Shown: positions 1 to 64,000 of the stretch, in pieces
How positions within the stretch are numbered: position 1 is the stretch's first letter
Layout: every line of letters starts with the position of its first letter
Assembly: GCF_016025255.1 (NCBI RefSeq)
Contig: NZ_CP065592.1
Span: 1,469,122-1,533,121 of the forward strand
DNA: 64,000 nucleotides
Direction: 5' to 3'
DNA from: Sphingosinicella flava
GTDB taxonomy: Bacteria > Pseudomonadota > Alphaproteobacteria > Sphingomonadales > Sphingomonadaceae
Program-made: the position numbers and the translations under genes
The notes under the pieces: generated by a model
Database searches by the model: none
The model's input: only the letters and a program-made list of their open reading frames with translations
Told to the model about the DNA's origin: nothing

Positions 1-116
1 CCTCATACCCTTCGCTCGTTCCCCATGCGATCGCCGGTGCCGGGCACCAGGGGCGTATCCGGCCATCCGCCAGCCGTGGCGGGGAGAGGCGGGAGACGGC
101 GTGCGAATGCCGGGCC

Positions 117-266
117 ATGGCCACGCTCAGTCTCGACAAGGCGGAGGCGCTTCCGTCCGGCCCCGGGCGCGAAAAATACGAACGTTCCGCCGCGATCTGG
201 ACCGGTCTCGCCATGGATATGGACAGGATCGAAGGCCGCGCGGCCGTCGATGGGACCGGCGCATGA
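117..266 (+). CDS. Small hypothetical protein, coupled to the LuxR-type gene
   Basis: A 49-residue reading frame beginning MATLSLDKAEAL ends in a TGA that overlaps the ATG of the next gene (ATGA at 263-266), which suggests translational coupling. The same frame stays open to the left edge of the window, but no ATG, GTG or TTG lies upstream in it. The ribosome binding site is weak. The family is not recognised. It could instead be the 5' part of a longer LuxR-type gene separated by a frameshift. Confidence 0.35.
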   Translation: MATLSLDKAEALPSGPGREKYERSAAIWTGLAMDMDRIEGRAAVDGTGA

Positions 267-496
267 CGGCCTTTCCCGCTTTCCCCATGCCCTATATGAC
301 CAACCGGGAGCGCGAGGTGCTCGGCCATGTTTCGAAGGGCTGGTCGTCCAAGCAGGTCGCGCTCCTGATCGGCGCGGCGCCCCGCACGGTCGAGTCCCAC
401 ATCGCCAATTTGAAGATCAAGCTGGGCGCGAAGAACAGCTCGCACATGATCCTGCTCGCCTTTCAATGCGGCGCGCTCGATGGGCCGGCGGATTAG
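263..496 (+). CDS. Short LuxR-family helix-turn-helix regulator
   Basis: A 77-residue protein that is almost only a LuxR/GerE-type DNA-binding domain: MTNREREVLGHVSKG, then SSKQVALLIGAAPRTVESH (recognition helix) and IANLKIKLGAKN. No receiver or autoinducer domain precedes it, so it resembles GerE-like single-domain regulators. The start at 263 was chosen because it overlaps the preceding small frame as ATGA; an internal ATG at 287 is also possible. The target is unknown. Membership of the HTH family is clear; the regulatory role is inferred. Confidence 0.8.
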   Translation: MTAFPAFPMPYMTNREREVLGHVSKGWSSKQVALLIGAAPRTVESHIANLKIKLGAKNSSHMILLAFQCGALDGPAD

Positions 497-528
497 GTTT
501 TCGGGCGCCGCGTCCCTATATAGGCTCC

Positions 529-723
529 ATGACATCCTCCCCCACGACGCTCGAACGGGCGTTCGCGCTGGCCCGCTCGGGCGAATGCGCGTCCGTCGCC
601 GATATCCGCGCCCGCCTGAAGCAGGAGCGGCACGATCAGGTCGAGGCGCACCTTGCGGGCGCCGCGATCAACCGCCAGCTGCGCGCCTTGTGCGGAGAGG
701 CGCGCCGCTCCGAACTGGCCTGA
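529..723 (+). CDS. Conserved small sphingomonad protein of unknown function
   Basis: A 64-residue soluble protein (begins MTSSPTTLERAFALARSGEC) with alternating charged and hydrophobic residues, probably helical. From memory the pattern resembles small conserved hypothetical proteins of sphingomonads with a segment like VEAHLAG..INRQLRALC. No catalytic motif or membrane segment is visible. It follows the LuxR-type gene by 32 bases on the same strand. The function is not known. Confidence 0.65.
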   Translation: MTSSPTTLERAFALARSGECASVADIRARLKQERHDQVEAHLAGAAINRQLRALCGEARRSELA

Positions 724-830
724 GCGGGCGGCTAAACCCCCGATGAACGGAATGTAGTTTCCGGTTCATGCAACAAGGGGCGTTCCGGGCGGTTTTAAAC
801 CCCCGATGTGCAACAGCATCGGGAGTTTCC
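724..830 (+). promoter_or_regulatory. Intergenic region with a 13-base direct repeat
   Basis: The sequence taaacccccgatg occurs at 733-745 and again at 795-807, the second copy about 25 bases before the start of the secreted protein gene. The repeat may be an operator or leader element. No promoter can be called with confidence. Confidence 0.3.
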
Positions 831-1328
831 ATGCGTAAGTCTATCAGTCTCTTTCTTCTTTCCGCCGCGCTCGCCGCGACGCCCGCCGCCGCCCAGCTGG
901 GCGGCCTTGGCGGCTCCGTGGGCGCCAATGCCGGGGTCGGCGCCAATGCAGGCGTCAATTCCGGCGCCGCCGTGAACGGGGTGCAGGGCACGCTCGGCAA
1001 CACCGTCAACCGCGTCGACGGAACGGTGAACGGCACGCTCAATCGCACCACCAATGCGCTCACCCGCAACCTGACGGTCGCCAGCCGCGCCGATGTGCGC
1101 ACGGGGCTTGAGGTGCGCGATTCCCGCGGCCGCCGCATCGGCACGGTCCAGTCGGTCAGCGGCGACACCGCGGTCGTCGTTCAGGGCAATCGCAGCTATC
1201 GCGTCCCCCTCGCCTCGCTCTACCGCAATGCGACGGGGCGGGTGAACAGGCTGGTCACCAACCTCAGCCGCACGCAACTGGACGCGTCGGCGGGGGTCAA
1301 CGCCAACGCTTCCGCCAGCCGCCGCTAA
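831..1328 (+). CDS. Secreted PRC-barrel-like protein
   Basis: A 165-residue protein with a Sec signal peptide (MRKSISLFLLSAALAATPAAAQ, cleavage after AAAQ or nearby). A low-complexity Gly/Ala/Asn-rich segment follows (residues about 22-85, repeated GANAGV and VNGT motifs). A C-terminal segment (about 90-135) of the form GLEVRDSRGRRIGTVQSVSGDTAVVVQ, with YRVPLASLY after it, has the strand pattern of a PRC-barrel. It is likely periplasmic or envelope-associated. The start was chosen for the signal peptide. The precise role is unknown. Confidence 0.75.
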   Translation: MRKSISLFLLSAALAATPAAAQLGGLGGSVGANAGVGANAGVNSGAAVNGVQGTLGNTVNRVDGTVNGTLNRTTNALTRNLTVASRADVRTGLEVRDSRGRRIGTVQSVSGDTAVVVQGNRSYRVPLASLYRNATGRVNRLVTNLSRTQLDASAGVNANASASRR

Positions 1329-1349
1329 AAGCCGGCATCGGATGAAAGA

Positions 1350-1379
1350 AGGGGCGCCCCGCACCATGCGGCGGCGCCC
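1350..1379. terminator. Bidirectional hairpin between convergent genes
   Basis: GGGGCGCC at 1350-1357 pairs perfectly with GGCGCCCC at 1372-1379. Read on the minus strand the stem is followed by a pyrimidine/T-rich run (ttctttc), so it best fits termination between the secreted protein and the ExbD gene. Confidence 0.55.
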
Positions 1380-1386
1380 CGATCCG

Positions 1387-1818
1387 TTAGAAGCCGGCAA
1401 ATGCTTCATTCCCCACCAGCCCCAGCCGTTCGATCCCCGCGCTTTTGATCGCGGCAAGCACGCGGTCGTAATCCTCATAGCGCGCGGCGCCGTCGGCGCG
1501 GAGGTGGAGCTGCGCGGCGGCATCGGCCTTCGCTGCGGCGAGGCGGGCCGGAAGGGCGCTTTCCGGGATCGCCGCGCCGTCCCAGGTCAGGCCGCCGTCC
1601 GCCATCAACGACAGCCAGTGAATGACGGGATCGGCCGCGACTGGCGGCGGCGGACCCTGCGGCAAGTCCACCGCCACCTTGTGCGTGCCGATCGGGATGG
1701 TGACGATGAACATGATGAGCAGCACCAGCATCACGTCGATCAAAGGCGTGGTGTTGAGATCCTTGATCGGCGCGGCGTGACCGGCGTTGAAGACGGGGAC
1801 GGGGCGATAATTCCGCAT
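1387..1818 (-). CDS. exbD: ExbD/TolR-family biopolymer transport protein
   Basis: A 143-residue inner-membrane protein with one N-terminal transmembrane helix (PLIDVMLVLLIMFIVTIPI, residues about 25-43) that carries Asp28, equivalent to the essential proton-pathway aspartate of ExbD/TolR. The C-terminal periplasmic domain is of normal size. ExbD works with ExbB and TonB to energise outer-membrane receptors. The start at 1818 has a GGAGAG ribosome binding site; a longer upstream frame has none. No exbB or tonB gene is adjacent, which is unusual. A perfect inverted repeat lies directly upstream. Confidence 0.88.
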   Translation of the reverse strand: MRNYRPVPVFNAGHAAPIKDLNTTPLIDVMLVLLIMFIVTIPIGTHKVAVDLPQGPPPPVAADPVIHWLSLMADGGLTWDGAAIPESALPARLAAAKADAAAQLHLRADGAARYEDYDRVLAAIKSAGIERLGLVGNEAFAGF

Positions 1819-1832
1819 GGCGCTCTCCTCTA

Positions 1833-1859
1833 TGGTATGTGACAACGTAACACATACCA
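1833..1859. promoter_or_regulatory. Perfect 9-bp inverted repeat upstream of exbD (candidate operator)
   Basis: TGGTATGTG at 1833-1841 and CACATACCA at 1851-1859 are perfect inverted copies separated by nine bases. The element sits 15-41 bases upstream of the exbD start codon, a typical place for the operator of a dimeric repressor. The regulator is unknown. Confidence 0.5.
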
Positions 1860-2356
1860 CATCGCTTCAAAACTATTTCCTGATAGCCATTGCCTTGGGG
1901 CACAATGCGGGCATGGGTGCACGAGCCCGTCGCGCCGACGGTGGCGGCGTCCACAACTCAGGCGGATGCAGGAGAGACCTGTCCAAAGCAGGGACAGTTG
2001 CACTGGACGATCGTTTCGGGTGCGTTAGGCTATTGCCTCTGCCCCGGAAGTCTGGTCCATAATGGACCGAAGCGGTGGCAGGAAAATATTCACGCACCGC
2101 GCATTGCGTCGAACGCAAACGCCCATGGGCGTCGATAGGGGGTGAGCCGGATGCCGATGCCATAGCGCCGCGGGCGTTCCAACAAAGTCATGAAATGATG
2201 CGCGGAAAGCGGCCTTTGGCCGCCCGCCCGGCCATGCGCGCCGCGATTGTCGCCGGTACGGCTTTTGACGGCAGAAACGTCCACACCGGCCAAAGAAGCG
2301 GGTCAACCCGCCAGGATCGCGGAAATGGGATCGCGCACCGAAAATTAGGGGGTGAT
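1860..2356. other. About 500-base region without a convincing gene
   Basis: Between the exbD promoter region and the CitE-like gene no frame shows a recognisable protein. The stretch holds a 15-base palindrome (GGTCCAT-A-ATGGACC, 2054-2068). Short frames on both strands lack ribosome binding sites and family features. It may hold the promoter and a long leader of the downstream three-gene unit. Confidence 0.5.
2054..2068. promoter_or_regulatory. 15-base palindrome, possible operator
   Basis: GGTCCAT and ATGGACC are perfect inverted copies around a single central A, about 290 bases upstream of the CitE-like gene. It is a possible regulator site for that unit; no more can be said from sequence. 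Confidence 0.25.
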
Positions 2357-3217
2357 ATGAGGGTGAAAAGCTGGTTATGCGCGTCCGCGCTGAAGGCCGG
2401 TCTGTCGGAAAAAGCGTCGGACCGGGGCGCCGATGCCGTTTTGTACGATCTCGAGGATTCGGTCCCCATCCATCAGAAGGAAGAAGCGCGGCGGGAACTG
2501 GTCCGTCTGCTCGGCGAGCCGCAGCCGGTAAAGGTCGCGGTGCGGATCAACGGCGTGCGGACCGAGGAGGGGTTGAAGGACGTCCTCGCCCTCCTCGAAC
2601 GGGCCGGATCGATCGATTCCATCCTTCTCCCCAAGGCGCGCTTGCCGGGCGACGTGGAATTCCTTCACGCCCTGCTCGCCGAAGTGCAGCAGGCCATTCC
2701 GATCTTCGCCATCGTCGAATCCGTCGCCAGCCTGTGGGACTTGCGGCACCTCAATCAAAAGCCGGAAGGCCTGGCGGGCCTCGTCTTCGGATCGGCGGAT
2801 TTCGCGACCGACCTCGGCATCGCGCTTGACGGCGCAAACCTCACTTATGCGAAGAGCGAGATCGCCTTCACCGCGCGGCGGCTCGGCATAACGGCGATCG
2901 ACTCGCCTTGCTTCCGCATCGACGATCCGGACCTGCTGAAGCATGAGCTGAACGACGCCAAGTCGCTCGGCTATTCGGGCAAGATCGCCATTCATCCGGG
3001 CCAGATCCCGCTCATCAACGCCATCTTCACGCCGACGGAAGCGGAGATGGAGCGCGCCGCGATGGTGCTGGATGCGCTGAGGAGGGGCGATCATGGCGGC
3101 ATCGCGCGGATCGGCAGCGCGATGGTCGGTCCGCCCTTCGCCAAGCATGCCTCGCGCATCCTGGCCGCGGGGCCGTCCGCAGCCGCCCCGCCGTGCGAGG
3201 AAGGAGGCACGCTGTGA
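2357..3217 (+). CDS. HpcH/HpaI aldolase / CitE-like CoA-ester lyase
   Basis: A 286-residue TIM-barrel protein of the HpcH/HpaI/CitE family, which forms or cleaves C-C bonds of CoA esters such as malyl-CoA, methylmalyl-CoA or citramalyl-CoA. Visible family motifs are YDLEDSVP (metal-binding region), VRINGV, LPKA, the IVES strand with the metal-ligand Glu, FGSADFATDLG, and the C-terminal KIAIHPGQIP. The ATG at 2357 follows a strong AGGGGGTGAT ribosome binding site; the longer upstream frame is non-coding. Its stop overlaps the GTG start of the MaoC gene (GTGA). With the MaoC hydratase it suggests lyase-then-dehydratase chemistry on a CoA ester. The substrate is not determinable. Confidence 0.85.
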   Translation: MRVKSWLCASALKAGLSEKASDRGADAVLYDLEDSVPIHQKEEARRELVRLLGEPQPVKVAVRINGVRTEEGLKDVLALLERAGSIDSILLPKARLPGDVEFLHALLAEVQQAIPIFAIVESVASLWDLRHLNQKPEGLAGLVFGSADFATDLGIALDGANLTYAKSEIAFTARRLGITAIDSPCFRIDDPDLLKHELNDAKSLGYSGKIAIHPGQIPLINAIFTPTEAEMERAAMVLDALRRGDHGGIARIGSAMVGPPFAKHASRILAAGPSAAAPPCEEGGTL

Positions 3218-3738
3218 CCGACAAATGCCTCAGCCGCCTCGAAGCGATCGGGCCGCAGCGCTACCGCGAATCCCACGGCCTTCATTATGAGGATTTCACC
3301 ATCGGCGACGTGTACGAGCATCGCCCGGGCCGGACGGTGACCGAGGTCGACAATATCTGGCAGTCGCTGATCAACATGAACCAGCATCCGCTGCACATCG
3401 ACCATGCCTATGCGGCGGAGACCGAATTCGGCCAGCCGCTCGTCTCCAGCCTCGTCACCTTCTCCATCGTCGGCGGGCTGAGCCTCGCCTCGACCAGTGC
3501 ACGCGCCATCGCCAATCTCGGCTGGCGCAACGTCAGGCTGGTCGCGCCGGTCTTCGTCGGCGACACGCTCTACGCGGAATCCAAGGTGCTGGAGAAGCGC
3601 GAGTCCGGCTCGCGCCCCGGCCAGGGCATCGTCACCATGGAGACGAGGGGACTGAAGGCGGACGGCACCGAGGTGCTGGTCTGGGAACGCAGCTTCCTGG
3701 TGCCGCTGCGCGGCGCGGAAGCACGCGCCGCTGCCTGA
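3214..3738 (+). CDS. MaoC-family (hot-dog) acyl-CoA dehydratase
   Basis: A 174-residue single hot-dog protein of the MaoC dehydratase family, which interconverts 2-enoyl- and 3-hydroxyacyl-CoA. The region DNIWQSLINMNQHPLHIDHAYA contains the hydratase pattern with catalytic Asp/His equivalents, followed by the FGQPLVSS turn typical of R-specific hydratases and mesaconyl-CoA hydratase-like proteins. The GTG start at 3214 overlaps the previous stop by four bases and has an AAGGAGG site just upstream. It lies between a CitE-like lyase and an alpha-oxoamine synthase in one transcription unit, so it probably handles the same CoA intermediate. Confidence 0.85.
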   Translation: MTDKCLSRLEAIGPQRYRESHGLHYEDFTIGDVYEHRPGRTVTEVDNIWQSLINMNQHPLHIDHAYAAETEFGQPLVSSLVTFSIVGGLSLASTSARAIANLGWRNVRLVAPVFVGDTLYAESKVLEKRESGSRPGQGIVTMETRGLKADGTEVLVWERSFLVPLRGAEARAAA

Positions 3739-3777
3739 CAGGCTCCATCAACGACATCATAATCACAGGGGGAAATC

Positions 3778-4971
3778 ATGGGACATTTCGGCAATATCAA
3801 GAAGATGATCGACGTTGGCATGGCGAGCTGGACGGAGGCCGCGCAGCACGGCCTCGCCCACGTCAAGACCGCGCGCTCGATCGGCAACCGGCTGGAGACG
3901 CCGGGCGGGCACCAGTTCATCAACATGGTCTCCTGCTCCTATCTCGGCCTCAATCGCCACCCTAAGCTGATCGAAGGCGCGATCCGCGCGATCCGGGAGG
4001 AAGGAATGATGAGCACCTCCATCTCCCGCACCCGCGTCGCGCCCGCCATGGCCGACGAGGTCGAAGCCCTGATGTCCGAAGTGTTCGGGGCCGAAGCGGT
4101 GCTCGCCATTTCCTGCGCGGCGGCGTCGGCGGGCGTGCTGCCGATCCTCGCGTCGGGTCACATGACGGACGGCGTGAAGCCATTCATGATCTTCGACAAG
4201 AATTGCCACTTCTCGATGAACGCGCTGAAGGCGGCGTGCGGCGACGAGACGCAGGTCGTCACCGGCGCCCATAACGACGTCGGTTTCATCGAGGAGATGT
4301 GCAAGACGCACCCGGTTGTCGCCTATGTCGCGGACGGCGCCTATTCGATGGGCGGCGCCGCGCCGGTCAAGGAATTGCTGGCGCTTCAGGAAAAATACGG
4401 CCTGTTCCTCTATCTCGACGACAGCCATTCCATTTCGGCGGTCGGCAAGCGCGGCGTCGGCCTCGCCCGTTCGCAGATGGACACACTCTCGAAGCGGACG
4501 ATCATCGTCGCCTCGCTCGGCAAGGCGTTCGGCGCGACCGGCGGCGTCATCCTGCTCGGCGATCCGGAGCACCGGAAATTGCTCGAATATTTCGGCGGGC
4601 CGCTCGGCTGGTCGCAGATGGTGAATGCGGCGGGCCTCGGCGCCATCCGCGCTTCGGCCGAGATCCACCTCACCGACGAACTTGACACGCTGCAAGCCCG
4701 GCTCGGATCGATCATGCGCTATTTCGACACGATCATCCCGACCGAAAATGCCGGCAACGGCCTCCCCGTCCGGGTCATTCCCTTAGGAGAACCGTCGCGC
4801 GCCATCGAGGTATCGGCCAAGGTGTTCGAACGCGGCTTCTACACCTCGGCGGTCTTCTTCCCGATCGTCGCGCAGGGCAAGGCGGGCCTGCGCGTCATGG
4901 GCCGCGCCGATCTTGACGAAAGCGACCTCGAAAATCTCTGCAGCGCGATCAGCGAGTTCGTCGCGGCGTAA
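3778..4971 (+). CDS. Alpha-oxoamine synthase-family PLP enzyme (BioF/SPT/CqsA-like)
   Basis: A 397-residue fold-type I PLP enzyme. The Schiff-base lysine is K249 in SLGKAFGATGG; the PLP Asp and stacking His are seen in LYLDDSHSISAVG, and the N-terminal VSCSYLGLNRHP fits BioF, KBL, serine palmitoyltransferase and CqsA. This family condenses an acyl-CoA with an amino acid, with loss of CO2, to give an alpha-amino ketone. Length is normal for the family. It starts 39 bases after the MaoC gene, in line with it and the CitE-like gene, which suggests the lyase and hydratase supply its acyl-CoA. It is not simply bioF, since no biotin genes are present. The product is unknown. Confidence 0.82.
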   Translation: MGHFGNIKKMIDVGMASWTEAAQHGLAHVKTARSIGNRLETPGGHQFINMVSCSYLGLNRHPKLIEGAIRAIREEGMMSTSISRTRVAPAMADEVEALMSEVFGAEAVLAISCAAASAGVLPILASGHMTDGVKPFMIFDKNCHFSMNALKAACGDETQVVTGAHNDVGFIEEMCKTHPVVAYVADGAYSMGGAAPVKELLALQEKYGLFLYLDDSHSISAVGKRGVGLARSQMDTLSKRTIIVASLGKAFGATGGVILLGDPEHRKLLEYFGGPLGWSQMVNAAGLGAIRASAEIHLTDELDTLQARLGSIMRYFDTIIPTENAGNGLPVRVIPLGEPSRAIEVSAKVFERGFYTSAVFFPIVAQGKAGLRVMGRADLDESDLENLCSAISEFVAA

Positions 4972-4978
4972 GAATAAA

Positions 4979-5007
4979 GGATCACCGCCTTATTCGGGCG
5001 GTGATCC
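4979..5007. terminator. Rho-independent-type hairpin, 11-bp stem
   Basis: GGATCACCGCC (4979-4989) pairs perfectly with GGCGGTGATCC (4997-5007) around a 7-base loop. On the minus strand it is followed by ctttattctt, so it can end the lipoprotein transcript, and it lies eight bases after the oxoamine synthase stop on the plus strand. It probably acts in both directions. Confidence 0.75.
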
Positions 5008-5016
5008 CTGTTCCCT

Positions 5017-5445
5017 TCAGATATCGTCGGCGGCCGCCTTGCGCGCTTCCTTGAGGCTGGGGCGGCGCTTGTCGATGTCGAGGAAGTCGAGGCCGCATTG
5101 CTTGCGTTCGGATTCGAAGGACAATGCCTTGTAGCGGCCCTTCAGCTCGGCGAATTCCTGGGCCTTCATCCCGTCCCCTTTGAGGAACAGCAAGGCGGGG
5201 AGGAACAGTACGGCGCCCGCTGCCATCTTCGCCTTGTCGGCGGTGGCGCGTTTCTTCAGCGATCCGTACAGCGCGTCGGCGCGCTGCTCGATCGCGGCGC
5301 GCTCGACCAGAATGTCATCGCAGGCATAATCCTTGTAGGTGCCGGGCGAGACATAAGCAGCGTCGATCGACTTGGGGCTCGACGCGCAGGCGCCCAGCAT
5401 CGCCGCCATGACCGCGAGAGACGCTATCCTGAAACGCTTTTTCAC
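5017..5445 (-). CDS. Small lipoprotein of unknown function
   Basis: A 142-residue predicted lipoprotein: a basic N-terminus, a hydrophobic stretch and the lipobox LGAC around residues 17-20, so it should be lipidated on Cys. The remainder is charged and helical, with one hydrophobic segment (KMAAGAVLFLPALLFLKG, about residues 75-92) that may insert in the membrane. The start must be one of three near GTG codons (5457, 5451, 5445) since no ATG fits; 5445 gives the best signal peptide and has GGGG six bases before it. The function is not known. Confidence 0.7.
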   Translation of the reverse strand: MKKRFRIASLAVMAAMLGACASSPKSIDAAYVSPGTYKDYACDDILVERAAIEQRADALYGSLKKRATADKAKMAAGAVLFLPALLFLKGDGMKAQEFAELKGRYKALSFESERKQCGLDFLDIDKRRPSLKEARKAAADDI

Positions 5446-5573
5446 TTTCACCCCCACGGCCAAGGCCCTTGCTTTCCCGATTTTTTCAGTGGGATGACAG
5501 AGTAACGGAATATGCGCCAGGCCGCATCCCGCGGTCGACGAAATGCCGGTATTGCGCCGACGAACACTGCCGG

Positions 5574-6512
5574 TCACGCTTTTTCGATCACCGCCCCGAC
5601 CGCCGCGATCCGATCCACTCCGGCATAAGCGGGGAGGCTCAATTCCTCCCCGAATATGTCGGGGTCGATCTCGCGGTAACGCAGCGTGCATTGAAGCGGC
5701 GGAAGCGCCTCTTCGAGCGCGTCCCGCAGCCTGTCGCGCCCGGAGACGATCGCGCTGCCGGTATAGAGAAGGACATGCCCGCCTCGCTCAACCCGCCGCG
5801 CCGCTTCCACGGTCCAATCGAGGGACAGCCCCGCGCCGTGCATGTCGCCGCCGTCGCGATAGGCGCGGCTCTGGCCGTCGGCGATGAAGGGCGGATTGGC
5901 GATGGCGAGGTCAAAAGGCATGCCGACCCCGTCGAGGCCGCTTCCTTCGACGCTCACGACGTCCACTTCCGCGAAGCAGGCATTGACGGCGGCGAGGCGA
6001 AGCGCGGCCGGGTTGATATCGGTCAGGACCGGCGCGGCCAGGCCCAGCGCGCGCGCCGCGACGATGCCGCCGACGCCCGATCCGGCGCCGATGTCGACGA
6101 TCCGGCGCGGTGCGGCCCTGCCCTTCAATTCCGCCTGAAGAAAGGCCGCGAACCGGTAGCTGTCCGGACCGAAAAAGACCGAATCCTCCGCCTCGGTCGG
6201 ATAAGCGGAATGGAGAAAGAGGAGTTCGTCGAGGCTCGAGACGCGCACGCGGCTTTTGAGAAGGCCCTCGCCCGCCTCGTCCAGGGCGTTCGCCTCGCGA
6301 AGATGGCCCAGAAGAGCCTGATCCAGGCTCGCGGGGCGGAAAGGCAGGTTCCACCCGAAAATGTCGCGAAGGTCGCGCGCCAGCCGTCCCGGCTCCCGGG
6401 CGAGGATGCGCCTGTGGCTGTCCGGCGTGACGGTAACGAACCGGTAACCGCCGGCCCGCAACCCTTCCAGCAGCCGGAGCAGTGCCAGTTGACCGCAATC
6501 GAGCGCGCGCAT
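5574..6512 (-). CDS. Class I SAM-dependent methyltransferase, HemK/PrmC-like
   Basis: A 312-residue protein with an N-terminal helical extension and a C-terminal Rossmann methyltransferase domain. Motif I is VDIGAGSGVGGIVAA, the acidic end of strand 2 is TDINPAAL, and motif IV is NPPF, which is typical of N5-glutamine or exocyclic-amine methyltransferases of the PrmC/RsmC/TrmN6 type. The substrate (protein glutamine, rRNA or tRNA base) cannot be decided. The gene starts eight bases after the Mur ligase stop, so the two are co-transcribed. Confidence 0.8.
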   Translation of the reverse strand: MRALDCGQLALLRLLEGLRAGGYRFVTVTPDSHRRILAREPGRLARDLRDIFGWNLPFRPASLDQALLGHLREANALDEAGEGLLKSRVRVSSLDELLFLHSAYPTEAEDSVFFGPDSYRFAAFLQAELKGRAAPRRIVDIGAGSGVGGIVAARALGLAAPVLTDINPAALRLAAVNACFAEVDVVSVEGSGLDGVGMPFDLAIANPPFIADGQSRAYRDGGDMHGAGLSLDWTVEAARRVERGGHVLLYTGSAIVSGRDRLRDALEEALPPLQCTLRYREIDPDIFGEELSLPAYAGVDRIAAVGAVIEKA

Positions 6513-6520
6513 CCCCGGAT

Positions 6521-7918
6521 CTACAGCCTGTCGAGCAAGCCCGCCGCGAAAGCGGAGAGGGTGTCGTCCCGCGCGCCCATCACAACTATGCGGTCGCCGG
6601 GCCGGGCCAGCGCGGCGATGCGGTCGCCCGCCGCCTCGCGGTCCGGCACATGCTCGGCGCGGGCGCCGCGCGCGGCGATCCCGGCCACGATGTCCGCGCT
6701 GCCGACGCTACGGTCGACGGTCCCGCCGAAATAGACGGGATCGGTGAGGATCAGCCGGTCCTCGGCCGTCATGCGGCTCGCGAACGTGTCGATCAGCGCG
6801 TCGCCCATCACCTTCAGCGGCCCATAACCATGCGGCTGGAAGAAGAGGAGCAGCCTGCCCGGAAAAGCGTGGAGGGTCGCGAGCGTCGCGGCGATCTTGT
6901 CGGGATTGTGCCCGAAATCGTCGATCACCCCGATTCCGTTCTTCTCGCCCACTTGCTCGAAGCGGCGCTTCAGCCCTTGAAAGCCCGCCAGCGCGTGCGC
7001 CGCTTCGGCCAGCGGCACCCCAGCGGCGTGGACGGCGAGCATCGCGGCCAAGGCGTTCGACGCATTGTGCCGCCCCGGCACCTGCAGCGCGACATGCACC
7101 GTCTCGCGCGTATCGGTCAGCGTCGCGTCGAAGGAGATGGCGAAACGCCCTTCCCGGATATTGGCGGCGTGGAGGTCTGCCCCGGCTTCGGACAGGCTGT
7201 AGGTCTTGACCCGCCCGTCGGGGATGGAGGCCGCGATCATCGCGGTTTCCGGGTCGTCGCGATTGAGGACAGCGCGATCAGCCTTCAGCACGAAATCGAG
7301 GAACAGGCCGCGCAATTCGTCCATCGATTTGTGGTCGAGCGTGATGTTGTTCAGCACCGCCACGGCCGGGCGGTAGAGCGCGATCGACCCGTCGCTTTCG
7401 TCCACCTCGCTGACGAACACATCGCCCGATCCGGTCAGCGCGCTCGCGAACGGCGTGTCGCCCTGCGCGAAATTTTTCATCACCGCGCCGTTCATCACGG
7501 TCGGATCGCGGCCCAACGCATGGAGGATCCAGCCGATCATGCCGGTGACGGTCGATTTGCCGCTCGTGCCGCCGACCGCGATGCCGGTTTCCGCCGCGTT
7601 GAACAATTGCGCCAGAAGCTGCGGCCGCGTCATCCGCCGCGCGCCGACCGCGCGGGCGGCGGCGACGTCCGGCACTGTCTCCTCGATGGCGGCGGAGGTG
7701 ACGAGGATCTGGTCCGCGCTCGTGACGCCGCTCCCGTCCTGGGGATAGAGGCCGATGCCTTGCGCTTCGAGGAAGGCGAACTTGCCGCCCAGCCGCCCCT
7801 GGTCGAGCGAGCGGTCCGATCCCGCCACCGCATGGCCCTGCGCGCGCAGGATGGTGGCGAGCGGCAGCATCCCGCTGCCCCCGATGCCGCAGAAGAAATA
7901 GGAATTGGCGCGAGTCAT
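6521..7918 (-). CDS. mpl: Mur ligase, probably Mpl-type murein tripeptide ligase
   Basis: A 465-residue MurC/Mpl-family ligase. The N-terminal nucleotide-binding domain shows FFCGIGGSGMLPLA, the ATP P-loop is GTSGKS at residues 117-122, the middle domain has NITLDHK, and the C-terminal domain has IDDFGHNPDKIAATL. MurC adds L-Ala to UDP-MurNAc; Mpl instead adds the recycled tripeptide. The location outside a cell-division cluster and divergent to an LD-carboxypeptidase, which makes that tripeptide, favours Mpl, but this is inference. The P-loop reads GTSGKS rather than the common GTHGKT. Confidence 0.78.
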   Translation of the reverse strand: MTRANSYFFCGIGGSGMLPLATILRAQGHAVAGSDRSLDQGRLGGKFAFLEAQGIGLYPQDGSGVTSADQILVTSAAIEETVPDVAAARAVGARRMTRPQLLAQLFNAAETGIAVGGTSGKSTVTGMIGWILHALGRDPTVMNGAVMKNFAQGDTPFASALTGSGDVFVSEVDESDGSIALYRPAVAVLNNITLDHKSMDELRGLFLDFVLKADRAVLNRDDPETAMIAASIPDGRVKTYSLSEAGADLHAANIREGRFAISFDATLTDTRETVHVALQVPGRHNASNALAAMLAVHAAGVPLAEAAHALAGFQGLKRRFEQVGEKNGIGVIDDFGHNPDKIAATLATLHAFPGRLLLFFQPHGYGPLKVMGDALIDTFASRMTAEDRLILTDPVYFGGTVDRSVGSADIVAGIAARGARAEHVPDREAAGDRIAALARPGDRIVVMGARDDTLSAFAAGLLDRL

Positions 7919-7967
7919 GCCACAGCCCTATTGAAGGCCCGGCACGAATACAAATGCGGAGACGAGG
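7919..7967. promoter_or_regulatory. Divergent promoter region of the murein-recycling pair
   Basis: Forty-nine bases separate the divergent starts of the Mpl-like ligase and the LD-carboxypeptidase, so both promoters must lie here or overlap the coding ends. No clear operator is visible. Confidence 0.35.
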
Positions 7968-8783
7968 ATGCGGATCGGAATCGTGGCGCCCGGCACGCCG
8001 GTGACTCGGGAGGTGGCGGACAGGGTGATCGCGATCGCGGCGGAATGCCAGCCCGGCCTCACCCTTCATTTCCATCCGCAATGTTTCCTGGTCCACAATC
8101 ATTTCGCGGGCCCGGACGCGGCGCGCGCCGACGCCTTCGTCGAAGTCGCCAACGATCCCGCTTACGACGCGCTCTGGGTCGCGCGCGGCGGCTACGGCGC
8201 CTGCCGGATCGCGGAGGATGTGCTGGCGCGGCTGGAGGCGCCCGCGCGGACCAAGGCCTATCTCGGCTATAGCGACGCGGGCTATCTCCTCGCCGGGCTT
8301 TACGCCGCCGGTTTCGAACGCGTCGCCCACGGGCCGATGCCCGGCGACATTCGCCGCGCGGGCGGGGAGGCCGCGATCCGCCGCGCGCTCGGCTGGCTCG
8401 CCGGGGACCGGGAGGGGATCGAGCCGCACGCCGTGCCCGGCACGCCCCGCGCGGCCTTCAACATCACCGTGCTCAGCCAATTGCTCGGCACGCCGCTCCA
8501 GCCCGACCTATCCGGTCACCTGCTGATGCTGGAGGACGTGTCCGAATATACCTATCGCACCGACCGTTCGATGTTCCACATCACCGCCAATCCCGGCATT
8601 CGCGCCGTCGCGGGCATTCGCCTCGGCCGGTGCAGCGAGGTTCCGGACAACGATCCGGATTTCGGCGAAAGCGAGGAAGAGGTCGTCCGCCATTGGTGCG
8701 CGCGTGCGGGCATACCCTTCCTCGGCCGTGCCGATATCGGTCACGACGCGGACAACAAGGTGGTGCCATTCGGCACCGCCTGA
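7968..8783 (+). CDS. LD-carboxypeptidase, S66 family
   Basis: A 271-residue serine peptidase of the S66 family (LdcA/MccF). The nucleophile is Ser102 in YLGYSDAGYLL; RGGYG at 73-77 is the family glycine motif; LEDVSEYTYRTDRS and GHDADN carry the expected Glu and His of the Ser-Glu-His triad. LdcA removes the terminal D-Ala from murein tetrapeptide in the cytoplasm and gives the tripeptide that Mpl re-attaches to UDP-MurNAc. The gene is divergent from the Mpl-like ligase 49 bases away, which supports a recycling pair. It is slightly shorter than most family members. Confidence 0.87.
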   Translation: MRIGIVAPGTPVTREVADRVIAIAAECQPGLTLHFHPQCFLVHNHFAGPDAARADAFVEVANDPAYDALWVARGGYGACRIAEDVLARLEAPARTKAYLGYSDAGYLLAGLYAAGFERVAHGPMPGDIRRAGGEAAIRRALGWLAGDREGIEPHAVPGTPRAAFNITVLSQLLGTPLQPDLSGHLLMLEDVSEYTYRTDRSMFHITANPGIRAVAGIRLGRCSEVPDNDPDFGESEEEVVRHWCARAGIPFLGRADIGHDADNKVVPFGTA

Positions 8784-8881
8784 TGCCGGTTGGCATCAAT
8801 TTGGCGCGAAACCCTCACGATCCCCATTGCAAAGAAGCCGTGTTTGCGCTCTACCAAGGGGCGTTCATTAGGAGGGCTTAC

Positions 8882-9151
8882 ATGGCAAAAGGGAATAATT
8901 CGGGTAACAACGCTCTTCAGCGTCCGGTTACGCCGTCGGCCGATCTGGCCGCGATCACCGGCACGGGCAGCGATCTGACCCGCGCTGGCGTCGTCTCCAA
9001 GATGTGGGACTATATCAAGAAGAACAACCTCCAGAATCCGGCCAACAAGCGCGAGATTCTGGCCGACGCCAAGCTGAAGCCGATCTTCGGCGGCAAGGAC
9101 AAGGTGACCATGTTCGAAATGAACAAGCACCTGTCGAACCACCTGAAATAA
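8882..9151 (+). CDS. SWIB/MDM2-domain protein
   Basis: An 89-residue protein whose C-terminal two thirds (MWDYIKKNNLQNPANKREI through FEMNKHLSNHL) is a SWIB fold, best known from eukaryotic chromatin remodelling and also found as short free proteins in bacteria, notably chlamydiae and many alphaproteobacteria. The N-terminus (MAKGNNSGNNALQRPVTPS) is flexible. The ATG at 8882 has an AGGAGGGC site. A good terminator follows. Its bacterial role, probably DNA-related, is not established. Confidence 0.88.
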   Translation: MAKGNNSGNNALQRPVTPSADLAAITGTGSDLTRAGVVSKMWDYIKKNNLQNPANKREILADAKLKPIFGGKDKVTMFEMNKHLSNHLK

Positions 9152-9176
9152 GGTTCAGGCGAAACCAGATAGATAA

Positions 9177-9210
9177 GGGCCCGGAAGCGCAAGTTTCCGG
9201 GCCTTTTCTT
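9177..9210 (+). terminator. Rho-independent terminator of the SWIB gene
   Basis: GGCCCGGAA (9178-9186) pairs perfectly with TTCCGGGCC (9195-9203) around an eight-base loop and is followed by TTTTCTT. It starts 26 bases after the SWIB stop codon. Confidence 0.88.
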
Positions 9211-9220
9211 ATCTTCCTTC

Positions 9221-9302
9221 CGTCACTCCCGCGAAGGCGGGAGCCCAGGCGATCAGGGGACGGGCGGAGTTCCTCTGGATTCCCGCCTTCGCGGGTATGA
9301 CG
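9221..9302. repeat. Palindromic intergenic repeat, family A
   Basis: Two hairpin units in inverted order, CGTCACTCCCGCGAAGGCGG at the left and TCCCGCCTTCGCGGG-TATGACG at the right, with terminal CGTCA/TGACG. Related units are at 14154-14222, 19008-19110, 26175-26254 and 36023-36107. This is the common REP-like element of sphingomonad and related genomes. Confidence 0.75.
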
Positions 9303-9320
9303 CGAAGGGAGATTCCGGCC

Positions 9321-10040
9321 CTACCGGCAGCCGCGCCAGCCCATCTCGCCGCGCGCCGCCTGGTCGAGATGCAGGTGATCGCGATGCGCCGCATTGTAAT
9401 CGGGCGAGAGGACCGTCGCGAAAAGGTCGCAAGCGCCGCTGCGCACGTCGCGCAGGAAGGCCCGTTCGGCGGGCGTGCCGTCCCAATCGTTCAGCACCGA
9501 AATGCGCTGCCCCCCTTCCAGCCTGAAGCCCGCGACATCGACCGCATTGGCGGTGGCGTGCTCGCTCCACGCGCCCTCGCTTTGGCCGTAGATGCGGCGG
9601 CAATTATAGCTTCCCAGATGATCGATCCGCGCGACCTTCTTTCCGAAATGCTTGAGCGCCGCGGGCTGGACGACATGCCATTCCCACAAAGCCAGCGCCG
9701 CGGCGACCGGGCAGCTGGTGGCAAGGCCGCGCGGCGCATAGTCGATTTCCAGCGCCCGCCCGCTACGGAGCGCGACGCCGCCCCGAAAAACGCACTGGCC
9801 GCTGCCGCGCGGCGGCTGCGCCGCGAACCGCACGCCGGCCTGATCGAGCAGAGCCCGGCAACCCTTCGCATCGATGCCCGCCAGCTTGCGCCCGGTAAAG
9901 GCACCGACCGGCTGGGTCAGGTCGAGCGGGATCCAGGGCAGATCCTGCGGATGCGCCCGCATGTAGCCGTAGAGAAGCACGCCGCCATAAGCGATGACCG
10001 TCAGGACCAGCAGGGTTCGGATGAAGCGGACGGCGCGCAT
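9321..10040 (-). CDS. Extensin-like family protein, membrane-anchored
   Basis: A 239-residue protein with one N-terminal transmembrane helix (VRFIRTLLVLTVIAYGGVLLYGY) and a periplasmic extensin-like C-terminal domain: CRALLDQAGVRF, a Cys pair at GQCVF and TSCPVAAAL, YNCRRIYG, SEHATANAVDVAGF and NAAHRDHLHLD. The His/Asp-rich motifs resemble D-Ala-D-Ala metallopeptidases, so a cell-wall role is likely though not proven. The start at 10040 follows the Nudix stop by 17 bases on the same strand, so it is probably the second gene of an operon. Confidence 0.83.
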   Translation of the reverse strand: MRAVRFIRTLLVLTVIAYGGVLLYGYMRAHPQDLPWIPLDLTQPVGAFTGRKLAGIDAKGCRALLDQAGVRFAAQPPRGSGQCVFRGGVALRSGRALEIDYAPRGLATSCPVAAALALWEWHVVQPAALKHFGKKVARIDHLGSYNCRRIYGQSEGAWSEHATANAVDVAGFRLEGGQRISVLNDWDGTPAERAFLRDVRSGACDLFATVLSPDYNAAHRDHLHLDQAARGEMGWRGCR

Positions 10041-10057
10041 GGCGGAGGGGCGCGCGG

Positions 10058-10819
10058 CTATCCCCGCCGCGCCGTCTCCAGCGGTTCGGCGGTGACCGGA
10101 TAGCCGATATCGTCCGGAATGCAGAGGAACGGCCGCCCGTCCCGCTCCTCGATCCACGGCGTCACCTTTTGCACCGCATGGCGCCTGGCATCGGCGCGCG
10201 CCTCCACAAGCGAGGCGAAGCGCGCGAGCCGCTCCAGATTGCGCCGGGTCGGAAAGATGATATGCGCCCGGCCCCCGTCGGCATCGTCGAGCACCTTTTG
10301 CGCAGGGGCCCAGAAGGCCCGCACCGCCTCGTTGCGGTCGGCGCTCGCCGCCTCGGCGCCCTCCGGCGCCTGGGCGAGGAAGAAGAGCGTGTCGAAGCGC
10401 CGCGTCTCCTTGAAATTCGGGCACCAGCGCGCGAATGGCGTCAAGGCGTCGAGATCGAGCGCCAAGCCGAACCGCTCCATCGCCTGCGACAGCAAGGCCC
10501 CGCCTTGCAGCGCCTCGCGCACTTCCGCATTCTTATCCGGCGTGCCCGCCGGGCCGCGCAGCCCCACCGCCACCCCGGTTTCCTCCAGGGTTTCGCGCAA
10601 GGCAGCGATCCGCGCGGCGGCATGGTCCCGCCCTTCGCCGAACCGCTGCGCGAGCAGATGGTCGTCCCCTTCCACCCGGCCGCCGGGGAAAACCAAAGCC
10701 CCCGCCGCGAAAGCCATGGTCGCCGCCCGCTCCATGAACAGGACATGCGGCGGCCCCTCTGCCACTTCCTTCATCAGGATCAGGGTCGCGGCCGGGATCG
10801 GATCGGGCAGGTCGGTCAT
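10058..10819 (-). CDS. Nudix hydrolase
   Basis: A 253-residue Nudix protein. The Nudix box is split by an insert: GGRVEGDD followed by about 20 residues, then AALRETLEETGV carrying the metal-binding RExxEE-type core. The insert and C-terminal half (FARWCPNFKETRRFDTLFFLA) resemble NUDT19/NUDT7-like CoA or nucleotide-sugar pyrophosphatases. The substrate is unknown. It is upstream of, and likely co-transcribed with, the extensin-like gene. Confidence 0.85.
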   Translation of the reverse strand: MTDLPDPIPAATLILMKEVAEGPPHVLFMERAATMAFAAGALVFPGGRVEGDDHLLAQRFGEGRDHAAARIAALRETLEETGVAVGLRGPAGTPDKNAEVREALQGGALLSQAMERFGLALDLDALTPFARWCPNFKETRRFDTLFFLAQAPEGAEAASADRNEAVRAFWAPAQKVLDDADGGRAHIIFPTRRNLERLARFASLVEARADARRHAVQKVTPWIEERDGRPFLCIPDDIGYPVTAEPLETARRG

Positions 10820-10951
10820 CCCGGCACCCTTAAGCGGAAGCGGCGGCGGGCGGAAGGGAAGGCCGCCGCCATTTCCCGCTTGGGTACCGGCTGGGATATT
10901 CCTGTTACATTTTCTGTCTAGCGGGGCCGCAGTTCATCATTGGAAAGCATC

Positions 10952-13450
10952 GTGCCCGTGAAACATTGTGCCGTGTCCCTTATCGCTCTCACCGCCGCAC
11001 TGGGCGCGCCTCCGGCCCTGGCGCAGACGGCAGCTCAGCAGCATCACCACCAGCACGGGGCGGCGCCGGCACCCGCCAATGCCAATGCGACCCCTTCCGC
11101 TCCCTCCGCTGCCGATAAAGCGGTGCAAGCCAATGGCGATGGAACGAGCATCATCGTCACCGGAACCCGTCTGCGCGGATCGGTGATCGGCGACATCCCG
11201 CCCGAAATCTCCCTCAATTCGAGTGATATCCGGGCCTATGGCGCGGGAACCATCACGCAACTTCTCGACTCGATCGCGCCGCAAGTCTCCAGCGGGCGGG
11301 GCCGGGGCGGCGGGCGCCCGATCGTGCTTCTCAACGGCCAGCGCCCATCCAGCTTCATGGAAATTCACAACCTCCCGCCCGAAGCGATCGAGCGGGTCGA
11401 CATCCTGCCCGAGGAGGTGGCTCTCAAATACGGCTTCCGCGCCGACCAGCGCGTCGTGAACCTCGTCCTGCGCGAGCGTTTTCGCGGCATCACGACGCAA
11501 GTGGGGGGCGGTTTTCCGACCGCGGGGGGACGCAGCGAAACCGAGCTCGACGTCAACCTGCTGCGCGTGCGCGGCGAAACGCGCCTCATCGTCGATGCCG
11601 AATATGACCGCAAGTCGAAGCTGCTCGAAAGCGAGCGCGATGTGATCGTGCGCGACGACGAACCCGCCGATGCCGCGCGGTACCGCACCCTCCTTCCGGC
11701 GGACGAAGCGATGTCGCTCGGCGCCACGGTGGCCCGCCCGCTCGGCACGATCGGCGCGACGCTCAACGGCAGCATCGAACGCACGGGCAGCGAAAGCCTC
11801 CTCGGCCTGCCCGAGACCGGGTCCGGCGCGCTGATGAGAACGTCAGAGGGCTGGACCGGACATGGCGGCTTCGTGCTCAACGGTCAATTTCCGGGCTGGT
11901 CCTGGTCGGCCAAGGGCAATTACGATCATATCGAAAGCACGACGCTGACCGATCGCAGCGCGAGCCTGCGCGACCGCGCGACGTCCAATACCGAAGTGGC
12001 CGAACTCGATCTCGTCGCCAGCGGCACGCTCTTCCGCCTGCCGGCGGGCGAGGTGTCGACGACGTTGAAAGGGGGTGCGCAAACCCGGCAATTGTCGAGC
12101 CAGGCGCAGCGCGGCGGCACGTTTCAGGATACGGACCTGTCCCGGACCCAGGCGAATCTTCAGGCGAATATCGACCTGCCCATCGCCAGCCGCCGCGACG
12201 ACATGCTGGCGGGCCTTGGCAATCTGTCGGCCAATGTGAACCTGGCCCACGACAACCTGTCCGATTTCGGCGCGCTCTGGACGATCGGCGGCGGCATCAA
12301 CTGGTCGCCGGTCGAGAACCTGCGCCTGATCGCGTCGGTGACGCAGGAGGATGGCGCGCCGTCCATCCAGCAGCTTGGCGACCCGTCCGTGCTCACCCCC
12401 AATGTCCGGGTATTCGATTTCACGACCGGGGAGACGGTCGATATTTCCCGTCTCGACGGCGGCAATCCCGCCCTCCTCGCCGACAGCCGCCGGGTGATGA
12501 AATTGGGCCTCAACATCAGGCCGCTCAAGGAAACCGACCTCAGCCTGTCGGCCGATTTCATCGACACGCGCATTCGCAACCCCATCGCCTCCTTCCCGAC
12601 CGCGACGCCGGAGATCGAGGCCGCTTTTCCCGATCGCTTCACCCGGGACGCCAACGGGCGCCTGCTCCAGATCGACAGCCGCCCGGTCAATTTCGCCCGT
12701 TCGGACAAGCAGGAACTGCGCTGGGGGTTCAACTTCACCCGGCCGCTCAAGAAAAAAGCGGGGGCGGAGGCGCCTCGCCATGGCGGGCCGGGAGCGCGCC
12801 CCGGCCAAGGCGGCCCGGCGGGTTCCGGCGGCGGCGAGCCCCCGCGCGGCGGGCCTGGCGGCGACAGAATGATGGGCGGAATGCCGGGCGGCGGCCGTGG
12901 CCCGATGGGCGGCGGGATGGGCGGCTTCAATCATTCCGCAATGGGCGGCGCCCCGGAAAGCCGCCTGCAATTGTCCGTCTATCACACCTGGCGGTTCAAG
13001 GATGAAATCGAGATCCGCGACGGCGTGCCCGTTCTCGACCTTTTGGATGGATCGGCGACCGGCAGCCGGGGCGGCCAGCCCCGCCACGCGATCGAGGCCC
13101 GCGCGGGCGTGTTCAAGAACGGGCTCGGCGCCCGGCTCAACCTCGACTGGCAGGCGGGAACCCGCGTTCTCGCCGATCGCACGGCGCCGGGCGCGGCCGA
13201 AGACCTGTTCTTCTCCGATTCGACCACCGTCGGCCTGCGCTTCTTCGCCGATCTCGGCATGCAGAGCGCCTTGTCGAGCAAGTGGCCGTTCCTGCACGGC
13301 GCGCGCGTGTCGCTGGACGTCGACAATCTCTTCGACTCCCGCCTGCGGGTGCGCGACCGCACCGGGGCGACGCCGGTCAATTATCAGCCGGACCTGCTCG
13401 ATCCGCTCGGCCGCACGGTGCGCGTGAGGCTGCGCAAGCTCTTCTTTTAA
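10952..13450 (+). CDS. TonB-dependent outer-membrane receptor with Gly/Met-rich insert
   Basis: An 832-residue TonB-dependent receptor. After a signal peptide ending near ALAQT comes a His-rich stretch (QQHHHQHG), a plug domain (IIVTGTRLRGSVIGDIP, then PIVLLNGQRPSS and ERVDILPEEVALKYG) and a beta-barrel ending in RVRLRKLFF with terminal Phe. Residues about 600-669 are an odd Gly/Pro/Met/Arg-rich insert (for example DRMMGGMPGGGRGPMGGG) that looks like an extracellular loop. The GTG start at 10952 was chosen because GGAAAG lies five bases upstream. The His- and Met-rich segments suggest a metal or metal-complex ligand, but that is inference. The next genes are an EF-hand His/Met-rich protein and a two-component system. 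Confidence 0.88.
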   Translation: MPVKHCAVSLIALTAALGAPPALAQTAAQQHHHQHGAAPAPANANATPSAPSAADKAVQANGDGTSIIVTGTRLRGSVIGDIPPEISLNSSDIRAYGAGTITQLLDSIAPQVSSGRGRGGGRPIVLLNGQRPSSFMEIHNLPPEAIERVDILPEEVALKYGFRADQRVVNLVLRERFRGITTQVGGGFPTAGGRSETELDVNLLRVRGETRLIVDAEYDRKSKLLESERDVIVRDDEPADAARYRTLLPADEAMSLGATVARPLGTIGATLNGSIERTGSESLLGLPETGSGALMRTSEGWTGHGGFVLNGQFPGWSWSAKGNYDHIESTTLTDRSASLRDRATSNTEVAELDLVASGTLFRLPAGEVSTTLKGGAQTRQLSSQAQRGGTFQDTDLSRTQANLQANIDLPIASRRDDMLAGLGNLSANVNLAHDNLSDFGALWTIGGGINWSPVENLRLIASVTQEDGAPSIQQLGDPSVLTPNVRVFDFTTGETVDISRLDGGNPALLADSRRVMKLGLNIRPLKETDLSLSADFIDTRIRNPIASFPTATPEIEAAFPDRFTRDANGRLLQIDSRPVNFARSDKQELRWGFNFTRPLKKKAGAEAPRHGGPGARPGQGGPAGSGGGEPPRGGPGGDRMMGGMPGGGRGPMGGGMGGFNHSAMGGAPESRLQLSVYHTWRFKDEIEIRDGVPVLDLLDGSATGSRGGQPRHAIEARAGVFKNGLGARLNLDWQAGTRVLADRTAPGAAEDLFFSDSTTVGLRFFADLGMQSALSSKWPFLHGARVSLDVDNLFDSRLRVRDRTGATPVNYQPDLLDPLGRTVRVRLRKLFF

Positions 13451-13566
13451 AAGGGGCTTTGCGACACTTTGCGACACTCTTTCGCCTGTTCCGGGATAAA
13501 ATCGCGACATTTGAAAGGCATAAGGACGACAAGGCGGGTAGCCGCCGGGAAACAGAAGGATCAGCC

Positions 13567-14085
13567 ATGAAGAAGATCATCCTCTCTGCGGCCACCGCCG
13601 CCCTCCTCACCGGCGGCCTCGCCGTCGCCCAGCCCGCGCCCCATGGCGGCGATGTGAAGCGTGCCGACGTGGCGGTGGCGATCGACGCCCGCGCCGCGAA
13701 GCTCGACGCCGATCGCGACGGCCAGATCACGCCCGGCGAGCGCCAGGCGCTGCGCCGGCAGCGGATCGATGGGCGTTTCGAACGGCTCGACACCGACAAG
13801 AACGGCCAGCTCAGCAAGGCCGAATTCCAGGCCGCCCGCGAAAAGCGCGGCGAGGCGCGCGAAGGCCGTCACGGCAAGCGCGGCCATTTCGGCGGGCACG
13901 GCATGCGCCACGGCATGGGCATGCGCGGCGCGATGGCGACCCGGACGGTCAGCGTCGCCGACATGAAGGCCAAGGCGCTCGGGTGGTTCGACCGCCAGGA
14001 TGCCGACAGGAACGGCGTCGTGACCCAGGCCGAACGGCAGCAGGCAATGGCCGCCCGCCACGCCGAGCGCCAGCAGAAGCAATAA
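13567..14085 (+). CDS. Secreted EF-hand protein with His/Met-rich segment
   Basis: A 172-residue protein with a Sec signal peptide (cleavage near AVAQ). It has three canonical EF-hand loops: DADRDGQITPGE (47-58), DTDKNGQLSKAE (75-86) and DADRNGVVTQAE (145-156), so it probably binds calcium in the periplasm. Between the second and third loops lies a His/Met/Gly-rich stretch (residues 102-122, HGKRGHFGGHGMRHGMGM), a composition often linked to copper or nickel binding. It lies between the TonB receptor and a two-component system on the same strand. Confidence 0.85.
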   Translation: MKKIILSAATAALLTGGLAVAQPAPHGGDVKRADVAVAIDARAAKLDADRDGQITPGERQALRRQRIDGRFERLDTDKNGQLSKAEFQAAREKRGEAREGRHGKRGHFGGHGMRHGMGMRGAMATRTVSVADMKAKALGWFDRQDADRNGVVTQAERQQAMAARHAERQQKQ

Positions 14086-14153
14086 GCTGGCTGATAAAGG
14101 AGCGGGCTTGGAGACCGGCCCACACTCGCATTTCCGGTCGATTTGCGTCACAT

Positions 14154-14222
14154 GGGTTCCGGCGAAAGCCGGAACCCAGCGACACCGGCGGAAGGACTGG
14201 GTTCCGGCTTTCGCCGGAACAC
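14154..14222. repeat. Palindromic intergenic repeat, family A variant
   Basis: Two inverted units, GGGTTCCGGCGAAAGCCGGA and GGGTTCCGGCTTTCGCCGGA, lie between the EF-hand gene and the response regulator. The frame of the regulator stays open through the repeat, so any longer 5' start there would be artefactual. Confidence 0.75.
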
Positions 14223-14226
14223 AAAG

Positions 14227-14967
14227 ATGGGGACGAACGCAGCCTTGACCGACAAGCCGCCGCACCTCCTGATCGTCGACGACGAACGCTCGATCCGCGA
14301 GCCGCTGTCCGAATATCTCGAGAAGAACGGCTTCCGCGTCACGGGGGCCGACACTGCGGCCGCGGCCCGCACGATCCTCGCGGCGGGCGGCATCGATCTC
14401 ATCATCCTCGACATCATGATGCCGGGCGAGGATGGCTTGAGCCTCAGCCGCTTCATCCGCGCGACGAGCCAATTGCCCGTCATCCTCCTCACCGCTAGGG
14501 CCGAGGATACCGACAAGATCGTCGGCCTCGAAATGGGCGCCGACGATTATGTCGTGAAGCCGTTCAACCCGCGCGAACTGGTCGCCCGCATCAAGACGAT
14601 CCTGCGCCGCGCCAACACGGCCGGCGTCCGTCAGGAGGCGCCGGAAACGCAAAGCTACGCCTTTGGCCCCTGGGTGTTGCGCGCGGGTGAGCGCATGCTG
14701 GTCGACAAGGACAATGTCGCCGTCCCGCTCTCGACCGGCGAATATAACCTCCTCCTCGCCCTCGTCACCCATCCCCGCCAGGTGCTCAACCGCGACCAGT
14801 TGCTCGACATGACGCAAGGGCGCGAGGCCGACGCCTTCGACCGCTCGATCGACAATCAGGTGAGCCGCCTCCGCCGCAAGGTCGAGCCCGACCCGAAGGA
14901 ACCCGCCCTCATCAAGACCGTCTGGGGCGGCGGCTACACGCTCGCCGCCGAGGTGCGCCGCCTGTGA
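14227..14967 (+). CDS. OmpR-family response regulator
   Basis: A 246-residue regulator. The N-terminal receiver has the acidic pair DDE near residues 18-20, phospho-acceptor Asp62 in IILDIMMPGEDG, the conserved Thr in LLTAR and the Lys in YVVKPF. The C-terminal winged-helix domain (LSTGEYNLLLALV, then SRLRRKVE and IKTVWGGGYTLA) is OmpR/PhoB type. The start at 14227 excludes the palindromic repeat just upstream. Its stop overlaps the GTG of the kinase gene, so they form a two-component operon. The location next to a TonB receptor and metal-binding-like protein hints at envelope or metal control. Confidence 0.9.
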   Translation: MGTNAALTDKPPHLLIVDDERSIREPLSEYLEKNGFRVTGADTAAAARTILAAGGIDLIILDIMMPGEDGLSLSRFIRATSQLPVILLTARAEDTDKIVGLEMGADDYVVKPFNPRELVARIKTILRRANTAGVRQEAPETQSYAFGPWVLRAGERMLVDKDNVAVPLSTGEYNLLLALVTHPRQVLNRDQLLDMTQGREADAFDRSIDNQVSRLRRKVEPDPKEPALIKTVWGGGYTLAAEVRRL

Positions 14968-16343
14968 GCCGCTTCCTTCCCAAGAGCCTCGCCGGCCAGA
15001 TGGCGGTGCTGATCGGCATCGCCCTCCTTCTCGCCCAGCTCGTCAATTTCGCCCTGCTCTTGAACGAGCGGGAGAAGCTCAGCCTCGCCCAGAGCGAAAC
15101 GCCCGCCATCACCCGCTTCGTGTCCGCCGCCGCCGATCCCGATGCGGTCGCGCGGCGCACGGGAATGCGGGGCCCGCATCATTTCGCCCGTTTTTCGGTC
15201 ACCGCCAAGCCGCTGGTTCCCGCGGGGGCGGAGCGCCGGGCCGGCACGGAAAGCCGCCTTCGTCAGGCGCTCGCCGCCGCCGGAATCGGCGCGCGGGACG
15301 TGCGCGCGATGCAGGCCCCGCTCTCGATCACCTTCATTGGAATGGCCGGGCGGGATCGGGAGAGGGCCGAGCGCGAGATGCAGAGCATCCACCGCCAGGT
15401 TGCGGACGGCCAATTGCTGATCCTGTCGGCCCGCCTCGCGGACGGGCGCTGGCTGAACGGCCGCCTGATGACCCCGCGCCGCGACCCGTGGCTGAGCCTC
15501 CGCCTCATCGCCTCCACCCTCCTCCTCTACCTGTTCGTCCTCGGCGCCACCCTGCTCATCGCCCGCCGCCTCGCCCGCCCCTTGCGCGAGCTCACCAGCG
15601 CCGCCGAACGGTTCGAGGGCAAGGGCGATCCCGTCCACGTCGCGCCGCGCGGCCCCGCCGATCTGCGCCACGCCATCCACGCCTTCAACGCGATGAGCGC
15701 GCGCGTCACCGGCCTATTGGACGAGAAGGACCGCATGCTCGGCGCCATCGGCCACGATCTCCGCACCCCGCTCGCCTCGCTCCGCATCCGCGCCGAAAGC
15801 ATGGAGCCGGAGGAGGAGCGCGCGCGGGTGGCCGCGACCATCGCGGAGATGACCGAGATGCTGGAGGACATTCTCGTCCTCGCCCGCTCCGGCCGCGCGC
15901 GCGAGGAAGCGCGGCAAGTGGATCTCGCCGCCCTCCTCGATACCCTCGTCGAGGAGCAGGCCGAGCTTGGTCGTCCCGTCCGCTTCGAGCCCGCGCCCCG
16001 GAGGGTCGCCGCGGTCCGCCCCACCCTCCTCCGCCGCGCCGTCCGCAACCTTATCGACAATGCGGTCAAATATGGCGGCAGCGCCGAGGTCGCGCTCCGG
16101 GAAACCCCCGAGACGATCGAGATCGCCGTCTCCGACACCGGCCCCGGCCTTCCGCCGGAAGAAATCGGCCGCGTCCTCGAACCTTTCTACCGGGTCGAAG
16201 CCTCGCGCAGCCGCGAGACCGGCGGCACCGGCCTCGGCCTCGCCATCGCCCGCGCGGCGGCCGAAGCCCATGGCGGCACCCTCCGCCTCGCCAACCGCGG
16301 CACGGGAGGGCTCACCGCGACCATCGCGCTGCCTGTTACCTGA
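14964..16343 (+). CDS. EnvZ-type sensor histidine kinase
   Basis: A 459-residue membrane kinase with transmembrane helices near residues 10-32 and about 178-198 and a periplasmic sensor of about 140 residues between them. A HAMP segment (RRLARPLRELTSAAERF), a HisKA helix with AIGHDLRTPLASLRIR (phospho-His in GHDLRTP) and a HATPase domain (N box IDNAVKYGG, DTGPGLP, GGTGLGLAIARAA) follow. The GTG start overlaps the response regulator stop by four bases. The sensor domain has no recognisable ligand motif. Confidence 0.9.
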   Translation: MSRFLPKSLAGQMAVLIGIALLLAQLVNFALLLNEREKLSLAQSETPAITRFVSAAADPDAVARRTGMRGPHHFARFSVTAKPLVPAGAERRAGTESRLRQALAAAGIGARDVRAMQAPLSITFIGMAGRDRERAEREMQSIHRQVADGQLLILSARLADGRWLNGRLMTPRRDPWLSLRLIASTLLLYLFVLGATLLIARRLARPLRELTSAAERFEGKGDPVHVAPRGPADLRHAIHAFNAMSARVTGLLDEKDRMLGAIGHDLRTPLASLRIRAESMEPEEERARVAATIAEMTEMLEDILVLARSGRAREEARQVDLAALLDTLVEEQAELGRPVRFEPAPRRVAAVRPTLLRRAVRNLIDNAVKYGGSAEVALRETPETIEIAVSDTGPGLPPEEIGRVLEPFYRVEASRSRETGGTGLGLAIARAAAEAHGGTLRLANRGTGGLTATIALPVT

Positions 16344-16355
16344 TCGATCGGGATT

Positions 16356-16431
16356 TGGTGGAGCCGAGGGGAATCGAACCCCTGACCTCTGCAGTGCGAT
16401 TGCAGCGCTCTCCCATCTGAGCTACGGCCCC
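16356..16431 (-). tRNA. tRNA-Ala (anticodon CGC)
   Basis: Read on the minus strand: acceptor GGGGCCG/CGGCTCC, D arm GCTC..GAGC, anticodon stem CTGCA/TGCAG with loop ATCGCAC (CGC), T arm AGGGG-TTCGATT-CCCCT, and encoded CCA. The G3:U70 pair of tRNA-Ala is present. Confidence 0.96.
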
Positions 16432-16656
16432 GCGCCTCATCGGCGAAGGCGCTTCCTTTAGCGGGCGTGGGGGCCGGATGCAATCGGCCTTTCCCACCCT
16501 AGGATCGGCATGAAATCGTTTCGCCGCCATGGCGCAACGGACCGGCTTCACCCCCGGAACGGCGGCATTTTCCCTTCGTTTCTCAATCCATGTTTCGCGG
16601 GGCGATCCCGCCGCGCCTTCGGGCGCCCGTTCATCTGTGGAAGAGGAGACAAGCCG

Positions 16657-17712
16657 ATGGCAAATTATCGTGACGACGACCGGTCCGGCAATCGCTGGCA
16701 GGACCGCGACGACCGCTGGCGCGAGCGCGGCCGCGACCATCAGGGCGGTGGCGGCGATCGCGGTTTCTTCGAGCGTGCGGGCGAGCAGGTCCGCTCCTGG
16801 TTCGGCGATGACGAAGGCGATCGCGGCCGCGACATGGACCGCCAGCGCCGGGATCGCGAGCAGGGTCAAGGCGGCTGGAGCCGCGACAATCGGGAAGACC
16901 GGGGCTGGCGCGGTGAGCGCAGCGGCGGCTGGGGCAATGAACGCTCCGGCGGCTATGGCGGCGAGCGGTCCAGCGGCGGCGGCTACAGCAGCTTTGAGGA
17001 CGGCCCGGGCGGCTATGGCCGGGGCTACGGCTCCTCGGGCTCGGCCGGTTCCTCCGGCGCCGCCGACACCTGGGGCGGATCGGGCTATGGCGGCAGCGAA
17101 TTTGGCGGACGGCGCTTCGACCGCGTCGACGCCGGCAGCACCGGCACCCATGGCGCCCATCCGATGTCCGCTCCCTATGGCGCGGGCGGCGGCTATTACG
17201 GCGCGTCGAGCACCGGCTATCGCAGCTCGGCCCGCGAATATGCCATGCGCGGGCAGGATCTTCACGACCCCCATTATTCGGAATGGCGCAACCGCCAGAT
17301 CAGCGAGCTCGACCGCGACTATGAAGACTATCGGCGCGAGCATCAGTCGCGGTTCGAACAGGAATTCGGCAATTGGCGGTCCAAGCGCCAGGGCCAGCGC
17401 CAGTCGCTGAGCAAGGTGACCGAGCATATGGAAGTCGTCGGCAATGACGGCCAGCATATCGGCACCGTCGACAAGGTGCGCGGCGACCGCATCATCCTGA
17501 CGAAGGGCGACAAGGATGCGGGCGGCCATCACCATTCGATCCCGTGCAGCTGGATCGAGAGTGTCGAGGACAAGGTGACGGTGTCGAAAAGCGCCGACGA
17601 AGCCAAGCGCGCCTGGCAGGACGAAGAACGCAGCCGCGCCCTCTTCGAACGCGAGGATTCGGGCAGCGAAGGCCCCCATGCCCTCAACCGGAGCTTTTCG
17701 GGCACTTACTAG
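16657..17712 (+). CDS. Low-complexity SWFGD/DUF2171 protein
   Basis: A 351-residue hydrophilic protein without signal peptide. The N-terminal half is Arg/Asp/Gly-rich and disordered, containing the SWFGDDE motif (residues about 47-53) and repeated GGYG/GERSGG units. A YSEWRNRQISELDRDYEDY helix precedes the C-terminal DUF2171 beta-domain (MEVVGNDGQHIGTVDKVRGDRIILTKGD, with SIPCSWIESVEDKV), which has a PRC-barrel-like appearance. From memory the architecture is common in sphingomonads; the function is unknown. The start has an AGAGGAG site. Confidence 0.85.
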   Translation: MANYRDDDRSGNRWQDRDDRWRERGRDHQGGGGDRGFFERAGEQVRSWFGDDEGDRGRDMDRQRRDREQGQGGWSRDNREDRGWRGERSGGWGNERSGGYGGERSSGGGYSSFEDGPGGYGRGYGSSGSAGSSGAADTWGGSGYGGSEFGGRRFDRVDAGSTGTHGAHPMSAPYGAGGGYYGASSTGYRSSAREYAMRGQDLHDPHYSEWRNRQISELDRDYEDYRREHQSRFEQEFGNWRSKRQGQRQSLSKVTEHMEVVGNDGQHIGTVDKVRGDRIILTKGDKDAGGHHHSIPCSWIESVEDKVTVSKSADEAKRAWQDEERSRALFEREDSGSEGPHALNRSFSGTY

Positions 17713-17989
17713 TTCCATCCATCAAGCACCGCCCCGGTTCACGAGCCCGGGGCGGCCAATGGCCCGGCCGGCGCGCACGCACCGGTCGGGCTTTTCTAAG
17801 CCCTCCCCTTTTTTCTAAGCCCTCCCCCTTGATGGGGGAGGGTTGGGTGGGGGTGATGCTTCCGGAAGAGCCGCGCTCTACGTCGTAGATCACCCCTCCC
17901 CAACCCCTCCCCATCGAGGGGAGGGGCTTTTAAGGCTAGCGCTTCACTTGGAAAAATCTAAGCTCCCCGCAAACCAACAGGAGCCCCCA
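17713..17989. other. Non-coding region holding a family B repeat
   Basis: The 277 bases between the DUF2171 gene and the oxidoreductase hold a tandem copy of ttctaagccctcccc (from about 17794) and the full repeat at 17819-17937. No gene is seen. A CAGGAG site precedes the next start. Confidence 0.6.
17819..17937. repeat. Palindromic repeat, family B (119 bp)
   Basis: It starts GCCCTCCCCCTTGATGGGGG and ends in the inverse (CCCCATCGAGGGGAGGGGC), with GGGTTGGGTGGGGGTGAT and ATCACCCCTCCCCAACCC as inner arms and an unrelated central core. A 109-bp copy with the same arms and a different core lies inside uvrA (30069-30177). Confidence 0.85.
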
Positions 17990-18982
17990 ATGACCGGCAC
18001 CCTCGCCTGGCACCTCGTCTCGCGCCCCTCCGGCATGCCCGCAATGGCCGATTTCGAGCTGAAATCCCTCGACCTCCCGCCGCTCGGCGAGGGCATGGTC
18101 CGCGTCGAAAACCGCTGGCTCTCCGTCGATCCCTACATGCGCGGCCGCATGAACGACGTGAAAAGCTACGTCCCGCCCTTCGCGCTCGGCGAGCCGCTGC
18201 AAGGCGGCGCGGTCGGCACCGTCGTCGAATCCAACGCGCCCGATCTCAAGATCGGCGACAAGGTCCAGCACATGCTCGGCTGGCGCGAGCAGGCGGTCGG
18301 CCCGGCCCAGCTCTTCACCAAGCTGCCCGATTTGGGCGTGTCCGAAGAACAATGGCTCGGCAATCTCGGCCTCACCGGCGGCACCGCTTATTTCGGCCTC
18401 CTCCGCGTGGCGGAAGCCAAGGAAGGCGACACCGTCTTCGTCTCGGCGGCTGCGGGCGCGGTGGGATCGGCGGTGGTGCAGATCGCCAAGGCCAAGGGCA
18501 TGACGGTGATCGGATCGGCGGGCGGCGCGGACAAATGCGCGTTCGTGAAGGAACTCGGCGCCGACGCGGTGATCGATTACAAGGCCGGGCCGGTCGTCAA
18601 GGCGCTGATGGACGCGGCGCCGAAAGGCATCGACGTCTATTTCGACAATGTCGGCGGCGATCACTTGGACGCCGCCTTCGCCTGCGCCCGCCAGAATGCC
18701 CGCTTCGCCATCTGCGGCATGATCGGCAGCTATAACGACGCGGAGCCGCAGGCCTTCCGCTACATCATGCGCGTCATCGCCGCCCGCATCCGCGTGCAAG
18801 GCTTCATCTGGACCGACTATCTGAACGAAATCGGGGATTTCTACCGCGATATGGGCGGCTGGATCGCGACCGGCCAGGTCAAATCGCGCGAGACGATCCG
18901 CGAAGGCATCGAAGCCACGCCGCAAGCCTTTCTCGACCTGTTCAGCGGCGGCAATATGGGCAAGATGCTGGTGAAGCTTTAG
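17990..18982 (+). CDS. NADP-dependent zinc-free oxidoreductase (CurA/YncB-like)
   Basis: A 330-residue medium-chain reductase. The N-terminal motif SVDPYMRGRM, the cofactor-binding VFVSAAAGAVGSAVVQIAK and the FDNVGGDHLDAA region mark the leukotriene B4 12-hydroxydehydrogenase/CurA group, which reduces alpha,beta-unsaturated ketones and aldehydes with NADPH. No structural-zinc cysteines are seen. The ATG at 17990 follows ACAGGAG. The physiological substrate is unknown. Confidence 0.9.
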   Translation: MTGTLAWHLVSRPSGMPAMADFELKSLDLPPLGEGMVRVENRWLSVDPYMRGRMNDVKSYVPPFALGEPLQGGAVGTVVESNAPDLKIGDKVQHMLGWREQAVGPAQLFTKLPDLGVSEEQWLGNLGLTGGTAYFGLLRVAEAKEGDTVFVSAAAGAVGSAVVQIAKAKGMTVIGSAGGADKCAFVKELGADAVIDYKAGPVVKALMDAAPKGIDVYFDNVGGDHLDAAFACARQNARFAICGMIGSYNDAEPQAFRYIMRVIAARIRVQGFIWTDYLNEIGDFYRDMGGWIATGQVKSRETIREGIEATPQAFLDLFSGGNMGKMLVKL

Positions 18983-19007
18983 AATTTGATTCAAATTGAT
19001 GGAATCG

Positions 19008-19110
19008 TTCCCAGGCGAAGGCCGGGGCCAGTTTCGCCGTTCTGCGCCACTGGGCTCCGGCCTGCGCCGGAGCACTGCGTCATGGATGCCGGATCAGGTC
19101 CGGGGTGACG
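19008..19110. repeat. Cluster of family A palindromic units
   Basis: Several hairpin-forming units (CCCAGGCGAAGGCCGGGGCC, GGGCTCCGGCCTGCGCCGGAG, ATGCCGGATCAGGTCCGGGGTGACG) between convergent genes. They may also help transcription termination. Confidence 0.65.
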
Positions 19111-19115
19111 CAGGG

Positions 19116-20567
19116 CTAGGAAAGCGCCTTCACCCGCTCCCCGATCCGCGCCAAATCCTCCACGAACCGCTGATATTCCGCCTCCCGATTGTCGCGCACG
19201 CGCAGCAGGAAGCTGGGATGCACCGTCACCCACGCCTCCCCGCCTTCCGCCAGCTTATGCGCCTCCCCGCGCAAGCTGGAGATGGTGACGGCACGCCCGA
19301 ACACTTGCCGGGCGGCGGTGGCGCCGAGCGCGACCGTCACTTGCGGGCGGATCAGCGCGCGCTCCCGGTCGTACCAATAATGACACGCCTTGATCTCGTC
19401 CGCCTTGGGCGTCTGGTGGATGCGGCGGGTGCCGCGCGGCTCGAACTTGAAATGCTTGACCGCGTTGGTGATGTAGGCCTTGGCGCGGTTGATCCCCGCT
19501 TCCTTCAGCGCCTTGTCGAACAGCTGGCCCGCCGGGCCGACGAAGGCCCGCCCGGCCAGATCCTCCTGATCGCCCGGCTGCTCGCCGACGAACATGAGCG
19601 GCGCGTCGACCGGCCCCTCGCCGAACACCGTCTGCGTCGCATGCTTGTAGAGGTGGCAGCGCGTGCAGCCCCGCGCCTCCTCGAACAAGGCCTCCCACGC
19701 CGCCAGCGCGTTGCCGCCCGGCTGCAGCCGCCGCTCCGCCGCTTCGGCGGCATCGTGCCCTGCCTCCCGCACCTCCGCCGCGACCTTGCTCCGCGACCGT
19801 GCGACCATCTCCGCCTCCCGCGCCTGCGCGCCTGCGATCAAGTCCCCGACCAACGCCGTCTCCGGCATGTTTTTCCAATATTTCTTCGGCATCTCCTTGG
19901 TCATGGCTTTGACCTTCACCCGCGCCGGATTGAAGATGGACGCGTAATAGGTCTTCCACGTCTCCTCGACCGGATCGCCGGACGGCGCGTCGGCCCTCGT
20001 CGCGCCGGGGCTTTGCGTCAGCGTCTCGCCGTCCCAATGAATCGACAATTCGGGCGTCAGGATCGACCAGCGCATCGTGGTGAAGCGCCGCACGAAGAAG
20101 CCCGCATTTGACCGCACGATATGATGATCGGGCTCGAACCAGGCGACATAGCGGGTGCCCCCGTCCGGCTCGTCCACTTCGCGGAAGCGGACGAAGGCGT
20201 GCATCTTGTGCATGTCCCGCCGCACCGATTTCGCCATCTCCTCCAGCCGCCGCAGCAGCGGATCGGCCTTGTCCCCCAGCACGCCCGGCCGCGCGCGCAG
20301 CCGCAGCAGCATCGCGTAGAGCAGGGAGAAACGCTCCGGCTCGGAATGGCAGATGACGGTCCGCGCCAGGTCGACGAACGGCCGGGGCACCGAAAAGGCC
20401 GGGCCTTCCACTGCGGGCATCACCGCTTCCTCGCCGAACAGGTCGGGCGGCGCGTCGCCGACGCTCCACGTCACTTCGGACGGCGGCACCCGGGCGAGGG
20501 CGAGGCTGCGGGCGGCATCCCGCCAGCCGTCGAAATCCTCCTCATGGGCGAGCGTTACGGCGCGCAT
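19116..20567 (-). CDS. udgX: DUF4130-UdgX fusion, uracil-DNA-binding/glycosylase
   Basis: A 483-residue two-domain protein. The N-terminal half (about 1-240) matches the DUF4130 'radical SAM-linked' domain: FRFREVDEPDGG-like core, AWFEPDHHIV and FVRRF. The C-terminal half is a UdgX-type uracil-DNA glycosylase with Fe-S cysteines (CTRC near 300 and KAC at 395), GEQPGDQEDLAG from 328, the RRIHQTP motif whose His384 is the residue known in UdgX to form a covalent bond with uracil-DNA, and VHPS at 449-452. UdgX binds and traps uracil in DNA. Its known family partner, the radical SAM protein, is two genes upstream on the same strand. Confidence 0.9.
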   Translation of the reverse strand: MRAVTLAHEEDFDGWRDAARSLALARVPPSEVTWSVGDAPPDLFGEEAVMPAVEGPAFSVPRPFVDLARTVICHSEPERFSLLYAMLLRLRARPGVLGDKADPLLRRLEEMAKSVRRDMHKMHAFVRFREVDEPDGGTRYVAWFEPDHHIVRSNAGFFVRRFTTMRWSILTPELSIHWDGETLTQSPGATRADAPSGDPVEETWKTYYASIFNPARVKVKAMTKEMPKKYWKNMPETALVGDLIAGAQAREAEMVARSRSKVAAEVREAGHDAAEAAERRLQPGGNALAAWEALFEEARGCTRCHLYKHATQTVFGEGPVDAPLMFVGEQPGDQEDLAGRAFVGPAGQLFDKALKEAGINRAKAYITNAVKHFKFEPRGTRRIHQTPKADEIKACHYWYDRERALIRPQVTVALGATAARQVFGRAVTISSLRGEAHKLAEGGEAWVTVHPSFLLRVRDNREAEYQRFVEDLARIGERVKALS

Positions 20568-20639
20568 GAAGGTTGAAGCCGCAAAGCGCGCCGCCGTTCC
20601 CTGAAGGGCGGCGGCGCCCCGAAACCGGAATCGCCGGGA

Positions 20640-21479
20640 TCAGAAGGGATTGACGTTTTCGACCAGGACCATCCAGCCTTGCGGACGCCGCTGCCAGACG
20701 CGGAGATAGGGCCCGGTCTTCGCCGCGCCATTTTCCGACCAGCTCGCAATGCCGTAGGTATAGCCAAGGTCGCCCGCCGCGGACACGCCGCCGCCTTCCA
20801 TGCTGGTTTTGAGGTCGCGCGCCCGGCCCGCGAGAACGGGAAGCGCCGCCTGAATGCCATCGACCGGCTCCGGCCTGTAGCCGAGCAGCCGGATTTCGGG
20901 GGCATAATAAGTGGCGGTGCCGGGATGGACGGCGAACGCCCGGCCGAGATTGCCGTCCGTCTTCTGAAGGTCGCTCCACGCGGCGCCCGCTTCCATCGGG
21001 GGCAGGGTCGATACCGGCACGGCCGCGACATTTTGCGTCGGCGCCACCGCGGCCGGACGCGGCCCGGTCCCCTGGTCGATGACCCACTTCCAGCTGCCGT
21101 CCGGCTGCTTCTTCCAGACCGTGAAATAATCGCTGTAACGCTTGCCGCCGAAGGATGCGGGTCCGGTGGTAAAGCCCAGATCGCCGGATTGGGCGATGCC
21201 GGCCAGCGTCGGCCACCATTGGATGAAGCCGGGATTGTTGGCGTCCGGCCAAGTGGCGATGAAATCCTTGACGTTCTTCACGCCATCCCGCGTCACCGCG
21301 ACGCCGTCGGCGGCGGAAAATTCCTGAAACGCCTGCTTCATCGGCACTTCTTGATGCCGCGCGGCGAACGCGCGCTCGGCGGCAACCACCGGGTCCGCCG
21401 TCACCGGGTCCGCCGTGGCGGGCGCCCCCAGCGCGAGCGCGGCAACCGCGCCCAAGGTCCATAAACGCATATTCCCCAT
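20640..21479 (-). CDS. Secreted protein with two DUF4440/NTF2-like repeats
   Basis: A 279-residue protein with a Sec signal peptide (LWTLGAVAALALGAPATADP). Two tandem domains follow, each ending in a similar strand set (SGDLGFTTGPASFGG..YFTVWKKQPDGSWKWV and AGDLGYTYGIASWSENG..YLRVWQRRPQGWMVLVE), the pattern of DUF4440/SnoaL-like NTF2 folds. The ATG at 21479 has GGAGAG seven bases upstream. It sits between the radical SAM and UdgX genes on the same strand (gaps of 51 and 72 bases) but is predicted to be exported, so a repair role is doubtful. The ligand is unknown. Confidence 0.8.
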   Translation of the reverse strand: MGNMRLWTLGAVAALALGAPATADPVTADPVVAAERAFAARHQEVPMKQAFQEFSAADGVAVTRDGVKNVKDFIATWPDANNPGFIQWWPTLAGIAQSGDLGFTTGPASFGGKRYSDYFTVWKKQPDGSWKWVIDQGTGPRPAAVAPTQNVAAVPVSTLPPMEAGAAWSDLQKTDGNLGRAFAVHPGTATYYAPEIRLLGYRPEPVDGIQAALPVLAGRARDLKTSMEGGGVSAAGDLGYTYGIASWSENGAAKTGPYLRVWQRRPQGWMVLVENVNPF

Positions 21480-21530
21480 CGTCACACTCTCCCCGGCGCA
21501 TCTCGCCCCGACGCGGCTTTTAGCCCCAAA

Positions 21531-22775
21531 TTACGCCGCAAACAATTCCAGCTGCTCTTTCTTCGGCTTCACGCGCTGCGCCAGATCGGCGCGGTCGATC
21601 AGCGCCGTGGGGCGCCACCCTTCCGCAACGATGAACGGCCTTATCTTGGCCACCGATATCGTGAGGCGCCCGACATCGTCGAGCGTCAGCCTGCGCCAGC
21701 GCCGCGACGCGACGATGCGGTCCACCGCCTTCACCCCCAGCCCCGGCACGCGCAGCAGCATTTCGCGCGGCGCGCGATTGACGTCGACCGGAAAATGCTC
21801 CCGGAATTTGAGCGCCCAGGCGAGCTTCGGATCGATGTCGAGCGGCAGCATGCCCGCCGCGTCCGTCGCCGCCATCACCTCCCCCGGCTGGAACCCGTAA
21901 AAGCGCATCAGCCAGTCCGACTGATACAGCCGGTGCTCGCGCATCAGCGGCGGCCGCTGAAGCGGCAGCACCGCGCTCGCATCCGGGATCGGGCTGAACG
22001 CGGAATAATAGACCCGCCGCAGGTTGAACCGCCCGTAAAGGCGGCTCGCTTTCCGGATGATCGCGCCGTCGTCCGCATCGTCCGCGCCGACGATCATCTG
22101 CGTCGATTGACCGGCGGGCGCGAAGCTCGGCGCGGATTTGTACCGCGCCTTGGCGTCCTTGCCGTCCGCGATCGCCGCCTTCATCCCGGTCATCGCGCCC
22201 TCGATCCGCGCGCCGTCCTTTTCCGGTGCGAGCCGCTTGAGGCCCTTTTCGGTCGGCAGCTCGACGTTGATCGACACCCGGTCGGCATAGAGCCCGGCCT
22301 TATGGATCAATTCCGGATCGGCGTCCGGGATCGTCTTCAAATGGATGTAACCGCGAAAATCGTGATCCTCGCGCAAGGATCGCGCCACCTCCACGATCTG
22401 CTCCATCGTGTAGTTGGACGATCCGATGATGCCGGAGGACAGGAACAGCCCCTCGATATAATTGCGCTTGTAGAAAGCGAGGGTGAGGTCGACCACCTCC
22501 CGCGCCGTGAACCGCGCCCGCCGCACGTTGGAGCTCTTGCGGTTGATGCAATAATGACAGTCGAAGATGCAGCTGTTGGTCAGCAAGATCTTGAGCAGCG
22601 AAATGCACCGCCCGTCCGGCGCATAGGCATGGCAGATGCCCATCCCTTCCGTCGACCCGATCCCCTTGCCGCCGCTGCTGTCCCGTTTCTTCGTCCCCGA
22701 CGACGCGCAACTCGCATCATATTTCGCCGCATCGGCCAGGATCGCGAGTTTCTGCCGTGTATCGAGCTGCGCCAT
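21531..22775 (-). CDS. Radical SAM protein of the UdgX-linked DNA repair family
   Basis: A 414-residue radical SAM enzyme with the cluster motif C69-x3-C73-x2-C76 (CIFDCHYC). It matches the family described as 'putative DNA modification/repair radical SAM protein' that co-occurs with DUF4130/UdgX proteins (TIGR03916 group). The C-terminal part has a helix-hairpin-helix (LLRVPGLGVKAVDRIVASRRWRR, about 325-350) suited to DNA binding. A perfect alphaproteobacterial SOS box lies three bases upstream of the start. With UdgX downstream this points to a damage-inducible repair function; the reaction is not known. Confidence 0.9.
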   Translation of the reverse strand: MAQLDTRQKLAILADAAKYDASCASSGTKKRDSSGGKGIGSTEGMGICHAYAPDGRCISLLKILLTNSCIFDCHYCINRKSSNVRRARFTAREVVDLTLAFYKRNYIEGLFLSSGIIGSSNYTMEQIVEVARSLREDHDFRGYIHLKTIPDADPELIHKAGLYADRVSINVELPTEKGLKRLAPEKDGARIEGAMTGMKAAIADGKDAKARYKSAPSFAPAGQSTQMIVGADDADDGAIIRKASRLYGRFNLRRVYYSAFSPIPDASAVLPLQRPPLMREHRLYQSDWLMRFYGFQPGEVMAATDAAGMLPLDIDPKLAWALKFREHFPVDVNRAPREMLLRVPGLGVKAVDRIVASRRWRRLTLDDVGRLTISVAKIRPFIVAEGWRPTALIDRADLAQRVKPKKEQLELFAA

Positions 22776-22777
22776 AT

Positions 22778-22792
22778 GTTCGATATATGTTC
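22778..22792 (-). promoter_or_regulatory. LexA (SOS) box, GTTC-N7-GTTC
   Basis: GTTCGATATATGTTC matches exactly the alphaproteobacterial LexA operator GTTC-N7-GTTC (GAAC-N7-GAAC on the other strand). It lies immediately before the radical SAM start codon and 87-101 bases before the divergent small zinc-ribbon-like gene, so it may control both directions. Confidence 0.82.
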
Positions 22793-22878
22793 TACTTTTC
22801 TTTCTGTCCAGATTAAGCGGCGCTTGCTCCCCCTCACCGTCGGTTGCGGAGGCGGAGGGCGGCGTTTATGACGCTTAT

Positions 22879-23166
22879 ATGGCGGATGACTGGCGATTGG
22901 TGCATTTGAAGGAGCAGCCTTTCCTGCAAGGCCAGAGCTTCATCCGCAAATCCTACAAGGCGTACCGTCCCGGATGGGAGCATGATCATTGCGCGGCGTG
23001 TTGGGCGACCATTGCCGAGCCGGGCCAGTCGGATGAGGCGGCCTGTCATGAGGGCTACGCCACCACGGCGGATTATGTGCGCGGCGCCGATTACGAGTGG
23101 GTTTGCGTGCCATGTTTCGACGAATTCAAGGCCGTCATGGCATGGAAGGATGTGCCGGCAGGTTGA
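22879..23166 (+). CDS. Small protein with two CxxC motifs
   Basis: A 95-residue protein with CAAC (in EHDHCAACWATI) and CVPC (in YEWVCVPCFDEFK), spaced about 45 residues apart, suggesting a zinc ribbon. The N-terminus (DDWRLVHLKEQPFLQGQSF) has no known domain. It is divergent from the radical SAM gene across the SOS box, and 17 bases upstream of the next gene, so it may be co-expressed with it. The function is unknown. Confidence 0.7.
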   Translation: MADDWRLVHLKEQPFLQGQSFIRKSYKAYRPGWEHDHCAACWATIAEPGQSDEAACHEGYATTADYVRGADYEWVCVPCFDEFKAVMAWKDVPAG

Positions 23167-23183
23167 CAGGGGGACGGCGCGCC

Positions 23184-24170
23184 ATGTCCAGCGCCAATGC
23201 CAAATCTGGAGGGGAACGCGACTTGGACGGAGAGGAAACGGAGGACGCCTATCGCGAGCGGCGCCTGGAGGAATTGTGTACGGCCGCGGATCACGACAAT
23301 CCGGAAAGGCTTGACCATATTGCGTGGTTCCTCGACCGCGATCCCCGCCACCTTCTTTTCCTCACCCCGCTCAGCGGCATCGACCCCGCCCGCGCGCCCG
23401 AAGCCCATCGGCGCATGAAGGCGCGTTGGCTGGAGCTGGTGGCGGAGGCGCCGGCGGATCCTGACCTGGCGAGACGCGCCGCCCACCACATGGCAGGGGC
23501 GGATCCCGAAGCAGCCGCCTCATTGATCCGGAGCGCCCTCAGCCATTGCCCCGGCAATGCCGAACTCTGGACCGATCTCGGGCGCTGCAGCCGGGAGCCT
23601 CGCGACCGCCTCGCGGCATTCGACCGGGCAAGAACGCTCAACCCCCAATCCACCTATTTATGGGTCTGGATCGCAGTGGAGGCGCTGGAAGCGGGAAATT
23701 ATGACAAGGCGGAGGAAGCAGCCGCCGCGCTCGGGAAGCTGATCGCCGACGCGCGGGCCGCTCACGGCGACATGCTCGACTGGCCGGAGCGGGGCCGCGA
23801 TCTTTGGAAGCGCCTTACCGACGCTTACCCGTCCCGCGACACAGCGCGGAAGGTATCGGCCGCAATCGCGGACCATGCCTATTTCAAGCATCATTTCCAC
23901 ACGATATCGGGAATGCTGGCGGGCCGGAACGGCGATTGGGGGGCCGCGACCGACCACTTGATCGCGTCGGGCGATGTCGTGCCCGACCACCGCCTTTCGG
24001 CTTACGGGCCCTCCCTCATCCTACTGCGGGAAGTCTGCGCGCATGGATATTGGGAAGAGGGCGACCGCTTTTTGCGCAAGTGGAAAAAGGTTTGGGACGA
24101 TCCGCGGGCGGACGAATGGATCGCCGCGATCAACGATCGCCGTCTTCCAGGGGCGAAGGACAATGGTTGA
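23184..24170 (+). CDS. Helical repeat (TPR-like) protein of unknown function
   Basis: A 328-residue soluble protein made of helices with a TPR-like pattern (for example CPGNAELWTDLGRC, FDRARTLNPQSTYLWVWIAVEALEAGNYDKAEEAAAALG). No catalytic residues stand out. It begins 17 bases after the CxxC protein gene. An immunity or toxin-related role cannot be excluded, but nothing in sequence requires it. The start at 23184 is the best ATG; the frame is open further upstream inside the previous gene. Confidence 0.7.
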   Translation: MSSANAKSGGERDLDGEETEDAYRERRLEELCTAADHDNPERLDHIAWFLDRDPRHLLFLTPLSGIDPARAPEAHRRMKARWLELVAEAPADPDLARRAAHHMAGADPEAAASLIRSALSHCPGNAELWTDLGRCSREPRDRLAAFDRARTLNPQSTYLWVWIAVEALEAGNYDKAEEAAAALGKLIADARAAHGDMLDWPERGRDLWKRLTDAYPSRDTARKVSAAIADHAYFKHHFHTISGMLAGRNGDWGAATDHLIASGDVVPDHRLSAYGPSLILLREVCAHGYWEEGDRFLRKWKKVWDDPRADEWIAAINDRRLPGAKDNG

Positions 24171-24323
24171 TCGACAGCTCGACCGCTTCGGATGGCGCGT
24201 CGACGACAGGCGCGTTCCGTCCGTGAACTCCACCGCGACTTCGTTGACGCGCAAGCGCGATATCCGTGCAACGGTCCGGCCTGCCAGTAACTGCGTCGCT
24301 CTGACCTCTTCCTTCAAATTCAT
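24130..24323 (-). pseudogene. Small conserved gene broken by a one-base frameshift
   Basis: Translation from ATG 24323 gives NLKEEVRATQLLAGRT and then VARISRLRVNEVAVEFTDGTRL. After this the frame turns into unlike sequence (SSTRHPKRSS), while the neighbouring frame continues sensibly as VVDAPSEAVELSIN and stops at 24130. Inserting one T in CTGTCGTCGAC restores LFVD at this point, which suits an EFTDGTRLFVD beta-hairpin. Read as a recent pseudogene or an assembly error. The 3' part overlaps the end of the TPR-like gene by about 40 bases. Confidence 0.5.
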
Positions 24324-24410
24324 ATCACTTTGCTTCCGCCGCATTTACCTCTTAGCACGGCCTTGATCCGCCTGCCCTATTCAGCCCGATCCTTTTTGCA
24401 GGAAACCAGT

Positions 24411-26165
24411 ATGCGCCTCACCCTCGTCCTCGCCGCCGCGCTCGCCTCGGCCACCCCCGCCGCCGCCGCACCGGCCGACGATTTCGCGAAGCTGCTGGAG
24501 GATCATTATGCCTGGCTCCTCCGGGAATCGCCGACTTATGCGACGACGCTCGGCGTTCGCGATTATGACGACAGGATCGGCGACCTCAGCCTCGCCGCGC
24601 AGGACCGGCGGGCGGCGGAGGCGAAGGCTTTCCTCGCCCGCCTCGACGCCATCCCCGCCGATGGGCTGACCGACCCGGACCGCACCAATCACGCGATCCT
24701 GAAGCGGATGCTGTCGGAAACCGTGGAGGGGAACACCTATCCTCAGCGCGTCATGCTCTTCACGACCTATTATGGCTGGCATCAGGGCTTCGCGAGCCTC
24801 GCCGAAGACCTGCCGTTCCGCACCCGCGCCGATTATGAAAGCTACCTCGCCCGCCTCAACCTCTATCCGAGGCAGAACGACGCCGCGCTGGCGGTGACGG
24901 AGGAAGCGGTGAAGGGCGGCTACACCCTCCCCTGCTCCGTCCTCGGCAATTACGAGCGCGGCATTTCCGGCGTCATCGCGGAAGACCCGACCAAGTCGCG
25001 CTTCTACGCGCCCTTCCTGGCGCCCAAGCCCACCGCCATATCGGACGCGGACTGGGCGGCGCTCCAGGCGCGGGGCCGCAAGGCGATCGCGGAGGTCATC
25101 AACCCGGCTTATGCCAAGCACCTCGCCTTCTACCGCACCCGCTACCTCCCTTATTGCGCGAAGGCCGACAGCGTGTCGGCGCAAAAGGGCGGCGCGGCTT
25201 ATTACGCCTTCCGCGTGCGGGCCGAGACGACGACCGACCTGACGCCGGATCAGATCCACGATATCGGCCTCAAGGAATCCGCCCGCATCCGGGCGGAGAT
25301 GGAGGCAGTGGCAAAGGCGGCGGGTTTCGCCAGCCGCGAGGCCTTCATCCAGGATCTGCGCACCAATCCGGTCTATTATGCCAAAACGCCCGAAGAATTG
25401 CTGGAAAAAGCGGCGGCGGAGGCGAAACGGATCGACGGCAAGATGCCCGGCCTGTTCGGCCGCCTGCCGCGCCTGCCCTACGGCGTGAAGCCCATCCCGG
25501 CCGAGATCGCGGAAGGGACGACGACGGCTTATTACGGCCAGGGTTCTCCCGCCAGCGGCCTGTCGGGCACCTTCTACGTCAACACGTCGAAACTCGACCA
25601 GCGTCCGTTTTGGGAATTGCCCGCCCTCACCGCGCATGAAAGCGTCCCGGGCCATCACAATCAGATCGCGCTGCAGCAGGAAATGGAGCTCGCGCCCTTC
25701 CGCCAGAATTTCACCCAGTTCACCGCCTTCACCGAAGGCTGGGGCCTCTATTCGGAGAGCCTCGGCGAAATGATGGGCATTTACGACACGCCGGCGAAGA
25801 AGATGGGCCAGCTCTCCTACCAGGCCTGGCGCGCCGCGCGGCTCGTCGTCGACACCGGCATTCACGCCAAGGGCTGGGACAAGGCGAGGGCCGTCGCCTT
25901 CATGAAGGAGAATACCGCGTTGACCGACGCCAATATCGATGCCGAGGTCAATCGCTACATCAGCTGGCCGGGCCAGGCCTTGGGCTACAAGATCGGCGAA
26001 TTGAAGATCAAGGAATTGCGCGACAAGGCCGAGCGCATCCTCGGCGCGCAATTCGACATCCGCCGCTTCCACGACGCGGTGCTCGCCAACGGATCGGTGC
26101 CCTTGAGCGTCCTCGAAGCGGAAATCGACCGCTGGATCGCCACCTATAGCGGCCCGGCTCTTTAA
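24411..26165 (+). CDS. DUF885 family secreted protein, putative metallopeptidase
   Basis: A 584-residue protein with a Sec signal peptide (MRLTLVLAAALASATPAAAAP). It belongs to the DUF885 family, which has a thermolysin-like helix motif, here HESVPGHHNQI near residue 410, and a C-terminal SLGEMMGIYDTPAKKMGQLSYQAWRAARLVVDTGIH region. The family is thought to be peptidase-like and periplasmic, but a substrate has rarely been shown. The start at 24411 gives the signal peptide and has a CAGGAAA site. Confidence 0.85.
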   Translation: MRLTLVLAAALASATPAAAAPADDFAKLLEDHYAWLLRESPTYATTLGVRDYDDRIGDLSLAAQDRRAAEAKAFLARLDAIPADGLTDPDRTNHAILKRMLSETVEGNTYPQRVMLFTTYYGWHQGFASLAEDLPFRTRADYESYLARLNLYPRQNDAALAVTEEAVKGGYTLPCSVLGNYERGISGVIAEDPTKSRFYAPFLAPKPTAISDADWAALQARGRKAIAEVINPAYAKHLAFYRTRYLPYCAKADSVSAQKGGAAYYAFRVRAETTTDLTPDQIHDIGLKESARIRAEMEAVAKAAGFASREAFIQDLRTNPVYYAKTPEELLEKAAAEAKRIDGKMPGLFGRLPRLPYGVKPIPAEIAEGTTTAYYGQGSPASGLSGTFYVNTSKLDQRPFWELPALTAHESVPGHHNQIALQQEMELAPFRQNFTQFTAFTEGWGLYSESLGEMMGIYDTPAKKMGQLSYQAWRAARLVVDTGIHAKGWDKARAVAFMKENTALTDANIDAEVNRYISWPGQALGYKIGELKIKELRDKAERILGAQFDIRRFHDAVLANGSVPLSVLEAEIDRWIATYSGPAL

Positions 26166-26174
26166 AAACGCCCC

Positions 26175-26254
26175 TTTGTGCTCCGGCGAAAGCCGGAGCC
26201 CAGCGGCACACCTTATCCCGCCCGCGCCACTGGACCCCGGCCTGCGCCGGGGAA
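26175..26254. repeat. Family A palindromic units between convergent genes
   Basis: TGCTCCGGCGAAAGCCGGAG and GACCCCGGCCTGCGCCGGGG hairpins lie between the DUF885 gene and the minus-strand membrane protein. They may double as a bidirectional terminator. Confidence 0.65.
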
Positions 26255-26258
26255 CGGA

Positions 26259-26813
26259 TCAAGGCTGCCCCTGCCCTGCCGCCCGCCGGAACAGCCCGGC
26301 GGAACCGAGCCAGAAGGCCGAGAACAGGATCGTCCCCATCACTGCTTCGTAAATGCCCTGGTAGCCGGGCGATCCGAGCGGCCAGATCAGCGCCGCCACC
26401 CCGATCGCCGCCTGCGCCGCCGCCGCCGCGAACATCGCGCGGGCCATGCCCGCGGCGCGGAAGCCCGCCATCGCCGATCCCGCGGCCGCGATGGCGATGA
26501 CGCCGAAGAAAAGGAGGTTGGCGGGATTGTTCTCGCTGCCGAGCAATCCGACCGCGCCGTTCACCCAGACGAGCAGGAAGGATGCGGCGACCGCCAGCGT
26601 CGCGCCGCCGCGATAGGCCCGATTGCCCGACGTGCGCACCGCCAGCTCGATGACCAGTCCCGCCACGCCCAGCATCAATCCCATGATGACATAATCGGAC
26701 AGGGTCCAGGGCGCCCCCGCGACCAGCGGCAGCGTCAACAGGAAGGCTGCGCCGCCCCATCCGATCGGCCGCCAGGAAAACCCCTTTCTTCCCTGCATTC
26801 TCGTTTCCGCCAT
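26259..26813 (-). CDS. Membrane protein, five or six helices
   Basis: A 184-residue integral membrane protein with hydrophobic segments near residues 18-35, 40-60, 70-90, 98-120, 125-145 and 155-175. No transporter signature is seen. The ATG at 26813 was chosen because AGGAGG is seven bases upstream; the ATG at 26819 would have only one base of spacing. The function is unknown. Confidence 0.75.
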   Translation of the reverse strand: MAETRMQGRKGFSWRPIGWGGAAFLLTLPLVAGAPWTLSDYVIMGLMLGVAGLVIELAVRTSGNRAYRGGATLAVAASFLLVWVNGAVGLLGSENNPANLLFFGVIAIAAAGSAMAGFRAAGMARAMFAAAAAQAAIGVAALIWPLGSPGYQGIYEAVMGTILFSAFWLGSAGLFRRAAGQGQP

Positions 26814-26933
26814 TGCCATGCCTCCTTCAACATTTGTGAAGGCGATGGCTTAATCCCGACCACGATGAGCGGCATGAGCGGCAGGTGAGCATTTGGTGAA
26901 AAGCGGCTTGAGGGGTGCGGGCCGCCGTCCGGA

Positions 26934-29057
26934 TCACCCGTCCGACAAAGGCGCGTCGATCAGGCAGCACAGGCCATCGGCCGCGAAGTGCAGCCTCACC
27001 GTGCCCCCCAGTTCGGCCGCCAAGACGCTTTCGATCAGGCGCGATCCGAAACCGCGCCCTTCCGGCAGCGAAACCTTGGGGCCGCCGTTTTCCTTCCACG
27101 TGAACGTGAGGCGCGCGTTCCCATCGCCTTCTTCCCTCGCCCATGTGATGGAAATTCGCCCCTCGTCGTTCGACAGGGCGCCATATTTGGCGGCATTGGT
27201 CGCCAGTTCGTGCAGGGCCATGGCAAAGATCACCGTCGCCTGGGGCGGGAGCTGCACCGCCGGCCCTTCCACCGTGACCCGCCCCTCCTCCAGCGCGCCG
27301 AAAGGCGCCAGCGCGGCCGTCACGATCTCGCCCAGCATCGCGCTTTCCCAGCTTTGCCGGGTCAGCACGTCATGGGCGGCGGCAAGGGCGGACAGGCGGC
27401 CTTCGAACGTGCGCTGCACGGCTTCCGGCACCTCGCCGCGCTTGAAGGTCTGGCGTGCCGTCGCCTGCACCAGGGTCATGGTGTTCTTGACCCGATGATT
27501 GAGCTCGCCGAGCAGGATTTCCTTGTGCCGCTCCGCCTTCTTGCGCTCGGTCACGTCGCTGAAGGTGCAGGCGACGCCGCCGCCCTGCTTGGGCGAGAAG
27601 CGAAGCTCGATGCTGGTGCCGGGCCGGTGATTGGACGCCATTTCAAGCCTTTCCGGCTTGCGCGTCTCCATCACGCGGTGGAGCGCCTGTTCAAGCTCGG
27701 TGCCGTGGATATAGGGCATGACCTCCCAGATGTTCCGCCCCAGGGCTTCCTCCCGCTTGAAGCCGAAATACTCCTCGGACGCTTTGTTGAGCAGGCTGAT
27801 CGTCCACTTCGCATCGACGGCGATGAAGCAATCGGAAATGCTTTCAAGAACGGTGTTGAGCCGCCGCGCGATGACGATGCGGTCGGTAAGGTCGATGCAG
27901 GCGCCGGTCATGTAGGCGGCCTTGCCGTCGTCGCCGAAATAGACCTTGGCCCGGTCGTGCAGCCAGCGTTCCTTGCCGTCCGGCCGGACGACGCGATATT
28001 CCATGTCGAAATCGGCGCCGGTGGCGATGCTGGTCTCGCACGCGGCGATGAAGGCGTCGCGATCGTCAAGGTGGATGCGGGCCGCGCATTCCTCGATCGT
28101 CGTCGGTCCTTCCTCCTCCGGAAACCCGAACAGGCGGTTGAGCGTGGCGTCGAATTCGAGGGCGCCGGTCCGCAAATCCCAGCGAAAGGTTCCGGCGCCC
28201 GATCCCTCGAGCGCCGCGCGCAGCCGCTCCTCCCGATCGCGCAAGGCTTCTTCGGTCCGCTTGGTTTCGGTGATGTCGTACGTCACGCCGAAATGACGGA
28301 CCTTGCCGTCCTCGACGGTCACCGCCTCGCCCCGCCGTACGATCCACCGCTTCTCCCCGGTCAGCGGATGGATGACGCGATAGGCGGCGCGGCCGACGCC
28401 ATAATCGCCGTCCTGGCGGACAGAGGCGAGATCGTCGGGATGGAGCATGTTTTCGGCCTGCGCCACCGTGATCTCGTCCGTGGGGTCGAGGCCCCAGACC
28501 TTGCAAAATTCCTCGGAAACCAGGATGCGGCCTTGCTCGGGAAGGATCTCGTACGTGCCGATGCCGCCCGCCCGTTGCGCAACCCGCAACCGTTCGTTGG
28601 CGGTCCGGGCCTCCTCCATGGCCTTTCGTTCCGCATCGATATCGCGCACGACAACCAGGCCGCCGACGATATGTCCGTGATCGTCGCGAATCTGGCTGGC
28701 GGTCAGCCGGATCCAGTTCCTGCCGCCGTCCTTCCGCTCGTAATGCACGTCGAGCTCGGCCTCCAGCGCGCCCTTGAGAACGCGGACGAGCGGATAATCT
28801 TCCGCTTCCACCCGGCGGCCATCGGCATGATAGGCCACCCAATTGCCATGTTCCTCGATCGCTTCGGTGGGCAGGATGGGATGGCCGAAAATCTCCTCGG
28901 CCTTCCGGTTTCCGCCGAGAATGCGGCCGGACGCCGCGGCATAGACCAGGCCCACGGGCAGGGCGTCCAATAGCCTTTGCATCCCGCTTTCCAACGGAGA
29001 GCGGAACGCAGCCAGGACCGACGCGGCCTGCAGGTCGAACGTTTCGGCTTTCAACAA
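26934..29057 (-). CDS. HWE-family sensor histidine kinase with four PAS domains
   Basis: A 707-residue cytoplasmic kinase. Four PAS/PAC units cover about residues 25-145, 155-275, 280-395 and 400-515. The kinase core is HWE/HisKA_2 type: ELNHRVKNTMTLVQA with His521, ALHELATNAAKYGALS (N box) and the W-x-E of TFTWKENGGP. The family is common in alphaproteobacteria and often feeds general stress or light responses, but no partner regulator is adjacent. The first start codon is TTG at 29057 with GGAG nearby; a start at ATG 28982 is possible. Confidence 0.87.
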   Translation of the reverse strand: MLKAETFDLQAASVLAAFRSPLESGMQRLLDALPVGLVYAAASGRILGGNRKAEEIFGHPILPTEAIEEHGNWVAYHADGRRVEAEDYPLVRVLKGALEAELDVHYERKDGGRNWIRLTASQIRDDHGHIVGGLVVVRDIDAERKAMEEARTANERLRVAQRAGGIGTYEILPEQGRILVSEEFCKVWGLDPTDEITVAQAENMLHPDDLASVRQDGDYGVGRAAYRVIHPLTGEKRWIVRRGEAVTVEDGKVRHFGVTYDITETKRTEEALRDREERLRAALEGSGAGTFRWDLRTGALEFDATLNRLFGFPEEEGPTTIEECAARIHLDDRDAFIAACETSIATGADFDMEYRVVRPDGKERWLHDRAKVYFGDDGKAAYMTGACIDLTDRIVIARRLNTVLESISDCFIAVDAKWTISLLNKASEEYFGFKREEALGRNIWEVMPYIHGTELEQALHRVMETRKPERLEMASNHRPGTSIELRFSPKQGGGVACTFSDVTERKKAERHKEILLGELNHRVKNTMTLVQATARQTFKRGEVPEAVQRTFEGRLSALAAAHDVLTRQSWESAMLGEIVTAALAPFGALEEGRVTVEGPAVQLPPQATVIFAMALHELATNAAKYGALSNDEGRISITWAREEGDGNARLTFTWKENGGPKVSLPEGRGFGSRLIESVLAAELGGTVRLHFAADGLCCLIDAPLSDG

Positions 29058-29320
29058 CCGCTCCAGGGAAGGGCGCAGCGCCTGCTCATGTCGATTTCAT
29101 TCACCCCTTTGCGGAATAGCCCCTGGATTGTGGGTATGCGGCTATTCATGCTCATGTAGCGCAGATTGGCCACTCCGTCACTGATCTTGCTCAAGATTAA
29201 GGGAACAAATCTTAACTTAACTTTGCAGGGCGATAACGGGGGTTGCCTTGCGATCCGCTTGTCCCGCACCCATTTCGCGTCGGCAGCGTTGCCCATGCAT
29301 GCCGCGCCCTTGCATCATTA

Positions 29321-29335
29321 GAACAAATCTGGAAC
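29321..29335 (+). promoter_or_regulatory. LexA (SOS) box upstream of uvrA
   Basis: GAACAAATCTGGAAC is an exact GAAC-N7-GAAC match to the alphaproteobacterial LexA operator, 11-25 bases before the uvrA start codon. uvrA is a known SOS gene, which supports the call. Confidence 0.88.
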
Positions 29336-29345
29336 AGCCAATCTC

Positions 29346-32477
<3,132 letters not shown>

Positions 32478-32487
32478 CCCAAATTCC

Positions 32488-32509
32488 CCCCTCCCTTTCA
32501 AGGGAGGGG
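32488..32509. terminator. Hairpin after uvrA, also repeat-like
   Basis: CCCCTCCCTT pairs with AAGGGAGGGG around a two-base loop, 11 bases after the uvrA stop. There is no T run. The following ggccgggggtgggtg resembles half of a family B-like repeat, so it may be a repeat remnant rather than a real terminator. Confidence 0.4.
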
Positions 32510-32583
32510 CCGGGGGTGGGTGCGAGGCGAAGCCGAGCCTTCAACCGTCGTACTGAACTCCGAAGACGAGGCTACCAAGTTAG

Positions 32584-34887
32584 CTATGCTCTTTTAGTGA
32601 ATGCAACTACCCGCCGAACAAAGGCAAGCAATTCAGCATCATTGATATCAGCCGTTTGCCAAGCTGGATTGGTGTCATGGTGGAAGCGATTTGCATAATC
32701 AGTAAGAGTAGCAAGTTCGTCCACATCGTTTTGGCACAGTATCTGCGTAGCGCCTCCTACATGTTGGCTAGCAATGAGCCGGAAGCGTCCGAGTAATGTT
32801 CCAGGCGGGAAGTGTTCTGGATACGCTACGCGCAAGAAGGCTTCTAAGGTGGGCCTGATTGCCTCGGCCACTTCGCGCGGATTATCGACTTGGTTGTCTA
32901 AATAAGTGCGGAGTTTGGCGTGTCTCTTGTCGTGCTCTGTCACCCCATGAGTTGAGACATCCCAGATCCTTAGCGTTGATCCGGCTCCGGAGCGAGCGAC
33001 TTCGATCGCAATACGCCCGATTTGACCCGGACTTTCCCATAAATGGCAGACCAGCGGCCGACTGTGTGAGAGAACTATGACTTGCTCCACTTCTGCAGCA
33101 AGACGCCTAATCTCACTTACAGTCGCAAAAGCCCTGTGTTCGTCCAAGCTATTTATAGGGTCGTCAATGACGACCACCTTCTGCGGTCTTTCCTCGTCCT
33201 GAGAAATGCTCGCCAGAAAAACTGCCAGGGCTAATGTGTTCCGGTCGCTTGTACTGAGAACGGTCTTAAACGATGGCTCGCCAATTGCGTCCGAGTTCAC
33301 CGAGACAGGGTGGTTGGGGCTGTTGTCGATAACAACGCTGTAAACGCACGAGGGACCTCGCCGCGTGTTCAGAGATTTGACCCCATCAATGCGAAATCCT
33401 GCGTTTAAACGGCGGAGGTAGAGATTGATGGCTTCCTGGAACGCCGGAAACACGTTTTGAAGGTGGGCGTCCAATGCTCTCTTTCGAGCTGAACGTCGGG
33501 ACTCTGTGCTCTTTTTCGCTGCCTTTTCGCTTAGATAAGCAGAGCATTTAGCGTCTATACTTGGATCGAAGCGGTCTTTCCCCGCTTCCAAGCGAGCTAG
33601 GTCGTCCCTCAGGGTCTGAAGACTTGTGACAGAGACAGCTTCACGTACAGCTGCTGCCTTTTCGTTGATCTCCCTGACACGGGAGTTGTACTCATCTATG
33701 GTGCGGCACTGGACGGTCAAAGCGTGCAGCGCTTCCTGCGTCCCCGTTGAGAGGCTAAAAGCCTCCAAGGGAGCTTCTGCTTTCTGCTTCAACTGCTGCA
33801 GCAGGGAATCACGAGCGCGGATAGCTGCAGCGAGAAATGCCTCGACATCAGCTTCGAGTTGAGGAGCATCGATGAATTCGGACCAAAAAAGGCTTTTGGA
33901 CGAATTTTCGCTAAATTGGGCTCGGATGCGGTCCAGCGCTGTCGCGCCATATATCTGGTCAAGCCGCTGGATGGTTCTTTGAATTTTCGCCTTCAGTTCG
34001 TTGTACGTCGCACTAAAGTGCTGAGAGTAGGCTTGGGCTAAAGCCGACGGAGCGAGTGACTGAGCACAATAGGGACAATCTTCACCCAGCTCCGCCCTAT
34101 GTTCATGCTGAATTCGCTGGCCTTGGGCTACCCACGCTTCACCGCCTAAGCCAAGCCGCTGGAGGTGAGCACTTACACGTCGCTCAGCTTCAGCAGCAAC
34201 ATCTGGCAACTGCTCTCGCAGGAGTGTTTCGATCGCCTCCGGCGGTAGCTCAATTGCGGGAAGCTCCTCAAGCGCCCGCATCTTCGTTATGGCTTCTTGC
34301 TGTTGAGCTGCAGAAACCGCCTTCCCAGCTTCCTCAATACGTGCGTCAATGTCCTCTAGGCGGGGCAACTCACAAAACTGATCAATAGTGAGGCCGCGAA
34401 GCGCCTTTTGCGGTATTGTAGCTGCCAGTGTACGTAGCTGCACATTGTGCTTCTCTATGGCATCCACTTCAGTCTGGAGGCTACGTAGCAGAGCCACCCC
34501 TCGTGCTCCGACGATTAGTCCGTGGAGCCCCTCCCGCTGTGGCGACTGCACGACAAGTCCTGAATAGACATTGTCATTGATGAATTGCTCATCGAACACT
34601 GCGATATTCGCTTTTGCCGCACTCCATTGGCCATCCTGAAAAACCATGGCGTTGGCTTCGTCGCTAAAGGCCAGGGCAACCTGTGCAGCGCGAGTGCCGC
34701 CGAGCCGCCGGCGCTCCCGGATCGGCAACGGGTCGCCCGTTTGCAATGACCGGAAAATGCTAACAAGCGTCGTCTTGCCTCGGGCATTTTCAGCATACAC
34801 TAGGGATAGAGGCGTCAACTCGATGTTAGCTGCGGCTACATGATCGAATTGTCCGATCCCCTGAACCAACCTAATATGCTGAAGCAC
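32584..34887 (-). CDS. AAA_13 ABC-type ATPase, RloC-like; candidate defence protein
   Basis: A 767-residue SMC/Rad50-like ATPase. The N-terminal P-loop is ENARGKTTLVS (about residues 33-43); two coiled-coil arms flank a zinc-hook-like CPYC near residue 275; the ABC signature LSTSDRNTLALAVF and Walker B VVVIDDPINSLD lie near residues 545 and 570. This is the plan of AAA_13 proteins, including RloC, a damage-responsive tRNA nuclease. The C-terminus holds R678-x3-E682 and FHHDTNP (H736/H737), which may correspond to the Arg-Glu-His nuclease set, tentatively. By eye GC is near 50%, far below neighbours, so it was probably acquired. No partner gene is adjacent. Confidence 0.82.
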   Translation of the reverse strand: MLQHIRLVQGIGQFDHVAAANIELTPLSLVYAENARGKTTLVSIFRSLQTGDPLPIRERRRLGGTRAAQVALAFSDEANAMVFQDGQWSAAKANIAVFDEQFINDNVYSGLVVQSPQREGLHGLIVGARGVALLRSLQTEVDAIEKHNVQLRTLAATIPQKALRGLTIDQFCELPRLEDIDARIEEAGKAVSAAQQQEAITKMRALEELPAIELPPEAIETLLREQLPDVAAEAERRVSAHLQRLGLGGEAWVAQGQRIQHEHRAELGEDCPYCAQSLAPSALAQAYSQHFSATYNELKAKIQRTIQRLDQIYGATALDRIRAQFSENSSKSLFWSEFIDAPQLEADVEAFLAAAIRARDSLLQQLKQKAEAPLEAFSLSTGTQEALHALTVQCRTIDEYNSRVREINEKAAAVREAVSVTSLQTLRDDLARLEAGKDRFDPSIDAKCSAYLSEKAAKKSTESRRSARKRALDAHLQNVFPAFQEAINLYLRRLNAGFRIDGVKSLNTRRGPSCVYSVVIDNSPNHPVSVNSDAIGEPSFKTVLSTSDRNTLALAVFLASISQDEERPQKVVVIDDPINSLDEHRAFATVSEIRRLAAEVEQVIVLSHSRPLVCHLWESPGQIGRIAIEVARSGAGSTLRIWDVSTHGVTEHDKRHAKLRTYLDNQVDNPREVAEAIRPTLEAFLRVAYPEHFPPGTLLGRFRLIASQHVGGATQILCQNDVDELATLTDYANRFHHDTNPAWQTADINDAELLAFVRRVVAFTKRA

Positions 34888-35021
34888 TTTTATCCCCTTC
34901 CATTTTTAGGAATGCTATCAGGAAAACGGCGCCGTTAAAGCGCAAGTTAATCCAGAAGGAGTAGCATAAGTGCCAAAAACCATTTTCCTACACATAACCA
35001 AATGAGATAAATGGTACGGTC

Positions 35022-36584
35022 ATGATGAACCATGACCGCACCGGGGACGAGCCCCGCTTCACCGCCCTCACCATTGTCGAGGGTTCCGATCACATTCCCG
35101 AAGTGCCGCTGGAGCCGCTTATCGCTTCCGGGCTCGAAAGCGCGGAAACCGAAACACGCGGGCTCAGGCGCGACGGCTGGACGCCGGAGCGCAAGCGGCT
35201 GTTCCAGGAAACGCTCGCCGAATGCGGCACGGTATCGAAGGCGTGCCGCATCGTGGGGATGAGCGCGCAGTCCGCTTACAATCTCCGCAACCGCGATCCC
35301 TTGTTCGGCGCGGGTTGGGACACCGCCCTTCTCCTCGCCCGCCAGCATCTCGCCGACGAGATCATGGCGCGCTGCATGAACGGCGTGATCGAGCAGGTCT
35401 ACCGGAATGGTGAGGTGGTGGCGGAGCGTTACCGCTACGACAACCGCCTCTCCATCGCGATGCTGAACCGCCTCGACGCCCGCGCCGACCGCGCCGAGCG
35501 GCTTGGGGCGGGCCAGCACGCCCTCGCCGCGCGCTGGGCCGACTATCTCGACGCGCTTGGCGCGGACAAGCCGGACGACGCCCGCGCCCTCCTCGATCCG
35601 GACGCCGAAAAGAAGGCCGCGAGAAAAGCGCGGGAGCATCAAGTTCATCAACTTCCCCTCGAAGAGCCGGAGGAAATCGATCATCACATCGTCTGGCAGA
35701 AGGATGACGGCGTCTGGTGGACCGATTATCCGCCGCCGCCCGATTTCGACGGGGATGAGGACGGCAGCTATGACGACGGCGATTACGCCCGCACCCTGAC
35801 CCCGGCCGAAGCGGCGGTGATGGACGCGCGCGAGGCGGAGGAGGAAGCGGAGATGGCGGAGGATGAGGAAGCGCAGGCCGCCCGCCAGCGCGACATCTTC
35901 TTCGGCTTCGCGGGCGAAGAGGAGGAGGATCTGCCGGAAGACGAAGTGGAGGACAAACGCCCCTCCTCCGCTATTTCCCCCACCTCCGTCATTCCCGCCT
36001 GCTCCGTCAGTCCCCCCTCCTCCGTCATTCCCGCGCAGGCGGGAATCCAGCCGCGCGTCGCGCAAGACTCACAAAGCGTCTGGACTCCCGCCTGCGCGGG
36101 CGCGACGGGGGAAGCGATGCACATCCGCCCCTACGCCCCCGCCGACGCCTCGGCGCTCGCCACCCTCTACGCCCGCTCGGTCCGCCATTTCGGCCCGCGC
36201 GCTTATGCGCCGGAGCAGGTGGACGCCTGGGCCGCCCCCCCCTGCCCCGACCGCATGGCGGCGCGCTGCGCGGACGGCCGGACGGTGCTGGTGGCGGAAG
36301 GGCCGGACGGCACCCTCCTCGGCTATGGCGACATGGAGCCGGACGGGCATTTGGACTTCCTCTACACCGCGCCGGAAGGCGAGGGCCGCGGCGTCGGATC
36401 GGCCCTCCTCGCCGCGCTGGAAGAGGTGGCGCGCGCCCAGGGCAGCGCCCGCATCTTCGTCGAAGCCAGCGAACTCGCCCGCCCTCTCTTCGAGCGCCGG
36501 GGCTTCACCCTCCTCCGCCGCAACCACTTCGCCATCGGCGGCGTCCCCATCCACAATGACAGCATGGAGAAACGGCTGACCTGA
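35022..36584 (+). CDS. HTH-like protein fused through a repeat to a GNAT domain
   Basis: A continuous 520-codon frame. Residues 1-325 form one protein: a terminase-small-subunit-like or transposon-like helix-turn-helix near 50-90 (LAECGTVSKACRIVGMSAQSAYNLRNRDPLFG), a helical middle and a very acidic tail (EAEEEAEMAEDEEAQ, EEEEDLPEDEVED). Residues about 326-365 are the translation of a family A repeat (note VIPAQAGIQ). Residues 366-520 are a full GNAT domain. The native stop of the first protein seems to have been lost with the repeat. Whether a fused product is made is unclear; the GNAT has its own ATG at 36117. Confidence 0.6.
   Translation: MMNHDRTGDEPRFTALTIVEGSDHIPEVPLEPLIASGLESAETETRGLRRDGWTPERKRLFQETLAECGTVSKACRIVGMSAQSAYNLRNRDPLFGAGWDTALLLARQHLADEIMARCMNGVIEQVYRNGEVVAERYRYDNRLSIAMLNRLDARADRAERLGAGQHALAARWADYLDALGADKPDDARALLDPDAEKKAARKAREHQVHQLPLEEPEEIDHHIVWQKDDGVWWTDYPPPPDFDGDEDGSYDDGDYARTLTPAEAAVMDAREAEEEAEMAEDEEAQAARQRDIFFGFAGEEEEDLPEDEVEDKRPSSAISPTSVIPACSVSPPSSVIPAQAGIQPRVAQDSQSVWTPACAGATGEAMHIRPYAPADASALATLYARSVRHFGPRAYAPEQVDAWAAPPCPDRMAARCADGRTVLVAEGPDGTLLGYGDMEPDGHLDFLYTAPEGEGRGVGSALLAALEEVARAQGSARIFVEASELARPLFERRGFTLLRRNHFAIGGVPIHNDSMEKRLT
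36023..36107. repeat. Family A palindromic repeat inside a reading frame
   Basis: The left unit CGTCATTCCCGCGCAGGCGG and the right unit GACTCCCGCCTGCGCGGG are inverted copies. The repeat is read in frame between the acidic tail and the GNAT domain. A further half unit lies at about 36595-36625. Confidence 0.85.
36117..36584 (+). CDS. GNAT-family N-acetyltransferase
   Basis: A 155-residue GNAT domain (begins MHIRPYAPADASALATLY). The acetyl-CoA binding motif is seen as FLYTAPEGEGRGVGSALLAALEEVA (R/Q-x-x-G-x-G/A type), followed by IFVEASELARPLFERRGF, typical of YjaB/ElaA-like acetyltransferases. The ATG at 36117 is likely the original start; it has ggggaag upstream. It is also part of the longer frame that begins at 35022. 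The substrate is unknown. Confidence 0.75.
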   Translation: MHIRPYAPADASALATLYARSVRHFGPRAYAPEQVDAWAAPPCPDRMAARCADGRTVLVAEGPDGTLLGYGDMEPDGHLDFLYTAPEGEGRGVGSALLAALEEVARAQGSARIFVEASELARPLFERRGFTLLRRNHFAIGGVPIHNDSMEKRLT

Positions 36585-36680
36585 CGGGCCTCGCCGTCAT
36601 TTCCGCCCGCGCGGGACTCGCCCGCGGTAGGCAGTGGCGCTCTCCGCCGCCATCTGTCATCATTCCCCAAAAAGAGGGGG

Positions 36681-38093
36681 ATGCCAGGAATGACCGCACG
36701 TCTCGGCCTGTTCGGGGGGCTTGCCGCGTTTGCGCTGCTGTTGCTGCTGCCCGCGCCGGAGGGGATGCCCCTCACCGCCTGGCGCACCGTCGCGCTCGTC
36801 GTGCTGATGGCGGCATGGTGGATGACGCAGGCCCTGCCGCTCACCGCGACGGCGCTCCTGCCCTTCCTCCTCTTCCCCCTCTTCGGGGTGATGAGCGCCA
36901 ACGACATTGCCGGCGCTTATTATTCGCCGATCCTGTTCCTGGTGCTCGGCGGGGCGATGATCGCACTCGCCATCGAACGCACCCGGCTCCATTGCCGCCT
37001 CGCCCTCGCCATCGTCGCGCGCGGCGGCCGGACGCCGGGCGGCCTGCTCCTCGCCTTCATGACCGCGACGGCGCTCATCAGCCTGATCGTCTCCAACACC
37101 GCGACCACCCTCATCATGATCCCGATCGGCATGGCGGTGCTGCAGGCAGCCGATGTTGAGAAGGGCGCGACCGATGGCTTTCCCGGCGCGCTGGTCATGG
37201 GCATCGCGTTCGCCGCGACGTTCGGCGGCTTCGGCACCCTGGTCGGCTCCCCCACCAACGCCATCGCCGCCGGGATCATCGAGCGGAGCACCGGCTTCAC
37301 CGTCGATTTCCTCACCTGGTCGCTCTACGGACTGCCGGTCGTTCTGGTGTCGGTGCCGCTCTGCTGGTTCATCCTGATGCGGGTGCAGCGCGTCGACGCG
37401 CACGGCTTCGATACGACGGCGGCGCGCGAGGGGATCGGCAATGTCGGCGCCTGGTCGGTGGCGGAAAAGAGGCTGGTGCCGCTCGTCGCCCTCGTCCTCG
37501 CGGGCTGGTTCGCGCTGCCCTTCCTCACCGGCCATCTCCCGGCCGGAACATTGACGGACGGCGCCATCGCGGTGGCGGGCGCGCTCCTGCTCTTCGTCAT
37601 CCCGGACGGCACGGGCCGGCCGATCCTCACCTGGGACGAGGCGAACCGCGCGCCTTGGGGCGTCATCATGATGTTCGGCGGCGGCCTCGCGCTCGCCACC
37701 GGCATCGAGCAATCCGGCCTCGCCGGGTGGATGGGGGAAGCGATGAAGCCGCTCGCCGCCGTCCACCCGCTCCTCATCGCCGTCGTCCTCACCGCCTTCG
37801 TCATCCTCGTCACCGAATTCGCGTCCAACGTCGCGGCGGCGAGCGGGATCATGCCGGTGGTGGCGGGCGTGATCGCGGCGACGGGGGTCGATCCCGTCCT
37901 CCTCGCCCTCCCCGCCGCCTTCGCCGCGAGCTGGGGCTTCATGCTGCCTTCGGGCACCGGCCCCAATGCGATCGCCTGGGGCACCGGTCACATCGCCCTG
38001 CCGCGCATGTTGCAGACCGGGCTGCTGCTCGACCTTGCCGGTGTCCCGATCATGGTCGGCAGCGTCTGGGCCATTGCCGCCTTGGCCGGCTAA
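36681..38093 (+). CDS. SLC13/DASS-family anion transporter
   Basis: A 470-residue membrane protein with about 11-12 helices and the two inverted-repeat signatures of the divalent anion:sodium symporter family: SNTATTLIMIPIG (SNT motif, about residue 133) and the second half TEFASNVAAASGIMP followed by PSGTGPNAIAWGTGHI. Family members carry dicarboxylates, citrate or sulfate, in many cases with sodium. The substrate cannot be told. An alternative start at ATG 36690 is nearly as good. Confidence 0.87.
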   Translation: MPGMTARLGLFGGLAAFALLLLLPAPEGMPLTAWRTVALVVLMAAWWMTQALPLTATALLPFLLFPLFGVMSANDIAGAYYSPILFLVLGGAMIALAIERTRLHCRLALAIVARGGRTPGGLLLAFMTATALISLIVSNTATTLIMIPIGMAVLQAADVEKGATDGFPGALVMGIAFAATFGGFGTLVGSPTNAIAAGIIERSTGFTVDFLTWSLYGLPVVLVSVPLCWFILMRVQRVDAHGFDTTAAREGIGNVGAWSVAEKRLVPLVALVLAGWFALPFLTGHLPAGTLTDGAIAVAGALLLFVIPDGTGRPILTWDEANRAPWGVIMMFGGGLALATGIEQSGLAGWMGEAMKPLAAVHPLLIAVVLTAFVILVTEFASNVAAASGIMPVVAGVIAATGVDPVLLALPAAFAASWGFMLPSGTGPNAIAWGTGHIALPRMLQTGLLLDLAGVPIMVGSVWAIAALAG

Positions 38094-38099
38094 GGCTAG

Positions 38100-38183
38100 G
38101 AGGAGCGCGGGCAACAGACCTCACCCCCCGGGAACGCTCCTCGTCGAGCGCGGCCGGTGAGCCTGCCTCCTTTTCCAAGGAGG
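38100..38183 (+). other. Structured leader before the PLP lyase gene
   Basis: An 8-bp stem (GAGGAGCG 38100-38107 with CGCTCCTC 38135-38142) and a 7-bp hairpin (CCTCCTT-TTCC-AAGGAGG, 38166-38183) lie between the transporter stop and the next ATG. They could terminate the transporter transcript, be a repeat remnant, or be a leader. No known riboswitch consensus was recognised. Confidence 0.35.
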
Positions 38184-38221
38184 GGTTCGGTCTCCACGCA
38201 GAAGTGCAACAGGAGACAGAC

Positions 38222-39523
38222 ATGACAGACGAATCCGACATCACCGCCACCCCGCGCCGCCGCCCGAAGCCGGACGTCATCGAGATCGGCGGCCGCAAAC
38301 TGAAGCCCGCGACGTTGATGATGGGCCACGGCTTCGATCCGGCCCTCTCGGAAGGCGCGCTGAAGCCGCCCATCTTCCTCACCTCCACCTTCGTTTTCGA
38401 AAATGCGGCGGCGGGCAAGCGCCACTTCGAAGGCGTCACCGGCAAGCGCCCCGGCGGCGCCGAAGGCCTCGTCTATTCGCGCTTCAATGGCCCCAACCAG
38501 GAAATCTTGGAAGACCGCCTCGCCGTTTGGGAAGATGCGGAGGACGCGCTCACTTTCTCCTCGGGCATGTCGGCCATCGCCACCTTGCTCATGACCTTCG
38601 TGAAGCCGGGCGACGTCATCGTCCACTCCGGACCGCTCTATGCGGCGACCGAGACGCTGATCGGCCGCATCCTCGGCAAGTTCGGCGTGCAGTGGCTCGA
38701 TTTCCCGGCGGGCGCGACCAAGGAAGAAATCGAGGCTGTCGTCGCCAAGGCAAAAGAATTGGGCCGCGTCTCGCTCATCTATCTCGAAAGCCCGGCCAAC
38801 CCGACCAATCAACTGGTCGACGTACAGGCCGTGCGCGCCGTGCGCGACGCTCTGTTCAGCGGCGATGAAAAACCGCCCATCGCCATCGACAACACTTTCC
38901 TTGGGCCGCTCTGGTCGCGCCCCCTGGATCACGGCGCGGACCTTAGCGTCTATTCGCTCACCAAATATGCGGGCGGGCACAGCGATCTCGTCGCGGGCGG
39001 CGTCGTCGGATCGCAGGCGCTCATCACGCCCATTCGCATGATGCGCAACACGATCGGCACGATCACCGATCCCAACACCGCCTGGATGCTGCTCCGCAGC
39101 CTCGAAACGCTGGAACTCCGCATGAGCCGCGCCGGCGAGAATGCCGCCAAGGTCTGCGCCTTCCTGAAGGACCATCCGAAGGTCGAAAGCGTCGGCTATC
39201 TCGGCTTTCTGACCGATGGCCGCCAGGCGGATATCTACCGTCGCCACTGCACCGGCGCGGGCTCGACCTTCTCGCTCTATCTGAAGGGCGGCGAGCGCGA
39301 AGCCTTCGCCTTCCTAGACGCGCTGAAGATCGCCAAGCTCGCCGTGTCGCTCGGCGGCACCGAAACCCTGGCCAGCGCCCCCGCGGCGATGACCCACCTT
39401 TCCGTTCCGGACGAGCGCAAGAAAGCGATGGCGATCACCGACAACCTCGTCCGCATTTCCATCGGTGTCGAGGATGCGGAGGATCTGATCGCGGACTTCG
39501 ATCAGGCTTTGGCGGCGATCTGA
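38222..39523 (+). CDS. Cystathionine gamma-synthase-family PLP enzyme
   Basis: A 433-residue Cys/Met-metabolism PLP enzyme. Seen are the phosphate-binding FSSGMSAIATLL, ESPANPTNQLVD, AIDNTFLGPLW and the Schiff-base lysine in YSLTKYAGGHSDLVAGG, and a C-terminal SLGGTETLASAPAAMTH with the substrate-contacting residues. It could act as cystathionine gamma-synthase or -lyase, O-succinylhomoserine sulfhydrylase or methionine gamma-lyase; sequence alone does not settle it. An ACAGGAGACAGAC site precedes ATG 38222. Confidence 0.9.
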   Translation: MTDESDITATPRRRPKPDVIEIGGRKLKPATLMMGHGFDPALSEGALKPPIFLTSTFVFENAAAGKRHFEGVTGKRPGGAEGLVYSRFNGPNQEILEDRLAVWEDAEDALTFSSGMSAIATLLMTFVKPGDVIVHSGPLYAATETLIGRILGKFGVQWLDFPAGATKEEIEAVVAKAKELGRVSLIYLESPANPTNQLVDVQAVRAVRDALFSGDEKPPIAIDNTFLGPLWSRPLDHGADLSVYSLTKYAGGHSDLVAGGVVGSQALITPIRMMRNTIGTITDPNTAWMLLRSLETLELRMSRAGENAAKVCAFLKDHPKVESVGYLGFLTDGRQADIYRRHCTGAGSTFSLYLKGGEREAFAFLDALKIAKLAVSLGGTETLASAPAAMTHLSVPDERKKAMAITDNLVRISIGVEDAEDLIADFDQALAAI

Positions 39524-39526
39524 CGA

Positions 39527-40216
39527 TCAGGGCTGGGGACGCTTGCTCCAGTCGAGCACTTCCCAGCCCTCCGCTTCCGCCAGCCGAACAAGCCGGTCGT
39601 GCGCGTTGGTTGCGACCGGTTCGTCGGACCAATGGTGGACCGGCGCGTCGGAGACGTGGTCGGAATAGAAGCGGATATGGACGGCCTCGCGGGTCAGCCC
39701 TTCCCGTTCCAGCCACGCCTGGATCATCGCGAGCTTTTCGTCGCCGTAGCAGTTTCGCCCTTCGATCTTCGCGACGATCCGCCCTGCGGCATCCAGCCCC
39801 GTTTCCGTCGCGATAACGTCGTGGATACCGAGACGTTCGGCGATGGCGGCGGCGTAGAGGCGGTAGGACGCCGTCGCCATCACCACCCGCCGCCCCGCCG
39901 CGCGGTCCGCCGCGATGCTCGCCCGCGCGCCGGGCAGGATGTTGGTCGCGACCTGCTTGTCGGCGAAGCTCTGGATCACCGGCTCCAGCCGCTCGGGCGC
40001 GATGCTGCGGCCGATGAGCAAGGTGTAGTTGATTTCCTTCAGCCGTCCCCGGTCGATCAATTTCGCGACATAGGCCAGCATCGACAGGATCACGAACGGC
40101 ATGAGGACCAGCCGCCAAGGCGCCAGCTGCCGCGCGGCATGGATCAGGAACGGCGTGTAGGTCGCTCGCCGTGTGATCGTCCGGTCCATGTCGTAAATGG
40201 CGAGCGCGCTCTTCAT
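39527..40216 (-). CDS. HAD-IB family phosphatase
   Basis: A 229-residue haloacid dehalogenase-like hydrolase, subfamily IB (SerB-like). Motif I is IYDMDRTIT (D-x-D-x-T), motif II MATASY, and motif III/IV IRFYSDHVSDAP. One hydrophobic segment (LVLMPFVILSMLAYVAKL, about residues 34-51) suggests membrane association, as in the CicA/YfhB-like group. The start at 40216 is the ATG just before motif I. Divergent from the Mla operon by 87 bases. Confidence 0.87.
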   Translation of the reverse strand: MKSALAIYDMDRTITRRATYTPFLIHAARQLAPWRLVLMPFVILSMLAYVAKLIDRGRLKEINYTLLIGRSIAPERLEPVIQSFADKQVATNILPGARASIAADRAAGRRVVMATASYRLYAAAIAERLGIHDVIATETGLDAAGRIVAKIEGRNCYGDEKLAMIQAWLEREGLTREAVHIRFYSDHVSDAPVHHWSDEPVATNAHDRLVRLAEAEGWEVLDWSKRPQP

Positions 40217-40303
40217 GTGGCCGCAGGAGCACGGAAAGCCGGGATTTGTCCACCCCCGGAACGACCTTGCCCGTTTCCGGTTATTGGCGCAGTGTCCCGC
40301 CCG

Positions 40304-41413
40304 ATGAACGATATCGCCCAGCTTGACGAGACGGAGGAGAACGGCCGCAAGGTGCTGCGCTTCGCCGGTCCGCTCACGCTCGCGCGCCTCGGCCGCCTGC
40401 CCGACCGGCTGAAGGAGGTTGAGGGGCAAGGCATGATCGTCGACGTGAGCGGCGTCGAGCGGATGGACACGGTCGGCGCCTGGCTCGTCCACCGGCTGGT
40501 GCGCGATCACGACGCCCATGTGCGTGGGGCCGACGAAAGCACGTCCTTCCTCCTTGAAAATGTCGCCGCCGCCGACCAGCCCGCGAAGATCCGGCCCGAT
40601 CGCCGTCCGCCCGTCGTCCAGATCCTCGATCAGATGGGTACGGCGACGTCTATGGCGGGCAAGACGCTTCTCGGCCTCCTCGGTTTCTTCGGCGCCCTCC
40701 TCGTCACCACCTGGACGGTCATCAAGCGTCCGCGCCGTTTCCGCTTCAACGCGACGGTGCAGCGTTTCGAAGTGGTCGGCGTCCATGCGCTCGGCATCAT
40801 CGGCCTCATGAGCTTCCTGATCGGCATCGTCATCGCTCAGCAAGGCGCGGTGCAGCTCCGTCAATTCGGAGCGGAAGTCTTCACCATCAACCTCGTCGGC
40901 CGCCTCACCTTCCGCGAGCTCGGCGTGCTGATGACGGCGATCATGGTCGCCGGCCGGTCGGGCAGCGCCTTCGCCGCGCAGATCGGATCGATGAAGCTCG
41001 CCGAGGAAGTGGATGCGATGCGCACCATCGGCGTTTCGCCGATGGAGGCGCTCGTTCTGCCGCGCGTCATGGCGACGGTGCTGCTGATGCCGCTCTTGGG
41101 CTTCTATTCCTCCATCGTCGCGATCGTCGGCGGCGGCCTTCTCTGCTGGGTGTCGCTCGACATTCCGCCAGCGACCTTCATCCAGCGCATCCGCGAGGTG
41201 ACGCCGATCACCGACGTCTGGATCTCGCTCATCAAGGCGCCGGTCTTCGGCGCGATCATCGGCATATCGGGCTGTTTCCAGGGCATGCAGGTCGAAGGCA
41301 ATAACGAGGAAGTGGGCCTGCGCACCACGGCCGCCGTCGTACAGGCGATCTTCCTCGTCATCGTGCTCGATGCCTTCTTCGCCGTCTTCTTCTCGGAGGT
41401 CGGCTGGGTATGA
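40304..41413 (+). CDS. mlaE: MlaE-family ABC permease with STAS-like N-terminus
   Basis: A 369-residue permease of a phospholipid-transport ABC system. The N-terminal 95 residues (VLRFAGPLTLARLGRLPDRLK, IVDVSGVERMDTVGAWLVHRL) form a STAS-like domain, which in other bacteria is a separate MlaB protein. The C-terminal MlaE domain has four to six helices with GLMSFLIGIVIAQQ, RELGVLMTAIMVAGRSGSAFAAQIG and ISGCFQGMQV. It moves lipids between inner and outer membranes with MlaF and MlaD. First gene of a four-gene operon; it overlaps mlaF by ATGA. Confidence 0.92.
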   Translation: MNDIAQLDETEENGRKVLRFAGPLTLARLGRLPDRLKEVEGQGMIVDVSGVERMDTVGAWLVHRLVRDHDAHVRGADESTSFLLENVAAADQPAKIRPDRRPPVVQILDQMGTATSMAGKTLLGLLGFFGALLVTTWTVIKRPRRFRFNATVQRFEVVGVHALGIIGLMSFLIGIVIAQQGAVQLRQFGAEVFTINLVGRLTFRELGVLMTAIMVAGRSGSAFAAQIGSMKLAEEVDAMRTIGVSPMEALVLPRVMATVLLMPLLGFYSSIVAIVGGGLLCWVSLDIPPATFIQRIREVTPITDVWISLIKAPVFGAIIGISGCFQGMQVEGNNEEVGLRTTAAVVQAIFLVIVLDAFFAVFFSEVGWV

Positions 41414-42207
41414 GCGAGAAGGACGACGACATCGTCATCCGCGTGCGCGGGCTCAAGAACGGCTTTGGCGACCAAATCGTCCATGACAGGCTCGACCTCG
41501 ACGTCCGCCGGGGCGAGATATTGGGCGTGGTCGGGGGATCGGGCACCGGCAAGTCGGTCCTGATGCGCTCGATCATCGGCCTTCAAACCCCGATCGAGGG
41601 CGACATCAGCGTCTTCGGCCAATCGATGATCGGCAAGGACGAGACAGAGGCGAAGAACATTCGCCGCCGCTGGGGCGTCCTGTTCCAGGGCGCGGCCTTG
41701 TTCTCGACCCTCACCGTCGCCGAGAATGTGCAAGTGCCGATCCGCGAATTCTATCCCCGCATCGACGCGCAGCTTCTCGACGAGATCGCGACTTACAAGA
41801 TCGCGATGAGCGGCCTGCCGCCCGAAGCGGCGATGAAATATCCGTCCGAGCTGTCGGGCGGCATGAAGAAGCGCGCCGGCATCGCCCGCGCCCTGGCGCT
41901 CGACCCTGAGCTGCTTTTCCTCGATGAACCGACCGCCGGCCTCGATCCGATCGGCGCGGCGGCGTTCGACGCGATCGTCCGGGAGCTGCAGAAGAATCTC
42001 GGCCTCACCGTCTTTCTCATCACCCACGATCTCGACACGCTCTACGCCATTTGCGACCGCGTCGCGGTGCTGGCGGACCAGAAAGTCGTCGCGATTGGAA
42101 CGATTCCGGAATTACTTGCTTTGGACCACGCATGGATTCAGGAATATTTCAACGGGCCCCGCGGACGCGCAGCCCGAGCGACCGAGGAAGCAGGGGCTGA
42201 AGCCTGA
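41410..42207 (+). CDS. mlaF: MlaF-family ABC ATPase
   Basis: A 265-residue ATPase with Walker A GGSGTGKSVLMRS, the signature LSGGMKKRAGIARAL, Walker B LLFLDEPTAGLDP and the H-loop LITHDLDTL. It powers the MlaE permease in lipid transport. Start overlaps mlaE (ATGA) and stop overlaps mlaD (TGATG). Confidence 0.93.
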   Translation: MSEKDDDIVIRVRGLKNGFGDQIVHDRLDLDVRRGEILGVVGGSGTGKSVLMRSIIGLQTPIEGDISVFGQSMIGKDETEAKNIRRRWGVLFQGAALFSTLTVAENVQVPIREFYPRIDAQLLDEIATYKIAMSGLPPEAAMKYPSELSGGMKKRAGIARALALDPELLFLDEPTAGLDPIGAAAFDAIVRELQKNLGLTVFLITHDLDTLYAICDRVAVLADQKVVAIGTIPELLALDHAWIQEYFNGPRGRAARATEEAGAEA

Positions 42208-43187
42208 TGGAGAATAGATCCAACCACGTTCTGGTCGGCGGCGTCGTTATGGCGCTGGTCGTCGCCGTCGTCATCTTCCTCATCTGGATCGCCAATGCGG
42301 GCAGCGACACGGAGAAGGAATATGACATCTTCTTCCAGCAGGGCGTCAGCGGCCTGAACAAGGGGAGCAGCGTCACCTTTTCCGGCGTGCCCGTCGGTCA
42401 GGTGCGGATGATCAGCCTGATGCCCAAGACGCCGCAATTCGTGCGGGTCCGCATCTCGGTTCAGAACGATACGCCGATCGTCAGGGGCACGACCGCGACC
42501 ATCCAGGGCGTCGGCTTCACCGGCGTGTCCGAAATCCAGCTCGAACCGCCGGAGGGAGGGGGTACACCGAGCCGGACGCCGCCTCCGCTCACTTGCCCTG
42601 AGCGCAACACGGCCTCCCAATGTCCCTTCGGCGTGCCGGTCATCCCGACCAAGCCGGGGGGCCTCGGCGCCCTCCTCAACAGCGCGCCCCAATTGCTGGA
42701 ACGCGTGTCGACGCTGACGGAGCGCGTCACCGAATTGCTGGATGAGGACAATCAGCAGTCGCTCTCCGCCATTCTCGACAATGTCGAGACGATCAGCGGC
42801 GCGCTGGCCGACCGTTCGCCGGAAATCGCCGCGACGCTCGCCGAAGCGCGCATCGCCATCCGCCAGGCGGGCGAAGCGGCCGAGGCCTGGGGCCGGGTCG
42901 CCGGATCGGCCGATCAATTGCTCAACGAGGAAGGCCGCCCGCTCATCAACGACCTGCGCAGCACGATCCGGGCCGCCGACCGGAGCCTTGGGACGCTTGA
43001 GGCGACGATCAACGACGCCCGCCCCGGCGTGCAAAATTTCTCGAAGCAAACCTTGCCGGAGATCGGCCAGCTGGTCCGCGACCTGCGCGAAACCAGCGAT
43101 GCGCTGCGCTCGATCACCACGCGGATCGACCAGCAAGGCGCGGCTTCGATCCTGGGCGAACCCAAATTGCCGGATTATAAGAGATGA
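42207..43187 (+). CDS. mlaD: MlaD-family MCE-domain protein
   Basis: A 326-residue inner-membrane-anchored protein: an N-terminal helix (VLVGGVVMALVVAVVIFLIWIAN, about 8-30), an MCE beta-domain (GVSGLNKGSSVTFSGVPVGQVRMI, about residues 42-115), then a long helical C-terminus (LLNSAPQLLERVSTLTERVTELLDEDN onward) expected to form a periplasmic barrel. It binds phospholipid in the periplasm for the MlaEF pump. Overlaps mlaF and the lipoprotein gene. Confidence 0.93.
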   Translation: MENRSNHVLVGGVVMALVVAVVIFLIWIANAGSDTEKEYDIFFQQGVSGLNKGSSVTFSGVPVGQVRMISLMPKTPQFVRVRISVQNDTPIVRGTTATIQGVGFTGVSEIQLEPPEGGGTPSRTPPPLTCPERNTASQCPFGVPVIPTKPGGLGALLNSAPQLLERVSTLTERVTELLDEDNQQSLSAILDNVETISGALADRSPEIAATLAEARIAIRQAGEAAEAWGRVAGSADQLLNEEGRPLINDLRSTIRAADRSLGTLEATINDARPGVQNFSKQTLPEIGQLVRDLRETSDALRSITTRIDQQGAASILGEPKLPDYKR

Positions 43188-43780
43188 GAATGACCCTCCC
43201 GTTCCGCTCCGCACTGCCTCTCGCCTTGCTCGCATCCCTTTCGGGATGCATCAGCTTCGGGCCGAAGCCGCCTGAATCCCTGCTGACTCTCACCGCCGCG
43301 CAGGTTCGGGCGGAAGGAACGACGCGAACGGCGGCCCAGTCCGAAACCGTCATCGTATCCCTGCCCACGGTGCCGCAGGAATTGCGCGTCACCCGGGTGC
43401 CCGTGCGCACCGGCGCGACGGAGCTTGCCTATTTGAAGGACGCGCAATGGGTGGAGCAGCCCAATGCCCTGTTCGGCCGCCTGCTGACCGAAACCATTGC
43501 GGCGAGCGGCCGGGTGGTCATCGACGCGCGCCAAACGACGTTCGAGCCCGGGATCGTGCTGACCGGCCAGCTTCAGTCTTTCGGCATCGATGCGGATCGC
43601 ACCGAAGCGGTGATCGTTTATGACGCCGCCCTTGCCGGCCCCGGCAGCACCGTCCGTACCCGCCGTTTCGAAGCACGCGCGCCAATTGCCGAAATCGACG
43701 TGGAGGCCGCCGGCCCCGCGCTCAACCAGGTTGCGAACCAGGTGGCGGGTGAAGTCGCGGCTTGGCTCAACGGCGGCTGA
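43184..43780 (+). CDS. ABC-transport auxiliary lipoprotein (PqiC/YmbA-like)
   Basis: A 198-residue predicted lipoprotein with lipobox LSGC near residue 22 and the ABC-type transport auxiliary fold (LTAAQVRAEG, ELAYLKDAQWVEQPNALFGRLL, QLQSFGIDADRTEAVIVYDAAL). Such proteins link MCE systems to the outer membrane. The ATG overlaps the mlaD stop by four bases, so it completes the operon. No MlaC- or MlaA-like gene is in the operon. Confidence 0.87.
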   Translation: MRMTLPFRSALPLALLASLSGCISFGPKPPESLLTLTAAQVRAEGTTRTAAQSETVIVSLPTVPQELRVTRVPVRTGATELAYLKDAQWVEQPNALFGRLLTETIAASGRVVIDARQTTFEPGIVLTGQLQSFGIDADRTEAVIVYDAALAGPGSTVRTRRFEARAPIAEIDVEAAGPALNQVANQVAGEVAAWLNGG

Positions 43781-46372
43781 TCAGCCCAGGCTCTTCGACA
43801 CCTGCTCGAACACGTCTTTCGAAAGATCATCCGCGGCGAGAATGCGGCTGAGTTCGGCCTTCATCTTGTCCGCCCGGTCAGCGTCGAACCGCCGCCAGCG
43901 TCCCAGCGGCGGGACGAGCCGCGCCGCCGTTTGGGGGTTGAGCTTGTCGACCGCCAGGATCATGTCGGCCAGGAAGCGGTAACCGCTGCCGTCCGCCACG
44001 TGCAAGGCGCACTGGTTCGCCGCGAAGCCGCCGATCAGGGCGCGCAGGCGGTTGGGATTGGAAAGCGTGAAGTCCGGGTGATCGGCCAGCGCCTTCACGA
44101 CCGCCCCGGTATCCGGGCGGGTCGAAAGCGCCTGCACGCTGAACCATTTGTCGATGACCAGCGCATTGCCGCGATAGCGGTCGTAAAAGGCCGCCAGCGC
44201 GGCTTCCCGCTCCGGCGCATCGCTGTTGACGAGGACGCCGAGCGCCCCCTGCCGATCGGTCATGTTGTCGGCCGCGTCGAACTGTTGCCGCGCCAACGCG
44301 GCCGCATCCTCCGCTCCGCCCGCCATCAGATAGGATAAAGCGACTGTGCGCAGCCGCCGCGCGCCTTTGGCCGCAGGCGAATATTCGAAACGATTGGCCG
44401 TGGTGGCGGCATAAAGATCGCGCCACAGCCGTTCGAGATCGGCGCCGAGATCGGCGCGGAGCGCTTCGCGCGCTATATGGATCGCATTGGGATCCACCAT
44501 CTCCATCTGATCGCCGATAAAGGCCTCGCTGGGCATCAGCACCGCTTCGGCGATGAAGGCTGGGTCGAGATTGGGATCGGACAAGGTGCGCCGCACCGCC
44601 TCTGTCACCGGCCCTGAGTCCGCCGCGCCGTTCCGGATCGCGCCGAGCAGCGTGTCCAGCATCAACTGCTGCATCGCTTCGTAACGGGCGAAAGGATTGT
44701 CGTCATTGGCCGACAGGAATGCGAGATCGCCCGCGCTGCGGTCCGCCTCGACGATGACCGGCGCGGAAAAATCGCGATTGATCGACAGGATGGGGCGTTC
44801 GCCGATGCCGTCGAATATCACTTCCTGCGCGACGCCTTCCAACACGATCAGCCGGTCGGCATATTTCTCGCCCGTCAGGTCGCCGAACAAGGCGACCTTG
44901 AGCGGTACCGGCATCGGCTGCTTGCTGTCCTGACCGGGTGTCGGCGGCACGGCCTGCTCCAAGGTGAGATGCGCGCGTCCTGCGGCATCGTCATGGCGCA
45001 AGCTGGCGGTGATGCGCGGCGTTCCGGCTTGCGCATACCAAAGGCGGAAGCGCGAGAGATCGACGCCGTTGGCATCTTCCATCGCCTTCACGAAATCCTC
45101 GCATGTCGCCGCCTCCCCATCGTGCCGTTCGAAATAGAGGTCGGTGCCGCGCCGGAAGCCTTCGCCGCCCAGCATGGTGTGCATCATGCGGATGATCTCG
45201 GCGCCCTTATCGTAGATGGTCGCCGTGTAGAAATTCGAAATCTCGATATAGGATTCGGGGCGGATCGGGTGGGCGAGCGGCCCGGCATCCTCGGGAAACT
45301 GGATGGCGCGAAGGGCCCGGACATCCTCGATCCGCTTCACCGCCGCGCTGCCCTGATCGGCCGAGAACTGCTGGTCGCGAAAGACGGTGAAGCCTTCCTT
45401 CAACGACAGCTGAAACCAGTCGCGGCAGGTGACGCGGTTGCCCGACCAATTGTGGAAATATTCGTGCGCCACGACGCCCGCGACGGCATCGTAATCGGCA
45501 TCCGTCGCCGTGTCGGGATCGGCGAGGATGTAACGCGAATTGAAGATGTTGAGGCCCTTATTCTCCATCGCGCCGAAGTTGAAATCGCTGACCGCGACGA
45601 TGTTGAACACATCGAGATCATATTCGCGGCCATAGACTTTCTCGTCCCAGGCCATCGACGCCTTCAGCGCGGCCATCGCATGATGAGTCTTGGGCAGGTC
45701 TTCGGGCCGCACCCAAATGCCGAGATCGACGGTGCGCCCGCTCTGCGTCACGAAGCGGTCGCGATTGGCCTGTAGGTCGCCCGCGACCAGGGCGAAGAGA
45801 TAGCAGGGCTTGGGGTAAGGATCGTTCCATTCCGCATAATGGCGTCCGCCTTCCAGATCGCCCGACCCGACCGGGTCGCCATTGGCGAGCAGCACCGGGT
45901 AAAGCGCCTTGTCCGCGCTCATCCGCACCGTGTAGCGGCTCAGGACATCGGGCCGGTCGGGGAAGAAGGTGATGCGCCGGAATCCTTCCGCCTCGCATTG
46001 CGTGCAAAGAATGCCGCCCGAGGCATAAAGGCCCATGAGCTGGGTGTTGGCGGCAGGCTGGATTGCGACGGTCGTCTCGACGCTGTCGCCGCTGTTGACG
46101 CCCTCGACGATCAGCATATCGCCATCCAGCGCATAATCGGCCGGGGCGCCATTCACCCGCACATCGAGCAGCGTCAGATTCTCGCCGTCGAGGCGAAGCG
46201 GGGCGCCTTCGGCTCCATTCCGTTCGACCGTCAGCCGGGAACGGACGAGGGTGCGCTCGGCGCCGAGATCGAAATCGAGGTCGATCGAGGGCACCAGCCA
46301 TTCGGGCGGGCGATAATCCTCGCGGCGAGTAGGGGCGGGCGCGGCGGCTTGGGTGGTCTGAACGTCGAGCAT
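43781..46372 (-). CDS. pepN: Aminopeptidase N, M1 family
   Basis: An 863-residue zinc metallopeptidase. The GAMEN substrate motif (NFGAMENKGLNIFN) and the zinc site VVAHEYFHNWSGNR with the downstream Glu in LKEGFTVFRD are intact. The C-terminal alpha-helical DUF3458 region is present as in E. coli PepN. It trims N-terminal residues from peptides in the cytosol. The start at 46372 (MLDVQTTQAAAP) is preferred to the longer frame. Confidence 0.96.
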   Translation of the reverse strand: MLDVQTTQAAAPAPTRREDYRPPEWLVPSIDLDFDLGAERTLVRSRLTVERNGAEGAPLRLDGENLTLLDVRVNGAPADYALDGDMLIVEGVNSGDSVETTVAIQPAANTQLMGLYASGGILCTQCEAEGFRRITFFPDRPDVLSRYTVRMSADKALYPVLLANGDPVGSGDLEGGRHYAEWNDPYPKPCYLFALVAGDLQANRDRFVTQSGRTVDLGIWVRPEDLPKTHHAMAALKASMAWDEKVYGREYDLDVFNIVAVSDFNFGAMENKGLNIFNSRYILADPDTATDADYDAVAGVVAHEYFHNWSGNRVTCRDWFQLSLKEGFTVFRDQQFSADQGSAAVKRIEDVRALRAIQFPEDAGPLAHPIRPESYIEISNFYTATIYDKGAEIIRMMHTMLGGEGFRRGTDLYFERHDGEAATCEDFVKAMEDANGVDLSRFRLWYAQAGTPRITASLRHDDAAGRAHLTLEQAVPPTPGQDSKQPMPVPLKVALFGDLTGEKYADRLIVLEGVAQEVIFDGIGERPILSINRDFSAPVIVEADRSAGDLAFLSANDDNPFARYEAMQQLMLDTLLGAIRNGAADSGPVTEAVRRTLSDPNLDPAFIAEAVLMPSEAFIGDQMEMVDPNAIHIAREALRADLGADLERLWRDLYAATTANRFEYSPAAKGARRLRTVALSYLMAGGAEDAAALARQQFDAADNMTDRQGALGVLVNSDAPEREAALAAFYDRYRGNALVIDKWFSVQALSTRPDTGAVVKALADHPDFTLSNPNRLRALIGGFAANQCALHVADGSGYRFLADMILAVDKLNPQTAARLVPPLGRWRRFDADRADKMKAELSRILAADDLSKDVFEQVSKSLG

Positions 46373-46437
46373 CCAGGCGATGTAGGCCCTGCCCCGTTCC
46401 CCCGCAATGATCGGGCGCAAACAGCCTTAAGGCTGGC

Positions 46438-47352
46438 TCAGCCGGAAGTATTGCGCTCGCGAAGGGCGATGAACAAGCCGGAGAGCGCAAGGACGCCGCC
46501 CGCCAGCGCGAGGGGGGTCCAGACATAGCCTTCGAACATCGTGGATAGCGCCATGGCGATGATCGGCACGATCAGGCTGTTATAGGCGGCTTTTGCGGGC
46601 CCCACAGCCCGGATGATCCCGAAGTAAAGGGGGAAGGCCAAAGCCGATGCGAACAGGCCGAGATAAAGAACGCCAGCAATATAGGAAAAGCGATAGTCGA
46701 CGACCGGAGGCCCTTGGGTGGCGAGGGCAAGGGCGGCATCGGCGATGACGCCGTAGAACATGCCCCAGGCGATCATGCTCGCCATCGGCCGCATGCGCAG
46801 CCGCTCCGAAGCCTGGAGCACGTTCGAAACGGAGGCCGAGAGAACGCCGCAGATGGTGAGGCCGATGCCGAGCCAAATCTCGGAAGGTGCGACAGCGCTG
46901 GTCCGCATTTCCTGCACGAAAAGCAGGGCGATGCCCGCGACCGCGATGGCCGATCCGATCAGGAACCCTCGCGTGATGCGATGTTTCAGGAACAGCCAGC
47001 CCAGCGTCGTATTAGGCACCATCAAGAGCGCGAAGACGACCGCGACGAGGCCCGACGTCACATGATGCTCGGCCGCATAGACGAAATTGAAATTGAGGAA
47101 GAATTGCGGAATTCCGAACATGAGGGCGAGCTTGTGCCCCTCCGGTCCGATCCGCAGCGAGGCGCCGGTGAGCCGCGCATAAGCGAACATGGCCGCGGCG
47201 GCGATGACGAAGCGGTAGGTGACGGACCAGATGGCGGGAACGACGCCCAACTGGTCGCGGATGACCAGCCAGGTCGACCCCCAGATGAAGGTGATGACGA
47301 TGAAGGGGGCGAAAACCCTCGGGTCGCGGAAGCTGCCGCCCCCGGCGCTCAC
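46438..47352 (-). CDS. EamA/DMT-family transporter
   Basis: A 304-residue membrane protein with ten predicted helices in two EamA repeats (IWGSTWLVIRDQLGVVPAIW; second half ISASVSNVL-like to VGPAKAAYNSLIVPIIAM). The drug/metabolite transporter family exports amino acids and metabolites. The GTG at 47352 overlaps the threonine aldolase stop (GTGA), so it is probably translated with it; a pairing of an amino-acid enzyme with an exporter. Confidence 0.88.
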   Translation of the reverse strand: MSAGGGSFRDPRVFAPFIVITFIWGSTWLVIRDQLGVVPAIWSVTYRFVIAAAAMFAYARLTGASLRIGPEGHKLALMFGIPQFFLNFNFVYAAEHHVTSGLVAVVFALLMVPNTTLGWLFLKHRITRGFLIGSAIAVAGIALLFVQEMRTSAVAPSEIWLGIGLTICGVLSASVSNVLQASERLRMRPMASMIAWGMFYGVIADAALALATQGPPVVDYRFSYIAGVLYLGLFASALAFPLYFGIIRAVGPAKAAYNSLIVPIIAMALSTMFEGYVWTPLALAGGVLALSGLFIALRERNTSG

Positions 47353-48353
47353 AAGGCCTCGATCGCGGCGGCGAGCGCGTCGATATCCTCTTCCCTTTGG
47401 TCCCAACTCACGACCAGCCGTATTTCGCCCGGCGCCCAATTGTAGAAATCGAAACCTTTCGCGCGCAGGCCCGCCGCTTCTTCTTGGCTAACCTTCAGGA
47501 ACAGCTCGTTCGCCTCGACCGGATGCACGAGCCTCTTGCCCGCCGCCCCGGCAACGCGCTGGGCGCCCGAATTGGACGCGCGGGCATTGCGAAGCCATAC
47601 ATCGTCCTTCAGCATCGCCAGGATCTGCGCGGCCATGTAGCGGCCCTTGGACAGCAAATGCCCGGCCCGCTTGCGGCGATAAAGCGTCGCCCGCGCCTCC
47701 GCCTCATGGCCGAAGAAAATGAGCGCCTCGGCCGACATGCCGCCATTCTTCACAAAGCCGAAGGAGAGGACATCGACCCCCGCCTTCCACGTCACCGCGG
47801 CGGGCGTGCAATCAAGCGTCGCGACCGCATTGGCAAAACGCGCGCCATCCATGTGGAAGCCCAATTTCTTCGCCTTCGCGATCGCACCCAGCGCCGCCAC
47901 CTCGTCCGGCGTGTAGGCAAGGCCATATTCGGTCGCGTTGGTGATCGACAGGGCATGCGGCTGCACCCAGTGGACGCCGTCCGGCATCCGCTCCAGCATG
48001 CTCTCCACCGTCTCCGGCGACAATTTCGCGCCAGCGCCTTCGCCCAGGATGAGCTTCGCGCCATTGGTGTAGAATTCGGGCGCGCCGCATTCGTCATTCT
48101 GGATATGCGCGTCGCGGTGGCAGAGAATGCCGCCATAAGGCGGACAGAGCGCGGCGAGCGCCAGCGAATTGGCGGCCGTGCCCGTCGATACCCACAAGGC
48201 TTTCACCTTCGTCTCGAACAGATCGGAGAAAGCGGCGTCGAGCGCCTGGCTCAACGCATCCCCGTCATAGGCGGTGTCATGATGATTGGCGGCGTGAAGC
48301 GCCTCCATCACTTCCGGGCAGGCGGAGGCGGCATTGTCGGAAAAAAAGCGCAT
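47349..48353 (-). CDS. Low-specificity L-threonine aldolase-family PLP enzyme
   Basis: A 334-residue PLP enzyme of the threonine aldolase/beta-eliminating lyase family. Visible are FFSDNAASACPEV at the N-terminus, VSTGTAANSLAL (phosphate site), FHMDGARFANAVA (PLP Asp) and SFGFVKNGGMSAEAL with the Schiff-base lysine. It cleaves threonine or related 3-hydroxy amino acids to glycine and an aldehyde. Start at ATG 48353; it overlaps the EamA gene. Confidence 0.9.
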   Translation of the reverse strand: MRFFSDNAASACPEVMEALHAANHHDTAYDGDALSQALDAAFSDLFETKVKALWVSTGTAANSLALAALCPPYGGILCHRDAHIQNDECGAPEFYTNGAKLILGEGAGAKLSPETVESMLERMPDGVHWVQPHALSITNATEYGLAYTPDEVAALGAIAKAKKLGFHMDGARFANAVATLDCTPAAVTWKAGVDVLSFGFVKNGGMSAEALIFFGHEAEARATLYRRKRAGHLLSKGRYMAAQILAMLKDDVWLRNARASNSGAQRVAGAAGKRLVHPVEANELFLKVSQEEAAGLRAKGFDFYNWAPGEIRLVVSWDQREEDIDALAAAIEAL

Positions 48354-48399
48354 GGCCGCGCCATAAATGGGTCGCCGCAAAGGTCAACGAGGGATCGGC

Positions 48400-49161
48400 T
48401 CAAGCCCCCCCTTCTTCTAATTGCTTGAGCAGGGATGTCATGAGATGCCAGAAGGATCGGTAGAATGCCGCGCCTGGCACCCAACTGGCATGAAACCATA
48501 CCTCCATTTCATCGTCCGAGGACATTGCAAGCGGATTGAGCAACAAAACAGCATCGTCTTCTTCAGTCGACTTATAGTAAGGGCTAAGCTGGATGGTTGT
48601 CGCGATTTGGCGACTGTGGCGATCGCCGCCTTCGGACCACACGGCGATTTCTTCCACATGCTCCTGCTTGAAAGGGACGATTTCTTCTACTGGAAGGATT
48701 GACGAAATCGACCAAGCCGGACTCCGCCACCCATTCGATACTTTGTAAAAAGCCCGCAAAGAGGGCGGGAAGCGCAGGCCCAGCCGCGACTCCGCTTCGG
48801 CGATCGCGCTTTCTGGGGCGGGCTCTTCTCCTAGCCAGCGTTTTTTGATCTGAGTGAGGGATAATCTTTCCCTGATATCCTCGTCGGCGATCGCAGCATC
48901 GGACATTCGCTGAAGCAGGGAACGCCATTGGGGCTCCGTGACGGCCGCAGCGCCTTCGCCATGCACCTCATCCGAAGCGCCCGAATCCATAGCATGACCG
49001 CCGAACATCCCGGCTATTTGCGCGGGCGTCAGCATATCGCCTTCCAGCGGCGCTCCGGCAAAACCTTCTGCAAAATCGATTAGCGCCTTCTGATCGGGCT
49101 GAAGAGAATTCATCTTCTTCAAAGAACCCAGCCATTTGGAAAAATAATTGGATTCCGTCAT
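48400..49161 (-). CDS. SMI1/KNR4 (SUKH) family protein
   Basis: A 253-residue protein with an N-terminal region of unknown type and a C-terminal SUKH domain from about residue 105 (PESAIAEAESRLGLRFPPSLRAFYKVSNGWRS, typical of the fold's first helix and turn, then the ISSILPVEEI strand). SUKH proteins in bacteria are often immunity proteins to polymorphic toxins, but no toxin gene is near. The function is inferred from the family only. Confidence 0.8.
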   Translation of the reverse strand: MTESNYFSKWLGSLKKMNSLQPDQKALIDFAEGFAGAPLEGDMLTPAQIAGMFGGHAMDSGASDEVHGEGAAAVTEPQWRSLLQRMSDAAIADEDIRERLSLTQIKKRWLGEEPAPESAIAEAESRLGLRFPPSLRAFYKVSNGWRSPAWSISSILPVEEIVPFKQEHVEEIAVWSEGGDRHSRQIATTIQLSPYYKSTEEDDAVLLLNPLAMSSDDEMEVWFHASWVPGAAFYRSFWHLMTSLLKQLEEGGA

Positions 49162-49282
49162 GATTACTGCCCCTTTTTGTTGGGGGCACGTTTATCCCCC
49201 TCAACCTCGTTACGAAGACGAAGTTAATAGGATATTGCGGCGGTCTCTTGCCGGAATCATTCATCAGTCGGGAAGGGTCCGA

Positions 49283-49357
<75 letters not shown>

Positions 49358-49448
49358 ATCGCCATCGGCGAGGCGGCGCTATGCGGGGGGTGTCCCGATA
49401 TGTCAAGGCGGCTTGCGGCGAAGGGCGGCATGCGGCTAGCCAACCCTC

Positions 49449-49601
49449 ATGAGCAAGGACGATCCCGAAAAGGCCCGCCGTCTCGCCGAGGCGCTCCGCC
49501 AGAACCTCCGCCGCCGCAAGGCGCAGGCGCGAGGCACCTCAAATCCAGCCAAGGGCCACCGCGACGCCGAGGACTATGGCGACGGCGGCCGCGAGGGTTA
49601 A
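49449..49601 (+). CDS. Small basic protein (50 residues)
   Basis: MSKDDPEKARRLAEALRQNL opens a highly charged, helical, Arg-rich small protein ending in DYGDGGREG. From memory similar short proteins are frequent in sphingomonads. No domain is known. It lies between tRNA-Thr and the aminopeptidase P gene. Confidence 0.65.
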   Translation: MSKDDPEKARRLAEALRQNLRRRKAQARGTSNPAKGHRDAEDYGDGGREG

Positions 49602-49615
49602 GCCGCGCCGCCGCA

Positions 49616-51409
49616 TCACAGCGCCGCGCATTGGGCGCGGAGCCAGGCCAGCGGTTCGCCGTCCAGTTGCGGAGCGACGATGTCCAGCACCTTCCGGTGA
49701 TAGGCATTCACCCAGTCCCGTTCGGCCTCACTCAGCAGCGCAACGTCGATCAGCGCCGGATCGAGCGGCGCGAAGGTGAGCGTTTCGAAGGTCAGCATGC
49801 TCTTTTCCGCGCCCGGAACATCGGCGGGGACGACCAGCACCAGATTTTCGATCCGGATGCCATATTCGCCCGTCTTGTAATAACCGGGCTCGTTCGAAAG
49901 CATCATGCCCGCGCGCAGCGGTTCGTCCGATCCCGCCTGGCTGCTGCCCGCCTGGGTGATGCGCTGCGGCCCTTCGTGAACGGAGAGATAGGAGCCGACG
50001 CCATGGCCGGTGCCGTGCGCGTAATCGAGACCTGCGGCCCAAAGATATTGCCGCGCCAGCGTATCGAGCTGCACCCCGCGCGTGCCGGCCGGGAAGACCG
50101 CGGTGGCGAGCGCGATATGCCCTTTCAGCACGCGGGTATAGCGATCGCGCATTTCTTGGCTGGGCGTGCCGACCGCGACGGTGCGGGTGACGTCGGTCGT
50201 GCCGTCCGGATACTGGCCGCCCGAATCGACGAGATAGAGCGAGTTCACCTCGATCTTCCGGTTCGTCTCTTCGCTCGCCTTGTAATGGACGATGGCGCCG
50301 TTCGGCCCCGCGCCTGAAATCGTGTCGAAGCTGAGGTCGCGCAGGTCGCCGCCCTGACGCCGGAAATCCTCCAGCTTGTCAGACGCAGTGAGCTCGTTGA
50401 GGCCGCCTTTCGGCGCTTCGAGTGACAGCCAGTGGAGAAAGCGGACGAGCGCCGCGCCGTCGCGCGCTTGGGCGGCTTTGTGCCCGGATATTTCCGCCGC
50501 ATTCTTAATTGCTTTGGGCAGGACGGCGGGATCGCGCTGGCGCATCACCTTGGCGCCCGCGCCCTCCAGCGCTTCGAAGATGGCCGCGACCGCACGTTCG
50601 GGGTCCGCGACGACGGCTTTGCCGCCGAGCGTGCCGAGATAGGATTCGAAATTGCTCCGCTCATGCAGCCGCACGCCGTTGCCGAGATGCTGGCGCACAT
50701 CGTCGCCCACCTTCTCGCCCGCGACGAAGAGATCGGCGGTGCCATCGTCATGCACGACGGCGAAGGACAGAGCGACGGGCGTGTGGCTGACGTCGACCCC
50801 TCTTATGTTGAACGTCCAGGCGATCGAATCGAGGGCTGAAAGAATGGCGGCATCGGCGCCTTCGCCTTTCAGCCAATCCGCCATGTCCTGCCGCTTCGCC
50901 GCCGAGGATTTGCCCGCCAGCGCATCCGGATGGACGATCAGCCGCGCCTTGGACGGCTCAGGCCGGTCGGCCCAGACGGCATCGATGGGATTGCGCGGCA
51001 CCGCGACCAGTTGGGCGCCCTTGTCCGCCAGCGCCGCCCGCGCCTTCTTCACCCAGTCGCTGGTGTGGAGCCAGGGATCGTAGCCGATCCGCGCGCCATT
51101 TTGGGCATGTGCCTTCAGCCAATCGGCGATGCTGGTTTCCGGCACCGATTGGTAGCTCCAATATTTGCCGTCCACCTGATCGCGCACCTGCAAGGTATAG
51201 CGCCCGTCCGTGAAGATCGCCGCTTCCTGCGGCAGCACGACCGCCGCGCCCGCAGAGCCCTTGAAGCCGGTCAGCCAGGCCAGGCGCTGGGCATAGCTTC
51301 CGACATATTCGCTCATATGCTCGTCGGTCAGCGGCACGACGAAGCCGTCGAGACGGTCGGCATCGAGTTGGGCGCGGAGGGCCTTCAAGCGATCTTCATA
51401 GCTGGACAT
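49616..51409 (-). CDS. Aminopeptidase P family (Xaa-Pro aminopeptidase)
   Basis: A 597-residue M24B peptidase with two creatinase N-terminal domains and a C-terminal pita-bread catalytic domain. Metal ligands are visible in YLVDSGGQYPDGTTDVTRT (two Asp), GTGHGVGSYLSVHEGP (His) and the two Glu in MLSNEPGYYKTG and IRIENLV. It removes N-terminal residues before proline. Length is typical of the eukaryote-like long form. Confidence 0.93.
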   Translation of the reverse strand: MSSYEDRLKALRAQLDADRLDGFVVPLTDEHMSEYVGSYAQRLAWLTGFKGSAGAAVVLPQEAAIFTDGRYTLQVRDQVDGKYWSYQSVPETSIADWLKAHAQNGARIGYDPWLHTSDWVKKARAALADKGAQLVAVPRNPIDAVWADRPEPSKARLIVHPDALAGKSSAAKRQDMADWLKGEGADAAILSALDSIAWTFNIRGVDVSHTPVALSFAVVHDDGTADLFVAGEKVGDDVRQHLGNGVRLHERSNFESYLGTLGGKAVVADPERAVAAIFEALEGAGAKVMRQRDPAVLPKAIKNAAEISGHKAAQARDGAALVRFLHWLSLEAPKGGLNELTASDKLEDFRRQGGDLRDLSFDTISGAGPNGAIVHYKASEETNRKIEVNSLYLVDSGGQYPDGTTDVTRTVAVGTPSQEMRDRYTRVLKGHIALATAVFPAGTRGVQLDTLARQYLWAAGLDYAHGTGHGVGSYLSVHEGPQRITQAGSSQAGSDEPLRAGMMLSNEPGYYKTGEYGIRIENLVLVVPADVPGAEKSMLTFETLTFAPLDPALIDVALLSEAERDWVNAYHRKVLDIVAPQLDGEPLAWLRAQCAAL

Positions 51410-51494
51410 GGGCGGCTTTCCGATTGAAACTGCGCTTCAGATAGGCCGATCCGGCACGTTTCGCCACCGGGTCCGTATCAAGGGGGCAACATCC

Positions 51495-53630
51495 ATGCGT
51501 TTCGCGCTTTCTCTCCTTCTCCTCGCTGCGTCTGCCGCGGCGATCGCTCAAGACACGAAAGAAACGATGACCGAAGCCAGCACCACACCGCCCAGGGCCG
51601 AAAAACGCGCTTATTCCTACGAACGCCACGGCTATACGATCGAGGATCCTTATTTCTGGCTGAAGGACCAGGGCTATCCCAAGGTCGATGATGCCGATGT
51701 GCTCGCCTATCTGAAAGCCGAAAACGCCTATTTCGACGCGCACATGAAGCCCCATGCGGCACTCGTCGAAACCCTGTTTCAGGAAATGAAGGGACGCGTG
51801 AAGGAAGACGATTCCTCCGTGCCGCTGAAGGACGGCGACTGGCTCTACTGGTGGGCTTTCAAGCCCGGCGCGCAATATCGCACATGGTATCGCAAGCCGG
51901 TCTCCGGCGGTGCCGACCAAGTGATCTTTGACGAGGTCGCGGAGGCAGCCGGGAAAGACTATTTCCGCCTCGGCGCGATGCAGGTGAGCCCGGATGGAAG
52001 GCTCGCCGCCACCCTGGTCGACGATAACGGGTCCGAACGCTTCAAGCTCAAGATTCGGGATCTCGCGACCGGCAAGGATATCGAGACTGTATCGGAGGTC
52101 GGGATCGGTTCTCCGGTCTGGACCGCCGACAGCAAGGGCGTGGTCTTCACCGAAGTGAATGAGAATTGGCGCAGCTACCGTGCGCGTCTTCATTGGCTCG
52201 GCCGCCCGGTGGCCGAAGACAAAACGCTTTATGAGGAAACGGAGAATAAGGGTTTCTCCGTCGGAGTTTCCAAATCGCAGGATGAAGGGCTGATCTTCAT
52301 CGCGACAGGCGACAACACGACGAGCGAAGTCCGCTTCGTGCCCGCTTCAGCACCGGAAGCGCCGCCGGTCCTCATCGCCCCGCGCAAGGAGAATCGCCAA
52401 TATTCGGTGGACGCCGCGCACGGAAAGCTGTGGATCCTCACCAATGACGATCATGTGAATTTCCGCATCGCCGAAGCCTCGACGATGAAACCCGGCGAAT
52501 GGAAGACGGTGATCCCCGGCTCGGACCGCGTCTATCTGCGCGGCATCGCCTCCTTCCGCGATCACCTCGCCATTACCGAACGCGTGGACGGCCTCGACCA
52601 GCTGCGCCTGCGCCAATATGACGGGAAGGAATTCCACGTGCCCTTCCCAGAGGCGAGCTACACCGCCTCTTTCTCGGGCAATCCCGAATATGCGCCAGAC
52701 GCCTATCGCTTGTCCTATTCGTCGATGGTGACGCCGGCGACCGTCTACGATTTCAATCCGAAGACCAAGCGGCTCGAAACGCTGAAGGTGCAGGAAGTGC
52801 CCTCGGGTTACGATCCCACCCAATATGCGACGGAACGCCTGACGATCACCGCGCGCGACGGTGCCAAGGTTCCCGTGTCGATCGTCTACAAGAAGGGCTT
52901 CGAAAAGAATGGCGAGGGGAAGGTCTTTCTCTATGCTTACGGCGCCTATGGCTATGCGGTGCCGCCGAGCTTCGGGACGCAGCGCCTCAGCCTGCTCGAC
53001 CGCGGCTATGCCTATGCCATCGCCCACATCCGGGGCGGCGACGACCTTGGCTATCAATGGTTCCTGGACGGCAAGCTCACCAAGCGCACCAACACGTTCA
53101 ACGATTTCGTCGACGTGGCGAAGGGGCTGATCGCCGCGAAGTTCACAAAACCGGGCAATATCGCCATCAACGGCGGATCGGCGGGCGGCGAGCTGATGGG
53201 CGTTGTCGCCAATACCGATCCGGGCCTGTGGGGCGCGGTGGTGGCCGACGTGCCCTTCGTCGACGTCCTCAACACCATGCAGGACGAAAGCCTGCCGCTG
53301 ACGCCGGGCGAATGGCCGGAATGGGGCAATCCGATCACCGACAAGGCGGCGTTCGACTATATCCGCTCCTATTCGCCCTACGATCAGGTGAAGGCGCAGA
53401 ATTATCCGCCGATGCTGGTCACAGGGGGCCTCAACGATCCGCGCGTCACCTATTGGGAACCGGCCAAGTGGACGGCGAAACTCCGCGAGCTCAAAACCGA
53501 CGACAACGTCTTGCTCATGAAGATCAACATGGGCGCGGGCCATGGCGGCAAGTCGGGACGCTGGGAGCGCCTGCACGAGGTGGCCGAATCCTATGCCTTC
53601 GTCCTGACCCAGATGGGCGGAGCCGAATGA
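51495..53630 (+). CDS. Prolyl oligopeptidase, S9 family, exported
   Basis: A 711-residue serine peptidase with a signal peptide (MRFALSLLLLAASAAAIAQ). The beta-propeller precedes the alpha/beta-hydrolase catalytic domain with Ser562 in INGGSAGGELMG, Asp in GGLNDPRV and His in GHGGKSGR. It cleaves after proline in short peptides, probably in the periplasm. Divergent from the aminopeptidase P gene; the stop overlaps the thioesterase start by ATGA. Confidence 0.93.
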   Translation: MRFALSLLLLAASAAAIAQDTKETMTEASTTPPRAEKRAYSYERHGYTIEDPYFWLKDQGYPKVDDADVLAYLKAENAYFDAHMKPHAALVETLFQEMKGRVKEDDSSVPLKDGDWLYWWAFKPGAQYRTWYRKPVSGGADQVIFDEVAEAAGKDYFRLGAMQVSPDGRLAATLVDDNGSERFKLKIRDLATGKDIETVSEVGIGSPVWTADSKGVVFTEVNENWRSYRARLHWLGRPVAEDKTLYEETENKGFSVGVSKSQDEGLIFIATGDNTTSEVRFVPASAPEAPPVLIAPRKENRQYSVDAAHGKLWILTNDDHVNFRIAEASTMKPGEWKTVIPGSDRVYLRGIASFRDHLAITERVDGLDQLRLRQYDGKEFHVPFPEASYTASFSGNPEYAPDAYRLSYSSMVTPATVYDFNPKTKRLETLKVQEVPSGYDPTQYATERLTITARDGAKVPVSIVYKKGFEKNGEGKVFLYAYGAYGYAVPPSFGTQRLSLLDRGYAYAIAHIRGGDDLGYQWFLDGKLTKRTNTFNDFVDVAKGLIAAKFTKPGNIAINGGSAGGELMGVVANTDPGLWGAVVADVPFVDVLNTMQDESLPLTPGEWPEWGNPITDKAAFDYIRSYSPYDQVKAQNYPPMLVTGGLNDPRVTYWEPAKWTAKLRELKTDDNVLLMKINMGAGHGGKSGRWERLHEVAESYAFVLTQMGGAE

Positions 53631-54019
53631 CGCCATTCGAGCGCAAGATCACCGCGACCCAGGACGACATCGACGAGCTCGGTCATGTCAACAATGCGGT
53701 GTGGGTGCGCTGGATCCAGGACATGGCGACTGCGCATTGGACCGCCGTCGCCGATCCCGATCATGTCGACGCCTATGTCTGGGTCGTGACACGGCACGAG
53801 ATCGATTATCTGCGCGCTGTGTTGCCCGGGGAAACGGTGACGGGCCACACCTGGGTTGGTGAGGCGCCTAAGGGCGCGCGCTTCGACCGGCACGTGGAAT
53901 TTGTCGGCGAGGACGGAAAACCGCGCGTCCGCGCCAAAACGACCTGGGCGATCATCGACAAGGCGAGCGGCCGCCCGATCCGCGTGCCGCCGGACGTGGC
54001 GGCGCCGTTCCTCAAGTGA
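53627..54019 (+). CDS. Acyl-CoA thioesterase, 4HBT family
   Basis: A 130-residue hot-dog protein of the YbgC/4-hydroxybenzoyl-CoA thioesterase group: DIDELGHVNNAVWVRWIQD carries the conserved Asp and the HVNN motif, and the RHEIDYLRAVLPGETV strand pattern follows. It hydrolyses acyl-CoA esters. Coupled to the prolyl oligopeptidase by ATGA; its end overlaps the convergent hydrolase gene by eight bases. Confidence 0.87.
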   Translation: MTPFERKITATQDDIDELGHVNNAVWVRWIQDMATAHWTAVADPDHVDAYVWVVTRHEIDYLRAVLPGETVTGHTWVGEAPKGARFDRHVEFVGEDGKPRVRAKTTWAIIDKASGRPIRVPPDVAAPFLK

Positions 54020-54689
54020 AGTCTCGCACCGCCTCGACGATCTTGGGATAGGCCTTGCCGTCCACGCCAAACCCCATATGCGTGCAGTCGATCTCGACCT
54101 GCTGGTCGCTTTCATGGGGAAGCCCCCGCGAACAGGCCGGCGCGACGACGCCGTCTCTGCGTGACCAGAGGGCGAGAGTCGGCACCGGCGGCTTCGCGGG
54201 TATGTCCGCATCGATCGGTGGTGCATCGACCGGATGCCCTGCCACCAGTTCGTAGATCCGCCATGCATTATTGGCGCGCAATGAGCCGGAAAAAGGCGAC
54301 CCCAAGGTGACGACCTTGGCGATAAGGTCGGGCCGCCTCTTTGCCACCTCCCGGGCGTAGATGCCGCCGAGGCTCCAGCCGATCACAATAACCGGCCGTC
54401 CCTTGGCGAAAATCTCCAACCGTTCGACGAGAATATCCAGCGTATCGTTGCGCGCGCCGCGATTCATGCCCATGCCCCAACCGGTGACGCGGTAACCGGC
54501 CTTCGCGAACGCGCGTTGCAAACCCAATGTAGTCCGGTCGTTGGCAAGAAAGCCGGGAATGATAAAGACGGGCTGCCCGTCCGCCGGCCCCCTCTCCCCG
54601 ACATGACCGAAGCCGCGCCAGAAGCGGCTGATCAGGCTGAGGCCTTCTCTCAGCAGCAATCGCTTGGGTGGGGCCTTGTCGTCGGTCAT
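54012..54689 (-). CDS. Alpha/beta hydrolase
   Basis: A 225-residue alpha/beta-hydrolase with the nucleophile elbow GWSLGG (Ser106), the oxyanion region IIPGFLANDRTT, acid in SRRDGVV and His in CTHMGF. It is likely a small esterase or lipase-like protein without signal peptide. It starts 16 bases upstream of the serS stop in reverse order, so it is downstream of serS on the same strand and probably in its operon. Confidence 0.85.
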   Translation of the reverse strand: MTDDKAPPKRLLLREGLSLISRFWRGFGHVGERGPADGQPVFIIPGFLANDRTTLGLQRAFAKAGYRVTGWGMGMNRGARNDTLDILVERLEIFAKGRPVIVIGWSLGGIYAREVAKRRPDLIAKVVTLGSPFSGSLRANNAWRIYELVAGHPVDAPPIDADIPAKPPVPTLALWSRRDGVVAPACSRGLPHESDQQVEIDCTHMGFGVDGKAYPKIVEAVRDFT

Positions 54690-54705
54690 GTCTATAGAAC
54701 GGAAA

Positions 54706-55965
54706 CTAAAGGAACTCGCCGCCCATCAGCGGCTGCAGCGCCTTGGGCAGGCGGACCCGGCCATCGGCGGTCTGATGATTTTCGAGCAGCGGCACGAGGA
54801 TGCGGGGGGAAGCAAGCGCCGTATTGTTGAGTGTGTGCACGAAGCGCACCTTCCGCTCACCGTCCCGCCAGCGCAGATTCGCGCGGCGCGCTTGCCAGTC
54901 GTGCAGGGTCGAGCAGCTGTGCGTCTCGCGATACTTATTTAAAGAAGGCACCCAGCTTTCGATATCGTTCATGCGATATTTGCCGAGACCCATGTCGCCG
55001 GTCGACGCCTCGATCACCTGATAGGGAATCTCAAGATCGTTGAGCAGCATTTCGGCGTTGGCGAGCAACTTCGCGTGCCACCCGGCGGACACCTCCGGAT
55101 CGTCCTCGCAGATCACATATTGCTCGAGCTTGTAGAATTGGTGGACGCGCAGAAGGCCCCGCACGTCGCGGCCCGCGCTCCCCGCCTCGCGGCGGAAGCA
55201 GGGCGAGTAACCGGCATAGAGAATGGGCAGCTGCTGCGCTTCGAGTATCTCGCCGCTGTGAAGGCTGGTGAGCGCAATCTCGCCCGTCCCCGCGAGGTAA
55301 AGCTCGTCCTTCGGAATTTCGTAGGCTTCTTCCTCATGCCCCGGGAAGTGCCCCGTCGCGACGAATGCGGACGGGCGCGCGAGCGCAGGCACCGTCATCA
55401 TCGTGAAACCCTCGGCCGACAGCCGCTGTTGCGCCCAGAACATCAGGGCCTGCTCGAGCAGCGCGAGCCGCCCCTTCAAGCAATATTGACGAGATCCCGA
55501 AACCTGGGTGATGCGGCCGAGATCGGCCCAATCGTTCATCTCGATCAGCGCGACATGGTCGCGCGGCTCGAAGTCGAACTGCGGCACCCGGCCTTCCTGA
55601 CGAACGACGATGTTGGAATTTTCGTCCGGACCGACCGGCGCCCCCTCCCACGGAATGCCCGGCAGACGCAGCAGCAGGGCGTTTAGCGCGTCGCTTTTTT
55701 CAGAAAGGCCGCCTTCGATCTCCGCGATTTCCGCGCCGATCGCCTTGGCCTTGGCGCCGAGCGCCGGACGCTCCGCCGGATCGGCCGACTTGAAGCTGTC
55801 GCTGATCGCATTGCGCTCGGCCCGCAAACGGTCGACCTTCGTCTTCGCCTCCCGCACTTCAGCGTCCAACGCCAGCAGCGCGTCCAGATCGACGGCGACA
55901 TTCTTGTCGGCAATCGCCTTATCGACGACGCCGCGATTCTCCCGGATGAAAGCAAGGCTGAGCAT
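54706..55965 (-). CDS. serS: Seryl-tRNA synthetase
   Basis: A 419-residue class II synthetase. An N-terminal coiled-coil arm (residues about 25-105) is followed by motif 2 (SPCFRREAGSAGRDVRGLLR) and the GLGKYRMNDIESWVPSLNKY/ETHSCSTLHDWQARR region with motif 3 (residues are intact). It charges tRNA-Ser in the cytosol. Confidence 0.97.
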   Translation of the reverse strand: MLSLAFIRENRGVVDKAIADKNVAVDLDALLALDAEVREAKTKVDRLRAERNAISDSFKSADPAERPALGAKAKAIGAEIAEIEGGLSEKSDALNALLLRLPGIPWEGAPVGPDENSNIVVRQEGRVPQFDFEPRDHVALIEMNDWADLGRITQVSGSRQYCLKGRLALLEQALMFWAQQRLSAEGFTMMTVPALARPSAFVATGHFPGHEEEAYEIPKDELYLAGTGEIALTSLHSGEILEAQQLPILYAGYSPCFRREAGSAGRDVRGLLRVHQFYKLEQYVICEDDPEVSAGWHAKLLANAEMLLNDLEIPYQVIEASTGDMGLGKYRMNDIESWVPSLNKYRETHSCSTLHDWQARRANLRWRDGERKVRFVHTLNNTALASPRILVPLLENHQTADGRVRLPKALQPLMGGEFL

Positions 55966-56069
55966 GATCCGCGCTTAAAGCAGCAAAGCCGCGTTGGACA
56001 AGTCAGTTGCACCCCTCTGACGAAGAAAGGGCGGCCAGCACGAAGTCGCTAATCCTGTACTCGCATCGA

Positions 56070-56582
56070 TTATAGGCGCACTTCGCCGAAAGTGGCTGTT
56101 TCGGGCATCGGCAAGCCCGACGCCTTGTAGCTGCCTGTCAGTTCTTCCTTGCGTGCGCGCAAGGTATCCCCAAGGGCGTCCATATCGAGTTTCGCTTTGC
56201 GCGCTTGGGAAAACATGCCTTCCAGGCGTTTCTCCTCTTCCTCGACATGATGTTCGATCATCTCGGAAAGCACCTTGACCTTCGCGTCATGGAAATCATC
56301 TTCCGGTCCGCCGGCCTCGATTTCGGCGATCAATACCTTGGCGGCATCGTGTTCGACATAGGCCTCCTTGATCAGATCCTCCTCCACCTTGCCTTCACAG
56401 GCCGGGTAGAAAATCTCTTCCTCAATCTGAGCATGCACCGTCAGCTCCAGGCAGATTTGCGCCGCGATCTTCCGCTTGGCCGCGGCGCCCGAAGCAGCCT
56501 CAAACTTCTTGAACAGGGCCTCCACCGTCCGATGATCCTCTTTGAGAAGGGCAATGGCATCGGGCTTCTTGTCGCTGGGCAT
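56070..56582 (-). CDS. Hemerythrin-like cation-binding domain protein
   Basis: A 170-residue four-helix protein with the hemerythrin HHE pattern: LLKEDHRTVEALFKKFE (first His-Glu/His), LTVHAQIEEEIFYPA and MIEHHVEEEEKRLEGMFSQA. It probably binds di-iron and senses or carries oxygen or NO. The start at 56582 has GGAG seven bases upstream. It lies downstream of the carbon-uptake operon on the same strand, but the 166-base gap leaves co-transcription uncertain. Confidence 0.87.
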   Translation of the reverse strand: MPSDKKPDAIALLKEDHRTVEALFKKFEAASGAAAKRKIAAQICLELTVHAQIEEEIFYPACEGKVEEDLIKEAYVEHDAAKVLIAEIEAGGPEDDFHDAKVKVLSEMIEHHVEEEEKRLEGMFSQARKAKLDMDALGDTLRARKEELTGSYKASGLPMPETATFGEVRL

Positions 56583-56748
56583 CGGGCATCTCCACCGTTT
56601 CATCCCAAGAACGGGGGAGCGAACAGCATCGTTCCGTAAGCACCCGGGATGCGCGGAATTTCTTATAGGGATTCGGGAAAATGCGGGGACGGATGTTTAG
56701 AAATCGCCTCGTTACAAGGGCCTGTTCGATAGGGATTACCGATTGGCC
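56583..56748. other. Short region before the hemerythrin gene
   Basis: No gene, tRNA or repeat is seen. A GAAC half-site pair with the wrong spacing (N8) lies at 56609-56624 and is not counted as a LexA box. It probably holds the hemerythrin promoter. Confidence 0.4.
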
Positions 56749-56859
56749 CTAAGTTTTCCGGCAATCAATCTCATCCATGCCATAGGCCAAGGTCGGCGCC
56801 ACATGCATGGTGACGATAACGGCGGCTTTGCCGGCCAGGTCGAAAGCCGCCGCTGGCAT
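56749..56859 (-). CDS. Possible 36-residue protein coupled to the PII-like gene
   Basis: The ATG overlaps the PII-like stop (TGATG) and gives MPAAAFDLAGKAAV, a hydrophobic centre (VIVTMHVAPTLAYGM) and a polar end DEIDCRKT. The overlap argues for coupling, but the frame is short and no family is recognised; it may be chance. Confidence 0.3.
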   Translation of the reverse strand: MPAAAFDLAGKAAVIVTMHVAPTLAYGMDEIDCRKT

Positions 56860-57206
56860 CAGCCGTGCGCCGCCGCAAAATAATCGGAGCGCATCACCTC
56901 TACGTCCGAGAGGAATGTCACGCCGGGCCGCTTCTCGAACAAGCGAGCCAGGCCTTGCGCTACCTCGGCGATCGCCTGGTCATCGGCGACACCGACGAAC
57001 ATGACGAGCCCGCTCTGATCGTTGAAGATGGTCTTGCCTTGATGGAAGCCGCCATGGCCCATGCCCGCGACATCGCGGATCATGGTCCAGCCTCCAACAC
57101 AGGCGGTTTTAAACAGATCTTCGACAAGAGGATGGTCGCCTGCATGAACGACGACCTCGATCTTCTTCAAGCGATGCAGTTTGAGGATGTGAGTAGGGTT
57201 GTTCAT
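56859..57206 (-). CDS. PII-like regulatory protein of the DAB carbon-uptake operon
   Basis: A 115-residue protein with the ferredoxin-like PII pattern: HRLKKIEVVVHAGDHPLVEDLF, GWTMIRDVAGMGHGG and a C-terminal VGVADDQAIAEVAQGLARLF. It lacks the classical uridylylation T-loop signature. PII-like proteins next to dabA/dabB are thought to tune inorganic-carbon uptake to nucleotide or bicarbonate state. Its ATG overlaps the dabA stop (ATGA), so it belongs to the operon. Confidence 0.85.
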   Translation of the reverse strand: MNNPTHILKLHRLKKIEVVVHAGDHPLVEDLFKTACVGGWTMIRDVAGMGHGGFHQGKTIFNDQSGLVMFVGVADDQAIAEVAQGLARLFEKRPGVTFLSDVEVMRSDYFAAAHG

Positions 57207-59755
57207 GAGTTGATCTCCAAATTGTCGGCGGATTTTGAGAAGCTGATCCCGGCAAGTTCGCTGTCCCGGCGCCACCGCAATGCCTTGCCGGTATGTGGAT
57301 CGATGACCACCAAAGTGACCCATCCGTTGCCGAACAGGCGGGCGAGGATGTCGTTCGATGCGACCACGGCTTCGACGCGATCAAAGGGGGCGAGGACGAT
57401 CGTCAGCAATCGCTGGGGCACATGGAACGGCACGCCATCGTCGGTGAACAGGGATTGCCTGGGCAGCCCTATCCTGAGGTCGCCGCCATTGCCTTGCACG
57501 ACGCCAATGCCCCCGACGACATTCTGCGTCACCTTGTCGCCCGATCCGTAGCGTTCATTGTCGACGGTCGAGAAGAAATATTGGCAGTTGATCCACTGCG
57601 CCACCACCATCGGCGCGGTGAGGATCGTGGCAAGTGCCGTGCCTTCGCCGTCGGCTTCCCAATCGTAACTGTGCAGGAAGGCGCGACCGCCAAGGTCGAT
57701 GTGGCTGGTGAGGGAACGGGGGGCGACGATGAAGGCCGCATTGCCGGACAGGCCCCATTCCGGCCTGATCTCGCCCCAATGGACAGCGCCGGTGAGCAGT
57801 TCGGCGGCAGACCGGTCGAGCAGGCGCGCGCGCCGCTCCCGGTTGACGGCGCCTGCCTTCGCAAGGCTGTCCATCAGCGCCGTCAAATCGCCTTCATGGC
57901 TGTCCGGCACGTCCGCCTGATCGAACAGGGTAATTTCGTCCGTCGTCGTATTATGCTCGGCGGCGATAAAGACGGTGCTTTCCGGAAGCGTCACGCCTTT
58001 TCGGGCCATGCCGGAGCGCACTTCTGGGTCATTGAGAATGGCCGCCAGAATGCGAGCATTGTGCCCCCCGGCATGACCGCCGCAGGCGCCGCAATCGAGC
58101 GCGGCTGAATAGGGGTTGTTCACCGCGCTGCCGCCATGGCCAACCAGGGCCACCAGCCGTGCCGTCTTTTGCGAAAGGCCCGTGAGTTTGAACAAGGCGA
58201 GCGCGTAGCCGATCTTGTCCTCCAACGTGAAGGGCGAGTGCAAATCGGAGCCGGATTGGCTGAGAGTGGGAGCCAGGACATCAGCCCTAGGTGGCATCAG
58301 CGCCACCGCGATGCGCTTGGCCAAATTCGGTGCGATCGTACGGGCGGCCATTAGCAGGCCGGCCACCGGTCCGGTGGCCTCCGCCGTCGCGAAGGCCGTT
58401 GCCGTGCCTTGCTTCACCGTGTCGAACAAACCAACGGTCTGCTTCGCCTGCTCGCTCTTCATCGCGAGCGTTGCTGCGTCCCTTTCGCGGCCTGGAACGG
58501 CACCTTCCGCCACATCGTGTTGGGGGGACAGAAGCACAGGGAGAAGCCGTTTGCGCCGCGTTTCGCCGAGAGGATGAAGGGCGATCGGCAGACCAAAGAA
58601 ACCGGCATAACCAAAGGTTTCATAACGGCCCTGGTCCTCCAGCGCCTTGCGGAACGGTTCCGAACGCACATCGATGCAGAATACCAGCTGAGCCTCGGGC
58701 GCTTCGGCTGAGACGGGCGCCCTTGCAGCCGACTGCAGCTGCGGCATCAAGGCATTGCGATAGGTCCATTCGGCAGCCGTCAGGAAAATGCTTCCAAGCG
58801 CGCCCCCGTCCATGCCCGCAATCTCGTCGAACCGGGCGCGTCCTGCCTGGGTCAGGCTCGCCAGCATGTCGGACGTGAGGTTGAAATGTGCCGCCAATGC
58901 CTTGGAAACGTCTTCGGCTTTCCGCGCTTCCGGAATAGGCGAGACGGCCCCTGCCCTTTCCAGCAGCATCCACAGCGCAAGCAGATCGGCCATTCCAGCC
59001 GGTGCGACCTCGCTAATATCGGAGTCCGCATATTCGTTGCGCCACCTGATATGTCCGGCCCAGCCGGGAAGGCGGGCGACATAGGCCGCAAGCCGGCCCT
59101 GTTCCTCGCCTTGCGCAACGCCGAGCGCCGCTAGCCCCTCGGCAATGGCCTCGAGTGGGTCGCGCGGCACGCTCAGCAGCAACTGCCGGCCAGCTTCGCC
59201 GGCCAGTTTCCCAAATTCGGGATCCTGTCCGGCGATGGCGAGCACCGCCCGATACAAGCCAAGGTCGCGATAAGGCATCGGGCTTGCCGCCTGAGCCAGA
59301 TCGAAGAAGGCCGCGCACCACTTGGCGATGAAGGCCGCATCGGGCGCCAAGTGAGCAGACACCCCCATTTCATCTCCGCCGGGCAGATGGAGAAGACGGG
59401 CCATCAGCAAGTCCAATCGCGACACGTCGGGCCCGATCAGCTCGAAAGCGCGATTTAGCCCGCCGAGCTTCTGGATCGCGGCATCGCGCAGAGCGCGTTC
59501 CTGGACCTTTCCGGCCTTGAGGAGCGTGCGCCACGAAGCGAGCGGCAGGCTTTCGCGCGCGCCGAAATGCCGCGCTGCGACCGTGACGGCTTCCTCGAAG
59601 GGAAGCTCTTCGAAACCGGACAGGGGATTGACGGCGATGGCGCTTTCGAGCGGCCATAACGGGGAGACCGTGCGTGCCGCCAAGGCCACCAGGCTCGCCG
59701 CTTCGGTCCGGGTCAGGACTGGCGCAACGGCAGTGAGGGGAGCCATCATGTTCAT
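57203..59755 (-). CDS. dabA: DabA (DUF2309), carbonic anhydrase-like subunit of the DAB system
   Basis: An 850-residue cytoplasmic protein of the DUF2309/DabA family. The zinc ligands expected for its beta-carbonic-anhydrase-like site are intact: C360-x-D362 in VFCIDVRSEPFR, H540 in LVGHGGSA and C555 in AALDCGACGG, with the same His-Cys spacing of 15 as in the characterised Halothiobacillus protein. With DabB it is proposed to drive vectorial CO2 hydration to bicarbonate powered by the cation gradient. Start at 59755 overlaps dabB; the much longer upstream frame is antisense to nothing but lies in dabB. Confidence 0.94.
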   Translation of the reverse strand: MNMMAPLTAVAPVLTRTEAASLVALAARTVSPLWPLESAIAVNPLSGFEELPFEEAVTVAARHFGARESLPLASWRTLLKAGKVQERALRDAAIQKLGGLNRAFELIGPDVSRLDLLMARLLHLPGGDEMGVSAHLAPDAAFIAKWCAAFFDLAQAASPMPYRDLGLYRAVLAIAGQDPEFGKLAGEAGRQLLLSVPRDPLEAIAEGLAALGVAQGEEQGRLAAYVARLPGWAGHIRWRNEYADSDISEVAPAGMADLLALWMLLERAGAVSPIPEARKAEDVSKALAAHFNLTSDMLASLTQAGRARFDEIAGMDGGALGSIFLTAAEWTYRNALMPQLQSAARAPVSAEAPEAQLVFCIDVRSEPFRKALEDQGRYETFGYAGFFGLPIALHPLGETRRKRLLPVLLSPQHDVAEGAVPGRERDAATLAMKSEQAKQTVGLFDTVKQGTATAFATAEATGPVAGLLMAARTIAPNLAKRIAVALMPPRADVLAPTLSQSGSDLHSPFTLEDKIGYALALFKLTGLSQKTARLVALVGHGGSAVNNPYSAALDCGACGGHAGGHNARILAAILNDPEVRSGMARKGVTLPESTVFIAAEHNTTTDEITLFDQADVPDSHEGDLTALMDSLAKAGAVNRERRARLLDRSAAELLTGAVHWGEIRPEWGLSGNAAFIVAPRSLTSHIDLGGRAFLHSYDWEADGEGTALATILTAPMVVAQWINCQYFFSTVDNERYGSGDKVTQNVVGGIGVVQGNGGDLRIGLPRQSLFTDDGVPFHVPQRLLTIVLAPFDRVEAVVASNDILARLFGNGWVTLVVIDPHTGKALRWRRDSELAGISFSKSADNLEINS

Positions 59756-61131
59756 TTCGGTTCTCCTTTGCCAGCAGTCAGGGTGCCGGCATTGATCAAG
59801 CGGACGTAGAGCGGGATGGGCAAAGCGGTGCCGTTGGACAGGCGCCGCTGCTGCCAGGCCCAGCTTCCAAAAAAGACGGCGAGAAGGAGCAGAAGGGCCC
59901 AATCGGGCATCAGGGGCGGTGCATCGGAACCGGCTGCGGCTCGGGAAAGCGTCAGCCCCAGGGTGTGAAAAATGATGAGAACCGCCAATCCCGCGATCAG
60001 CGGCAGCTTGCCTCTTGCAGCGGATCTGCCGCCGAGAAAGGCGATCAGCGTCACCAGCGCCGTCGCAATGCCGAGGAGTAAAGGCATCAGGCTTGCGCCG
60101 CCCTGGCCGGACCCGACCAGAAGGACGGCAGCAGCAAGCGTTCCCGTCATGGTCAGCAATGCCGACCGGTTGGAGACGGGCGTCACCGCACCGCCGGACT
60201 TGATGCCGACCCCCGAGCCTGAGCCGAGAAAGAGCGCGGCTTTGAACAGGCCGTGGGCAATGATGTGCCAGAGCGCTGCCGCATAGGCGCCAAGCCCGCA
60301 GCTCATGATCATGAAACCCATCTGGGAAATGGTGGAACCGGCCAGCGCGCGCTTCACATCGGGCCGTACCATCATGATGCCCGCGCCGTAGAGTGCCGCG
60401 CCCAACCCAGCAGCGACGGCCACCGCACGGGCAGCGGGAGCGGCTTCCAGGATGGGAGCAAAGCGGATCAGCAGAAATCCCCCGGCGTTGACGAGGCCTG
60501 CATGCATGAGGGCCGAGACCGGTGTCGGCGCAGCCATGGAGGAGAGCAGCCAGCCGGAGAAAGGGGGCAGCGCGCAACGGACGGCCGCAGCAGCGACAAG
60601 CAGCATAGCCGCCGCACCTGTTAGCGAAGCAGGCATCGCCGATGCTGCAACGAGTACCGCTTCAATATCTGGAGAACCGGCCCACAGGGCGAGAATGCCG
60701 AGCCCTGCGAGCAAGGCCGCATCGCCCGCCATGAAGGTCATCCTCATGCGGCGCTCGGACATCCGCGCTTCGTTCCAGCCGGAACGGTGGCCGACCAAAG
60801 CGGCGAGCAACTGGCCGCTGGCGCACCAGCCAACGGCCATGACAATTAGATTTCCGGTGAAGAGAAAGACCAATATGCTGGCGGTCAGCAGGCCGAATAA
60901 CGCAAAGAAGCGAGCGGATCGCCGATCCGCTCGCATGTAGTGCAGTGAAAAGGTCGCGACCACTGCAGCCACGAAAAGCGTCAAAATCGCCATGGCGGAC
61001 GACAGGTCCAACCGGGGAGCGGACGCATGCTGCACTCCTGCCCATAACGCGGATAGGCCAAGGCCAAGCCACAGAAGAAGAGCGATCGGCGCGCCTGGCG
61101 CGGTGGATAGCTTTACTTTTGAGAACTGCAT
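59752..61131 (-). CDS. dabB: DabB, proton-conducting membrane subunit of the DAB system
   Basis: A 459-residue membrane protein of about 13 helices in the NuoL/MrpA-like proton-conducting family (PF00361), with SSMAAPTPVSALMHAGLVNAGGF and KRALAGSTISQMGFM typical of antiporter subunits. In DAB systems DabB couples an ion gradient to DabA. The AAAGGGG site precedes ATG 61131. First gene of the operon, divergent from the LysR gene by 84 bases. Confidence 0.93.
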   Translation of the reverse strand: MQFSKVKLSTAPGAPIALLLWLGLGLSALWAGVQHASAPRLDLSSAMAILTLFVAAVVATFSLHYMRADRRSARFFALFGLLTASILVFLFTGNLIVMAVGWCASGQLLAALVGHRSGWNEARMSERRMRMTFMAGDAALLAGLGILALWAGSPDIEAVLVAASAMPASLTGAAAMLLVAAAAVRCALPPFSGWLLSSMAAPTPVSALMHAGLVNAGGFLLIRFAPILEAAPAARAVAVAAGLGAALYGAGIMMVRPDVKRALAGSTISQMGFMIMSCGLGAYAAALWHIIAHGLFKAALFLGSGSGVGIKSGGAVTPVSNRSALLTMTGTLAAAVLLVGSGQGGASLMPLLLGIATALVTLIAFLGGRSAARGKLPLIAGLAVLIIFHTLGLTLSRAAAGSDAPPLMPDWALLLLLAVFFGSWAWQQRRLSNGTALPIPLYVRLINAGTLTAGKGEPK

Positions 61132-61215
61132 GAGAACCCCTTTCGAGAGGGCCTATGAAGCTTGGGATACTATTACGAAAACGAGTTGTTGAAATATCAA
61201 TCATTGACAAGGCAA
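61132..61215. promoter_or_regulatory. Divergent promoter/operator region of dabB and the LysR gene
   Basis: The 84-base region is AT-richer than its surroundings and contains the palindrome TTGA-AATA-TCAA (61189-61200), a plausible half of a LysR-type site (T-N11-A). Candidate -10 TAATAG/TAGTAT for dabB lies at about 61168-61176 on the minus strand. This is the usual layout for LysR control of a divergent operon. Confidence 0.45.
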
Positions 61216-62106
61216 ATGGATCGCCCTTTTAAGCCGGGCATGCCTGGAACCCGATGCCTCGATCTCGACCTGCTCCGCTGCTTCGTCACTATCGCCGAAA
61301 CCGGCAGCTTCACGCGGGCGGGCGATCGTCTCGGTCGAACCCAGTCGACCATCAGCTTGCAGGTCAAGCGGCTGGAGGATCAAATCGGGCGCGCCGTGTT
61401 CATTCGGACGCCGCGTTCGCTCGCACTGACGTCGGAAGGGGAAAAGCTGCTTGGACCGGCGCGGCAGCTTCTGCGCTTGAACGACGCTGCCATTGCCGAG
61501 ATGTTCGAGCCCGACATGACCGGCAGGGTCCGGATCGGCGTGCCGGAGGATTTTGCGACGGCGCACCTGCCGGTCGTTCTCGCCGCCTTCGCCAAGGCGC
61601 ATCCCTTGGTCGAGCTTGAAGTCACTTGCGATCTCACGCTCAATCTTTTGGATAAGTTCCATGACGGCGGGTTCGACCTCGTCCTGGTGAAGCGGGAGCC
61701 CTCAGCGCCGCTGGAAGGCGTCAGGGTATGGCGCGAGCCTCTGGTCTGGGTGGCCCGCGATCAACTCGCGGCTACCGGGTTGGAAACGGTGCCTTTGGTG
61801 GTTTCGCCCGAGCCCTGCGTCTACCGCAAACGCGCCATGGATGCCCTGCAAGCGATGGGCCGCAAATGGCGCGTCGCTTATACCTCGACCAGCCTTGCGG
61901 GAAGTCAGTCGGCGGTGAACGCAGGCCTCGGTATCACCGTGCTGCCAAGGGAGATGGTGCCAACCTACCTGACGCCGATTATCGACGATCCCGAGCTGCC
62001 CCCGCTTTACGATACAGAAATAGCGCTTATCGAGGCTCCGGGGCTTTCCCAAACGGCGCACCGTCTCGCCCAACATATCGTCACGGCGCTTGAACGCGGG
62101 GCCTGA
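61216..62106 (+). CDS. LysR-family regulator next to the DAB operon
   Basis: A 296-residue LysR-type regulator: winged HTH at about residues 15-75 (LDLDLLRCFVTIAETGSFTRAGDRLGRTQSTISLQVKRLE) and a substrate-binding domain with PEDFATAHLP and GLGITVLPREMV. It probably controls dabBA in response to a carbon signal, as CbbR/CcmR-type regulators do, but that is inference. The ATG at 61216 was chosen over the TTG at 61162. Confidence 0.9.
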   Translation: MDRPFKPGMPGTRCLDLDLLRCFVTIAETGSFTRAGDRLGRTQSTISLQVKRLEDQIGRAVFIRTPRSLALTSEGEKLLGPARQLLRLNDAAIAEMFEPDMTGRVRIGVPEDFATAHLPVVLAAFAKAHPLVELEVTCDLTLNLLDKFHDGGFDLVLVKREPSAPLEGVRVWREPLVWVARDQLAATGLETVPLVVSPEPCVYRKRAMDALQAMGRKWRVAYTSTSLAGSQSAVNAGLGITVLPREMVPTYLTPIIDDPELPPLYDTEIALIEAPGLSQTAHRLAQHIVTALERGA

Positions 62107-62211
62107 CCGATGCCTATATTCGACGCCAGCCGGGATCAATTCTCAGCGGGTACGGGGGTGCTGTCAGTCTAATGCTAACTTGTCTCTGATTTGGGAAGCG
62201 GGGACAAGTTC
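62107..62211. other. Spacer between LysR gene and IS remnant
   Basis: No gene is seen. It holds the sequence leading into the IS6-like fragment; no clear terminal inverted repeat remains. Confidence 0.4.
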
Positions 62212-62256
62212 ATGAGGTCGATATCTTACAAGCGACACCGCTTTCCGGCGGAGGTT
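62212..62256 (+). pseudogene. IS6-family transposase, N-terminal fragment
   Basis: The translation MRSISYKRHRFPAEV matches the well-known N-terminus of IS6/IS26-type transposases (I-S-Y-K-R-H-R-F-P). The match ends abruptly at about 62256 where unrelated sequence begins, so only about 15 codons remain. Confidence 0.65.
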
Positions 62257-62578
62257 GGGACGTGCGGCGCCTTCCCTCGCCAAGATTCAGACAGGGCAGA
62301 TTCCAGTTCGCCACGATATGCCGATGATCAAGGCGCTTCGAAGTGCCCATAGGATGGTTGGGACCAGCACAGACTTCCCGCCCACGATGGAAGTCGCTCC
62401 CGCGACTCCCTACCTCCGGCGGATTGTCAGACTCGCTTACCTTGCACCTGACTTACAGCGGATGATCTTCGATGGCCGTCAGCCTACGTGGCTGACGCTT
62501 GCCCGCCTTATGCAGGACGATTTTCCAGTCAGCTGGCAACGGCAGCGCGAGATTTTCGCCTCGCCCGAACCGGCCTGA
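62255..62578 (+). pseudogene. Serine-recombinase C-terminal remnant
   Basis: The segment from about 62400 reads YLRRIVRLAYLAPDLQRMIFDGRQPTWLTLARLMQDDFPVSWQRQREIF, the C-terminal tail seen in many sphingomonad large serine recombinases/resolvases. The catalytic N-terminal domain is missing and the upstream part is unlike any start, so it is a broken gene fused to the IS6 fragment. Confidence 0.55.
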
Positions 62579-62976
62579 GCTCCCTCTTCCCTCCGCGTCC
62601 TTGTTCTAGCTCTTTGCGAGCCTGATCGTCTGATTCAATTCCCTGATCAGCTCAGAAAATTCCCTGTTCTCATGAGCAGGGAATTTGTTCTTTGTGGCAC
62701 CGCAAAAGCTTGATCTCTCGTGGGATTTTTGCGTTGCTCGAAGCAACGGACCACATCCGTATCCCTGAAATCGAGATTATTCCCTGTTTATCGAGCCAGA
62801 GCAGGGAAACTCACCCAACCATCGAAACGCCGGAGACTGACCGCGAAAGCCCGCGCCAATGAGGCCTGAACTCTTGCTGAGAACGGGAGGCAGATTCGAA
62901 TGAGGTGAGATTTCGCCCGCATTTGCGGAGGCTTGCAGGGACCCAAAGCTCTCAAGAGACTAGTTGTGGGGGTTGA
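62579..62976. other. Non-coding mobile-element scar before tRNA-Ser
   Basis: About 400 bases with no gene. It contains several ATTCCCTG/CAGGGAAT words, including a 26-base near-palindrome at 62659-62684 with 8-bp arms and further copies near 62638 and 62776-62806. Repeated ttccctg motifs of this kind accompany mobile elements in sphingomonads. It abuts the 3' end of tRNA-Ser. Confidence 0.5.
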
Positions 62977-63066
62977 TGGCGGAGACGGAGGGATTCGAAC
63001 CCTCGATACAGTTTCCCGTATGACGCTTTAGCAAAGCGTTGGTTTCAGCCACTCACCCACGTCTCC
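62977..63066 (-). tRNA. tRNA-Ser (anticodon GCT)
   Basis: Minus strand: acceptor GGAGACG/CGTCTCC, long variable arm (GTCATACGGGAAACTGTATC), anticodon stem with loop TTGCTAA (GCT), T arm GAGGG-TTCGAAT-CCCTC, CCA encoded. Its 3' end faces the mobile-element scar. Confidence 0.96.
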
Positions 63067-63157
63067 GGAAAAGCGCCGACGGAGGGGGCTATAGCCAGAC
63101 ACTTTCGAACGATCAACCGATGTCGGCGTGGCGGCCCGATCTTTCTGAAAACGGCTG

Positions 63158-63925
63158 TCATTTGATGAGGCCCAGCGCGCGAAAGCTGCGCCAACTCGAT
63201 CGTGCGATGATGACATGGTCGTGGACCGCGATGCCAAGCAGGCCCGCCGCCGCCGCCAGCCGCTGCGTCGCGAGGATGTCGGCCTTGCTCGGTTCCGCGC
63301 TGCCCGATGGATGGTTGTGAACGAGGATGAGGGCGGTGGCGTTCACCCGGAGGGCTGGCCGGATGATCTCGCGGGGATGAAGGGCCACTTCCTGAACGGT
63401 CCCGATGCCGACAATCTCCTCCGCGAGCAGGCAGTTGTCGCTGTCCAGGCACAGGACGCGCAGATGTTCGGCATGATCGCGTGCCATCGCAATGCTGAGA
63501 TAATCGATGAGCGCGTGGGAATCGGAAAGCACCGGACCCGCGGTTAAGCGAGCGCGGCGCGTTTCGAGCGCGACCGCGCGCACCGCTTGGAGGAGGCTGA
63601 CGGTGCGCCAGTCCCCGCAATGCGGCATTTGTTCGTCGGGGTGGGCGTCGAGCAGCGCCTCGATCGAGCCGAAGGTCGCGATCAGATGTTCGGCGCGTCG
63701 CGCGGCCTCGAGCGGCCAAGTGATGCGGAGGAGCGCTTCCAGGAGGGATCGGTCCCGTAAAGCGTCAGGCGGCGGCGGTGCCGGACCGTCGCTGCGATCA
63801 AAAGCAGCAGCATAGGATAAGCGAGCTTCCCCACCGCCAGCCCGTAGATCCAGGGCACGATGCCGGGATCGTAGGCCTTGGCGGCGTGAACGCCAACGGT
63901 GAGTCCATGAAAACCGACCATCCAT
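63158..63925 (-). CDS. radC: RadC/JAB-domain protein
   Basis: A JAMM-fold protein: the conserved part runs from DRSLLEALLRITWPLEAARRA (helical) to the metal-binding HNHPSGSAEPSKADILAT (H-x-H-P-S-x8-D) and the C-terminal GIAVHDHVIIA. The RadC family is named for repair but its function is unclear. The start is uncertain: the only ATG of the frame is at 63925, which would overlap the upstream membrane gene by over 240 bases; conserved sequence begins at about 63780. Confidence 0.82.
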   Translation of the reverse strand: MDGRFSWTHRWRSRRQGLRSRHRALDLRAGGGEARLSYAAAFDRSDGPAPPPPDALRDRSLLEALLRITWPLEAARRAEHLIATFGSIEALLDAHPDEQMPHCGDWRTVSLLQAVRAVALETRRARLTAGPVLSDSHALIDYLSIAMARDHAEHLRVLCLDSDNCLLAEEIVGIGTVQEVALHPREIIRPALRVNATALILVHNHPSGSAEPSKADILATQRLAAAAGLLGIAVHDHVIIARSSWRSFRALGLIK

Positions 63926-64000
63926 ATCGGCCAGATCCGATCAGCGCGAAAGGCGAGCGCGAGCAGCAGCGCGAGCAGCACGATGTCGATGATCAATATG
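63682..64000 (-). CDS. Small membrane protein, start outside the window
   Basis: A protein of at least 104 residues with three helices (IIDIVLLALLLALAF, WPIWMVGFHGLTVGV, LAYPMLLLLIAATV) ending in a basic tail with GTDPSWKRSS. From memory similar proteins precede radC in sphingomonads. The frame is open to the right edge, and the TTG at 63996 is only the first candidate, so the N-terminus is probably outside. Confidence 0.7.
   Translation of the reverse strand, partial: ILIIDIVLLALLLALAFRADRIWPIWMVGFHGLTVGVHAAKAYDPGIVPWIYGLAVGKLAYPMLLLLIAATVRHRRRLTLYGTDPSWKRSSASLGRSRPRDAPNI

Follow-up and report, generated by a model that had tools for sequence, protein, structure and literature searches.

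The window analysed here is a 64,000-nucleotide stretch of the Sphingosinicella flava genome. Three genes on its minus strand encode, in the order of their reading, a radical SAM protein, a DUF4440 protein and a DUF4130-UdgX fusion, and a divergent open reading frame with two CxxC motifs starts at an ATG at position 22879. A LexA-type operator lies ahead of the radical SAM gene. Coordinates of the genes and of the features within them are given in Table 1.

Table 1. Genes and sequence features at the radical SAM/DUF4130-UdgX locus (positions in the window)
Feature	Position	Strand	Evidence or remark
DUF4130-UdgX fusion, 483 aa	19116..20567	-	TIGR03915, 220.3 bits (cut-off 112.25); TIGR03914 UdgX, 308.8 bits (cut-off 189.95)
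UdgX domain, residues 240–474	19146..19850	-	TIGR03914; 47% identity to the solved UdgX 6l6s
RRIH loop with cross-linking histidine H384	19416..19427	-	H384 and R382 invariant in 49 aligned proteins
DUF4130 domain, residues 77–236	19860..20339	-	PF13566, E 1.3e-40; high pLDDT over most of the domain
DUF4440 protein, probably exported (signal peptide by eye)	20640..21485	-	PF14534; not a conserved member
Radical SAM protein, TIGR03916 type, 414 aa	21531..22775	-	570.6 bits (cut-off 343.5)
QLELF, sliding-clamp-binding-type motif	21540..21554	-	C-terminal tail, predicted disordered
Helix-hairpin-helix-like region, residues 329–358	21702..21791	-	PF12836, E 0.002, 18.6 bits, under the cut-off of 27
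CxxxCxxC radical SAM cluster motif, residues 69–76	22548..22571	-	C69, C73 and C76 invariant
Candidate second metal-cluster span (C23, C48, C57)	22605..22709	-	three further conserved cysteines
LexA-type operator	22778..22792	-	coding strand GAACATATATCGAAC, GTTC-N7-GTTC on the plus strand; exact in 80/82 family loci and 164/171 loci
Predicted -10, TATATC	22782..22787	-	within the operator spacer, -12 to -7 counted with the A of ATG as +1; assigned by position and conservation
Predicted -35, TGGACA	22805..22810	-	17 nt from the -10

The radical SAM identity first proposed for the 414 aa protein is borne out by a TIGR03916 score above the cut-off and by the presence of CxxxCxxC. TIGR03916, which we take to be the same family as COG4277, is the sole NCBIfam match of the protein at E 0.001, and the DUF4130 (TIGR03915) partner at 19116–20567 agrees with this membership. 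Three additional cysteines, C23, C48 and C57, are invariant across 39 aligned radical SAM proteins and are found in 30 of 31 diverse rows, the exception (L268) being without all three; their conservation hints at a second metal cluster. Among 1212 PDB fold matches at E ≤10, the 50 that were listed include HydG, biotin synthase, PFL activase, HydE and MiaB among others, with TMq values of 0.33–0.43. It is possible to regard the protein as a thymine-lesion repair enzyme, either a spore photoproduct lyase (SplB) or something close to it, in that the available text of PMC3765255 terms DUF4130-linked radical SAM proteins SplB-like and that of PMC8565304 describes an SOS-regulated SplB. This is quite unlikely however, as the only family matched is TIGR03916 and not an SplB-type model, a separate boxed gene of the PA0069 family of radical SAM proteins is present in the same genome, no spore photoproduct lyase occurs among the 50 fold matches listed, and the protein has the three extra cysteines.

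The gene two positions downstream was predicted to be a DUF4130-UdgX fusion with an RRIH motif, and this is found to be the case, both family models scoring over their cut-offs. The protein displays the TIGR03914 score, the motif A sequence GEQPG and the RRIH R-loop of a UdgX. The UdgX motifs in the available text of PMC10359453 are GEQPG (A), KRRIH (R-loop) and HPS(S/A)(L/V)(L/V)R (B). Motif B of the fusion is HPSFLLR, which is one position off this published form; the consensus of 49 relatives is HPSYLLR. Mycobacterium smegmatis UdgX (6ail, 6ajo, 6iod, 6l6s) has identical GEQPG and RRIH sequences and a domain identity of 46–48%, however its solved chains match only the C-terminal half of the present protein, which is fused behind DUF4130, and the loop here reads TRRIH and not KRRIH. 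PDB sequence matches of the fusion are likewise restricted to the UDG half. The 50 PDB fold matches listed of 484 for the fusion comprise UDGs and UDG-like proteins together with a phage polymerase and a conserved protein. They give no firm indication for DUF4130, and no fold is assigned to that domain.

The two families are genuine partners, as had been proposed. Among 119 genomes of the family, 81 have both, one has the radical SAM family only (on a truncated contig), one has DUF4130 only and 36 have neither. The set is also present in 84 of 398 genomes drawn from the phylum and is common in some groups. With all three models (TIGR03916, TIGR03915 and TIGR03914) over cut-off and the partners co-occurring, the locus is a typical member of this set. 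The NCBIfam title of TIGR03916, “putative DNA modification/repair”, and a patchy distribution (12 of 240 class genomes over cut-off, own-family genomes included) might be taken to indicate a DNA-modification or anti-phage system that is linked to the SOS response by happenstance. That is very unlikely: none of the four proteins has a PADLOC match, on which ground an anti-phage system was rejected, and the pair is retained throughout much of the family.

A perfect GTTC-N7-GTTC box, GTTCGATATATGTTC, occupies positions 22778–22792 of the window. The original prediction placed such a box beside the radical SAM start codon, which is correct, although the spacing to the ATG (22775–22773) is 2 nt and not three. 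GTTC-N7-GTTC is the consensus for alphaproteobacterial LexA in the available text of PMC8565304, and the radical SAM promoter thus has the operator form of the alphaproteobacterial LexA/SOS regulon. Genome-wide, the bare 4+4 core is no commoner than its reversed control (52 sites each), and the three core sites in the window are unremarkable, at least three being found in 17 of 100 shuffles. An AT-spacer form, GTTCNNNWTWTGTTC, which was chosen after inspection of the sites, is present at 10 genomic sites and at none in the control; the box at this locus fits it.

Decisive evidence for the predicted operator comes from its conservation across loci. The exact box is found in 80 of 82 family loci, while a reversed-pattern control gives 1/82, and in 164 loci of a mostly alphaproteobacterial set of 171 (family 80/82, other loci of the class 8/9, named loci 76/80); it is missing in seven. 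Since orthologous loci are related, these counts are not independent events. The named loci are the best 80 of 585 relatives. Three of the 12 genomes over cut-off in the class draw are family genomes already counted and nine new ones were used; L121 and L124 repeat L083 and L095, and L131–L140, which are below cut-off, were excluded. Further alphaproteobacterial loci, at least one of them a repeat, have the box in 24 of 24 cases. The original prediction was staked on the box being kept upstream of orthologues, and it clearly is.

LexA operator specificity varies among proteobacterial classes. Outside the Alphaproteobacteria the sequence CTGT-N8-ACAG replaces the GTTC box in 16 of 20 Pseudomonadota loci (20 taken of 29 such genomes over cut-off in the phylum draw), against a background over the same loci of 16/405 windows, true sites included. 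The other four loci have none of three box types tried, and the box is missing in all four plasmid-record loci, which belong to other groups. Comparison of the sequences thus shows that the putative operator is conserved as an element of the promoter of the radical SAM gene, and that its differences among classes match the differences in LexA specificity. A box that arose by chance or survives as a functionless relic is hardly conceivable. The lack of enrichment of the bare core would agree with it, however the retention of both position and sequence in the family, set against the control, and the substitution of a different box in other classes are against it, and it was rejected. SOS control of the radical SAM gene, as judged from the conserved predicted operator, is well supported, and its conservation by way of different operators in several proteobacterial classes argues for a real damage-response module.

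The position of the box relative to the gene is also conserved. Alignment of 156 loci (15 of the 171 are without a coding-strand box and were excluded) shows the box 2 nt ahead of the first in-frame start in 111; in 24 of these 111, however, a Shine-Dalgarno-like tetramer precedes the start. The motif T.G[AC]C is at the expected -35 offset in 49 of the 156 loci and in no more than seven at any other offset; 107 loci are without it at the expected offset. A generic promoter consensus scan of the window does not list the proposed promoter, because the rule of the scan demands T at position 6 and thereby misses TATATC. The place of the box and the -10/-35 spacing point to a putative leaderless promoter shut by LexA, in which the -10 would lie inside the box and the predicted +1 would coincide with the start codon. 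Such a geometry would amount to a compact, damage-inducible, leaderless switch.

The partner gene is within 60 nt downstream of the radical SAM gene or overlaps it in 119 of 171 loci. In the window the two are separated by a foreign gene, with 45 nt on one side of it and 72 nt on the other. Of six DUF4130-UdgX genes that stand alone, none is boxed with up to one mismatch allowed, and where more than 200 nt separate the genes a box occurs within 150 nt upstream of UdgX at one of 32 loci (a count made without L064, L108 and L118). DUF4130-UdgX as an independent SOS target is rejected on the absence of boxes from the detached genes, and the same absence indicates that SOS control extends to the whole set only where the genes form one operon. 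The predicted box goes with radical SAM and not with UdgX. Of the proposal of an SOS-boxed set, the conserved radical SAM box and the pairing are supported, and control of detached DUF4130-UdgX is not.

These observations could be extended to mean that SOS control concerns the radical SAM gene alone and that DUF4130-UdgX is a mainly constitutive partner carried in the operon for convenience, here perhaps transcribed from a promoter of its own behind the DUF4440 gene. The unboxed detached genes, the widely spaced loci and the interrupted arrangement in the window all favor this; the joint occurrence of the families in 81 genomes and the close or overlapping partner in most loci are against it, as is a consensus scan between the window genes, a weak test, which lists no promoter or terminator. 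We consider it doubtful, though not negligible. A single terminator-like match lies within the radical SAM gene, which is below the number expected by chance, and this too is a weak test.

Other strong boxes in the genome are at uvrA and at genes for a Y-family-polymerase-like protein, the PA0069-family radical SAM protein, a glycosylase-like protein and an S24-type regulator. The lexA gene carries the core box, and recA has only a box with one mismatch within the 260 nt examined. A link of the gene pair to the SOS response is not new. The available text of PMC8565304 predicts LexA control of a COG1573-COG4277 (UDG-family plus COG4277) operon in Bacteroidetes, with citations for Verrucomicrobia and Alphaproteobacteria, and that of PMC3765255 puts DUF4130 alongside radical SAM and UDG in an SOS setting. 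The present locus has the same UDG-family and COG4277 pair under predicted LexA control as the operon of PMC8565304. However its box is of the alphaproteobacterial type, is fused to a predicted -10 and adjoins the start codon, DUF4130 is fused to UdgX, and a DUF4440 gene is inserted; the promoter geometry, the clamp-type tail and the extra cysteines are not among the features in the available text of that paper. A literature search for UdgX combined with DUF4130, LexA or radical SAM found no paper. Two features appear to be new, namely the putative leaderless promoter shut by LexA and the QLxLF tail of the radical SAM protein.

The QLELF sequence ends two residues before the C-terminus, in a tail with pLDDT below 50. 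QLxLF, or QL[SD]LF, is presumably the sliding-clamp-binding consensus, and QLELF in a flexible tail is a peptide of this type; dnaN is encoded in the genome. A strict Q[LM]xLF tail is present in 146 of 167 complete orthologues and variants are found in the remainder, with a mean of 0.4 in shuffled tails and 0/604 in other open reading frames. The tail patterns were composed after the tails had been inspected, and four of the 171 proteins, broken or cut, were excluded (L108, L118, L119 and L130). Residue Q408 is aligned in 31 of 31 diverse rows. A literature search for a clamp-binding motif together with radical SAM found no paper. The tail looks like a sliding-clamp anchor; if it does bind the clamp, this would show where the enzyme acts, i.e. 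on replicating or gapped DNA.

The tail and the partnership with DUF4130-UdgX are equally widespread, and the tail may instead dock on that partner or close the enzyme's own active site. This is somewhat unlikely. The tail is predicted to be disordered, the distance of the motif from the protein end varies across orthologues, and PA0069-family proteins, for which we know of no DUF4130-UdgX-type partner, share the tail type (strict motif in 15 of 30, the best 30 of 51 genomes over cut-off, L281 having an internal stop). PA0069-family and SplB-like proteins have further in common with the present one the radical SAM domain and an SOS-type box, which is found within the scanned stretch in 21 of 30 PA0069 loci, but they belong to a different family model and their own boxed gene is elsewhere in the genome.

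Taken jointly, the locus is probably a LexA-repressed DNA-repair operon with a leaderless promoter, a clamp-recruited radical SAM enzyme and UdgX capping. LexA bound to the box would cover the -10 element and the start point, and the gene would therefore stay silent until RecA, in response to damage, sets off the self-cleavage of LexA; the radical SAM gene would then be turned on, from a transcript that starts at or beside the A of AUG. The helix-hairpin-helix-like region of the enzyme may serve for DNA contact, and the QLxLF tail may bring it by way of the sliding clamp to replicating or gapped DNA, where its radical chemistry, perhaps aided by a second Fe-S cluster, could act on a lesion. 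DUF4130-UdgX, directly downstream in most loci, would excise uracil-like bases and cap the abasic site covalently by means of the RRIH histidine.

A wider proposal, which we hold tentatively and at a little under even confidence, is that TIGR03916 and PA0069/SplB-like proteins are both clamp clients through QLxLF, that the second cluster at C23, C48 and C57 works with or undoes the UdgX cap, and that the promoter is a leaderless one built on the LexA operator. A disordered C-terminal tail would in that event bring the radical reaction to DNA located at the replication fork or in its wake. UdgX leaves protein covalently on DNA, and a dedicated partner that handles such a cap would answer an open question.

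The two remaining open reading frames are not conserved members of the set. The divergent two-CxxC protein had been thought to share the operator. The open reading frame exists, however the protein is found in one of 60 genomes and at one of 171 loci, its own in both cases (the compared stretches at the loci differ in length), and a shared operator is thus without comparative support; it was rejected as a partner under the same control. The DUF4440 gene does lie between the two repair genes as described, but is not a conserved operon member, a match to it being found in two of 171 loci, this one and the same-genus locus L082, and it was rejected as such. The slot itself is variable, and a hemerythrin gene is present there in 15 of the 171 loci.

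The DNA stretch contains a radical SAM gene, a DUF4440 gene and a DUF4130-UdgX gene in that transcription order, with intergenic gaps of 45 nt and 72 nt, and a LexA-type GTTC-N7-GTTC box lies immediately ahead of the first gene. Family model scoring shows that the cut-offs of TIGR03916 (radical SAM), TIGR03915 (DUF4130) and TIGR03914 (UdgX) are all exceeded. The boxed arrangement described in the original prediction is confirmed. The nearest named relative of the radical SAM protein in the genome collection is from Sphingomonas palmae (86% identity).

Features of the locus and LexA-type boxes in the window
Feature	Position	Strand	Remarks
DUF4130-UdgX gene	19116-20567	-	third in transcription order; TIGR03915 and TIGR03914 above cut-offs
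DUF4440 gene	20640-21485	-	second in transcription order
Radical SAM gene	21531-22775	-	first in transcription order; TIGR03916 above cut-off
LexA-type box GTTCGATATATGTTC	22778-22792		ends 2 nt ahead of radical SAM start codon
Second strong LexA-type box GTTCCAGATTTGTTC	29321-29335	-	10 nt ahead of uvrA start 29346 (+)
Third core match GTTCTCATGCAGTTC	61123-61137		overlaps an ORF start, without AT-rich spacer; probably chance

The SOS link itself is not new, since two papers already draw it for the radical SAM/UdgX pair. In Bacteroidetes, a COG1573-COG4277 operon has been predicted to be under SOS control, and the same paper states that a UDG-based system of this kind had earlier been reported as SOS-regulated in Verrucomicrobia and Alphaproteobacteria (PMC8565304). 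Within an SOS setting, DUF4130 has been tied both to UDGs and to radical SAM proteins of SplB-like type (PMC3765255). The present analysis adds an apparent operator switch across classes, a predicted leaderless geometry, a clamp-type tail in two SOS radical SAM families and a putative second cysteine site.

Of the family's 119 genomes, 81 have a radical SAM gene that scores above cut-off, and these loci plus one truncated locus make up a survey of 82. The exact box is present in 80/82 (reversed control pattern, 1/82), and both remaining loci have a one-mismatch box in the identical place. It is also present in 8/9 loci from other families of the class and in 76/80 named loci, the latter being the best 80 of 585 relatives and including one betaproteobacterial locus. 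Conservation of the box upstream of orthologues therefore holds: 164 of 171 loci combined are exact, and in 162 the box ends between 30 nt before and 5 nt after the aligned start, although the loci are related and the counts are not independent events. The background is 191 of 4808 windows of 230 nt across 162 loci of the family and named groups, true sites included. Further alphaproteobacterial loci have the box in 24/24, at least one being a repeat. Six of the 24 (L237-L240, L243 and L244) have a variant layout in which a QLGFGF tail goes with a box 72-75 nt ahead of the aligned start.

In other classes of the phylum the operator appears to be a different one. CTGT-N8-ACAG, the E. coli-type LexA box, is exact in 16 of 20 loci (sampled from 29 found and scanned from -250 to +30) and ends between -31 and +10; its background across the same loci is 16/405 windows in all. 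Three box types were scanned for as exact matches, and none was found in the other four loci, nor in four plasmid-record loci from Bacteroidota, Bacillota, Gemmatimonadota and Acinetobacter. Of all the evidence, this replacement of the operator from one class to another weighs most.

The 4+4 core by itself carries little weight, because in the 2.42 Mb single-contig genome it has 52 sites and the reversed pattern also has 52. The form with an AT-rich spacer, GTTCNNNWTWTGTTC, which was set after the sites had been looked at, has 10 matches and the reversed control none. Genes were assigned to part of these ten sites. They include uvrA, which is inside the window (scoring was done on a cut piece), a PA0069-family radical SAM gene with a score above cut-off, and a DNA-glycosylase-like gene at positions 1988-2797 of L033, a stretch of the same genome (NF053634, 107.6 bits, below the cut-off of 400). 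A Y-family-polymerase-like gene divergent from recJ and an S24-type regulator gene also have such boxes, both with family matches under the curated cut-offs. The lexA gene (above cut-off) has a core box with a different spacer, and recA has at best a one-mismatch box within the 260 nt examined.

Alignment on the box of 76 of the 82 family loci (six without a coding-strand box were excluded) shows T-A-T-A conserved within the box spacer, and C-T-n-G-n-C conserved as another block beginning 19 nt ahead of the box. At the one position that corresponds to a 17-nt spacer, T.G[AC]C is found in 49/156 loci; every other offset has it in 7 or fewer. In 111/156 loci, exactly 2 nt separate the box from the first in-frame start codon, and a Shine-Dalgarno-like tetramer occurs in 24 of these. 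The window sequence can be read as TGGACA, a 17-nt spacer and TATATC, the A of ATG falling at +1; this promoter is not listed in a generic consensus scan of the window. The geometry points to a leaderless transcript from a predicted promoter whose -10 element would be part of the LexA operator.

The radical SAM and DUF4130 genes occur together in 81/119 genomes and are both missing from 36; each is found alone in one genome, that with radical SAM alone having a truncated contig. The DUF4130-UdgX partner is inside the stretch examined in 160/171 loci, and its start is at most 60 nt away or overlapping in 119/171. Detached DUF4130-UdgX genes, five from genomes with the radical SAM gene and one from a genome without, have a box in 0/6 cases when -300 to +40 is scanned, even with one mismatch allowed. 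This argues that the operator belongs to the radical SAM gene and that UdgX would share it through the operon only. The core of the predicted SOS repair set stands, and its membership was drawn too wide. The DUF4440 gene does lie between the repair genes here, but it is matched in only 2/171 loci, this one and the same-genus L082. A hemerythrin-like gene instead occupies the slot between radical SAM and DUF4130-UdgX, on the same strand, in 15/171 loci (L061, L068, L072, L092, L095, L144-L147, L150, L152, L153, L164, L167 and L184). All three of those tested against Pfam have PF01814, and the protein could protect or repair Fe-S clusters. Sharing of the operator with a divergent two-CxxC protein is unsupported, because that small ORF is found in 1 of 60 relatives, the genome itself.

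The radical SAM protein ends in QLELF-AA; QL[SD]LF is the canonical bacterial sliding-clamp motif. The tail patterns were composed with the tails already seen: strict Q[LM]xLF is within the last 25 residues of 146/167 complete proteins (shuffled tails, mean 0.4, maximum 2/167) and a looser pattern is in 161/167 (mean 7.25, maximum 16). Five of the other six have Q[LM]SLA[LIF], and the sixth, L217, has QADLF at a distance of 27 residues from its C-terminus. The motif is present in 0/2535 internal 25-residue windows and at the tails of 0/604 other coding-like ORFs of the 80 named loci, and in the window the radical SAM gene is the only one of 69 ORFs to have it. Q408 is aligned in 31/31 rows. 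Non-alpha Pseudomonadota tails read by eye show Q-x-x-L-[F/L/W/I] in 20/20.

PA0069-family radical SAM proteins (comparison loci L017 / L278, L272-L301) have the strict motif at the end in 15/30 and a variant in 14 more, by eye. The GTTC-N7-GTTC box is present in the stretch scanned in 21/30 of these loci, and the member in this genome is under a strong box. Since these proteins end in the same motif, a tail that binds UdgX only is argued against. A clamp-type tail appears common to two SOS radical SAM families, with DnaN, the sliding clamp, as candidate ligand. Neither the Y-family-like polymerase with a box in this genome nor the UdgX of the window has a QLxLF-type tail. A literature search for the clamp motif together with radical SAM found no paper.

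In addition to CxxxCxxC, cysteines C23, C48 and C57 are invariant in 39 aligned sequences and present in 30/31 diverse rows. The sole exception, L268, has none of the three, which suggests that they form a single site that plausibly binds an auxiliary Fe-S cluster. L268, on a Gemmatirosa plasmid, is a divergent member (36% identity) in which CxxxCxxC is retained together with a QLSLW motif; the stretch examined gave no match to DUF4130-UdgX. The AlphaFold model of the radical SAM protein has a mean pLDDT of 83.7, with values below 50 at residues 23-45 and the last eight. Fold matches among the 50 PDB entries listed are general radical SAM enzymes (TMq 0.33-0.43), and a sequence search of solved chains gave no match at E below 0.26.

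The model of the DUF4130-UdgX fusion has a mean pLDDT of 88.9 and is weak at about residues 200-290. The fold of DUF4130 could not be placed because the matches listed are nearly all UDGs or UDG-like. The UdgX half has motif A and the RRIH loop; in the place of motif B it reads HPSFLLR, which differs at one position from the published form. All 49 aligned proteins share H384, and the UdgX half superposes on solved UdgX with 1.1-1.6 Å rmsd.
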